Virus record (IMG/VR): IMGVR_UViG_3300038701_001640
Coordinates: 1 to 35,445 of that record
DNA length: 35,445 nucleotides
Strand: one strand, 5' to 3'
DNA from: a virus
Below the pieces are notes generated by a model, which saw only the letters and a list, made by a program, of their open reading frames with translations, did not search any database and was not told the DNA's origin. The translations under genes and the position numbers were made by a program. How positions within the stretch are numbered: the first letter of the stretch is position 1; every line of letters starts with the position of its first letter. Positions 1 through 35,445 of the stretch are shown one piece after another.

Positions 1-30
1 AAGGGCCCCGCCGCTAGACGGGCCTTTTTT
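1..30 (+). terminator. Intrinsic terminator at left end
   Basis: Bases 1-8 pair with 20-27 (one G-U pair) around an 11-nt loop, and the 3' arm runs into six T. It would stop transcripts entering the terminase operon from the right end of the genome if the molecule is circular or concatemeric. Confidence 0.7.
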
Positions 31-69
31 CACGGGGATTTTTGAGGGGGTGGGGGTAAACCCAGGAAC

Positions 70-441
70 ATGGCACGACGACGAGGTAAAAGTTTAAAAC
101 GGATCCGCGACACGATCACCAGCACCATGGAGGATTTAGGATTGTACGAGGATGCCGACCAATTCATGGTTGATGCCGCCGCCCAGGCATTAAAGACCAT
201 GCACGACACACACCGCGAAATGCTGGACAAAGGCGCGGTGCAAAAATTCAAAAACGGCACCCGCCAAGTATCGCCGGAGTGGGTAGTCTGGCGTAATGCA
301 ATCAACGACTTTAAGGGGCTGGCGAGTGAGTTGGGGTTAAGCCCGAAAGCCCGAAAAGCAATACAAGAAAAGACGGGCAACAACCAGGGCGGCCCGGCAC
401 CGGATAGCGGCATTTCGAGATTGAGAAAACAACGCAAATGA
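70..441 (+). CDS. terS: Terminase small subunit, P27 family
   Basis: A 123-residue protein that probably recognises the packaging site and recruits the large terminase. The length, basic N-terminus (MARRRGK) and C-terminal block ELGLSPKARKAI are typical of P27-like small terminases (Terminase_4). It is followed within 260 bp by the large subunit, which supports the call. The start ATG at 70 follows TAAACCC at 56-62, a variant of an element that recurs before start codons in this window; there is no Shine-Dalgarno. The stop overlaps the next start as ATGA. Family assignment is from recognised motif and position, not a search. Confidence 0.88.
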   Translation: MARRRGKSLKRIRDTITSTMEDLGLYEDADQFMVDAAAQALKTMHDTHREMLDKGAVQKFKNGTRQVSPEWVVWRNAINDFKGLASELGLSPKARKAIQEKTGNNQGGPAPDSGISRLRKQRK

Positions 442-674
442 TTCAACAAGCGTACCTGATTACATACGACCTAAACATGGCTGATAAGGCCGGCCGACCA
501 TTAACGACCGTGCGCGAAGAAATTGAAAGCCACGGCGTACATATAGTTGCCAGCCACACGCACAAATTTTCCGGCCCGTATTGCTGTTTTGAGGTCACCG
601 GCAGCCCGTCCCCGAACTTTCCGCCACACATTTTCAGGATGCCGGCAGGGTGGAAACCCAAAAAGAAGCATTGA
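438..674 (+). CDS. Small hypothetical protein between terminase genes
   Basis: A 78-residue protein translationally coupled to terS by an ATGA overlap and ending 18 nt before terL. I do not recognise it. It starts with a hydrophobic strand-like segment ending in ITYDL and ends in a basic tail (WKPKKKH), so a small alpha/beta fold is plausible. The opening YLITYDLN resembles the first strand of Cas2/SinR-like ferredoxin folds, but the resemblance is short and I would not assign a function from it. Position suggests a packaging accessory protein (inference). Confidence 0.65.
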   Translation: MIQQAYLITYDLNMADKAGRPLTTVREEIESHGVHIVASHTHKFSGPYCCFEVTGSPSPNFPPHIFRMPAGWKPKKKH

Positions 675-692
675 TATAGATCAACCCCATGA

Positions 693-2429
693 ATGAAGTT
701 ATACCAACAATACATCGACGACGTGCTAAGTGGCCGCCGGGTGGCGGGGCGTCTGGAAAAGCTATGCGTTGAACGGTCGGTAAGGTTGTGGAATGACCCA
801 CGCTATTTCTTCGACGAGGAGGAGGCAGATTGGGCGTTAGAGGTCATTGGCTCATTGAGGCACACTAAAGGAAAGGCGTACAAACAGCCATTCCAGATAC
901 TGCCGTGGCAGGCTTTTTTTTGGGCGCATATTTTCGGCCTAAAAGAGCGCGCGACCGGTAAAAGGTTGACCCGGACGGTTTTGTTGTGTATGGCCAAAAA
1001 AGGTGGCAAATCAGAGGTCGCCGCCGCCACGGCCATATTGATGACCTATTTTGATGGTGAGCCACGGGCAGAAAATTACAGCGCAGCCAACAAGTACGAC
1101 CAGGCAAGTATTTGTTGGGAATCTGCTAAGGTAATGGCGAAACTAGCGGGAGAGGACGACCCGCATTTTGCCGACCTGACAAAAATTTTCGACAGCCTGG
1201 CAAATAGAAAGCTGGAGCAAACTAGCGACGGGTCATTTTTCCGGCCCATTGCTGCAGACTCAAAAACGCTGGATGGGGTAAACGTACACCTTGGCGTTGT
1301 TGACGAGTACCACGAAAGCGTCGATACCTCAATACCGGACAACTTGGTTTCCGGATCTGTGGGGCGGGAACAGCCATTACTAATGTACGTGACGACGCGC
1401 GGGTTTAATCCGCACGGACCGCTAGGGCAACTAGAAAAGGCCCACATAAACATACTGGAGGGCAAATTTGAGGACGACAGCACGTTTCCGCTCATTTTTG
1501 CACTGGACGACGAGGACGTGGAGCGGCTAAATGAATTGTGGGGGCAGCCATTTGACAAACTACCCATGGAGCTACTAACCAAACCTAACCCAGGCATTGG
1601 AGTTGCGCCAACCATGGACGGTTTACGCAAAGTGTATACCAAGGCCATTTCGGAGGGCGTAAGTAGTCAAACGAGCTGCCAAACAAAGAACTTTAATATA
1701 TGGGTCCGCCAGGCGAAGGTATGGGTGCCCGATGCGACGTGGACGAAAAATGGCGACCAGATCGACGACGAGCTCCTGTTAGGAAAACAGTGTTTTGGGG
1801 CCTACGATTTGAGCCAGAAATACGACATAACAGCGTTGACGCACCTTTTCCCGCCGTGCGACGACTTCGACAAATTTGTTGTACGTACACGGTTTTACTG
1901 CCCGGAGGACAAAGCAGAGGAGCGGACCCGTATAGACAAAGTGCCATACCTGGATTGGGCCAAAGAAGGGCACCTGATATTAACGCCTGGCGACATTATC
2001 GACTTTGAATACATCGAGGAGGACATAATCGACGCGGTGGGTAAATACGACGTGGTCAACTACCAGTACGATCCAATGTTTGCCACGCAAATATCGACCT
2101 CCTTAACCATGCAGGGCGTGGAGGCCGTCAAGTTTAAACAATCGGTAATGAACTACAACGAGCCAATCGAGTGGTTGGAGATCATTCTAAAAAAGGCAGC
2201 CATTGCGCATGGCATGGACCCAATATTGCGATGGATGGCCGGGAATGTGGTTTTGTACCGCAATCGCACCGGGTTGGCCATGTTTGACAAACAAAAAGCG
2301 AAAGACCGAATCGACGGCATGGTGGCGTTAGCCATGGCCGTTGGTGGGTACCAGGAATATATGAGAGATCAGAAAAAGCCGGTAAACCCGTTTGATATGT
2401 TTACCTGGATTGACAACCAAAAGCAATGA
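693..2429 (+). CDS. terL: Terminase large subunit
   Basis: A 578-residue ATPase/nuclease that cuts concatemers and drives DNA into the prohead. The N-terminal ATPase has a Walker A-like AKKGGKS at residues 101-107 and a Walker B ending VVDE at 202-205 followed by YHE. The RNase H-like nuclease has candidate metal ligands Asp372 (GAYDLS), Asp460 (QYDP) and Asp541 (RIDGMVALAMA). Length and layout fit the HK97/YmfN Terminase_1 family. ATG 693 is used rather than ATG 689, which is in another frame; TCAACCCCATGAATG lies at the start. Its stop overlaps the next gene by 4 nt. Confidence 0.96.
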   Translation: MKLYQQYIDDVLSGRRVAGRLEKLCVERSVRLWNDPRYFFDEEEADWALEVIGSLRHTKGKAYKQPFQILPWQAFFWAHIFGLKERATGKRLTRTVLLCMAKKGGKSEVAAATAILMTYFDGEPRAENYSAANKYDQASICWESAKVMAKLAGEDDPHFADLTKIFDSLANRKLEQTSDGSFFRPIAADSKTLDGVNVHLGVVDEYHESVDTSIPDNLVSGSVGREQPLLMYVTTRGFNPHGPLGQLEKAHINILEGKFEDDSTFPLIFALDDEDVERLNELWGQPFDKLPMELLTKPNPGIGVAPTMDGLRKVYTKAISEGVSSQTSCQTKNFNIWVRQAKVWVPDATWTKNGDQIDDELLLGKQCFGAYDLSQKYDITALTHLFPPCDDFDKFVVRTRFYCPEDKAEERTRIDKVPYLDWAKEGHLILTPGDIIDFEYIEEDIIDAVGKYDVVNYQYDPMFATQISTSLTMQGVEAVKFKQSVMNYNEPIEWLEIILKKAAIAHGMDPILRWMAGNVVLYRNRTGLAMFDKQKAKDRIDGMVALAMAVGGYQEYMRDQKKPVNPFDMFTWIDNQKQ

Positions 2430-2683
2430 TTATGATTCCGGAGGAAATCAAAAAGCTAAACACACTGGAGGGGTATTTTGACGAATGGTACAAGCTCCGT
2501 AAAGAGGACAACGAGCCAACAAACAAACAGATTTACGAAATAATCGAGGCCCGATACTTTGAGGGTTACGGCCAAACCAGGTATCGGAGTTATGAGTCAT
2601 TCAGAAACGCCAAACACAGGTATTTGGACGCACTTTTCCGTAAGGCGCAACGAAAAAGGTTAGAAAACAGCCAAAAACGCTAA
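2426..2683 (+). CDS. Small hypothetical protein between terL and portal
   Basis: An 85-residue, highly charged, probably all-helical protein that overlaps terL by ATGA. No family recognised. It is rich in Tyr, Arg and Glu (for example FEGYGQTRYRSYESF) and has a very basic C-terminus (KAQRKRLENSQKR), so nucleic-acid contact is possible but unproven. Tight coupling to terL suggests a packaging or head role. Confidence 0.7.
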   Translation: MIMIPEEIKKLNTLEGYFDEWYKLRKEDNEPTNKQIYEIIEARYFEGYGQTRYRSYESFRNAKHRYLDALFRKAQRKRLENSQKR

Positions 2684-2738
2684 TTTTGTTAGTCATTGTT
2701 ACGAATAATTACGAATAAACCCTGCACATTGCCCGTAT

Positions 2739-3950
2739 ATGGCAAATGTGCTGCAAAATATTGTGACCAGAGCGCGTAATTGGTTTGGTGGATCCATCAA
2801 ATACATCGACCCGGCCATTGCGTCGTGGTTTACATTCAGCCGCGCCAAAGTTTCGGTAAACGAGGATACCGCCGACGGTGTACCACCGTATTTCCGCGCC
2901 AAACAATTAATCGCCGAAAATATTGCGTCTGTTGACTGTACGGTATACCGCCGTGACGGATCAGGCGTTGTTGAGGCTACCGCCCACCCACTATACCGCC
3001 TCCTAAAGTTTCGACCACACCCGCTGTACTCCTCATTCGTTTTTTGGGAAGTCTTAATACGGCACATGCTGGACAGGGGCGAGGCATTCGCCTATTTGGT
3101 ACGTGGTGCCGAAACCGGACGGATAAAACACCTGGAGATAATCGACGACCGCCGCCCACAAATTTTCCAGATGGATGACGGCGCGTATTATTTCAAGTTT
3201 CCGAACTATACCAAGCCGTTTTCAGCCGACGACGTGCTGCATTTCAATTTGTACTCCAACGATGGTGTTTGCGGCCGTGGCCTCCTCGACTTGTTCCGTG
3301 AAACATTGGGGCGAGGTATTGCGGAGATTCAATACACGTCTGCCGTTTTCGGTAACGGCGCGCACCCGTCCGGCACCTTGGAAACAGACGAAATACTAAC
3401 GCAGGAACAGCGCACACTATTGGGAGAAGGATTTACCAGCCAGTACGGCGGTATTGATCGATTGGGACGGGTTGCGGTGTTGAGTCACGGCCTAAAATTT
3501 AAGCCGCTGGACCAAAAGGTTGGCGACGGCGAAAGTAAGGCCCGGCTAATGACCACCAAAGACATTTCCGCCATGTTGGGCATTTCACCCGAAATGCTAG
3601 GGCTATCCGGGGAGACAGGAATCACAAATATTGGCGTACTCAACCGAATGCTGGTGCAATACGTGTTTCGCGTGTTCGCTAAACGCATTGAGGACGAGGT
3701 AAACAGCAAAGCATTTGCCGCGCGCGATTGGGGCCGGTATTTCATCAAATTTGACCTAAACGAGTTGTTACGCGGTGATCCGGCAGAGCGCGCCAAGTGG
3801 TATGAATCCATGTATAAGACCCAGGCCATTAACCCGAACGAGATTCGCGAACGCGAAAACCTCAACCCATACGAGGGCGGCGATGAGTACGGAAAGCCAA
3901 TGGCCACGAATATTAAAACACAACCAGTAAGCAATGAGCCAACGGAATAA
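2739..3950 (+). CDS. Portal protein, HK97 family
   Basis: A 403-residue portal that forms the dodecameric DNA entry ring at one capsid vertex. The order terL, portal, S78 protease, major capsid is diagnostic. Recognisable portal features include the PPYFRAKQLIAENIASVDC block near residue 50 and the MTTKDISAMLGISPEMLG block near residue 270, as in Phage_portal (PF04860). ATG 2739 is the first in-frame start; AATAAACCCTGC lies about 20 nt upstream. It overlaps the protease gene by 17 nt. Confidence 0.95.
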   Translation: MANVLQNIVTRARNWFGGSIKYIDPAIASWFTFSRAKVSVNEDTADGVPPYFRAKQLIAENIASVDCTVYRRDGSGVVEATAHPLYRLLKFRPHPLYSSFVFWEVLIRHMLDRGEAFAYLVRGAETGRIKHLEIIDDRRPQIFQMDDGAYYFKFPNYTKPFSADDVLHFNLYSNDGVCGRGLLDLFRETLGRGIAEIQYTSAVFGNGAHPSGTLETDEILTQEQRTLLGEGFTSQYGGIDRLGRVAVLSHGLKFKPLDQKVGDGESKARLMTTKDISAMLGISPEMLGLSGETGITNIGVLNRMLVQYVFRVFAKRIEDEVNSKAFAARDWGRYFIKFDLNELLRGDPAERAKWYESMYKTQAINPNEIRERENLNPYEGGDEYGKPMATNIKTQPVSNEPTE

Positions 3951-4533
3951 CGCAGAAATCAGGAGCGCAACCAGAGAATTGCGCATGGCGGACGACAAGG
4001 ACCGCACCATTGAGGGCTACGCTATTGTTTTCGACGTGGAAACCGATTTTGGGTACATGCGCGAAAAGATCGACCGCACGGCGTTGGACGACGCTAACAT
4101 GGACGATGTACGCGCATTATTCAACCACTCATCAAATCACCTATTGGCGCGCACCGCCTCCGGTACTTTGGAATTGTTCGTGGACGATACCGGATTGGGT
4201 TACCGATTCGAGGCACCAGATACGACCATTGGCAACGATGTATTGGCCATGGTTAAGCGTGGCGACCTTTCCGGGTCTTCATTTGCCTTTTTCGTGCGCG
4301 GCGACAAGTGGGACGACAAAGACGCCGACAAGCCATTGCGCACCATTACCGACATTCGCGAAATTTTGGACGTTGGCCCGGTAACCTACCCGGCCTACCA
4401 CCAAACGTCGGTACGATCAGAGGATGTAGCCGAGATCATTACCGGCCATGCCAACCCGGAAGAAACCGCCAAGCGGTATGAGCAACAACAAAGAAAACGA
4501 AAGTTAGCACTCATTCGATTGGGTGCCGCATAG
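3934..4533 (+). CDS. Prohead maturation protease, HK97/S78 family
   Basis: A 199-residue serine protease that trims the capsid protein N-terminus during head maturation. It has the family pattern: GYAIVFD near residue 28, catalytic His in ALFNHSS (His65), catalytic Ser in DLSGSSFAF (Ser115 or Ser116), and the C-terminal ILDVGPVTYPAY block. Size fits PF04586. It overlaps the portal by 17 nt and is separated from the capsid gene by a hairpin, so the capsid gene may be expressed separately. Confidence 0.95.
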   Translation: MSQRNNAEIRSATRELRMADDKDRTIEGYAIVFDVETDFGYMREKIDRTALDDANMDDVRALFNHSSNHLLARTASGTLELFVDDTGLGYRFEAPDTTIGNDVLAMVKRGDLSGSSFAFFVRGDKWDDKDADKPLRTITDIREILDVGPVTYPAYHQTSVRSEDVAEIITGHANPEETAKRYEQQQRKRKLALIRLGAA

Positions 4534-4557
4534 GTCCACCGGACCGCAATATTTTTT
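4533..4557 (+). terminator. Hairpin between protease and capsid genes
   Basis: GGTCC (4533-4537) pairs with GGACC (4541-4545) around a 3-nt loop, followed by a T-rich stretch (4552-4557). It could be a weak terminator or a processing/stability hairpin that sets capsid transcript levels. Confidence 0.45.
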
Positions 4558-4577
4558 AAACTAAACCCCAAATAACT

Positions 4578-5924
4578 ATGACACTTATTGAATTGCGCCA
4601 ACAGCGCGCCGACGCGGTGGACAGCCTGGCAGCACTCAACGACCAGATTGGAAGTGAGGCACCCACCGAGGAGCAGCGCACCAAATGGGATTCGCTGGAA
4701 AGCAATATTTCCGACTTGGACGCAAAGATTGCGTTTGAGGAGAAACGCGAAAAGCAGCGCGAACGCGCTGCCGCCCAAAAGGCCGAACGCCTGGAGCGCG
4801 AGAAAAAGCAAAACCGATCCAACCGCGAGAAGGACGACGAGGATTCTTTGAATCGCAATTTCAGTATTGTACGAGCCATGCGCGCTACCGTCAACCAACG
4901 CAATCTTGACGGCGCGGAGGCGGAAGCCTACCAAGAGGCCCAAAAGGAAGCGCGCGAATTTGGTAAAGACCTAGAGGGTAACATTGCCGTACCTGCCAGC
5001 ATGATGCGGGAGCAACGCGACCAGGTGGTTGGCACGGGCAATCTTGGTGGTGATTATGTGTTTACCCAATGGGCCGGCCACATCGAATCGTTGCAGCCAC
5101 GCCCCATTTTGGAGCGCGCCGGTGCAACGATCATGCGCGGGTTAACCAGCAATGTCAGCTTTACCAAAAACACGGCCGTTACGGCCTCATGGGAAGGTGA
5201 AACGGACGCCAACGCGGAGGTGACCACCACCGCGTCCACCCTGGACTTAACCCCTAATCGAGTTGGTGCGGAAAACTACATTTCCAAGCAACTGATGGTC
5301 CAGAGCAGCCCGGACATTGAAAATATCATGCGCCGGGAATTGCGCCAGGCTATTGAGAACGCGGTTGACCAAAAGGGTATTAACGGCGACGGCACCGGGA
5401 ACACACCAACCGGCATCCTGAACGCCTCCAGCGTGAACGTTATACCAATCGGCACCAACGGCGGTGCCATTGAATGGTTGGACGTGCTGAAATTGCCGCG
5501 CGAGGTTGCGGTTGATAACGCTGATTTGGGCCGTATGCGATTCTTAACCACCCCGGAATTGCGCGCGGAGCTCCAAGCCACCGAAAAAGCCACCGGCACC
5601 GCCCAATTTATTTGGCAGGATATGACCATGCCAATGGATGGGCAGGTGGTCAACGTTGGATCCGTCAACGGTTACCAGGCGATGGTATCAACCAACGTAC
5701 CAAACGACTTGACCAAAGGGACCGGCACGGATTTGAACGCGCTAATTTTCGGCCATTTCCCGGCTTTGTATATGGCAAATTGGGGCGGACTGGATATTGT
5801 GGTGGATCCGTATAGCGCGGCCAACCAGGCAAAGGTTCGCATTGTCGTAAACAGTTGGTGGGATATTGGCCTGCGCCATGACGAGCATTTTGCAGTCATT
5901 AAGGACGCAACGGTTACGGCGTAA
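4578..5924 (+). CDS. Major capsid protein, HK97 fold
   Basis: A 448-residue major head protein. Residues 1 to about 105 are a highly charged coiled coil (heptad-like, rich in Glu, Lys, Arg), matching the scaffolding delta domain removed by the S78 protease; the rest matches the HK97 coat domain, including a segment near residue 155 reading GGDYVFTQWAGHI and GINGDGTGNTPTGI near residue 270. The start is preceded by CTAAACCCCAAATAACTATG (4561-4580), the clearest copy of the recurring leader element. Length fits coat proteins with a fused scaffold domain. Confidence 0.95.
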   Translation: MTLIELRQQRADAVDSLAALNDQIGSEAPTEEQRTKWDSLESNISDLDAKIAFEEKREKQRERAAAQKAERLEREKKQNRSNREKDDEDSLNRNFSIVRAMRATVNQRNLDGAEAEAYQEAQKEAREFGKDLEGNIAVPASMMREQRDQVVGTGNLGGDYVFTQWAGHIESLQPRPILERAGATIMRGLTSNVSFTKNTAVTASWEGETDANAEVTTTASTLDLTPNRVGAENYISKQLMVQSSPDIENIMRRELRQAIENAVDQKGINGDGTGNTPTGILNASSVNVIPIGTNGGAIEWLDVLKLPREVAVDNADLGRMRFLTTPELRAELQATEKATGTAQFIWQDMTMPMDGQVVNVGSVNGYQAMVSTNVPNDLTKGTGTDLNALIFGHFPALYMANWGGLDIVVDPYSAANQAKVRIVVNSWWDIGLRHDEHFAVIKDATVTA

Positions 5925-5951
5925 GCTAAACCCCACTTGATACCCCCGAAC

Positions 5952-6000
5952 AACCCCACCCCGGCCGGTGCCTGACTTTTTAGGTGCCGGCCACCGGGTT
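5952..6000 (+). other. Long hairpin after the capsid gene
   Basis: An 11-bp stem (5963-5973 with 5982-5992, two G-U pairs) with an outer AACCC/GGGTT pairing (5952-5956 with 5996-6000). No T tract follows, so it may protect the capsid mRNA 3' end or attenuate transcription rather than fully terminate. TAAACCCC also occurs just upstream (5934-5941) without an adjacent start codon. Confidence 0.6.
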
Positions 6001-6017
6001 GTAATACCCCAAAAAAG

Positions 6018-6287
6018 ATGGCAAAGAAAAAGTTAGTAGAAGTAAAGTTTTTGCGGTCGCCGTCCGGGTCGTTCAAACTGGCATATCATGCCGGCGACCA
6101 TGGATTTGTTGATGCAAACCTCGTTACCAAATTAATCGACCAAGGGTTTGCGGAATTGATCGACGGCACCGCCGAAACAGGACAGAGCAACAAAGCCGGG
6201 AAGGCAGAGAATGCCACCAACGAACCAAAGAAAAAGCCAGGGCGAAAGCGTCCAACGCAAACCCCTAGCAAGCCCAAAAACGAATAA
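6018..6287 (+). CDS. Small head protein of unknown role
   Basis: An 89-residue protein in the slot between capsid and connector. The first 50 residues form a compact pattern (VEVKFLRSP, then KLAYHAGDHGFVDANLVTKLIDQGFAELID) that I associate with small proteins at this position in other siphophages; the C-terminal 40 residues are a disordered Lys/Pro/Asn-rich tail. It may be a head accessory protein, but this is inference from position. It ends 2 nt before the connector gene. AATACCCCAAAAAAG precedes its start. Confidence 0.7.
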   Translation: MAKKKLVEVKFLRSPSGSFKLAYHAGDHGFVDANLVTKLIDQGFAELIDGTAETGQSNKAGKAENATNEPKKKPGRKRPTQTPSKPKNE

Positions 6288-6289
6288 TA

Positions 6290-6898
6290 ATGGCCTGGAG
6301 CGTAACAACACAACCCGCAACAGAGATACTGACCGTACAGGAGGCCAAAGATCAGGTGCGCGCGCTATACAGCGCAGAGGACACCTTAATTGGCAACTAT
6401 ATTACGGCGGTACGGCAATTTGTCGAAAAACACTATGCGGTTGCATTGATTACGCAGACCATCACCGAAACCCACGATCACTGGCCGGGAGAGATCCCCG
6501 GCGTTGATTGGGTGCCGCAACCTAACCATTACCAGTTCTTTAAGCTGGCCGTTGGCCCAGTGCAATCGATCACCAGCATTAAGTACATCGACAGCGACGG
6601 CGTACAACAAACATGGTCAACAGACGATTGGCAAGCGGACCTAAACAGTTTTGAGCCGCGTATAATGCCAGCATATAACAAAGACTACCCGGCAATACGC
6701 CGGCAGCTAAACGCGGTCGAAATCGTATACCAAGCCGGGTACGGCGACGCAACTAGCGATGTGCCGGAAAACTTGCGCCAGGCCATTGCGCTGGAGGTCG
6801 CCGATATGTACGTGAACCGCACGAATTACGTGCGCAAAATGACCACGGCGGCGGACCGGCTGATTAAAGGCACTCTAGACAAACAGTTTGGGGCATGA
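6290..6898 (+). CDS. Head-tail connector, gp6-like
   Basis: A 202-residue protein matching the HK97 gp6/Phage_connect_1 family: an N-terminal helical part with LTVQEAKDQVR near residue 15 and IGNYITAVRQFVEKH near residue 38, then the strand segment with QPNHYQFFKLAVGPVQSI, and helices at the C-terminus. Such proteins form the ring under the portal. It overlaps the next gene by ATGA, consistent with translational coupling. Confidence 0.88.
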   Translation: MAWSVTTQPATEILTVQEAKDQVRALYSAEDTLIGNYITAVRQFVEKHYAVALITQTITETHDHWPGEIPGVDWVPQPNHYQFFKLAVGPVQSITSIKYIDSDGVQQTWSTDDWQADLNSFEPRIMPAYNKDYPAIRRQLNAVEIVYQAGYGDATSDVPENLRQAIALEVADMYVNRTNYVRKMTTAADRLIKGTLDKQFGA

Positions 6899-7374
6899 GG
6901 CGAGTATTTAGCGGCAGCGAGGTATTAGGGCGCATGAATCGCCAAATAGTGCTCCTCCGGCAATTGAGCAGCCCGGACGGCCACGGTGGCGACGCCATTT
7001 TTTGGATCCAAAGCCCCGGCATTTGGGCCGAATACAAAGCTGAAAGCACGAGCCGCGAAAACGTTGAATCTGAACGCCAGATAGCAAAGCAGCGCATTAC
7101 GTTTCGCATACACCACACCGACGAGGTGGACGAAACCATGCGAGTGAAATATAACGGACGCTGGTATAACGTCACGGCAGTAATGGAGGACGAGTTGCGG
7201 CAATTCCTGACCATCGAATGCGAGGGCCGACAGGATTACGACACGTTTGGGGATCCGGGCGCAGCCACCAGCGCAAGCGACAACTACGGCAATACCTGGC
7301 AACTAAACGTTGCCGGTGCACGGTCCGGGTTGTATTGGGTGGACGGTAACGATGCGGTATGGGAAAAAGACTAG
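6895..7374 (+). CDS. Head-tail adaptor (head closure), SPP1 gp16-like
   Basis: A 159-residue protein of the Phage_H_T_join type: a beta-rich body with WIQSPGIWAEYKAES near residue 37, RITFRIHHTD near residue 66, and VKYNGRWYNVTAV near residue 83. The start at 6895 couples to the connector stop; an internal Met at 6934 (MNRQIVLL) matches the usual family N-terminus better and could be the real start. There is an extra C-terminal tail of about 40 residues, ending GLYWVDGNDAVWEKD, beyond the typical domain. Confidence 0.82.
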   Translation: MRRVFSGSEVLGRMNRQIVLLRQLSSPDGHGGDAIFWIQSPGIWAEYKAESTSRENVESERQIAKQRITFRIHHTDEVDETMRVKYNGRWYNVTAVMEDELRQFLTIECEGRQDYDTFGDPGAATSASDNYGNTWQLNVAGARSGLYWVDGNDAVWEKD

Positions 7375-7378
7375 CGAC

Positions 7379-7975
7379 ATGGGTACGATAGCTGAAAGAC
7401 TGACCAGGCGACGCGGAGGCGGGGTATCTTCTAAAGGCGTAACCAATGATGCGGAGGTAAGACGACAGGTTAAAATATTCAACGCCAAATTACGGCGGGT
7501 AACCAAGGATTTTACCAAGGCTGAAATGCGCAAGGTTGGACGAGCTGGTGCCGCACCAGTAAGGACGGCAGCCCGATCAAAAACACCTAAAGGAAAAGAG
7601 TATCACTACCGATACGACCCAAAGAGAAAAGGCAGCAAACGAGCCGCCAAGGGCACCAGGTTAGGCGACAGAATAGCGTATAAGCCTGGCAACCTTAGAA
7701 AGTCAATAGGTACGATGACCTGGCGCAAATCGCCGGACGCGTTTGTTGGTCCAAGGAAATACAAAGGATCAGCAAAGCCGGGCGACGTTATGGGGGCAAC
7801 CACCAAAAAGGCGGATCCCTACTACGCCGCTATGGTGTTTGGCAGCCAACGGGCATTCAATCGCCGGGTTTTGTTGGCGGCCAAAAATCAAGCGCGCGCC
7901 AAATCATTGCGGCGCATGGGTGAACGCGCCGCCCGGATCATTAACGCGAAAACCAGAAAATTACGCCTTCGATGA
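7379..7975 (+). CDS. Neck/tail completion protein, HK97 gp10-like
   Basis: A 198-residue, very basic protein with the HK97-gp10 pattern: early helices, PVRTAARSKTPKG near residue 62, GNLRKSIG near residue 104, and YYAAMVFGSQ near residue 150. I chose ATG 7379, 5 nt after the previous stop; an upstream in-frame Met at 7310 would overlap the adaptor gene by 65 nt and adds unrelated residues. It sits in the usual order between adaptor and DUF3168 protein and overlaps the latter by ATGA. Confidence 0.85.
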   Translation: MGTIAERLTRRRGGGVSSKGVTNDAEVRRQVKIFNAKLRRVTKDFTKAEMRKVGRAGAAPVRTAARSKTPKGKEYHYRYDPKRKGSKRAAKGTRLGDRIAYKPGNLRKSIGTMTWRKSPDAFVGPRKYKGSAKPGDVMGATTKKADPYYAAMVFGSQRAFNRRVLLAAKNQARAKSLRRMGERAARIINAKTRKLRLR

Positions 7976-8361
7976 TTGGCAAAGCGGTATACCACATTTT
8001 GAGCAATGCGACGGCCGTTACTGACCTGGTGGGCGACCGGATATTGCGTGGCCGCGCCAAACAGGGAACAGCGCACCCATACGTCGTTTTTTCCAATGCT
8101 ACCACTGATCCAGTGGAGAGCAAAGACGATGCGCAGACGCAGGACGACCACATTGTTGAGGTTTTGATCTTTGACCAGGACTACAACAAAACCGAGGCGG
8201 TCGCCTCCGCCGTGCGCGAGGCATTACACGATTATTCCGGCGACGCCAACGGCGTGGATGTGGTGGAATGCCGGTTTACAGGAGGTGACGACGAACCGGC
8301 GGACCTGAATTCTATATTGTACGGCGTGGCACAAGATTACCGAATAGTAATAAAGCGATAA
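7972..8361 (+). CDS. Tail completion protein, DUF3168/gp17-like
   Basis: A 129-residue protein of the DUF3168 type. Features are the N-terminal helix with TDLVGDRIL, the AHPYVVFSNAT strand, an internal helix VREALHDYSG and the closing strand QDYRIVIKR. These proteins cap the tail tube at the head-proximal end. It overlaps gp10 by 4 nt. Confidence 0.87.
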   Translation: MIGKAVYHILSNATAVTDLVGDRILRGRAKQGTAHPYVVFSNATTDPVESKDDAQTQDDHIVEVLIFDQDYNKTEAVASAVREALHDYSGDANGVDVVECRFTGGDDEPADLNSILYGVAQDYRIVIKR

Positions 8362-8364
8362 ACG

Positions 8365-8565
8365 ATGCGAGTACAGGCAACACAGGATATTGAGCGACCA
8401 GGCAGCCGGACTATTCCGGAGGGCCGCATTTTTACCGTGACTAACGAATATGGGCGGGAATTGATCGAGCGTGGGGTTGCGGTCATCCTGCCAGACGACC
8501 CGGTGGACTACCCCACCGATAGTAAAGACTCAACGGTGCCATTGGCGACCGACGAGGAGGAATAA
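8365..8565 (+). CDS. Small hypothetical protein upstream of tail tube
   Basis: A 66-residue protein with a short beta-rich body (VQATQDIERPG, EGRIFTVTNEYGRELIERGVAVIL) and an acidic, disordered tail ending DEEE. Starts 3 nt after the DUF3168 gene. Small proteins with this layout often sit among the connector genes; I cannot assign a function. Confidence 0.65.
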   Translation: MRVQATQDIERPGSRTIPEGRIFTVTNEYGRELIERGVAVILPDDPVDYPTDSKDSTVPLATDEEE

Positions 8566-8595
8566 AATTTATTGATAAGCTAAACCCCAAACACT

Positions 8596-9012
8596 ATGCC
8601 AACTACCGGAATTATGCCGGGTCGTTTGATCCGGATTTTTGTAGCAGGTACGGCCGTAACCCATGCCACCGAAGGGTCCATTGAGTTTTCCGCCGACACC
8701 GAGGATATTGTAACTAAAGACACCGAAACCGACGGATGGGAAAGCGCATACCCAACCACACTACGGGCCAACATCACAGGTACAGCGTATTACGCCGACG
8801 ACGCCACCAATGGATTTGAGGATCTATGGGACGCATGGAAAGCACGTACCACCGTGGCCGTCATGTTTTCAACCGAAGTGTCTGGCGACACCAAGTACAG
8901 CGGTGACTTTTTTGTTACCAACGTATCCATGACCGCCAACGCCAGCGAGCGCGCAACCTTTACGTTTTCTTTGCGCTCCGACGGTGAGGTGGCAAAGGCT
9001 GATGTGGTGTAA
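8596..9012 (+). CDS. Major tail tube protein, TP901-1-like
   Basis: A 138-residue tail tube protein. Recognisable features: RLIRIFVAGTAVTHATEGSI near the N-terminus, a central loop ending GWESAYPTTLRANITGTAYY, and C-terminal strands SGDFFVTNVSMTANASERAT. Position just before the chaperone pair and tape measure fits. The start has the CTAAACCCC element (8580-8588, 7 nt spacer). The protein at 11735 is a visible paralogue. Confidence 0.9.
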   Translation: MPTTGIMPGRLIRIFVAGTAVTHATEGSIEFSADTEDIVTKDTETDGWESAYPTTLRANITGTAYYADDATNGFEDLWDAWKARTTVAVMFSTEVSGDTKYSGDFFVTNVSMTANASERATFTFSLRSDGEVAKADVV

Positions 9013-9042
9013 TTTTTTTTCAACCAGTTATAACGAAATACA

Positions 9043-9384
9043 ATGGATTTTATCAATGTGAGCGGACAGAAACACCCGGTACGTTGGCCAATTGGACCGG
9101 TGCGGTCCTTCATGGCTGCCAACGGCTTTTCTACCAAGCTAACCGACTTTGACCAGTTGGAAAACATGGATTTTGAACAGATGACCGGGTTTGTCCACAT
9201 CGGTTTGACCTATGGGGCAAAGGCTATGGATAAGCCGGAGCCATTCAGCCTGGCGCAACTGGAGGAGTCTTTGTTGATGCACGAGGCCACGGAGGCCATT
9301 ACTGTTTTTGCCAGCACGTTTACCCGTGGAGCGCAAGACCAGGCAGGTGAGGCCACCGAGGATAAGGATTCCGAAAAAAAATGA
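9043..9384 (+). CDS. Tail assembly chaperone, upstream part (gpG-like)
   Basis: A 113-residue protein just upstream of the tape measure. It begins MDFINVSGQKHPVRWPIGP and is mostly helical and acidic, ending EATEDKDSEKK. The last sense codons GAA AAA AAA are followed by TGA, forming the slippery heptamer A_AAA_AAA at 9375-9381. A -1 shift there enters the next gene exactly at its ATG, giving a fusion of about 228 residues. Such G/GT pairs are standard chaperones for the tape measure protein. GAAATACAATG precedes the start. Confidence 0.85.
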   Translation: MDFINVSGQKHPVRWPIGPVRSFMAANGFSTKLTDFDQLENMDFEQMTGFVHIGLTYGAKAMDKPEPFSLAQLEESLLMHEATEAITVFASTFTRGAQDQAGEATEDKDSEKK

Positions 9385-9411
9385 CGTGGGCGGACCTTAG
9401 AGGGTCCGCCC
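9375..9411 (+). promoter_or_regulatory. Programmed -1 frameshift signal
   Basis: Slippery heptamer A_AAA_AAA (9375-9381) in the zero frame, a 6-nt spacer (9382-9387), then a perfect 9-bp stem GGGCGGACC (9388-9396) with GGTCCGCCC (9403-9411) and a 6-nt loop. All three parts of a classical -1 frameshift site are present, at the position where siphophage tail chaperones use one. Confidence 0.88.
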
Positions 9412-9728
9412 TATCATTGTTGCAGTGGACACCAGAGGCGTTCTACATGGCGACCGTTGACGAGATTATTGGTGCGATTAACGCCCACCGATCAGAGCGC
9501 AAACAGCAAAGCCGCGACCATTGGGAACAAACGCGACTGTTAGCCATGTACCTGGCGCAGCCTTACAGCAAAAGAATCAACGAGCCAACCGATATGTGGC
9601 GATTTGAGGACGAGCAAAGAAAGCCATTGCGCGTCGAAGAAATGGACGAGGCCACGAAAAAGCAGATTGCCGCCATGGACGAATATATGGCGCGCAAATT
9701 TGGCAAACACCAGAACAAAGACAAATGA
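9381..9728 (+). CDS. Tail assembly chaperone, downstream part (gpT-like)
   Basis: A 115-residue, helical, charged protein encoded in the -1 frame relative to the previous gene. It is probably made mainly as the C-terminal part of a frameshift fusion; the in-frame ATG at 9381 overlaps the upstream stop as ATGA, so independent initiation is also possible. The C-terminal part (IAAMDEYMARKFGKHQNKDK) is basic. It overlaps the tape measure gene by 4 nt. Confidence 0.83.
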   Translation: MTWADLRGSALSLLQWTPEAFYMATVDEIIGAINAHRSERKQQSRDHWEQTRLLAMYLAQPYSKRINEPTDMWRFEDEQRKPLRVEEMDEATKKQIAAMDEYMARKFGKHQNKDK

Positions 9729-11731
9729 GTTTAGCCGGCATAAAATTGCGGATTGGTGTTGACTTATCACCACTAGAGCGAGGCCTTAATAAAGCCACGT
9801 CTATGGTGAGTAAGAACACCGCCAAAATTACCAGAGTTGCGGATCGAATGACTGCAACCGTTGGGGCCGGTCTGGCGGCCATTGCCGCTGGTGCGTTGTC
9901 GAGTACATCGGATTTACAGGGTATGCAAAGCGCATTAACCACCATTGCCGGATCCGCCGAGGAGGCGCGCCGGCAGTTTGCGTTATTGCGAAAGGATGCC
10001 ACCAATAATCCCGGATTAACAATGGAACCGGCGGTAAAGGGTGTGGTTAGATTGCAAGCCGCCGGCCTCGAGTTTGAGCAAAGCCGCGAGGCGATAAATG
10101 AATTTGCCAACGCTATGGCGTCGGTGGGCAATACCGACATGGATGGTGTTACCCTGGCGTTATCACAGATCGTGGCGAAAGGCAAGGTGTTTGCCGAGGA
10201 AATCAACCAGATCAATGAGCGGGTGCCGCAGATTCGTGGCGTATTGAAAGACGTGTTAGGCACGGCAGATACGGAAAAGATTCAAGCCATGAATCTTGAG
10301 GTAGAGGAGTTTGTATCCATGATAACAGAAGGATTTAAACGGCTACCCCGCGCACAACAGACCATCAATACCGGGTTTAGGAATTTGGCAGATTCCGTAA
10401 AAATTGCATCCGGTGAGATTGGAGCCAGCATTGCCAATACCATACGCCTGCAGGACGTGCTATTTTCTGCCAATGTAAAGCTCAACCAGTTTGTTGAGTG
10501 GTGGAAAGGATTAAGCCCGGCGATACAACGCGCTGTACTGGCATTCACGGCCACCATTGCCGTGATCGGTCCGTTGGTTGCCATTGGTACGCGACTAGGG
10601 GCCGTCCTTGGATTCCTGACCAGCCCAATAACTCTGGTTGTTGCCGGTATCGCCGCATTGGCCGCCGGGGCCGTCTACCTTTACAACCGATTCGACAGTG
10701 TGCGCGGTGTGGTCCACGGCCTGGCATCCGCATTCCACGAATTGGGGCGCATTGCTAAGGAGGTAGCCGCCCAATACGTAAATGGGTTTAGGGAGATCAC
10801 GAAAGGCAATTTCAAAAAAGGGTTCGGCATGATTGCCGACGGGTTTAAGCGGTCTAATCCCATTGGGTTGGCACTATTTGAGGGCAAGCGGTTGGCCGGG
10901 TCGTTCAAAGAAGGATTCCAGAAAGGCGTAGAAAAAGACCCGTTAACGGTTGAGGATTTTTTCGCCCAGGCCGGCAGAGGGTTGGGTAACCTGCCCACGT
11001 CCGTACCTATGCCGGACCTAACGAAGCCTGTCGGCCAAGGATCAAGCGCGGACGCCATGACCATGGACGAAATAGACCAGCGCATTAGCGTTCCCGAAAT
11101 CATGGAGGGCAAAGAAGGTGGAGCCATTAGCATTCAAACGATTGCCGGTGGGTTGGAACGGTCCGCCATGGCCGCAAAGCAATTCCGGGAGGCTGGATTG
11201 CCCAATGTGTTTGCCAAGATGCAAGGCTCAATGGAAGATTGGAACGCGAAATTAGCCGAAACGCCGGTTTTGATGGATGCGATTAAGACCAATATAGTTG
11301 ACGGGTTGGCCGGTGCCTTTGATAGCCTTTTCTCCGCAATTCAAAGCGGCGCGGCTAATGCTTTTGAATCGTTCGTACAATCAGTAAAACGCGCCATTGC
11401 AGAGCTGGCAAAGCTATTGATCAAAACGGCCATTTTTGCCGGCCTGATTAGCCTGTTTGGCGGTGGGTCGTTCCTATCTCTTTTTAAGGGTGGACTAACC
11501 GGCGGCATTGGCGGCATGCTTAACCCAACCAAAATGGCCGGCGGCGGTCTTGTCACCGGACCCACGCCCACCATTTCCGGAGAGGCCGGACCAGAATTGA
11601 TAATACCACTAGCCGACCTACGAAAAGGCGGATTAGGCGGCGGCATGGATGTTACCACCAGGCTAATGGGTGAGGATTTATACCTGATGATTAAACGAGT
11701 TACGGAACGAATGGACCGGAAAATTGGATAA
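9725..11731 (+). CDS. Tail tape measure protein
   Basis: A 668-residue protein that sets tail length and is ejected with DNA. Residues about 65-205 match the tape measure domain (MQSALTTIAGSAEEARRQF, then TLALSQIVAKGKVFAEEINQ and VPQIRGVL). Hydrophobic helices occur around 271-322 and 555-580. The C-terminus has GPTPTISGEAGPELIIPL, a motif common near tape measure C-termini. It is short for the class and, at the usual 0.15 nm per residue, implies a tail near 100 nm. Confidence 0.93.
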   Translation: MSLAGIKLRIGVDLSPLERGLNKATSMVSKNTAKITRVADRMTATVGAGLAAIAAGALSSTSDLQGMQSALTTIAGSAEEARRQFALLRKDATNNPGLTMEPAVKGVVRLQAAGLEFEQSREAINEFANAMASVGNTDMDGVTLALSQIVAKGKVFAEEINQINERVPQIRGVLKDVLGTADTEKIQAMNLEVEEFVSMITEGFKRLPRAQQTINTGFRNLADSVKIASGEIGASIANTIRLQDVLFSANVKLNQFVEWWKGLSPAIQRAVLAFTATIAVIGPLVAIGTRLGAVLGFLTSPITLVVAGIAALAAGAVYLYNRFDSVRGVVHGLASAFHELGRIAKEVAAQYVNGFREITKGNFKKGFGMIADGFKRSNPIGLALFEGKRLAGSFKEGFQKGVEKDPLTVEDFFAQAGRGLGNLPTSVPMPDLTKPVGQGSSADAMTMDEIDQRISVPEIMEGKEGGAISIQTIAGGLERSAMAAKQFREAGLPNVFAKMQGSMEDWNAKLAETPVLMDAIKTNIVDGLAGAFDSLFSAIQSGAANAFESFVQSVKRAIAELAKLLIKTAIFAGLISLFGGGSFLSLFKGGLTGGIGGMLNPTKMAGGGLVTGPTPTISGEAGPELIIPLADLRKGGLGGGMDVTTRLMGEDLYLMIKRVTERMDRKIG

Positions 11732-11734
11732 GAT

Positions 11735-12133
11735 ATGGCAATCGTTAACGGCACAAATTTACGGGTTTATTGGGGCGGCATACCGTTTGGACACGCCACC
11801 AATTGCACGTTGTCGTTTGACGTGGAAATGATCGAGTTAGCCCCAACCTCCATTTCCGACAAAGAGTGGCGGCGTGGTGAGCCGCGCAAAATTTCGGCCA
11901 CAATAAACGTGTCAGCATTGCACCAAATCGCCGGATCGAATAAGGCGTGGTATAATGTTTTCGTGGCCGCCACCGGGTTTACCTCCATTAGTTTTGCTTT
12001 TCAGGACGCACAGCATACGTACAGCGGCACCGGGTATATTCAATCCGGGCAACTGACCGGGCCCGTGGCGCAAAATGCCGCGTATTCAATCACCATTTTT
12101 ATGACTGGAGAAATGACAGTTGCCGGCACTTAA
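11735..12133 (+). CDS. Second tail-tube-like protein in the Dit position
   Basis: A 132-residue protein that can be aligned by eye with the major tail tube protein at 8596: both start with G..LR(V/I)(Y/F)..G....HAT...(L/I).F, share W.....P..(I/L).A.I in the middle, YSG before the last strands, and GE(M/V).VA-like endings. Proteins directly after the tape measure are usually distal tail (Dit) proteins, which share the tube fold structurally. I infer a tail-tip ring built from a tube paralogue. The stop overlaps the next start as TAATG. Confidence 0.75.
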   Translation: MAIVNGTNLRVYWGGIPFGHATNCTLSFDVEMIELAPTSISDKEWRRGEPRKISATINVSALHQIAGSNKAWYNVFVAATGFTSISFAFQDAQHTYSGTGYIQSGQLTGPVAQNAAYSITIFMTGEMTVAGT

Positions 12134-14526
12134 TGGGTAAGAAATTCACATCAACGACTTACAGCCGCGACGGAGTGGCACAAACCATCGACATTTACGA
12201 CACGTCGTTTAGTGGATCCGTTACCAACTTTGATATTGTCGCCGACAGCCTCCAAATGAGTTGGGAGGCAGATAAACAACGCCCTACCGCGTCTATATTG
12301 ACAGGTACGTGCACCTTTCAAATGGTCATCGACAACTCCACCCTATTGGCGTTTATCAATGGCCTGGCGGCGGCGGCAGAAAACAAATTCCGTATTGTCG
12401 TTAGCCTGGCCGGATCGCCATATTTTGTCGGTGTGATCCTATCCGACCAGGTAGAGCAAGTAGACCGCGCCTACCCATTTGAGTTCACCATTGCGGCGGC
12501 CGACGGTATCGCCAGGTTAAAGGACGTTGAGTATTACGATGAGTCAACCGATCCGCCACAGCCGTACACCAGCCGGGAAACAATCATTGAACACCTTGTA
12601 AAAATTATTGACAAAATCGGTGTTTCCGACTTACTTGGCACGGATGCGCTAACCACGTCGGTACAATGGTTTGAGGCGAACCATAGTGGCACAACGATTG
12701 ATCCGCTCGACAACACCCGGTTTAATCACAAGACGCTAATCAAATACGACAGCAAAACCGGGGAGCCAGAGTACACCGATACGTACCGCGTCCTGCAGAC
12801 CATTGCGGAAAACTGGAAAGCGCGGTTTTGTATGGCTGCCGGTAAATACTGGTTTGTGCAAATCGACCAGTACGAGGACGACAGTTTTAGCCTATTCAAT
12901 TACGACGCCTCCGGCACCGCCACCACCTCGTCCACCGGCGTAAGTCTGGCGACGACATTAACTAATAAGCTGTTTGGCGGCGCGTTTCAGTTTTTCCCAG
13001 GCTTGCGGCGCGCAGAAATGGAATATATTCACCGGCTATCCTCAAACCTCATTTCGGAGGCCGACATACAAGTTGGAACGACCGTGGAGGACGTGGATAA
13101 TTCCGGCAACGTCCAAATATTTTTCCAGACCATTGCGCAAAGCGTGGTAACGGTACTTGGTGAACCGGCCTACATAAAGTACGGCATTCAATTCAACCTG
13201 AATGGCCAATACTATGTACGCACCGGCACGGTCACAACCAACGGCTATGTGGAGTATTCAGAACCGGAGTGGTCCGCCAGTGTCGGTTATTTCGAGGTAT
13301 TCAGCCAGGTAATACCACCCGTGGCGGGCACCTATTCGACCGAGATCACCATTTTGGTTCCAGACATTCCAGCGAGTGCGGACCTCGACATTATTAGCCA
13401 GTTTACCGAGTATGTGGCATTGGATGGGAATATTGGAGGGTTTACACCGCCTGCCTCAACCACCTTCTTTGATAGCTATTTGGAAATCGCGGATTTGTCG
13501 GACCGATCAAATTCTAAGGTGTATACTGCCGACAATGCCAACGCCGGGTATAGTGACAAAGCTAAAATATCCTCCCTTATTGGGGATGGGCCAACCGGAA
13601 ACGCATTTGGCCACTTGGAGGTTTACGACGGCGTTAATTGGGTAGTTTCCAGCCAATGGGGCGAGGGCACTACGGCCGGGACAAAAGAGTTTCACCAGTT
13701 ATTGGTAAACCAGATAGTTGCGGGGCAGACTACCCCGCGCAAGCGTTTTACCGGCGTCTGGCGCGGCATAGTTGGCCCACACGAGGCGTTGACCTACAAC
13801 AGTCAAAACAACCTACCAACCGAGCTAACGATCAATTGCGGCAAAGACGAAACCCAGGGTCGTTGGTTCGAGGTTATTTTGAGCGAGGCGGACGTTGCCG
13901 AAGCATCACAAAAAGATTTTTTCATTCCAAAGGACAAAGACGCACCCATTAGCGTTGGGTCCGGCGATACGGTAAGCGACCCCAACGGCATATCTGATCG
14001 CAACGACCGATTAGAGCGCGGCGATAGCGATAAATCAATCAGCATAAAGATACCGCCATTTGTCACCGATGCCGGCATTGATTTGGGCGATACGGTAACC
14101 TCCATACCCGTAACCGAGGCCACTGAAAATGACATATTTATTGCTGGCGATAAAATCAATGTGATCGACCGACTAACCGGCCAGACGCAGACATTTACCG
14201 TCACAACTGATGTGGAGGCGGGAGACACGAGTATTGCCGTCCAATCGGCAACCGCCACGATTGATTTATCTACGGGGTCTTATATCACCTTGGACGCCGG
14301 AGAGCTCCACGGCAAGCTAAACCGGCGGTGGTATCGCCAAACGTTTGCAGACCACACCACAGCCACACTAACGATCACCGAAAACGGCGGGGATTTACCG
14401 GAGGCCGCCTCCGTTCACGTATATGCCAACGGACAGCGTATTTTCGGGTATACCATAAATGGCTCAGATATTGAACTTGGATATACGCCAAACGGACTAA
14501 CTTTTGTTGTTGAATTTTTCGCATAA
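12133..14526 (+). CDS. Large tail tip / baseplate hub protein
   Basis: A 797-residue protein coupled by TAATG to the Dit-position gene. The N-terminal 140 residues (ending FTIAAADGIARLKDVEYYDE) look like a hub domain that docks on the tube end. A central region contains beta-rich repeats, and the C-terminus (NGGDLPEAASVHVYANGQRIF ending VVEFF) is a small fibre-attachment-like domain. No enzymatic motif seen. Role as Tal-like hub is inferred from order and size. Confidence 0.75.
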   Translation: MGKKFTSTTYSRDGVAQTIDIYDTSFSGSVTNFDIVADSLQMSWEADKQRPTASILTGTCTFQMVIDNSTLLAFINGLAAAAENKFRIVVSLAGSPYFVGVILSDQVEQVDRAYPFEFTIAAADGIARLKDVEYYDESTDPPQPYTSRETIIEHLVKIIDKIGVSDLLGTDALTTSVQWFEANHSGTTIDPLDNTRFNHKTLIKYDSKTGEPEYTDTYRVLQTIAENWKARFCMAAGKYWFVQIDQYEDDSFSLFNYDASGTATTSSTGVSLATTLTNKLFGGAFQFFPGLRRAEMEYIHRLSSNLISEADIQVGTTVEDVDNSGNVQIFFQTIAQSVVTVLGEPAYIKYGIQFNLNGQYYVRTGTVTTNGYVEYSEPEWSASVGYFEVFSQVIPPVAGTYSTEITILVPDIPASADLDIISQFTEYVALDGNIGGFTPPASTTFFDSYLEIADLSDRSNSKVYTADNANAGYSDKAKISSLIGDGPTGNAFGHLEVYDGVNWVVSSQWGEGTTAGTKEFHQLLVNQIVAGQTTPRKRFTGVWRGIVGPHEALTYNSQNNLPTELTINCGKDETQGRWFEVILSEADVAEASQKDFFIPKDKDAPISVGSGDTVSDPNGISDRNDRLERGDSDKSISIKIPPFVTDAGIDLGDTVTSIPVTEATENDIFIAGDKINVIDRLTGQTQTFTVTTDVEAGDTSIAVQSATATIDLSTGSYITLDAGELHGKLNRRWYRQTFADHTTATLTITENGGDLPEAASVHVYANGQRIFGYTINGSDIELGYTPNGLTFVVEFFA

Positions 14527-14536
14527 ACCCCGAATA

Positions 14537-15160
14537 ATGAAAAAAATACTATTTGCTTTTTCTTTGATCTTTTGTTTCTCCGCTACCGAAGCGCAACGCA
14601 ATTTTGAGTTGGTAAAAGCCACCGACAGTACGTTTGTAATTAATACCACCGATGTACTGGACAATGGGTATACCCAAACCACCTACTACCCGGAAAGCGG
14701 TACACTAGATAGCACCGAGGCGGTGCAATACCTTTTCAGGCAAGCAGCCAAAATGCTACGCATTTATTCGGTTCAATCAACCCGTGCGGAATTGTCAGAA
14801 ATTGAGGGCCGCCGCCTGGCGGTGCGAGGTAATACTTTAATAGATTCTTCCTATTTCGACTATACCAAACAGAAATTTAAGACCGATTTTATTGGGAAAT
14901 ACCGATCCCGGAGCGCGGATAGTACATTTGCATTTGAGATTTACGAAACGCCAAATGGCGTATTAAGGGTGCAGACAGAAAACCGAAATTTTGGCATAGC
15001 ACGCCTATGGTCTGATCGAGAAATGGAAATACTGAACATTCCCGAATTGTCCGAAAATGTAAGATTCAACCTATTGCGCGTGGTGAATAATATTTGGATT
15101 TACAATGGCTATAAAGCAAACGGGGATGCGGTGACTATTTACAGAATCCCAAAACGCTAA
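14537..15160 (+). CDS. Secreted protein of unknown function in tail module
   Basis: A 207-residue protein. ATG 14537 gives a clear signal peptide: MKK, hydrophobic ILFAFSLIFCFS, then ATEA with predicted cleavage before Gln20. The mature part is mixed alpha/beta, with STFAFEIYETPNGVLRVQTE and a C-terminal WIYNGYKANGDAVTIYRI. An upstream in-frame ATG at 14504 would bury the signal peptide inside the tail gene. TAAACCCCGAATAATG leads into the start. A signal peptide is unexpected for a virion protein; it may be a host-derived secreted factor. Confidence 0.8.
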   Translation: MKKILFAFSLIFCFSATEAQRNFELVKATDSTFVINTTDVLDNGYTQTTYYPESGTLDSTEAVQYLFRQAAKMLRIYSVQSTRAELSEIEGRRLAVRGNTLIDSSYFDYTKQKFKTDFIGKYRSRSADSTFAFEIYETPNGVLRVQTENRNFGIARLWSDREMEILNIPELSENVRFNLLRVVNNIWIYNGYKANGDAVTIYRIPKR

Positions 15161-15164
15161 TAAC

Positions 15165-17060
15165 ATGAGGTTTTTTGCAGTCTTTACTATTTCGCTTTTT
15201 TTGAGTATTCCGGTGTTTTCGCAATTCCCCGAATACCCATTTAATCGCATTCAATTGGGCACCCAAACGGAGGGCAATAAATACTTGGTTGTGCCAACCG
15301 ATAGTATACCCGACTGGACACCGAGCGGCACCGACGATGCAATTATGGCATTTGATACATTGGGTGAGATCATGTATCTATTTAAGTCTGGCGCGTGGGA
15401 AAAATTCAACCCTGCCTTTACTGATTTATCTCTTATTGGTACTACCGGGTTCCAAGATTTTACCGACAACCAGGGCGTTGGTAGTATTTTAGGCGGTACA
15501 GGAATTGACATTAGTAGCATATCGGGCACCCCGGACGCATTCACTTATACGCTGGTTACCGATCTATCCGAGTTTTCGACTAATGCGACTGCCGATGGAA
15601 ACGAGGAGGTGGCGTTAGTGGGCAACGAAAAGGTGGATTTACAAACCTTATTGGACAACATATTGGTGGCAGGGTCCAACATCACCATTAGCACCGTTAG
15701 CGATAACCAAATAGAAATTGAATCCACGGGCGGGTCGTCATTTTGGAGTGAAAACGGTAGTAATATTTACAGGTTAGGTGGTAATGTAGGTATTGGGACC
15801 AATAATCCTTTTACAACGTTGCATGTTTATGATAGTGCAAACTTTGAACCTCAAATTAGATTAGAGTCAGTAGTTAACGCAAAGTGGCCGTCTTATATGA
15901 ATTTTGTGAAATCAAGAGGCGGAGGAAGTGTTTCCACTTCTGACTTTATAGGCGTATTAAATTTTAGAGCTCAAACAAGTTTGGGGCAAAATAATTTGAC
16001 CGCGATTAGCTCTAAGGTGCAAAGTAATTCTAATGGTGGCGGTGGGGAAATTATAATTGCCACTAGAGACGCAAGCAACGGTATCACATCTGACAAAATG
16101 AAAATATCCATGGATGGCACTACATGGATTAGTAATGATTTAGGTGTTGGCACATTAAATCCTGCTACCCGTTTGCACGTAATTGGTAACATCCGCATGG
16201 AAAACGGCAGCGAGGCCACCGGAAGCGTGGTAGTAAGCGACGCCGACGGTACTTTGGATCACACCACCACCCCGGAAAGCCTGGCGGCATTCAGTGGATG
16301 GGACACGGACGCCAGCGACGACGTAACCAACATTACGGTCGGGCCGGGAATGGATGTGAGTGGCACCAGTACAAAGGATATAACTTTTGATTTTAGCGAA
16401 CTGGAGAGCGTGAGCACCGTAAACGGCTTGGATCAGTTTGTAATGCGAACGCGGTACGACAATGGTGGATCATTAATTGCCACTGATGCGCGCGTAAACG
16501 TGCAGGACTTGTTAGCTAATACACTAGTGGCAGGGTCCAACATCAGCATCACCCAAACCGGTTCCGGATCCACGTTGACTATTGCCGCCACGGGCGCGTC
16601 CGGGGACATTACCGAAGTTGTGGCCGGGAATCACCTGACCGGCGGCGGTGCGTCTGGTGCTGTAACCCTTAATGTGGACGAAGGCGACGTACACGACGCC
16701 TATAATGACGAAAGCGAGTTTTCGAGCACGTCTAACCAAAGCAATGTTTTTGTGGGCAATGATTACCGCCGCCTAAATTGGACATTTCAAACAGGCAGTT
16801 ATACGGTTACTATACCCGATCCTGATTTTGCGCCAGACGGTTCTATTATTAGGATCCTTGTTGAAAATGGTAGCAACTCCGGCACATCAAATCCTACCAT
16901 TTCTGTTTCTGGAGGTAGTTCAACGATTTACAGTTGTTCCACAGATTTACAAAGTTGCTCCACAAATTCAAGCCTTGGCCTTTATAGCGGAATGCACACA
17001 CTAGTTCGTATGCCGGATCCCAATTCAGCCGGCCACGTTTGGGCCTTTAACTACAATTAG
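15165..17060 (+). CDS. Fibre-like protein with signal peptide
   Basis: A 631-residue protein, 4 nt after the previous gene. Residues 1-19 form a signal peptide (MRFFAVFTISLFLSIPVFS, cleavage before Gln20). Two copies of a Bacteroidetes fibre motif occur: VGIGTNNPFTTLHV at 208-221 and LGVGTLNPATRLHVIG at 326-341. A larger repeat spans about 134-188 and 408-475 (both contain LVAGSNI). The C-terminal 100 residues are beta-rich and end HVWAFNYN. Likely a receptor-binding or surface adhesin; no autocleaving endosialidase chaperone seen. The stretch 15770-16150 is visibly AT-richer than its flanks. Confidence 0.8.
   Translation: MRFFAVFTISLFLSIPVFSQFPEYPFNRIQLGTQTEGNKYLVVPTDSIPDWTPSGTDDAIMAFDTLGEIMYLFKSGAWEKFNPAFTDLSLIGTTGFQDFTDNQGVGSILGGTGIDISSISGTPDAFTYTLVTDLSEFSTNATADGNEEVALVGNEKVDLQTLLDNILVAGSNITISTVSDNQIEIESTGGSSFWSENGSNIYRLGGNVGIGTNNPFTTLHVYDSANFEPQIRLESVVNAKWPSYMNFVKSRGGGSVSTSDFIGVLNFRAQTSLGQNNLTAISSKVQSNSNGGGGEIIIATRDASNGITSDKMKISMDGTTWISNDLGVGTLNPATRLHVIGNIRMENGSEATGSVVVSDADGTLDHTTTPESLAAFSGWDTDASDDVTNITVGPGMDVSGTSTKDITFDFSELESVSTVNGLDQFVMRTRYDNGGSLIATDARVNVQDLLANTLVAGSNISITQTGSGSTLTIAATGASGDITEVVAGNHLTGGGASGAVTLNVDEGDVHDAYNDESEFSSTSNQSNVFVGNDYRRLNWTFQTGSYTVTIPDPDFAPDGSIIRILVENGSNSGTSNPTISVSGGSSTIYSCSTDLQSCSTNSSLGLYSGMHTLVRMPDPNSAGHVWAFNYN
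15666..16545 (+). repeat. 19-bp direct repeat inside fibre gene
   Basis: GTGGCAGGGTCCAACATCA occurs at 15666-15684 and again at 16527-16545, marking the duplicated LVAGSNI module of the fibre-like protein. Recombination between the copies would delete the intervening domain in frame (distance 861 bp, divisible by three). Confidence 0.85.
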
Positions 17061-17095
17061 AAAACTGGCACTATCTGACCCGTGAATATGTTGTT

Positions 17096-17380
17096 ATGAG
17101 AAACCCCATGTTTATACTACCAAATGAAAAATTAGACTTACTCATTTTGATGGGCGGCGGGGCCGGTATGGTCCTTGATTGGCTCGAAAGCCACGCCTGG
17201 TCAATGGGTATGTTTGCCTTTACCGTCGCCGGTCCGTTTGCGGTCCGTATATGGCGGGAAATTAAAAACCAAGAGCGTTTACGTGAGCTCCACAAAATGG
17301 AAATCCGCAGACGTGAGCAAGAACTCCAGCAAGATGCAGAGCGACACGAAAAAGGGATTGACGATCCCGCCACAGATTGA
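17096..17380 (+). CDS. Putative holin
   Basis: A 94-residue membrane protein directly upstream of the endolysin, which it overlaps by 47 nt. Two hydrophobic segments (about residues 13-30 and 34-52) are followed by a highly charged helical tail (RIWREIKNQERLRELHKMEIRRREQE, split here for clarity at IKNQ) rich in Arg and Glu. This layout and position fit a class II-like holin. No specific family recognised. Confidence 0.7.
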   Translation: MRNPMFILPNEKLDLLILMGGGAGMVLDWLESHAWSMGMFAFTVAGPFAVRIWREIKNQERLRELHKMEIRRREQELQQDAERHEKGIDDPATD

Positions 17381-17825
17381 CCTTTTCCTCACGGCCGCCA
17401 AATACATTGGCACCAAGGAGATACCAGGTCAAAGACATAACAAATTGATCGTCGAATGGGGCCGCCGGTTGGCCCGGTGGGTTATGGACGACGAGTTGCC
17501 TTGGTGCTCAAACTTCCTTAATGCCATGGCAGAGGAGGCAGGGTACGAGCAAACCAGATCAATGGCAGCCCGATCATGGAACCATATTGGCGAGGCGGTC
17601 GATAATCCGCAGGTGGGCGACCTGGTTGTTTTGTGGCGTGTTTCACCGATTAGCTGGCAAGGCCACGTTGGCATCTATGTATCACACAATGAGCACTCCA
17701 TCTATGTACTTGGCGGCAATCAAAACAACCAGGTGAACGTATCACCCTACCCTATCGAACGCCTTTTATCCTATCGACGATTGAAAAAGATAGATTCTAA
17801 TAAACCCCAAAATGTTGCAACATGA
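17334..17825 (+). CDS. Endolysin, TIGR02594-type NlpC/CHAP-like peptidase
   Basis: A 163-residue peptidoglycan hydrolase. Family marks: TKEIPG near residue 27, LPWCSNFLNAMAEEAGY with catalytic Cys58, GDLVVLWR near residue 95, GHVGIYVS with catalytic His111, and VLGGNQNNQVNVSPYP at 125-140. It has no signal peptide, so release needs the upstream holin. I chose ATG 17334; longer upstream reading in this frame is the shadow of the holin gene. The tail overlaps the next gene by 4 nt and contains a TAAACCCCAA element. Confidence 0.9.
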   Translation: MQSDTKKGLTIPPQIDLFLTAAKYIGTKEIPGQRHNKLIVEWGRRLARWVMDDELPWCSNFLNAMAEEAGYEQTRSMAARSWNHIGEAVDNPQVGDLVVLWRVSPISWQGHVGIYVSHNEHSIYVLGGNQNNQVNVSPYPIERLLSYRRLKKIDSNKPQNVAT

Positions 17826-18199
17826 AATCTAAACCAGTTATTGTAAAAGGCAGGACGCTAAACCTGGCCTCGCCATTTGTCCGCGACCTGGCCATTACCG
17901 TGGCCGCCGCCGTGGACATTGACGCCAACAAAGACGGCAAGGTAGATCCCGGTGAATACCTTGGATTCGGACAGGTATTGTTGTCGTCCATTTTCCGTAA
18001 TTTTAGCAGCGCACCGGAAGCCATTCGGGAGATCAGCCAAAAAACATCCACCGAATTTCAGGAATTGAAATTGGTGTTTGTCGAAGGCTTCGACCTGGAG
18101 AACGACAAGGCGGAGGAGTTCGTCGAGCGCGGTTTTTCCGTTGCGCTTGATCTTTATTCGCTGGTGCGCGACATTGGCGACAACATGAAGGCCGCGTAA
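17822..18199 (+). CDS. EF-hand protein at end of lysis cassette
   Basis: A 125-residue cytosolic protein coupled to the endolysin by ATGA. Residues 34-45 form a canonical 12-residue EF-hand calcium loop, DANKDGKVDPGE, with ligands Asp34, Asn36, Asp38, Asp42 and Glu45. The rest is helical (FQELKLVFVEGFDLENDK, then FVERGFSVALDLYSLVRDI). There is no signal peptide. Function unknown; its place in the operon suggests a role in lysis or late assembly, possibly sensing calcium (inference). A strong terminator follows. Confidence 0.8.
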   Translation: MKSKPVIVKGRTLNLASPFVRDLAITVAAAVDIDANKDGKVDPGEYLGFGQVLLSSIFRNFSSAPEAIREISQKTSTEFQELKLVFVEGFDLENDKAEEFVERGFSVALDLYSLVRDIGDNMKAA

Positions 18200-18228
18200 G
18201 CGGCAAAGAGCATTGTATTTCTATTGAT

Positions 18229-18265
18229 CCCGGCGGACCTGGCGTAAGTCACCCGCCGGGGTTTT
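18229..18265 (+). terminator. Late operon terminator 1
   Basis: Perfect 8-bp stem CCCGGCGG (18229-18236) with CCGCCGGG (18253-18260), 16-nt loop, then G and four T. It closes the late operon that ends with the EF-hand gene. Confidence 0.85.
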
Positions 18266-18277
18266 AGAAAGCCTTAG

Positions 18278-18307
18278 AACCCGTCCTATTGATTTAGGGT
18301 GGGTTTT
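18278..18307 (+). terminator. Late operon terminator 2
   Basis: An 11-bp stem (18278-18288 with 18295-18305, two G-U pairs) with a 6-nt loop and TTTT at 18304-18307. It forms a tandem with the terminator 20 nt upstream, insulating the next gene. Confidence 0.75.
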
Positions 18308-18343
18308 GTATTTTCAGGCATACTAACAACTAAACCACAACTG

Positions 18344-18748
18344 ATGGAGACACCTAAGAAGAAACACCAGTGGGCAAGGAATTTGAACAAGTATTGCCTA
18401 TTTCCCGCCCTTGCAATTATAGCGATCACATTTATTTTACTGAAGCTCACAACAGAAGACCCACCACCTCCTCCGCCGCCCACAGCTTCCGAAATGCGGC
18501 AGGATAGCATTGAAAGCCAGTTCAACGCGTGGAATGGCTCACACGTAAAATTGGTTCGTCTGGTAAAGAACGTCATGAATGACCCGCGCAGCTTTGAACA
18601 CGTCAGCACTGTATACGAGGATAAGGGTGACCACATCCTGGTATACATGCAGTATCGCGGGGCTAATTCCTTTGGCGCAACCATCCTAGACGACATCACC
18701 GTAAAGGCGGACATGAACGGAAACATAATCGAGGTAGTAGAGCAATAA
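18344..18748 (+). CDS. Membrane-anchored conserved protein
   Basis: A 134-residue protein: basic cytoplasmic start, one transmembrane helix at about 17-36, a run of seven prolines (40-46), then an extracytoplasmic domain with FNAWNGSHVKLVRLVKNVM, PRSFEHVSTVYEDKGDHIL and YRGANSFGATI. I recall this domain as a widespread hypothetical protein but know no function. It has its own transcriptional space between tandem terminators and a convergent terminator, so it may be a lysogenic-conversion gene. Start 18344 follows CTAAACCACAACTG; an upstream ATG at 18299 lies inside the terminator stem. Confidence 0.78.
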   Translation: METPKKKHQWARNLNKYCLFPALAIIAITFILLKLTTEDPPPPPPPTASEMRQDSIESQFNAWNGSHVKLVRLVKNVMNDPRSFEHVSTVYEDKGDHILVYMQYRGANSFGATILDDITVKADMNGNIIEVVEQ

Positions 18749-18753
18749 GAAAA

Positions 18754-18778
18754 GCGGCCCACTGGGAAGGTGGGCCGC
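18754..18778. terminator. Bidirectional terminator between convergent genes
   Basis: Perfect 9-bp stem GCGGCCCAC (18754-18762) with GTGGGCCGC (18770-18778), 7-nt loop. On the minus strand it runs into TTTTCTTATT, so it serves the Rha operon well; on the plus strand it closes the 18344 gene with a weaker T tract. Confidence 0.85.
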
Positions 18779-18783
18779 CTGCT

Positions 18784-19389
18784 TTACTGTTCAAAAACTT
18801 CATCCAATACATCGGATGGGTATACGTTCACGTAGCCCCACCGCGGATCGTTGGTTTTTTCGATCTCAATACCACGCGATTTGCACAATCGGCTTGCTTT
18901 GCGCCCAATGGCACTCGCTTGCTTGGTACCTACGTAGTACCCTTTCAGCCTAGCGTACCCGGCAACACTATAGTACTCCGGGCGAGTCAACACCTTAGCC
19001 TCCAGTGCGTCAATACGCTGTTGGTGTTCCTTACTGATGCGCTCCTGCTCTACCAGGGCTTTGGCATGGATCAGCGATATTTCAACCATACTCAATGGCT
19101 TGGCCTGATTCTGTTTCTCCAGTTCGCGCCATCGCCTAATCAATCGGGCGCGCACCTCGTCGTCGTATTTGCTCACCACGTACAGGCTTTCCTCTTTGGT
19201 CAGGCTGTACATGGGGCGGTTTTCGCCTTTTGCATCCTTGTATTCAACGAGCCCAAATTTGGACCCGTTAACTTTTTCCCAGGCTGGTTCCATATTCCGA
19301 ATGTCTCGCATTACATGCTTGTGCTGCCTTCCGGCAAAATCGGCAATTTCCAGGCTGGTTATGCGGGTTTTGCTAACCAACTCATTCAT
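18784..19389 (-). CDS. Rha-family phage regulatory protein
   Basis: A 201-residue protein. The N-terminal half matches the Rha domain: TSLEIADFAGRQHKHVMRDI, then PMYSLTKEESLYVVSKYDDE near residues 59-78. A helical middle (MVEISLIHAKALVEQERISK) leads to a C-terminal domain with SVAGYARLKGYYV and PRWGYVNVYPSDVLDEVF, which resembles antirepressor-type DNA-binding ends. Rha proteins act in lytic/lysogenic regulation. It overlaps the upstream gene by 8 nt and is read from the operon led by the folded region at 19697-19778. Confidence 0.87.
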   Translation of the reverse strand: MNELVSKTRITSLEIADFAGRQHKHVMRDIRNMEPAWEKVNGSKFGLVEYKDAKGENRPMYSLTKEESLYVVSKYDDEVRARLIRRWRELEKQNQAKPLSMVEISLIHAKALVEQERISKEHQQRIDALEAKVLTRPEYYSVAGYARLKGYYVGTKQASAIGRKASRLCKSRGIEIEKTNDPRWGYVNVYPSDVLDEVFEQ

Positions 19390-19678
19390 TGCTTTCGAAT
19401 TTTACAGGTGAGCCAATACATTTGTAATCACTAGCCTTGTCGTGTACGGTCTTAACAGCGATGGATTGCAAATGTGAAATCTTTGTCATGCGAGCAATGT
19501 ACGCTAGTACATCGGGTTCGTCCTTTGGCGGGTCGTTCTTGGTTCGCTCTAATAGCGCATAGAACAAGTTCATTTGCATGGCAAGGTAGTTTTCAACAGT
19601 AGCCTTGCGGCAAAAAGAACGGTAGCTTGCATCGAGCGTATCTTGCTCAATGTGCGGATTTGGATTCTCTTGGTTCAT
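19382..19678 (-). CDS. Hypothetical protein upstream of Rha
   Basis: A 98-residue, probably helical protein in operon with the Rha gene (8-nt overlap). It contains ASYRSFCRKATVENYLAMQM and NLFYALLERTKNDPP. No family recognised. Its 5' leader, about 20 nt upstream, is strongly folded, so its expression may be controlled at RNA level. Confidence 0.65.
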   Translation of the reverse strand: MNQENPNPHIEQDTLDASYRSFCRKATVENYLAMQMNLFYALLERTKNDPPKDEPDVLAYIARMTKISHLQSIAVKTVHDKASDYKCIGSPVKFESNE

Positions 19679-19696
19679 TGCTAGAGAATTGTATGC

Positions 19697-19778
19697 GAGT
19701 ACCCCCGTAGGGCTGAACCACTGTCTCAGGAGACAGAGCTACAACCGCTTTCGCAGGTTGTGACCCCTAGAGGTACTC
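19697..19778 (-). ncRNA. Structured 5' leader or small RNA candidate
   Basis: A closed, branched fold: GAGTACC (19697-19703) pairs with GGTACTC (19772-19778); TAGGG (19708-19712) with CCCTA (19765-19769); inside are two hairpins, CTGTCT/AGACAG (19721-19726 with 19731-19736) and ACAACC/GGTTGT (19741-19746 with 19756-19761, apical GC pairs and a 4-nt loop). It lies just upstream of the minus-strand ATG at 19678. The fold is strand-symmetric, so it could act as RNA leader, independent RNA or DNA cruciform. Not a recognised tRNA or riboswitch. Confidence 0.6.
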
Positions 19779-19826
19779 TTATCGTCAATAAAATATAATC
19801 AGGATTTCTCCTGAGATCAGTGGTTC
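19715..19826. repeat. Near-perfect 20-bp inverted repeat
   Basis: GAACCACTGTCTCAGGAGA at 19715-19733 is the reverse complement of TCTCCTGAGATCAGTGGTTC at 19807-19826 except for one extra base. The right copy also forms its own hairpin TCAGGA/TCCTGA (19799-19814). Pairing between copies would disrupt both the local hairpins and the fold at 19697-19778, so two exclusive structures are possible; alternatively the copies are two operators for one regulator. Confidence 0.85.
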
Positions 19827-19878
19827 GACGACAACATACAACGATTTTTTGATAAAGTCAATCAACGAGCAGTAAACG

Positions 19879-19930
19879 CTAACACACGCTACCCGCCCAC
19901 CCTATTGGGCGGCGGGTAGCTAGGCGTTAG
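19879..19930. other. Strong hairpin downstream of minus-strand gene
   Basis: A perfect 10-bp stem GCTACCCGCC (19888-19897) with GGCGGGTAGC (19911-19920), with outer CTAAC/GTTAG (19879-19883, 19926-19930). It directly follows the stop of the small minus-strand gene at 19932, so it probably terminates or protects that transcript, though no clear T tract follows on the minus strand. Confidence 0.65.
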
Positions 19931-19931
19931 T

Positions 19932-20084
19932 CTAATAGCCCAAAAATCCCTTAAAAATCAGATGGTAAAAAATTATGGCGCACAATGTTGAAACCAGCAT
20001 AATTTTTAACACCCACCAAATGGCGTCAACGTACCCTTGTTCGTACATTTCCGCCTCCCTTTTGGTTAATTTCTCGTCTTTCAT
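19932..20084 (-). CDS. Small single-pass membrane protein
   Basis: A 50-residue protein starting MKDEKLTKREAEMYEQGY, followed by one hydrophobic helix (about residues 22-44, WWVLKIMLVSTLCAIIFYHL). The start shares the MKDE opening and surrounding bases with the neighbouring gene at 20362. It is 2 nt downstream of that gene's stop, suggesting an operon. Function unknown. Confidence 0.6.
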   Translation of the reverse strand: MKDEKLTKREAEMYEQGYVDAIWWVLKIMLVSTLCAIIFYHLIFKGFLGY

Positions 20085-20086
20085 AT

Positions 20087-20362
20087 TTAAAATAATTTTA
20101 ATTGTTTAAATCGCTTGGATTTTGGGCAGTTGGTCGCCAACCAATCCTCATTAAGTACGCAACTTGTGACCTTTAAAATGGTCCACCCACATGGGGTAAA
20201 TCCGCCCCAATACCTAACAACGCCGTTGTTCCTTAAATCCTCCATGATTTGGATGATCGAAATTGGCGAAAGGTCCAACGAGTTGATCGGGGTTTCTTCG
20301 GAATCAAAAAAGACCAACGATTGGGAGGTGTTTCTTAGGACTTTTAATACCTCGTCTTTCAT
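20087..20362 (-). CDS. Hypothetical small protein, possibly winged-helix
   Basis: A 91-residue protein starting MKDEVLKVLRNTSQSLVFFD. The segment PISIIQIMEDLRNNGVVRYW could be a recognition helix followed by a wing, but this is only suggestive. It sits 3 nt after the membrane/zinc-ribbon gene in the same operon. No family recognised. Confidence 0.6.
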   Translation of the reverse strand: MKDEVLKVLRNTSQSLVFFDSEETPINSLDLSPISIIQIMEDLRNNGVVRYWGGFTPCGWTILKVTSCVLNEDWLATNCPKSKRFKQLKLF

Positions 20363-20365
20363 ATC

Positions 20366-21514
20366 CTAACCTTTCATATTTGGGCTAAACCGGCGACCGC
20401 CATGTTTAGCAGCGTGAAAATCCAATTTGCAATCCTCTGAACAGTACACTTTATTCCAAACGACTTTCTCAAACGGCGATCCGCAATGGCGGCAATTGTC
20501 AATCGGTACACCGCCGCCGTTGGCCGCCGTTGGGCTGGTCGGTGTGGGCGTTGGCAACTCAAACCCTATCCGCCGTTGTGGTGGCTCCGGCGCGGCCGTT
20601 GTTGGCTGTTGTGGCGCGCCGTTATTAACGGCCGCCGTTGCAAGTAGTTGTTGGAGTTGCGCCATGCTTATTCCGCCGTTATTAACGGCCGCCGTTGTGC
20701 CGGCCGCCGTTGCGCCCTGGCCGTTGTCCGGCGTTTCTTTTTCCGCCCCGGCATAGTAGTTGGTGGAAAAGATCAGGATAAGCAGTTGCAGCAATTGACT
20801 GATGCCGGCAAACCGCGTCACCCAATTTTGAGTTGTCGCCGTTTCGTCGTTGTATGCAACGGCTATTTCGTTGTTTTTGGCGGCCGCCGTTTCGAGTGCC
20901 TGGCGGCGGTCGTTCTCGTATTGGGCAATATTTGACTTAGCCGCCGCAATGATTGATCGACCGTCACGAATAATGGCACCTTTCCACGTCATTTTTTCGC
21001 CTCGCTCAATATCTGACCGCTCCGCCGCAATTTTAGCGTCGTACACGGCATTTATGGAGTCCGTGGATACCTGACGAGCCGCCAGCGGGTCGCGTTGCTG
21101 TTTGAGATCACCGGCCCACTCCGGGGCACCCGTTACCGACAGCAACACCGACACCACGAACACCGCCAGGAAGCCGGCAGCCTTGACAATAAATCCAACT
21201 TTGTGGTTGATATTTTCGGCAAACACGTTTTGCCTCAAATCCTTGAATGCGCCGTTACCCAGGACGAAAACGGCGACCTCCAATACCAATACAATACCAA
21301 TGGTAGCGGCCAACGCAGCGTCTTGATTTTGCATCGAGCGGTTAAGGTAGGTGTATACGGCGGATCCGGCCGTTAACGCCGACAAAATCGCCGTTGCCGG
21401 GTACAGACCCCAGGTAAAAAAATAATGCAATACCACGTTGCGGCTGATGAAGTCCGCGCCGTGTTCACTTTGTTGGGCGACTTTTGCCCGTTCTTTTTCG
21501 ATTAACTTTTTCAT
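20366..21514 (-). CDS. Four-helix membrane protein with C-terminal zinc ribbon
   Basis: A 382-residue protein. Hydrophobic helices lie at about 31-57, 66-88, 106-130 and 234-256; residues 145-230 between helices 3 and 4 are charged and helical, probably a coiled coil. A low-complexity Ala/Asn/Pro/Thr linker (260-335) joins a zinc-binding module, Cys341-x2-Cys344-x13-Cys358-x3-Cys362. The zinc-module type occurs at the ends of other Bacteroidetes mobile-element proteins; the combination with a membrane body is unfamiliar to me. AATAGAAATACAATG leads into the start. It may sense or signal at the membrane in lysogens (inference). Confidence 0.75.
   Translation of the reverse strand: MKKLIEKERAKVAQQSEHGADFISRNVVLHYFFTWGLYPATAILSALTAGSAVYTYLNRSMQNQDAALAATIGIVLVLEVAVFVLGNGAFKDLRQNVFAENINHKVGFIVKAAGFLAVFVVSVLLSVTGAPEWAGDLKQQRDPLAARQVSTDSINAVYDAKIAAERSDIERGEKMTWKGAIIRDGRSIIAAAKSNIAQYENDRRQALETAAAKNNEIAVAYNDETATTQNWVTRFAGISQLLQLLILIFSTNYYAGAEKETPDNGQGATAAGTTAAVNNGGISMAQLQQLLATAAVNNGAPQQPTTAAPEPPQRRIGFELPTPTPTSPTAANGGGVPIDNCRHCGSPFEKVVWNKVYCSEDCKLDFHAAKHGGRRFSPNMKG
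20617..20697 (-). repeat. Two exact 24-bp repeats in linker of membrane protein gene
   Basis: An identical 24-bp unit occupies 20617-20640 and 20674-20697 (57-bp period, in frame). Each contains the near-palindrome AACGGCCGCCGTT and encodes AAVNNG. Shorter GCCGCCGTT copies recur at 20513-20530, 20703-20712 and 20880-20890. Could be slippage in a linker or clustered binding sites. Confidence 0.8.
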
Positions 21515-21541
21515 TGTATTTCTATTGATTTAGTCTAAAAA

Positions 21542-21712
21542 CTATGTTCTCATCGCTTTTTTAAGTAGGGCGCGCACCGCCTGACTAAATGAAATTTTTA
21601 CATCTGTTTCCTCCTCAATTTGAGCGCGGTACGCCTCCACCTCCCTGATAATGTGCGTGGAAAGGACCACGGACATGGTGGTTGGTTTATCGTCGTTTTC
21701 TCGTTTCAGCAT
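21542..21712 (-). CDS. Ribbon-helix-helix regulator
   Basis: A 56-residue protein. The start at 21712 gives MLKRENDDKP, then a strand TTMSVVLS (11-18), helix A (HIIREVEAYRAQIEEET) and helix B (SFSQAVRALLKKAM), the size and order of an Arc/CopG-like ribbon-helix-helix. A longer reading from 21829 would run back into the divergent gene and is rejected. It is divergent from the HTH gene at 21803, so the 90-bp interval is probably a switch region. It lies upstream of the membrane protein gene and may be its first gene. Confidence 0.72.
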   Translation of the reverse strand: MLKRENDDKPTTMSVVLSTHIIREVEAYRAQIEEETDVKISFSQAVRALLKKAMRT

Positions 21713-21802
21713 GGAATTATTGTTAATTATTAATAGTTTTGAATAAAATGGAATACAAATTAAGAATTGTTCGGAATAATCACAAACGAAAAGACAAAGT
21801 AA
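21713..21802. promoter_or_regulatory. Divergent control region
   Basis: A 90-bp AT-rich interval between the ribbon-helix-helix gene and the HTH gene. TAGTTTTG (21734-21741) fits the Bacteroidetes -7 pattern but lacks a good -33 partner. TTCGGAA at 21775-21781 matches a half of the inverted repeat at 22309-22325. No complete operator proven. Confidence 0.4.
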
Positions 21803-22093
21803 ATGGCCCAGGCTAACGACAAATATCAATTAATGCGCTATTGGATGCAGCGCGAAGGCGTAAGCCAACGCGATGTATGCCGTGCATTGGATCTTGCGCC
21901 ACCGACGGTCCACAGCGCAATCCACGGCAGCAACGAAACGACGTTTTCCCGGATCGTTGAATGGTTTGTAAGTAAACACCCTAAGACGGGGTTGACCTAC
22001 GAAGATTTTTACCCAATCGACGACCCGATGGAACGAATGGAGAAAAAAATTGACGAAATTTTAAAGCTCATCAGAAAAGAGAAAAACCAGTAA
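21803..22093 (+). CDS. HTH regulator with C-terminal coiled coil
   Basis: A 96-residue protein. Residues about 10-57 form a helix-turn-helix (REGVSQRDVCRALDLAPPTV as helices 2-3, then HSAIHGSNETTFSRIVEWF), similar in layout to Cro/CI-type domains. Residues 74-94 (PMERMEKKIDEILKLIRKEK) are a likely dimerising coiled coil. First gene of the early plus-strand block, divergent from the ribbon-helix-helix gene, and followed by a terminator: a plausible lysis/lysogeny switch component. Confidence 0.75.
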   Translation: MAQANDKYQLMRYWMQREGVSQRDVCRALDLAPPTVHSAIHGSNETTFSRIVEWFVSKHPKTGLTYEDFYPIDDPMERMEKKIDEILKLIRKEKNQ

Positions 22094-22097
22094 ACAC

Positions 22098-22132
22098 AAT
22101 GCTTTTGGCCGGTTTATCCGGCCTTTTGCATT
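22098..22132 (+). terminator. Terminator after HTH gene
   Basis: GGCCGG (22107-22112) pairs with CCGGCC (22118-22123), 5-nt loop, TTTT at 22124-22127, inside an outer AATGC/GCATT pairing (22098-22102, 22128-22132). Confidence 0.8.
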
Positions 22133-22169
22133 CGGTGGGTGTTCGTAAAAGTTTGGAATTGTAAAGAAA

Positions 22170-22188
22170 TTACCCAAATATTGGGTAA
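22170..22188. promoter_or_regulatory. Candidate operator, 19-bp dyad copy 1
   Basis: TTACCCAA-ATA-TTGGGTAA is a perfect 8-bp inverted repeat with a 3-nt centre. The same outer arrangement, TTACCC-N7-GGGTAA, recurs upstream of the integrase at 27966-27984, suggesting one regulator for both regions. Confidence 0.65.
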
Positions 22189-22264
22189 CAACGGCGACGG
22201 AGCACCGCCAAAAGAAGTATTTATAGCGTTCGTTATTTTCCCAGGTCGTCACGACCTACTTACG

Positions 22265-22298
22265 ACCCGGCCCGTGCTCCAAACGGCCGGGTTTTTTT
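22265..22298 (+). terminator. Strong terminator before replication gene
   Basis: ACCCGGCC (22265-22272) pairs with GGCCGGGT (22285-22292), 12-nt loop, seven T at 22292-22298. With the terminator at 22098 it brackets about 130 nt that contain the dyad and a GGTCGTCACGACC palindrome but no open reading frame. Confidence 0.88.
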
Positions 22299-22308
22299 GT
22301 CTAACACA

Positions 22309-22325
22309 TTCGGATTTGTTCCGAA
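22309..22325. promoter_or_regulatory. Inverted repeat upstream of replication gene
   Basis: TTCGGA-TTTGT-TCCGAA, perfect 6-bp arms, 17 nt before ATG 22342. Position suggests an operator controlling the replication operon; a half site TTCGGAA occurs in the divergent control region. Confidence 0.55.
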
Positions 22326-22341
22326 CCAAATATAATTCCAC

Positions 22342-23238
22342 ATGAATAACAGTGAAATCATTGTCCGCAGATCAAACGATCCTTTCAAAAGAGTAAAGGT
22401 ACACGCGATTGAGGACACCAGGTTGAGCCACAAGGCGGTTGGTTTGCTGGCGAGGTTGTTGGTTAAGCCTGAAAAATGGACCATTAGCATGGTAAATCTG
22501 CAGAAAACCTATAAAGGCGGCAGAGACTTGGTTAGGTCGGCCATGAAGGAGTTGAAGGATTGCGGTTATGCTGAATTAATCTATCTGCACGATGAAAACG
22601 GAAACATATCAGGCAGTAGGTGGGTAGTCACTGACACCCCAATGAACGGTACAGAGCCAGAATTGCCCACAGGCCTGGACAAAGCGAGAGACGGAAAACC
22701 CGTTCCTCGTGATCCACGAGAGACGGATTTTCCGACGGTCGGGTTTTACGACGGTCGGGTTAACCGTCGACCGGAAAACCCGTCTATAAACAATATTAAC
22801 AATATAGATAAGAGACAATCAGAGAAAACGACAGGCTCCAATGCGCGTGTGCGCGCGTGTGAAAATAAATCTGAAACTCCAAACACGGAGCCCGAAAAAT
22901 TTAAACCCCGTCAAGAACTTTCACCAAGCGAAATGGCCGAATGGTTCAAAGCAAAAATCATTGCCGACGGTAACGGCTATTTTGGATCCCAGGTGGCCAC
23001 CTTGCGGTCGGAGTTCAAAACTGATGTTTTCCCAATCATAAAAGACGTGCTAAACAGCTACGCCGAAAATGACCAGTGGGCCAACCTGATGGTGCCGACG
23101 CCGGGACAGGCAACCACCCGGTATATTAACAAAGTATTGGCCCGTGCAAAGACATTCCTGAAGCACCGTGCAAAGGATGGAAACCGCGATAGGGTAGGGG
23201 AGGCCGCCCCGGCCGGTTATGATCGACAATTAGCTTAA
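22342..23238 (+). CDS. Replication initiation protein (O-like, winged helix)
   Basis: A 298-residue protein. Residues about 15-98 look like a winged helix (LSHKAVGLLARLLVKPEKWT, RDLVRSAMKELKDCGYAEL, then a GSRWVVTD wing). The middle (about 100-190) is low-complexity and encoded by the iteron region. The C-terminal part (about 195-285) is helical and may bind the helicase. Together with MazG, a small gene and DnaB this is the usual phage initiator/helicase arrangement. Replication role is inferred from order, domain type and the internal iterons. Confidence 0.78.
   Translation: MNNSEIIVRRSNDPFKRVKVHAIEDTRLSHKAVGLLARLLVKPEKWTISMVNLQKTYKGGRDLVRSAMKELKDCGYAELIYLHDENGNISGSRWVVTDTPMNGTEPELPTGLDKARDGKPVPRDPRETDFPTVGFYDGRVNRRPENPSINNINNIDKRQSEKTTGSNARVRACENKSETPNTEPEKFKPRQELSPSEMAEWFKAKIIADGNGYFGSQVATLRSEFKTDVFPIIKDVLNSYAENDQWANLMVPTPGQATTRYINKVLARAKTFLKHRAKDGNRDRVGEAAPAGYDRQLA
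22691..22815 (+). other. Candidate replication origin: iterons plus AT-rich segment
   Basis: Copies of CGGAAAACCCGT or near variants lie at 22691-22704 (+), 22723-22733 (-), 22740-22750 (-) and 22772-22785 (+). GACGGTCGGGTT is also directly repeated at 22734-22745 and 22750-22761, 16 bp apart, with GGTTAACC in the second. An AT-rich stretch (22784-22815) follows. Iterons beside an AT-rich segment inside an initiator gene is the lambda-type origin layout. Confidence 0.65.
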
Positions 23239-23262
23239 TTCACTAAATCAAATAGAAATACA

Positions 23263-23994
23263 ATGATCCACACAGCTATTGAAAACAATGAAGGAAGTTG
23301 GATGACCGCCGGTTTTTTTGATCCTGACGGCGAATGGATACCACTAAGCCAACACGGCAACCGGGAGGAGGCGTTAGCCTACGCCTCCTACTACAACGGC
23401 GGCCTCCACCCGGATGCGGTGGCCGCCACCATGGCCTATAATGCCGCGCGGTTACAGTCACCCAATCGATCGCGGTTTCCAGATTTAAAGCCGCCCAAAA
23501 AAACCGTATTGGACCGTATTTGCACATGGCACAAAAAGGCCGTGAACGCCAGCAACGTGCAAACCCTGGACATGATCAGGAGATTGGCGCACCAACTGGT
23601 TGTTGAGGAGTTCGGAGAATACACCGAGGCATTGAATGACAACCACCAGACCGACGCCGACGAAGTGAAAGAACTATGCGACCTGATATTTGTCGCCATT
23701 TTCCGGATCATGGCGTTGGGGTACGACCCAATCAGCGCATTAGACGGGGTGACCACCTCCAACGAATCCAAGTTCTTTGATTCTGAATACTGGATCGAGG
23801 ATGAACTAGCGGCGACCATTTCGGATTATTGCCGTGAAAATCAAACGTCAAGCATTCGCCCGGTAAGCGAAACCCAAATTGGAGTTTTCAACGTCAATAC
23901 CGGCAAACTACGAAAGGGACCATTTTACGAGGCACCGACAATGGAAGGGCACCAATTGACAAACTACCCGTTCATCCACGGATCTAATGATTAA
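23263..23994 (+). CDS. MazG-like nucleotide pyrophosphohydrolase
   Basis: A 243-residue protein. Residues about 80-170 match the all-alpha NTP pyrophosphatase pattern: RRLAHQLVVEEFGEYTEAL (Glu115, Glu116, Glu119 as metal ligands) and ADEVKELCDLIFVAIFRIM (Glu137, Asp140), then a region ending TTSNESKF. The N-terminal 75 and C-terminal 70 residues are outside the known domain. It probably hydrolyses nucleotides or alarmone-like compounds during infection. AATAGAAATACAATG precedes the start; it overlaps the next gene by 8 nt. Confidence 0.82.
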   Translation: MIHTAIENNEGSWMTAGFFDPDGEWIPLSQHGNREEALAYASYYNGGLHPDAVAATMAYNAARLQSPNRSRFPDLKPPKKTVLDRICTWHKKAVNASNVQTLDMIRRLAHQLVVEEFGEYTEALNDNHQTDADEVKELCDLIFVAIFRIMALGYDPISALDGVTTSNESKFFDSEYWIEDELAATISDYCRENQTSSIRPVSETQIGVFNVNTGKLRKGPFYEAPTMEGHQLTNYPFIHGSND

Positions 23995-24373
23995 CCACGA
24001 ATCGTTAACACCGGCCGCAAAGCGGACGATTAGGTTGTACCATGATCGGTTTACCCTGGCGGAGCTCCGCCGGGTAACCGAGATGGACGCCAGGCAACAA
24101 CGCGAATGGGTGCGCAATGCCCACCAGCGTGTCAATGGAAAAGACTTGGCCCACATTAGCGAAAGCGCGTGGGCGTGGTACAACGAGATAATCGACGAGG
24201 TAAGAAAGCGTGACGTGATCGGCAAAGGCATTTTTGCCGCGTACAAAGACGGCGGCATTGAATCCGCCAGACAGGCAGCCGCCAGATATGGCGAGGTTTT
24301 GCCCGACCAGTTACTGCCAGACCTCGAAACCCGTTTTGCAGCCTTTCAAAAATGGTACAATGAACAACGATAA
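23987..24373 (+). CDS. Hypothetical protein upstream of helicase
   Basis: A 128-residue, helical protein with an HTH-like start (TIRLYHDRFTLAELRRVTEM) and a basic middle (AWAWYNEIIDEVRKRDVIGK). It overlaps MazG by 8 nt and the DnaB gene by 14 nt. Position suggests a helicase loader or initiation accessory protein, but no AAA motif is present, so this is inference only. Confidence 0.68.
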   Translation: MINHESLTPAAKRTIRLYHDRFTLAELRRVTEMDARQQREWVRNAHQRVNGKDLAHISESAWAWYNEIIDEVRKRDVIGKGIFAAYKDGGIESARQAAARYGEVLPDQLLPDLETRFAAFQKWYNEQR

Positions 24374-25724
24374 GCGGGTGGAATTGGAGCGGTCCATTTT
24401 AGGCACTCTAATTATCAACCCTAAGAAAATATTTGAGATTCAAGGCCGGGTAATGCCTGCCATGTTTTCCGGCCACCATCGCAGTATTGCCGACCAGATA
24501 TGGGACCGCCACAGCAAGGCGCAGAAATACGACGACCGCGTACTGATCGCATCGTGCCCCGACGTGCCACCGATCTATATTTCTGAACTGTCCAACGCAT
24601 ATACCAACCAGGTTGGCGAGATAGGGGAGGCACTACGCAATGAATGGCTCCGCGACCAGCACATGGAACTATACAAAAGCGGTCAAAGTGAACTAACCGT
24701 AAACGAGGGGCCACCGGCGGACGTTGCGTTGCGCATTGCAGAGCAAAGCCGCCAGTTGATCGAAAGCACCACGGACAATACCGCCGACGAGCAACGGCCA
24801 TTCCTAGCGGTATACGAGAATTTTATTGCGCCACCGGGTCCGCTTTCCGGGATCTCCACCGGCGTATCAAAGTTTGACCGGGAAACAGGCGGGTGGCAAC
24901 CGGGACATTTTGTACTCATTGGCGCACGACCTGGCATGGGGAAAACAACGCTAATGCTATTCCATACCATCCAGGCATTGCAAGCCGGATACCCGGTGGC
25001 CGTGTTCTCCCTGGAAATGGACGCCGAAAAGCTGATTGAGATAATGGCGTGTTTGGTATTGGGCTACGATCCAGAGCAACGCCGGAAGTTCAACGAGGCT
25101 ATGCGAAAGGAGGTGGCCGAAACCTCATTGCAGTTGTACGACATGGGCCTGCGTGTTTTCGACACCCAGAAGTTACGAGGCAACACCACCGTTGAAAATA
25201 TCGCACTCAACGCCCTAATGGCTATCCACGCTAATGGCGCGCAAATGGTAGTTATTGACTACATCCAATTAATGCGAACGGCAAAGGAGTTCAAAAACGG
25301 AAATGCCGAAATGGAGTACATAAGCCGGCACCTAATGGCTACGGCGCAAACCTCCGCTAAGCCATTTATTGTCGGCAGCCAGCTAAGCCGAGCGGTGGAA
25401 ATCAGAGGAGGCACCAAGCGCGCAACCCTGGCAGACTTGCGGCAATCTGGATCATTAGAGCAGGACGCCCACATGGTCATACTACCATACCGACCAGAGT
25501 ATTACAATATCCTGGAGGACCAGGAGGGACAAAGTTTGCGCGGCCTCATGGAGTGGAACATTGCCAAATACCGCCCGGCAGGGTACATCCTCAACATGAA
25601 TTTTGGACTTCGCAAAACCGGGGACGGCAGGTTGGTCGATCAGGATTTTGCAGACCAGGTATTTGAGCCGGACAAACACATTGAGCCGGCCAAAATGAAT
25701 GACGACAAAGACATACCATTTTAA
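24360..25724 (+). CDS. Replicative DNA helicase, DnaB-like
   Basis: A 454-residue hexameric helicase. The N-terminal domain (1-145) begins MNNDKRVELERSILGTLI; the RecA-like domain has Walker A GARPGMGKT at 188-196, SLEM at 217-220, Walker B VVIDYIQL at 297-304, and the conserved SQLSRAVE plus DLRQSGSLEQDA block at 340-370. I chose ATG 24360: the longer upstream reading overlaps the previous gene by over 130 nt and adds non-family residues. Confidence 0.95.
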   Translation: MNNDKRVELERSILGTLIINPKKIFEIQGRVMPAMFSGHHRSIADQIWDRHSKAQKYDDRVLIASCPDVPPIYISELSNAYTNQVGEIGEALRNEWLRDQHMELYKSGQSELTVNEGPPADVALRIAEQSRQLIESTTDNTADEQRPFLAVYENFIAPPGPLSGISTGVSKFDRETGGWQPGHFVLIGARPGMGKTTLMLFHTIQALQAGYPVAVFSLEMDAEKLIEIMACLVLGYDPEQRRKFNEAMRKEVAETSLQLYDMGLRVFDTQKLRGNTTVENIALNALMAIHANGAQMVVIDYIQLMRTAKEFKNGNAEMEYISRHLMATAQTSAKPFIVGSQLSRAVEIRGGTKRATLADLRQSGSLEQDAHMVILPYRPEYYNILEDQEGQSLRGLMEWNIAKYRPAGYILNMNFGLRKTGDGRLVDQDFADQVFEPDKHIEPAKMNDDKDIPF

Positions 25725-25741
25725 AAGTTAACAGAAATACA

Positions 25742-25969
25742 ATGACAAAGCGTAACACACTAATTATTGCCGTGCTGGTTGGATTCGCATTTAGCTGCGG
25801 ATCCGCCAGGGAGGCGACTAAAGCCCCGGAAAGCACCGATTTTTATTTTCGGCCAGCACCGGCAGCGGAGGACCACCAACACGTCTTATTGCACGACAGA
25901 GGCACCGGAGAAACATTTTGCACCCGGTGCGATTACTCAACCACAAAACCCCGAAAAAATGAGCACTAA
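25742..25969 (+). CDS. Small putative lipoprotein
   Basis: A 75-residue protein with a basic start, a hydrophobic segment and a lipobox-like FAFSC (Cys19), suggesting lipidation. The mature part is short and has a CxxC pair (Cys60, Cys63) and several His (DHQHVLLH), which might bind metal. ACAGAAATACAATG precedes the start. It overlaps the next gene by 11 nt. Function unknown; immunity or envelope role possible. Confidence 0.62.
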   Translation: MTKRNTLIIAVLVGFAFSCGSAREATKAPESTDFYFRPAPAAEDHQHVLLHDRGTGETFCTRCDYSTTKPRKNEH

Positions 25970-26228
25970 TGTAACTATGAAAGAGGAACGCGCGACCATT
26001 GAACAAATCGAAAAGCGCATCAACGACCTTGAACAAAAAATGAAATATGTTAAAAAATTCGACCGATTAGCTGAATTGCATGAGCAAATCGGATATACGT
26101 TAACCGATGCGGCACAATTAATCGGAGTAACCCGTAAGACATTACGCAGTCACATTTCTCGAGGAGACTACCGCCTGATGTCTTATGGTCGTGTCCACGC
26201 ACTGGATGTTTGGGCAAAAATTCCTTAA
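25959..26228 (+). CDS. Excisionase-like HTH protein
   Basis: An 89-residue protein. Residues 10-35 are a coiled coil (ERATIEQIEKRINDLEQK); residues 46-75 form a MerR/excisionase-type helix-turn-helix (YTLTDAAQLIGVTRKTLRSH, then ISRGDY). I chose ATG 25959, preceded by CAAAACCCCGAAAAA; the longer reading upstream is a shadow of the lipoprotein gene. Location 300 bp from the integrase, in the opposite direction, fits a recombination directionality factor (inference). Confidence 0.7.
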   Translation: MSTNVTMKEERATIEQIEKRINDLEQKMKYVKKFDRLAELHEQIGYTLTDAAQLIGVTRKTLRSHISRGDYRLMSYGRVHALDVWAKIP

Positions 26229-26251
26229 ATTCAAACCCCCACAACAAAAAG

Positions 26252-26285
26252 TTTGACACTACAATCTAAACAAACAATACATTTG
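26252..26285 (+). promoter_or_regulatory. Bacteroidetes-type promoter
   Basis: TTTG (26252-26255), 22-nt spacer, TACATTTG (26278-26285), matching the -33 TTTG and -7 TAnnTTTG consensus. It lies 19 nt before ATG 26305. Confidence 0.7.
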
Positions 26286-26304
26286 AAAACCTCAACTACA
26301 ACCC

Positions 26305-26511
26305 ATGGATCGACTATTAAAAGCGTTGCAGGACTGCAAACCAGATTCCGAAATTGTTGGCACGATGTACCCCGGCGGCACCGGATTTGTTCACGTAAAC
26401 AGTGAAAAACGAATCATTTGGGAGTCATTGGACGAATTGTGGCACACCATCCAATTTTGGGAGCACCAGGCACAGCAACTACAAAAGATCGAAGCCGAAA
26501 AAGTGGCTTAG
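26305..26511 (+). CDS. Small hypothetical protein convergent to integrase
   Basis: A 68-residue protein with a short beta-rich core (EIVGTMYPGGTGFVHVNSEK) and a C-terminal helix (FWEHQAQQLQKIEAEKVA). It has its own promoter and ends 9 nt from the integrase stop. No family recognised. Confidence 0.68.
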   Translation: MDRLLKALQDCKPDSEIVGTMYPGGTGFVHVNSEKRIIWESLDELWHTIQFWEHQAQQLQKIEAEKVA

Positions 26512-26520
26512 TTCGAGGTT

Positions 26521-27798
26521 CTAACTATAAAATGCGTTTTTGAACACGTCCGACATTGACACGATGCGGGCGTGTTCTTTATTTTCAAGCCTAATGTAGC
26601 GCAGGAATGCCGTTTCTGTCTTGTGCCCGGTAATCCTCATTATTGATTGAGCCGGCACACCAGCCAAATACAGATTCGTGGCAAATGATCGCCGCGCAGT
26701 ATGCGAGGTTACCATTTCCCATTTCGCCACCTTTTTGACTACCTCCACGCCACCGGGGGCGGTTTCTTTGTAGACCACCTGGTTACCCCATTCGCACAAC
26801 TTCGCCGCCTCCTTTATTTGCCGGTTAAACACTTGGTTGGCCATTTTTGGCAACCGACCATCGTATTTCTGCAGCACATCCTTTACGATAGGGTGGAGGG
26901 GGATCACTACGAGGGCACCCGTTTTTCCCTGTTTCAGTCTAATGTGTCCGTCCTGGATATGGTGAACGCGAAGTTTCGAGGCATCCGAAAAACGCAATCC
27001 CGTTAAAGCGGTGGCCACAAATCGGTCCACGGTCGTTCGCAGGTGTTCCGGGTATGCGCGCCCATACATTTGCGTTAGCTCGTCCATGGTCAGGTATATG
27101 GAAATGGCCTGGCGTTGCTTAACCTGGAATCGCTTATACTTGAAAGCTAAATTTTGGTGCAACTCCCTTTCTAATCCAATTTGCATAAAGGCGCGTAGGT
27201 ATTTCAGCATCCCGTGCACCGTGTTTTGCTCATACCCACGTTCGTACATGAATTGCCGGAAATCCAATGAGAAATCCAAATCAATATTGGCAAACACGAC
27301 GGGCCGCCGCCAGTGCTCGTTAAACGCTGCCAGGTGGTCACGCACCTGACGGTAAAACCGTACGGTGGATGCGGCATACTCCGGACTAGCGGTGCGCTCC
27401 TCAATCACCTGGTCGATCAGGTCGAACAATTCCACGCGGCCACCTCCGGATCGGTCACGTAAAAGCAAACGGTCGAGATCCGCGCGCAACAACTCTTTGA
27501 AATCCGCCCACACGGGATCCACACCGGCGTCTGCCTGGTCATTGATGTATTTGTTGAAAATCTGTTTGGCGCGCATTTCCATTCGATCCATCAACCCATT
27601 GATTTGCCGGTAATCCACGGCCTTGGTTCGCCTCAATCGGCATTTGTCCGCGTCCCAATACTTTTCATTGACCCGGTGGCCGGTGGAGTAGGTGACCCGA
27701 TAGGACCTAAAGCGGCATATCATGTACGCCAGGCGGTCACCTGGTTGTTTTTTGAGAAGAAACCTAACGTTCAGCATAAAAAAGGTAGTTTTCGCCAA
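26521..27798 (-). CDS. int: Tyrosine integrase
   Basis: A 425-residue site-specific recombinase. Residues about 8-105 form a Bacteroidetes-type arm-binding domain (MLNVRFLLKKQPGDRLAYMI), 120-225 the SAM-like core-binding domain, and 235-420 the catalytic domain: Arg269 (TGLRFSD), Lys292 (QGKTG), His366-x2-Arg369 (SHTARRSF), His392 (TGHKTE) and nucleophile Tyr401 (FLRYIRL). All catalytic residues are present, so it is probably active. An alternative start is Met8. The upstream 267 bp hold repeats and a dyad expected of attP and regulatory sites. Confidence 0.95.
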   Translation of the reverse strand: MAKTTFFMLNVRFLLKKQPGDRLAYMICRFRSYRVTYSTGHRVNEKYWDADKCRLRRTKAVDYRQINGLMDRMEMRAKQIFNKYINDQADAGVDPVWADFKELLRADLDRLLLRDRSGGGRVELFDLIDQVIEERTASPEYAASTVRFYRQVRDHLAAFNEHWRRPVVFANIDLDFSLDFRQFMYERGYEQNTVHGMLKYLRAFMQIGLERELHQNLAFKYKRFQVKQRQAISIYLTMDELTQMYGRAYPEHLRTTVDRFVATALTGLRFSDASKLRVHHIQDGHIRLKQGKTGALVVIPLHPIVKDVLQKYDGRLPKMANQVFNRQIKEAAKLCEWGNQVVYKETAPGGVEVVKKVAKWEMVTSHTARRSFATNLYLAGVPAQSIMRITGHKTETAFLRYIRLENKEHARIVSMSDVFKNAFYS

Positions 27799-27868
27799 CC
27801 ATTGCGTCTACCAAAAACCCGAAACCGCTGTAAGTTATTGAATAACAGGGCAATGCGGATTTTTAAAG

Positions 27869-27892
27869 TGGCCTCGGCAGGAATCGACACCG
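27869..27892 (-). other. Candidate attP core, tRNA 3'-end-like
   Basis: On the minus strand this reads like the T-arm and acceptor end of a tRNA (GGTGTCGATTCCTGCC then GAGGCCAC), though the T-loop carries an extra base. Many tyrosine integrases use tRNA 3' ends as attachment sites. Weak without host sequence. Confidence 0.3.
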
Positions 27893-27965
27893 ATAAACCG
27901 CTAGGCCAACAAACATGGGCAATGTATGGTATTTACACGGTTTTTGTGTTCGCAATTATTCCAAA

Positions 27966-27984
27966 TTACCCGGAATGCGGGTAA
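27966..27984. promoter_or_regulatory. Candidate operator, 19-bp dyad copy 2
   Basis: TTACCCG-GAATG-CGGGTAA, perfect 7-bp arms. It shares TTACCC-N7-GGGTAA with 22170-22188. A further half site, GGGTAA, follows at 27990-27995. Confidence 0.65.
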
Positions 27985-28010
27985 ACACAGGGTAAAGTAA
28001 TCGCCAACCG

Positions 28011-28041
28011 TTGCGCCAACCATTACGTTTTAGTATATTCG
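28011..28041 (+). promoter_or_regulatory. Promoter for the 28066 operon
   Basis: TTG (28011-28013), 20-nt spacer, TATATTCG (28034-28041), 24 nt before ATG 28066. It overlaps two of the integrase-type repeats, so integrase or a repressor could shut it. Confidence 0.6.
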
Positions 28042-28065
28042 TAACAATTACTAATCAACACGAAT

Positions 28066-28590
28066 ATGGCCGAACAGCAACGCACCCATTGGCGCAACCT
28101 TTTTCCTACCAACTATATGGGGGCGCACTCATTCCAAAACGGCGAATCTAAGGTCTTAGAGATCGCCAAACTTTCAAAAGAAACATTGACAGGAAGCGAC
28201 GGCAAGGAGGAGGAGTGTATTGTAGTGCACTGGTTGGATATTTACCAGGAATTGCCATTGGTGCTCAATAAGACCAACGCGGAGAATATCGCGACGGCGA
28301 CCGGCACCCAATACGTTGAGGAGTGGCCAACTAATGCTGTTTCGCTACACGTGAAAAAAGTGAAAGCATTTGGCGAAATGAAACCAGCCGTTAGGGTAGG
28401 GGTAAAGCCACCAACCCGAAGCGAGTGGATGGAATCGCTAAAAAATGTTTGGCATCGAACTTTCAAGGATTACAAAGGTGAGGACGGCGACGAGATCAAC
28501 GCGACAACCAAGGCAAAAGTAAAAGCCAACGAGTTGACCGCCGAATTTCTAAAGAACAGCATAAAACACATGATCGACAATGGCCAGTAA
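28066..28590 (+). CDS. Conserved phage protein, possible ssDNA-binding
   Basis: A 174-residue protein with the pattern HWRNLFPTNYMGAHSFQNGE, then KEEECIVVHW, LPLVLNKTNAENIATATGT and SLHVKKVKAFGEMKPAVRV. I recognise this block as a widespread phage family found near replication and recombination genes, without firm function; an OB-like ssDNA-binding role is plausible but unproven. The C-terminal 60 residues are helical and charged. First gene of its operon, 11-nt overlap with the next. Confidence 0.72.
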   Translation: MAEQQRTHWRNLFPTNYMGAHSFQNGESKVLEIAKLSKETLTGSDGKEEECIVVHWLDIYQELPLVLNKTNAENIATATGTQYVEEWPTNAVSLHVKKVKAFGEMKPAVRVGVKPPTRSEWMESLKNVWHRTFKDYKGEDGDEINATTKAKVKANELTAEFLKNSIKHMIDNGQ

Positions 28591-28831
28591 TTCAAAAAGA
28601 GCACGACAACGCCGCCACGCAAAGTGGGTTTGGATCTCAACCGTTCCAGATTATAATTTTCAAGGGTTCCCCACTGGAGCGCATAGGCCACACCAAGGCA
28701 CCCACACCTTGCAAAGCGACAGCAAATTAATTGACAGGCCATTGACAGGAAAAGAACGCCGCCAGGCTAAACGGGCCAAATTGGCAAAGAATGGGATCAT
28801 TCCGGCCTTACGGCCGGTTATGGGACATTAG
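28580..28831 (+). CDS. Small basic hypothetical protein
   Basis: An 83-residue, strongly basic protein (SKRARQRRHAKWVWIS; GKERRQAKRAKLAKNG) that starts within the previous gene. Likely to bind nucleic acid or be disordered. No family recognised. A CCGGCC/GGCCGG hairpin lies within its last codons. Confidence 0.6.
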   Translation: MASNSKRARQRRHAKWVWISTVPDYNFQGFPTGAHRPHQGTHTLQSDSKLIDRPLTGKERRQAKRAKLAKNGIIPALRPVMGH

Positions 28832-28840
28832 GTGTTTTAC

Positions 28841-28871
28841 GGAGGATCCCCGGTTGGTGGTCCTCCTTTTT
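28841..28871 (+). terminator. Intrinsic terminator
   Basis: GGAGGA (28841-28846) pairs with TCCTCC (28861-28866), then five T (28867-28871). It ends the 28066 operon. Confidence 0.75.
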
Positions 28872-28916
28872 CAATTTCAACCAATGAATTGTTGCCACAA
28901 CTTATTACGAAACACC

Positions 28917-29108
28917 ATGGACATTGCCGGCGATGTTGTCGCCGTCCTGGTGCTCATTGTATTGGTCCTTTGTTTATTCTATGCTACCAAAGAGGTATTA
29001 GAATGGGCCGGATTGCGTGAGCCGTTAGCTGGCAGCCTGGCGGCAATAGGTGCTATACTGACCATGGCCGGCATTATCATTGCCGCCATAGTTATGGGGT
29101 TGACATAA
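28917..29108 (+). CDS. Small two-helix membrane protein
   Basis: A 63-residue protein, almost entirely two hydrophobic helices (DVVAVLVLIVLVLCLFYATK and SLAAIGAILTMAGIIIAAIV) with a short charged loop. I chose ATG 28917; ATG 28884 in frame adds 11 residues. It could be a second holin-like or signalling protein; no family recognised. Confidence 0.6.
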   Translation: MDIAGDVVAVLVLIVLVLCLFYATKEVLEWAGLREPLAGSLAAIGAILTMAGIIIAAIVMGLT

Positions 29109-29170
29109 AAGAAAACGGGGCCGTGGAATGATTCTTAACCGTCTTATTTCCCGGAAAAGCGGCCCCAACT

Positions 29171-29243
29171 TGTAGGGTGGAGCAGTAGGTAGCTTGCCAG
29201 GCTCATAACCTGGAGGTCGCGGGTTCGAATCCCGCCCCTGCAA
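29171..29243 (+). tRNA. tRNA with CAT anticodon (Met, or Ile2)
   Basis: A complete 73-nt cloverleaf: acceptor TGTAGGG with CCCTGCA (one G-U), D stem GAGC/GCTT, anticodon stem CCAGG/CCTGG with loop CTCATAA, variable AGGTC, T stem GCGGG/CCCGC with loop TTCGAAT, discriminator A. CCA is not encoded. The first pair is U1-A72, and the three G-C pairs of initiator tRNA are absent, so it is an elongator Met or lysidine-modified Ile tRNA. Confidence 0.9.
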
Positions 29244-29381
29244 CATTCTCTAGGCACACATACAGAAGTTAGGACGGGTGTGTTAATAGATCCTGCGCCA
29301 AATCTGCACGGTGAAATAGTGGCTAAGAAATAGTCAAGCAGCGGAGAAAATGCCGACAGCCGGGAAAGACCGGCACATTTA

Positions 29382-29454
29382 GCCGGAGTAGCTCAATTGG
29401 TAGAGCGACGCATTTGTACTGCGTAGGTTGGGGGTTCGAGTCCTCCTTTCGGCT
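29382..29454 (+). tRNA. tRNA-Thr (TGT)
   Basis: A 73-nt cloverleaf: acceptor GCCGGAG with TTTCGGC (two G-U), D stem GCTC/GAGC, anticodon stem ACGCA/TGCGT with loop TTTGTAC (anticodon TGT), variable AGGTT, T stem GGGGG/CCTCC with loop TTCGAGT, discriminator T. CCA is not encoded. The 138-nt interval between the two tRNAs has a small hairpin but no gene I can support. Confidence 0.92.
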
Positions 29455-29474
29455 CAACAAAAAAACCAAAACCT

Positions 29475-29594
29475 ATGTGGATAGCTATTGCAGCCATTGC
29501 CGGAATAATTGTTGGCGTCCTGATTGGTGCCGCCGGTGGTATTTGGGTAATGATCGACCATATATTGGACAGCATTTGGCCAAATAAGTGGTAA
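29475..29594 (+). CDS. 39-residue membrane protein
   Basis: Starts MWIAIAAIAGIIVGVLIGAA, a single glycine-rich transmembrane helix, then GGIWVMIDHILDSIWPNKW. It begins 20 nt after the tRNA and its stop touches the next start (TAAATG), so it is probably cotranscribed with the nuclease gene. Function unknown. Confidence 0.55.
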   Translation: MWIAIAAIAGIIVGVLIGAAGGIWVMIDHILDSIWPNKW

Positions 29595-30032
29595 ATGACG
29601 AGCGAGGAGTTTAAACGAATGATTCAGCGAAAGCACAGCCGCCCCGGTATGCGTGCCAACCAGCTAACTAAAGCAGTTCTGCAGGTACTGAATCATTCAG
29701 GGTATAAGGCCTGGAGAAACAACACCGTGGGCGTTTTCGACGTAAACTATGCGGTCGATAGAGTAACCAAAGAGAAACCCGCAACCAAAGCGCAATTACG
29801 TAAAATCCTGAATGGATGCCGCCGCAAAAGCCAAACCATACCGGGTCAGCCTGATATTATCGGCTACCAAAAACGGACAGGGAAATTCATAGGGGTTGAA
29901 ATCAAAGCAGGAAAGGACAAATTGAGCACCCACCAAATACGATTCATGGACGAGGCCAACAAAGCCGGTGCCATGGTTATTGAGTGCCGCGAAGTTTCGG
30001 ACGTGGTGGAGCTCATCGAAAAGTTAGGTTAG
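29595..30032 (+). CDS. VRR-NUC domain nuclease
   Basis: A 145-residue PD-(D/E)XK nuclease. The core is IPGQPDIIGY (Asp87) followed by FIGVEIKAGKDKLSTHQ (Glu102, Lys104, Gln114), the VRR-NUC signature, and a C-terminal helix with VVELIEKL. Phage VRR-NUC proteins are thought to act as structure-specific nucleases, for example on recombination or replication intermediates. It starts immediately after the small membrane gene and is closed by a terminator. Confidence 0.88.
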   Translation: MTSEEFKRMIQRKHSRPGMRANQLTKAVLQVLNHSGYKAWRNNTVGVFDVNYAVDRVTKEKPATKAQLRKILNGCRRKSQTIPGQPDIIGYQKRTGKFIGVEIKAGKDKLSTHQIRFMDEANKAGAMVIECREVSDVVELIEKLG

Positions 30033-30058
30033 TTTGCTGTAAATAGATGTAGTTATCG

Positions 30059-30086
30059 ACCCGCCGGGAACGCCTGGCGGGTTTTT
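30059..30086 (+). terminator. Terminator after VRR-NUC gene
   Basis: ACCCGCC (30059-30065) pairs with GGCGGGT (30076-30082), 10-nt loop, five T (30082-30086). Confidence 0.88.
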
Positions 30087-30099
30087 CTCAACCCCAGGC

Positions 30100-30408
30100 A
30101 TGAGACAAAGCATAGATAAGGGAAACGACGATTGGGAGGACGGAATACCGGAACCGGATTACGCCGCACTAGATAGGGTAGTGGCTCAAAAGGACATTAA
30201 GGCATTTAGTGCATTATCATTCGAGGACCGCGTTTATTGCCTTTACACAGCATTTGAGACCCGCCAGGGAAAAACCGTTTCCATCCAATTTGAGGACGAC
30301 GTTTGGTTGGTTCCATCCGAAAACGAGGTTGTGCGGATCCGACGCGACCAGCTGAACGAGAAGTTTAAAAAAATATGTTTAATTACAGGATCAAAAAAAA
30401 CAACATGA
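30100..30408 (+). CDS. Hypothetical acidic protein
   Basis: A 102-residue protein with an acidic N-terminus (DKGNDDWEDGIPEPDYAALD) and a segment FEDRVYCLYTAFETRQGKTV then IQFEDDVWLVPSENEVVRI. No family recognised. CTCAACCCCAGGCATG leads into it. Its stop overlaps the next start as ATGA. Confidence 0.65.
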   Translation: MRQSIDKGNDDWEDGIPEPDYAALDRVVAQKDIKAFSALSFEDRVYCLYTAFETRQGKTVSIQFEDDVWLVPSENEVVRIRRDQLNEKFKKICLITGSKKTT

Positions 30409-30695
30409 AACAACTAACGACAATTAGCGGACCATTTGAAATGAAGTTTATCATTGATTCATTGACAAGTTTCAAAACGGAGGTTTTTATAGAAAAAGGT
30501 ACAGTAGGCAAGACTTTAAATGCAAAAGAAGTAAAGTTAGAAAAGGATGACCTTACAATAATTTTAGGAGCGTTTGAGCGAAAACAAATAATTGAATTTA
30601 AAGGGAAAGACGGAGCAGGAAATTGTGTAATCACCGCAATACATACGAATAACGAAAATATTTCAGAGATTGATTTTTATCCACTCCAGGTATGA
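30405..30695 (+). CDS. Hypothetical protein in AT-rich segment
   Basis: A 96-residue protein coupled by ATGA to the previous gene. It looks beta-rich (EMKFIIDSLTSFKTEVFIEK, then LTIILGAFERKQIIEFKGK and CVITAIHTNN). No family recognised. Its base and codon use is clearly more AT-rich than the gene before it, which suggests recent acquisition. Confidence 0.65.
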   Translation: MKQLTTISGPFEMKFIIDSLTSFKTEVFIEKGTVGKTLNAKEVKLEKDDLTIILGAFERKQIIEFKGKDGAGNCVITAIHTNNENISEIDFYPLQV

Positions 30696-30717
30696 CCTCA
30701 AAAAAATAAACCCCAAA

Positions 30718-30825
30718 ATGAATTACCCCGATAAAACAGTTAAGCAAGTTGTCGCTATTTCTATCCTCACGGCGTTATTATCATTTGTAGCTGGTTATTG
30801 GATAGGACTAAAAGACTGTTTGTAA
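30718..30825 (+). CDS. 35-residue membrane protein
   Basis: MNYPDKTVKQ followed by one helix (VVAISILTALLSFVAGYWIG) and LKDCL. The start is preceded by AATAAACCCCAAAATG, the recurring leader element, which is the main support for real translation. It lies just upstream of the subtilase gene. Confidence 0.55.
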   Translation: MNYPDKTVKQVVAISILTALLSFVAGYWIGLKDCL

Positions 30826-30849
30826 TTCTCATTGATTAAACCCCACACC

Positions 30850-32376
30850 ATGAAACACATTTTTAAAAGTCTGGCGGCACTGATCGCCATTTTCTCAATT
30901 TCTGGTTGTTCACCAGAGATTCCCAAAGAGATACGCAAAGAACACCGCGAGTTTATCGAATGGCGGGAAAACACCACCGACAGATCCACGCCGGACGTGC
31001 AACTGCCACCAATTGAAACCGTCCCCGTCCAGCCTGCAGCCAGATCATTGGCAGCCGGCAACGTGGGTTATGATTTCCTAGAGGTAGACGAGGTGGTGGA
31101 CGTTATCAGGTCAAAGGCTACCCGGCCCGTCGAAGTGTTCGTATTTGACACCGGAGAACCAGATCACCCGGCCTTGGCCGAAATCATTAGAGGATCGAAA
31201 AGTTACACCGGAGAGCCAACCATTGATCGCCAGGGGCACAGCACGCACGTTGCCGGGACCATTGGTGGCGCGCATAATGGATCCCGAAAGGTTGGCATTG
31301 CTACCGTATTGCGCGAAATGGGGTTGATCCACATTAGGCCATATAAGGTGCTGACCAATGCCGGATCGGGGAGTTATAGCCAGATTACACGCGGCATATA
31401 CGACGCTAACGACGTGGCCCGGCAATTGATCGCCGACGGCCATTTTGTCGTTTACAATTTTTCCCTTGGTGGCCCGTCCTCCAATTCAGCGATGGACGCG
31501 GCACTAAAGGAGGCGCAGGAAATAGGGGTACTCGTTGTGGCCGCAAATGGCAATAGTGGCTCAACGCGGATTAAATACCCCGGATCCAGCAAGTACACGC
31601 AAGGAATCGCCGCCATTGATCGATCAGGGAACCACGCCTATTTTAGCGACGCCGGGCCCCAAACCGTTTGGGCCATGCCTGGCGTTGGCATCTATTCCAC
31701 CTACCTGGACGGGCGACACGCCGAATTGAACGGAACGAGCATGGCAACACCCCACGCCGCCGCCGTAGCGTCTATTATAGGAAGCGTATACCCGGAGGCG
31801 ACCGCCAGCGAAGTACGCCAACACATGATCGACCACGCCACCGATTTGGGGCCCCGCGGACGCGACGATAAGTTTGGATTTGGAGTGCCAAAGCTAACCG
31901 ATGTATTGAGCGACCAGCCGGACGACACGCCAGACGATCCCGGCGACCCGGACCAGCCTAACCAGCCGGAGGACCCCGAAATGGACGAGCGCACCCATAC
32001 CTTTGTTTTGCCGGCAGAGTATACCGTCTATTGGCGCACACGAGCAAAGAGCGATTTGGACCGCCTATTGGTGAAGGTCACCGTTTCGGCAGAGCATAGA
32101 ACGTCGCTAGTCAAAGCCTCCAATCAGGTAACCCAAACGGCCGCCGAATTTTTCACCCGGCGCGGTCTAATCCTAACCGATGGCTCCGACGAAGCCGACG
32201 CCGCATTTTGGGCCGTGCGTTTTTTCGACGTCGTAAACAAAGCCGAAAACATGGCCATTGTGCGCATATCGTACAAAGTGGGCGGCAACTGGTTGTGTCT
32301 TGACCAGTTCGACCGTCTGCCAGCATCGAATAAAAAGCCAGACAGGCACCACGGCAACATTACGTTTGCCTGGTAG
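30850..32376 (+). CDS. Lipoprotein subtilisin-like serine protease (S8)
   Basis: A 508-residue protein. The signal peptide ends in a lipobox ISGC (Cys20), so it is probably lipid-anchored outside the inner membrane. The S8 triad is intact: Asp100 (VFDTGEP), His130 (GHSTHVAGT) and Ser297 (NGTSMATPHAA), with Asn235 (AANGNSG) for the oxyanion hole. A Pro/Asp-rich linker at about 356-377 joins a C-terminal domain of about 130 residues that I do not recognise. ATG 30850 follows ATTAAACCCCACACC. Extracellular proteases are rare in phages; it may cleave surface proteins (inference). Confidence 0.9.
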   Translation: MKHIFKSLAALIAIFSISGCSPEIPKEIRKEHREFIEWRENTTDRSTPDVQLPPIETVPVQPAARSLAAGNVGYDFLEVDEVVDVIRSKATRPVEVFVFDTGEPDHPALAEIIRGSKSYTGEPTIDRQGHSTHVAGTIGGAHNGSRKVGIATVLREMGLIHIRPYKVLTNAGSGSYSQITRGIYDANDVARQLIADGHFVVYNFSLGGPSSNSAMDAALKEAQEIGVLVVAANGNSGSTRIKYPGSSKYTQGIAAIDRSGNHAYFSDAGPQTVWAMPGVGIYSTYLDGRHAELNGTSMATPHAAAVASIIGSVYPEATASEVRQHMIDHATDLGPRGRDDKFGFGVPKLTDVLSDQPDDTPDDPGDPDQPNQPEDPEMDERTHTFVLPAEYTVYWRTRAKSDLDRLLVKVTVSAEHRTSLVKASNQVTQTAAEFFTRRGLILTDGSDEADAAFWAVRFFDVVNKAENMAIVRISYKVGGNWLCLDQFDRLPASNKKPDRHHGNITFAW

Positions 32377-32423
32377 GGTAGGGAAAAGGACGTTGTTGTT
32401 AGTATACGTTTGATGTTGATTTG

Positions 32424-32454
32424 ACCATCGCCAAAAGAGGCGGTGGTTTTTTTT
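32424..32454 (+). terminator. Terminator after subtilase gene
   Basis: ACCATCGCC (32424-32432) pairs with GGCGGTGGT (32439-32447, one G-U), 6-nt loop, eight T (32447-32454). Confidence 0.88.
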
Positions 32455-32503
32455 ACCCACTCAAATTAAATACGCAAACGTGTAACCTTCAACACTTAAA
32501 AAC

Positions 32504-32534
32504 TTGCGTTGTGTTACGCAAATGCGTATATTTA
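32504..32534 (+). promoter_or_regulatory. Promoter with overlapping operator-like repeat
   Basis: TTG (32504-32506), 20-nt spacer, TATATTTA (32527-32534), 33 nt before ATG 32568. TTGCGT (32504-32509) and ACGCAA (32516-32521) form an inverted repeat inside the promoter, and TACGCAAA occurs at 32471-32478 and 32515-32522. The XRE protein at the end of this operon is a natural candidate to bind. Confidence 0.6.
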
Positions 32535-32567
32535 CATCATAATCATTCACACAAAATCACGGTAATT

Positions 32568-32840
32568 ATGACGAGCGATACAACAGCACTTTTTTTAGCA
32601 GACGAAGCCCGCGCCAAAAAGGAGGCCCTTTTTATATGGAGAGAACATTATGGAGCTCCTACATGGTATCACAAGGGAAATTTCACAGACTATTCAGAAA
32701 AATCACTAGAGTACAATGACGCAATAAAAGAAAGAAACGGACGCTGCTTCATTCCTAAGTCACAAGTATTCATTGGAGACAACTATGTGCTGGTGCCAGA
32801 TTGGATTCACGAAAAGCTAAGACAATCAAGTTCATACTAA
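32568..32840 (+). CDS. Hypothetical protein, first of XRE-linked unit
   Basis: A 90-residue protein (MTSDTTALFLADEARAKKEA, FIWREHYGAPTWYHKGNF, VFIGDNYVLVPDWIHEKL). No family recognised. I chose ATG 32568, downstream of the promoter; a longer reading from 32421 would begin inside the terminator hairpin. It is AT-richer than the core genes. The start context TAATTATGAC is shared with the next gene. Confidence 0.62.
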   Translation: MTSDTTALFLADEARAKKEALFIWREHYGAPTWYHKGNFTDYSEKSLEYNDAIKERNGRCFIPKSQVFIGDNYVLVPDWIHEKLRQSSSY

Positions 32841-32842
32841 TT

Positions 32843-33226
32843 ATGACACCAATACCAAGTACCGCCGAACAATTTTACCTTAGATTCACGATGTCCCCCG
32901 CGGACGATATGAAATATAAAAGGTCGCTCTGGATAACATGGCAGCGCGAAAAACCCGATCCTCATTCTAATGTCGATCCTGAATGGAACGCCGAATACGA
33001 ATGCTGGTGTTTTCCACACAAGGGGCTTTCCGGGCACCGACTCGAAGCTCATACGCTTGAAGAGGCTATCGAAGAAGTCAAACAAGGCCGTTGGTTCGGG
33101 AATACTAAATACGATTCTTGGGCCATTTTCGCTGGTGATTGTGCCAGCGAAGAATATGGGCTATATACGCCAGAAGGTCACGACTTCACGCCGATCCAAT
33201 TAATGCATTTTGAAAAAGTAGACTAA
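32843..33226 (+). CDS. Hypothetical protein, partner of XRE regulator
   Basis: A 127-residue, Trp-rich protein (SLWITWQREKPDPHSN, EYECWCFPHKGLSGHRLEAH, KYDSWAIFAGDCASEEYGLY). No family recognised. It starts 2 nt after the previous gene (TAATTATGAC) and its stop overlaps the XRE start as TAATG. Close coupling to a regulator in a unit with its own promoter and terminator raises a toxin-antitoxin possibility, without other evidence. Confidence 0.65.
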   Translation: MTPIPSTAEQFYLRFTMSPADDMKYKRSLWITWQREKPDPHSNVDPEWNAEYECWCFPHKGLSGHRLEAHTLEEAIEEVKQGRWFGNTKYDSWAIFAGDCASEEYGLYTPEGHDFTPIQLMHFEKVD

Positions 33227-33507
33227 TGCCAAAACAATACACCTTACGCGAATACCGAAAATATTTGGGCCTGACCCAAGACGAACTAGCCGAAAGGCTA
33301 GAAACCGCAAAGGCTCGAATCAGCGAGTACGAAACAGGGGTAAGAACCCCAAGCGTACCAACCCTGATTGAGTACGCCGAAAAACTAAGGGTCCAAGTCG
33401 TCCTCAAACCAGGGCACAAAGGGTTCTGGTTTACCGAGGATGAACCGCTTAAAGAGATGACAGACGACGAATACGCTGAATACATAGACAGCATTCCAGA
33501 CCTTTAA
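33226..33507 (+). CDS. XRE-family HTH regulator
   Basis: A 93-residue protein. Residues 7-57 form a clear XRE helix-turn-helix (YLGLTQDELAERLETAKARI, SEYETGVRTPSVPTLIEYAE). The C-terminal part is acidic (EPLKEMTDDEYAEYIDSI). Likely autoregulates its operon through the repeats at 32471-32522 and could be an antitoxin or immunity regulator. Confidence 0.85.
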   Translation: MPKQYTLREYRKYLGLTQDELAERLETAKARISEYETGVRTPSVPTLIEYAEKLRVQVVLKPGHKGFWFTEDEPLKEMTDDEYAEYIDSIPDL

Positions 33508-33515
33508 AAACCACC

Positions 33516-33549
33516 AAAATGCGTCCCAATCCCGGAGCGCATTTTTTTT
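33516..33549 (+). terminator. Terminator after XRE gene
   Basis: AAAATGCG-TCC (33516-33526) pairs with GGA-GCGCATTTT (33534-33545) with one bulge, followed by eight T (33542-33549). Confidence 0.85.
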
Positions 33550-33555
33550 ATTCCG

Positions 33556-33563
33556 TATATTCG
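33556..33563 (+). promoter_or_regulatory. Possible -7 element
   Basis: TATATTCG, identical to the -7 element at 28034-28041, and the flanking GTATATTCGTA is shared. No TTG at the expected -33 spacing. It would serve the gene at 33602. Confidence 0.35.
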
Positions 33564-33601
33564 TATAAATTAGGAATAATTAAGAATTTCAATCACAAAG
33601 C

Positions 33602-34198
33602 ATGGTTAGACTATACGCTAACGGTAAGGAGATAGATACAAACGAGTTTGCCCACATGAACACCCACGCAATGAATACGCGTGGAGCATTCATCCTTAAA
33701 GGCAAAGCCATACCCAAAATCGGGGACGTGGTGCGCGTGGAGCCATACTTTAAACATTCACATCACAAGTACGCGAAAGTGCACCGGGTCAATGAGCGAG
33801 GCGTACCAACCAAACTCCAGCTACCAGACGGCAAGATCATTGCCGTGGTGGGGCTAATCCTGGAGCTCGTCGGATTGATCGAGCGGTTGATATTGGCCGT
33901 CAAATGCCTTTTCAGTAAAGAAGCTAAAAAGGAGCGCGCCGCCATACGTAGAGCGGAGAGCGACACGGTAACCATTAGCACAGGGGAAAAAATACCTCAA
34001 TTTAAAATAGGGGACTGTTTTAAAGGGGCTAATAGTGATTGGGTTTTTCGTATTTCAAAAATACACCAACCTCCATTTAACAAGTCTCTAGATTTTGGAT
34101 ATCGGTTGCTTGTAAAATACAATCAAGATTCTGACTACCAATACTTTTGCCAAATTTCAGAAACAGGACTTAAAGAGCATTACAGGAAAATAGATTAG
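33602..34198 (+). CDS. Hypothetical membrane protein with mosaic composition
   Basis: A 198-residue protein: soluble N-terminal part with conserved-looking GDVVRVEPYFKHSHHKYAKV, one hydrophobic helix at about 79-104 (IIAVVGLILELVGLIERLIL), then a basic segment and a C-terminal domain. Base composition changes sharply to AT-rich from about 34000 onward, suggesting a recombined C-terminal domain. No family recognised. Confidence 0.68.
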   Translation: MVRLYANGKEIDTNEFAHMNTHAMNTRGAFILKGKAIPKIGDVVRVEPYFKHSHHKYAKVHRVNERGVPTKLQLPDGKIIAVVGLILELVGLIERLILAVKCLFSKEAKKERAAIRRAESDTVTISTGEKIPQFKIGDCFKGANSDWVFRISKIHQPPFNKSLDFGYRLLVKYNQDSDYQYFCQISETGLKEHYRKID

Positions 34199-34201
34199 CA
34201 A

Positions 34202-34429
34202 ATGACACCAGAAATAAAGCTATTTGCCGCCATTGCGGTTGTTACCATGGCCGTAATACTCCATCTATTGTTAGGGTGTATTTCGCGCCATGTATTGTTT
34301 AACTGGATGCCACGCCGCCCCGGACAATGGGCGGCCCAATTGGCCGTCGTATTTATGGGCGTGTTGGCATTCCTATTGGTCGCCGTGTCGGTCGCCTGGT
34401 TGGCAATTGTTGGCGATGTAAAGCCGTAG
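34202..34429 (+). CDS. Small two-helix membrane protein
   Basis: A 75-residue protein with two hydrophobic helices (about 7-28 and 43-70) separated by a basic loop (SRHVLFNWMPRRPGQW). Begins 3 nt after the previous gene and ends 3 nt before the HNH gene. Function unknown; holin-like layout, but far from the lysis cassette. Confidence 0.65.
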   Translation: MTPEIKLFAAIAVVTMAVILHLLLGCISRHVLFNWMPRRPGQWAAQLAVVFMGVLAFLLVAVSVAWLAIVGDVKP

Positions 34430-34432
34430 GGT

Positions 34433-34819
34433 ATGCCATACGGACCAAAGAAACGGCACCGAAACAAACGCCCATCAAAAGAGCGTAAGCCGACAGGGAA
34501 CCAGGAGTTCTACCAATCCAAGCCGTGGAAGCTAACCCGCCACCGATGGTTAGCAGCGAATCCCATTTGCCAGGTACACGCACACGCTGGACTATTGGAG
34601 GCTGGCGTTGTGGTCGATCACATCATTGGTATACGCGACGACATAGGTGGAGCCAAACACGACCCGGACAACCTGGCGACCATGTGCAGCGAGTGCCACA
34701 ACTATAAGTCAGGGAAGGAAGCACACAACCCGTATTTGGTCGCATGGGAATACTCACCAACCGGCAAGGTGTGTAAGGATAAAAACAAGCTATTTGAATT
34801 ATTAAGCGAAAGGATTTAA
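34433..34819 (+). CDS. HNH endonuclease
   Basis: A 128-residue protein with a basic N-terminus (KKRHRNKRPSKERK) and an HNH/zinc-hook core: PICQVH (Cys46), VVDHI (Asp62, His63), DPDNLATMCSECHNYKSGK (Asn80, Cys85, Cys88, His89). In many cos phages an HNH protein of this size stimulates terminase cutting and is encoded next to terS. Here it is near the right end, and would lie just upstream of terS at 70 if the ends join. Confidence 0.9.
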   Translation: MPYGPKKRHRNKRPSKERKPTGNQEFYQSKPWKLTRHRWLAANPICQVHAHAGLLEAGVVVDHIIGIRDDIGGAKHDPDNLATMCSECHNYKSGKEAHNPYLVAWEYSPTGKVCKDKNKLFELLSERI

Positions 34820-34834
34820 CAACAAAACAGGGAC

Positions 34835-35092
34835 ATGAAAAAGAAAAAGTTTATAACAGAAATGTGTAAGCTAATCGAAAGTGCTTACAGAAGAGGGTAT
34901 AGTCAAGGGGCATACTTTTCGACAGAAAAAGGAATGACCCACGCTGAAGCGTTGCAATTCAGGCATGAAATTCAAAGAGATAGATACAAGTACGTTTGTC
35001 CACCTCCGCAACGTGGATTTGGGTTTGATAAGCAATGTCAAGAGCAAAGAGAAAGGGAAATATATTTACTAATTCAGAAGCATTTGGATTAG
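34835..35092 (+). CDS. Hypothetical protein, AT-rich
   Basis: An 85-residue basic, helical protein (MCKLIESAYRRGYSQGAYFS, HAEALQFRHEIQRDRYKYV). No family recognised. AT-richer than core genes. Located between HNH and the right end, so it could be a packaging accessory or an unrelated acquired gene. Confidence 0.62.
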   Translation: MKKKKFITEMCKLIESAYRRGYSQGAYFSTEKGMTHAEALQFRHEIQRDRYKYVCPPPQRGFGFDKQCQEQREREIYLLIQKHLD

Positions 35093-35101
35093 TAAATAAA
35101 A

Positions 35102-35136
35102 AGACTTCCTAAAGCGCACCAATCGCCAGGAAGTCT
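35102..35136. terminator. Hairpin with T tract on the minus side
   Basis: Perfect 9-bp stem AGACTTCCT (35102-35110) with AGGAAGTCT (35128-35136), 17-nt loop. The T tract lies on the minus strand, yet the neighbouring genes are on the plus strand, so it may be bidirectional or act as a 3' end stabiliser. Confidence 0.5.
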
Positions 35137-35193
35137 AAACAGAATTAAAATGGATTCAAAAGATAAGTAAATTAAATAATAATACCCACCACT

Positions 35194-35349
35194 ATGAAAA
35201 AAATTAAAATCATTCAATGCAAAACCAAGGTTAGTTTGGAACACGCAGTTCAGAAATTATTATCGGATGGTTGGAACTTAGAAGGTGGTGTATCTGCCTA
35301 TAAAGACGATTGTGATAATGTAATCTACTTGCAAAAGCTGTACTGTTAA
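35194..35349 (+). CDS. 51-residue DUF1737-like protein
   Basis: Starts MKKIKIIQCKTKVSLEHAVQ and contains LLSDGWNLEGGVSAYK near residue 23, the GW-x-x-x-GG pattern of DUF1737-type small proteins. The start is preceded by AATACCCACCACTATG, a variant of the recurring leader. Function unknown. Confidence 0.65.
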   Translation: MKKIKIIQCKTKVSLEHAVQKLLSDGWNLEGGVSAYKDDCDNVIYLQKLYC

Positions 35350-35445
35350 AGACAAAACCACCCATAGGGGGGAGGGTCAAATATATTGGCCGTTCCCCTC
35401 AACATCCCCGCCGCTATTTCTTTCCTCTTTCCCCCCCTTCCTATC
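35350..35445 (+). other. Non-coding right end, possible cos region
   Basis: A 96-nt pyrimidine-rich end without a gene. It contains CCCCGCCGCTA (35406-35416), which also occurs at 6-16. If the ends join, the two copies are 35 bp apart on either side of the junction, just before terS. This is compatible with a terminase-binding or cos region. Confidence 0.45.

Follow-up and report, generated by a model that had tools for sequence, protein, structure and literature searches.

A probable C4-type antisense RNA in the leader of the p98-rha operon of a virus genome

The window, that is, the whole stretch of DNA that was analysed, is a 35-kb virus record (IMGVR_UViG_3300038701_001640, 35,445 nucleotides). 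It encodes a tyrosine integrase carrying Phage_int_SAM_5 and Arm-DNA-bind_5, domains that are common in Bacteroidota, a terminase for which only distant relatives were found, and 98-aa and 382-aa proteins for which a search for viral relatives returned none. Two tRNA genes, Met (CAT) and Thr (TGT), are found in the phage at 29171-29244 and 29382-29455. On the minus strand, a small ORF stops at 19932 and is followed by a hairpin (19930-19879), a promoter-like sequence (19861-19833), the structured element described here, p98, and rha. The genes rha and p98 overlap by 8 nt, and p98 starts 18 nt after the junction. A previous sequence-only reading of this DNA had noted a folded element upstream of the Rha operon, and the element does stand at the head of p98-rha, on the minus strand. 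The features of the leader and the operon are the following:

19833-19861, minus strand: promoter-like sequence TTGACT-17-TATGTT, from a consensus scan and the leader alignment.
19807-19826, minus strand: putative upstream target GAACCACUGAUCUCAGGAGA, located where the predicted transcript begins and able to form 19 bp with the antisense segment.
19799-19814, minus strand: terminator-like hairpin UCAGGA-GAAA-UCCUGA followed by an A+U-rich run, from sequence scan and folding.
19697-19778, minus strand: putative three-way-junction antisense RNA, from the fold and six homologues.
19778-19769/19706-19697 and 19767-19763/19713-19709, minus strand: junction helix P1.
19761-19741, minus strand: junction helix P2, with a GAAA tetraloop.
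19740-19716, minus strand: junction helix P3.
19714-19733, minus strand: putative antisense segment UCUCCUGAGACAGUGGUUCA, made up of the P3 loop, the P3 3' strand and the joining strand.
19671-19677, minus strand: putative start-codon target UGAACCA, whose first letter is the U of AUG and which can form 7 bp with UGGUUCA in the antisense segment.
19664-19689, minus strand: hairpin AUUCUCU-AGCAAUGAACCA-AGAGAAU with the start codon in its loop and a 7 bp stem, as seen in the window.
19382-19678, minus strand: p98, a 98-aa ORF from the ORF list in the place of P1 icd, with no Pfam or PHROG match.
18784-19389, minus strand: rha (PF09669; PHROG 'anti-repressor Ant').

The hairpin at 19879-19930 is strong (z about -4), comes immediately after the stop of the small ORF preceding it on the minus strand, and lacks a U run; it is likely an insulator or a terminator, and it loosely resembles integron attC sites. 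Part of the promoter-like sequence, TGTATGTT, is common to the other loci in the leader alignment, and TGTATGTTTG, which we take to be close to the Bacteroidota -7 box TAnnTTTG, occurs exactly in five of the seven loci, the window's version being one T shorter. From the consensus match and general knowledge of Bacteroidota promoters, a start of transcription is predicted near 19826; since the promoter-like sequence precedes it, the complement 19826-19807 would begin about at this predicted start. An inverted motif, TTGTATG/CATACAA, at 19835-19841 and 19689-19695, flanks the leader; it might represent a pair of operators or form an outer stem, P0.

The closed multibranch fold with two inner hairpins that had been described at 19697-19778 is the minimum free energy structure on both strands. 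Read on the minus strand (19778-19697), it is an 82-nt three-way junction with a folding energy of -39.8 kcal/mol (z -3.4), versus -32.7 kcal/mol (z -2.1) on the plus strand, and it is on the minus strand that the GAAA tetraloop is present. The plus-strand reading was discarded: it offers no notable downstream gene and a weaker fold, and the homologues are oriented like the ORF 3' of them. The 151-nt region 19690-19840 reaches a z of -5.5 when folded as the minus strand and -3.7 as the plus strand, and none of 200 shuffles was as stable. The pairing density had also been said to be far above that of the neighbouring DNA, which is somewhat too strong a claim: on a coarse 120-nt grid, several other places of the window have an equal or lower folding z. 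Very low values occur at 5941-6060 on the plus strand, after a gene that ends at 5924, at 35041-35160 on the plus strand, close to the right end of the window, at 32401-32520 on the plus strand, and at 9721-9840 on the minus strand.

The long-range complement between 19715-19733 and 19807-19826, earlier given as a near-perfect 20-bp inverted repeat, consists of 19 bp with one bulged A. The further hairpin expected at the outside complement is present at 19799-19814 and, because it overlaps the 3' part of the upstream target, hairpin and target exclude each other. The incompatibility of the alternatives was likewise borne out, as the pairings of the window leader are mutually exclusive, with two states about 7 kcal/mol apart. 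Such an arrangement might be read as a transcription attenuator, in which the 19814-19799 hairpin terminates and pairing of the upstream target sets the readthrough. The A+U-rich tail of the terminator-like site, and the presence of a target-overlapping hairpin in other leaders too, would fit this reading. However, the terminator is transcribed before the antisense partner, and control of termination in cis would thus be impossible without a second RNA; moreover, the stems are weak, the tails are not pure U runs, and the pairing at the start codon is left unexplained, which together make an attenuator very improbable. The sequence-only reading had left the strand open and placed attenuator, regulated leader and structured small RNA side by side; a structured regulatory RNA is what stands, the comparative evidence favours a small RNA from the minus strand, and the attenuator is not the best reading.

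A search for homologues was carried out with a covariance model (R1) built from the window sequence alone and run over a sample of 395 Bacteroidota genomes. One full-length match was obtained, L061 (33.9 bits, E 4.3e-4 per genome), which by its E-value alone could be due to chance given that 395 genomes were searched; E-values from these short-calibrated models are in any case rough. A DNA pattern common to the window and L061 led to L093, in a virus contig, and a model of these three (R3) led to L222 and L223 in two more genomes. R3 then added L226 and L227, two copies in one prophage (L228, 5747-5825 and 9646-9725); these differ from each other in their antisense and target sequences, and each has P22_AR_N or KilA-N genes nearby. 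The six further copies all lie in phage, prophage or mobile-element DNA of Bacteroidota. Exact DNA patterns from the element and blastn against phages gave no match; loose DNA patterns gave many false matches, which were removed by the covariance model.

The same junction fits all seven loci, with 22 of the 33 pairs changed on both sides. In the alignment of the seven junctions, 89.5% of the cells are paired, versus 37-45% when the partners are slid; this count favours the structure, since the matches were found and aligned with the model. Homologues breaking the pairings without compensation would have spoken against the fold, and the opposite was seen, with pairings kept through changes on both sides. 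A small RNA from 19826-19790 alone was also considered and dropped, once the homologues had shown that conservation is highest in the junction RNA.

A small ORF lies 3' of the junction RNA in all seven loci. These ORFs have only a loose N-terminus in common, part of which is the antisense target itself. The gene that follows is of the antirepressor type at some loci, not at all seven: it encodes Rha in the window, KilA-N in L093, and again KilA-N, overlapping, after L227. The module of L222 and L223 has primase-helicase-type and Fic-like genes of satellite-like elements in its vicinity, and that of L061 an integrase and an unrecognised 487-aa protein. The element is absent from the relatives of Rha that were retrieved from other phages and genomes. 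The rha genes of Prevotella-group genomes (L019, L020, L024, and L026) have a different hairpin leader directly upstream, whose stems seem to change together and which has no Rfam match.

The targets provide an independent test, as they lay outside every model and pattern used to find the loci. In all seven, the antisense segment can form 17-20 bp with a site that adjoins TGTATGTTTG or a near-match and begins 47-56 nt before the junction. In all seven, too, 7-9 bp can form at the start of the small ORF, between the segment and the UG of its AUG plus the next codons; this AUG lies 18-25 nt after P1. One contiguous segment of the junction matches both targets throughout. The antisense and start-codon sequences are UGGUUCA/UGAACCA in the window, UUUUUGCA/UGCAAAAA in L061, UUGUGCA/UGCACAA in L093, UUUUGUCA/UGACAAAA in L223, and UUUUGACA/UGUCAAAA in L227. 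In the window, this second target (19677-19671, at the p98 start codon) falls outside the interval given by the sequence-only reading. Taken alone, its pairing is unexceptional, being the joint best of the 36 starts in the phage. Among the 5040 permutations of segments and targets, the true assignment has the lowest summed duplex energy for both target sets, a test in which the CA/UG part of the start pairing does not count because it is common to all loci. L226 and L227, which share one prophage, each pair well with their own targets only. The comparison of loci thus shows that the segment and both targets change together, and structure and target pairing of the junction RNA are strongly supported.

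These properties bear on two further explanations. A DNA-level element (an operator pair, a cruciform, or the end of a mobile element), whose inverted repeats merely resemble RNA structure, would account for the TTGTATG/CATACAA pair that flanks the region and for the similar motifs that flank most of the homologues. The fixed spacing to the AUG in reading direction, the G-U pairs in the helices, the GAAA tetraloop conserved on one strand, and the centring of the target pairing on start codons are all foreign to it, and it hardly deserves credence. A purely cis-acting two-state leader, with nothing acting in trans, is a stronger contender. Its ON state would have the segment held by the 5' end and the start codon free, its OFF state would have the segment held by the junction or the start codon, and folding kinetics, cleavage or a bound factor would set the choice. 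In line with such a switch, transcription reaches the 5' target first, and little energy separates the two states in each of the seven leaders (B minus A, -0.5 to -7.3 kcal/mol). On the other hand, structure and gene order closely resemble those of C4, which is a trans-acting RNA, and the differing specificity of two copies in one prophage makes most sense in trans, so that a purely cis-acting leader appears unlikely.

The explanation that we consider probable is that the element is a C4-type antisense RNA, made from the minus strand within the p98-rha leader, which blocks translation of p98-rha and sets the immunity of the phage. The junction structure and its two co-varying complementarities are seen directly in the compared loci; for transcription, processing and repression by the junction RNA, which we infer, the following course is proposed. 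The junction RNA would be cut out of the p98-rha leader, perhaps by RNase P or another enzyme, and once free would pair in trans with the start-codon site of the p98 mRNA, stopping translation of p98. Translation of rha would drop along with it, because the two frames overlap. In a lysogen, the antirepressor-type protein would thus be kept off, and the cell would be immune to phages of the same antisense specificity. The upstream site may be a second target, a decoy, or a switch in cis; since it can sequester the antisense segment of its own molecule, repression may be delayed or adjusted by it, or coupled to termination at 19814-19799.

A broader reading, which we put forward tentatively and rate as somewhat below an even chance, is that these RNAs form a distinct class of immunity RNAs in Bacteroidota phages and satellite-like elements. 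An address of about 20 nt would recur at the transcript's 5' end, as its complement in the junction RNA, and partly at the start codon; it would serve as a self-contained immunity code, and drift of the address would create new, mutually blind immunity groups, several of which might coexist in one prophage. If the C4-type explanation is true, RNA-based immunity of the P1/P7 type would extend to phages of another phylum, and a clan of orphan structured RNAs (c4-2 and its relatives) would gain a concrete function. It would also allow targets and immunity groups to be read from sequence by a rule: the strand preceding the inner helix of P1 is the complement both of the transcript's 5' end and of the AUG together with the 5-7 nt that follow it.

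With regard to known families, the sequence-only reading had recognised no riboswitch, tRNA or retron, and the Rfam search that it proposed leads to the same result: Rfam and ARAGORN gave only chance-level matches at the element, the sole matches in the window being the two tRNA genes at about 29 kb, and a retron was set aside as no reverse transcriptase occurs among the ten nearby or key proteins scanned. Other phage antisense RNAs that keep an antirepressor or early genes off are the CI RNA of P4 and the sar RNA of P22; both resemble the proposed RNA in this role and differ from it in structure and gene layout. Antisense control of this kind is described for sar (PMC12197685).

The closest parallel is C4 of phages P1 and P7 (RF01695, with c4-a1b1, RF03163), the mechanism of which has been summarised (PMC5320573; PMC12197685). 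In P1, the order is promoters, a1/b1, C4 RNA (a 77-nt three-way junction), a2/b2 at the start of icd (73 aa), and ant1, which overlaps icd by 4 nt; C4 is processed by RNase P and acts in trans. The window has the same order of parts as c4-icd-ant: promoter, upstream target, junction RNA, start-site target, small ORF, and antirepressor-type gene. In both systems the junction RNA measures about 80 nt, its first inner hairpin is capped by a tetraloop, and its second hairpin and joining strand hold the antisense parts, with targets both upstream and where a small ORF overlapping an antirepressor gene begins; in the window, the three-way junction of this size indeed lies between an upstream target and a small ORF with an antirepressor gene. 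They differ in that C4 has two separate parts of 7-8 nt (a and b), the second pairing near the ribosome-binding site, whereas the RNAs described here have one contiguous segment, which can form 17-20 bp with the upstream site and 7-9 bp right at the AUG; separate a'/b' parts with a1/b1 and a2/b2 targets were not found in the window. The Rfam C4 model has no match in the window at E <= 10, while it scores 68.8 bits in P1; in reverse, R3 gives P1 C4 only 11.8 bits.

The other member of the clan, c4-2 (RF02944, clan CL00128 with C4), has no match in the window at its cut-off of 41 bits, and L093, L222, and L223 also remain below it. L061 (1498-1582) does match c4-2 when the filters are permissive, with 45.1 bits; the Rfam default filters lose this match although it exceeds the gathering score, so that c4-2 may be under-reported. 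Among the papers found, none describes a target or function of c4-2 or reports RNAs of this type from phages of Bacteroidota; targets may have been remarked on earlier. Because c4-2 misses the window but matches its homologue L061, the window element is best regarded as a c4-2 relative that has diverged too far for Rfam to detect. The two have in common the three-way junction, the GAAA tetraloop in the first inner hairpin, and the GGG/CCC architecture, with UAUGGG/CCCUAA around the inner part of P1. They differ in the joining strand, which ends in AGgA in the c4-2 consensus and in CA here, and the RNAs described here come together with their targets.
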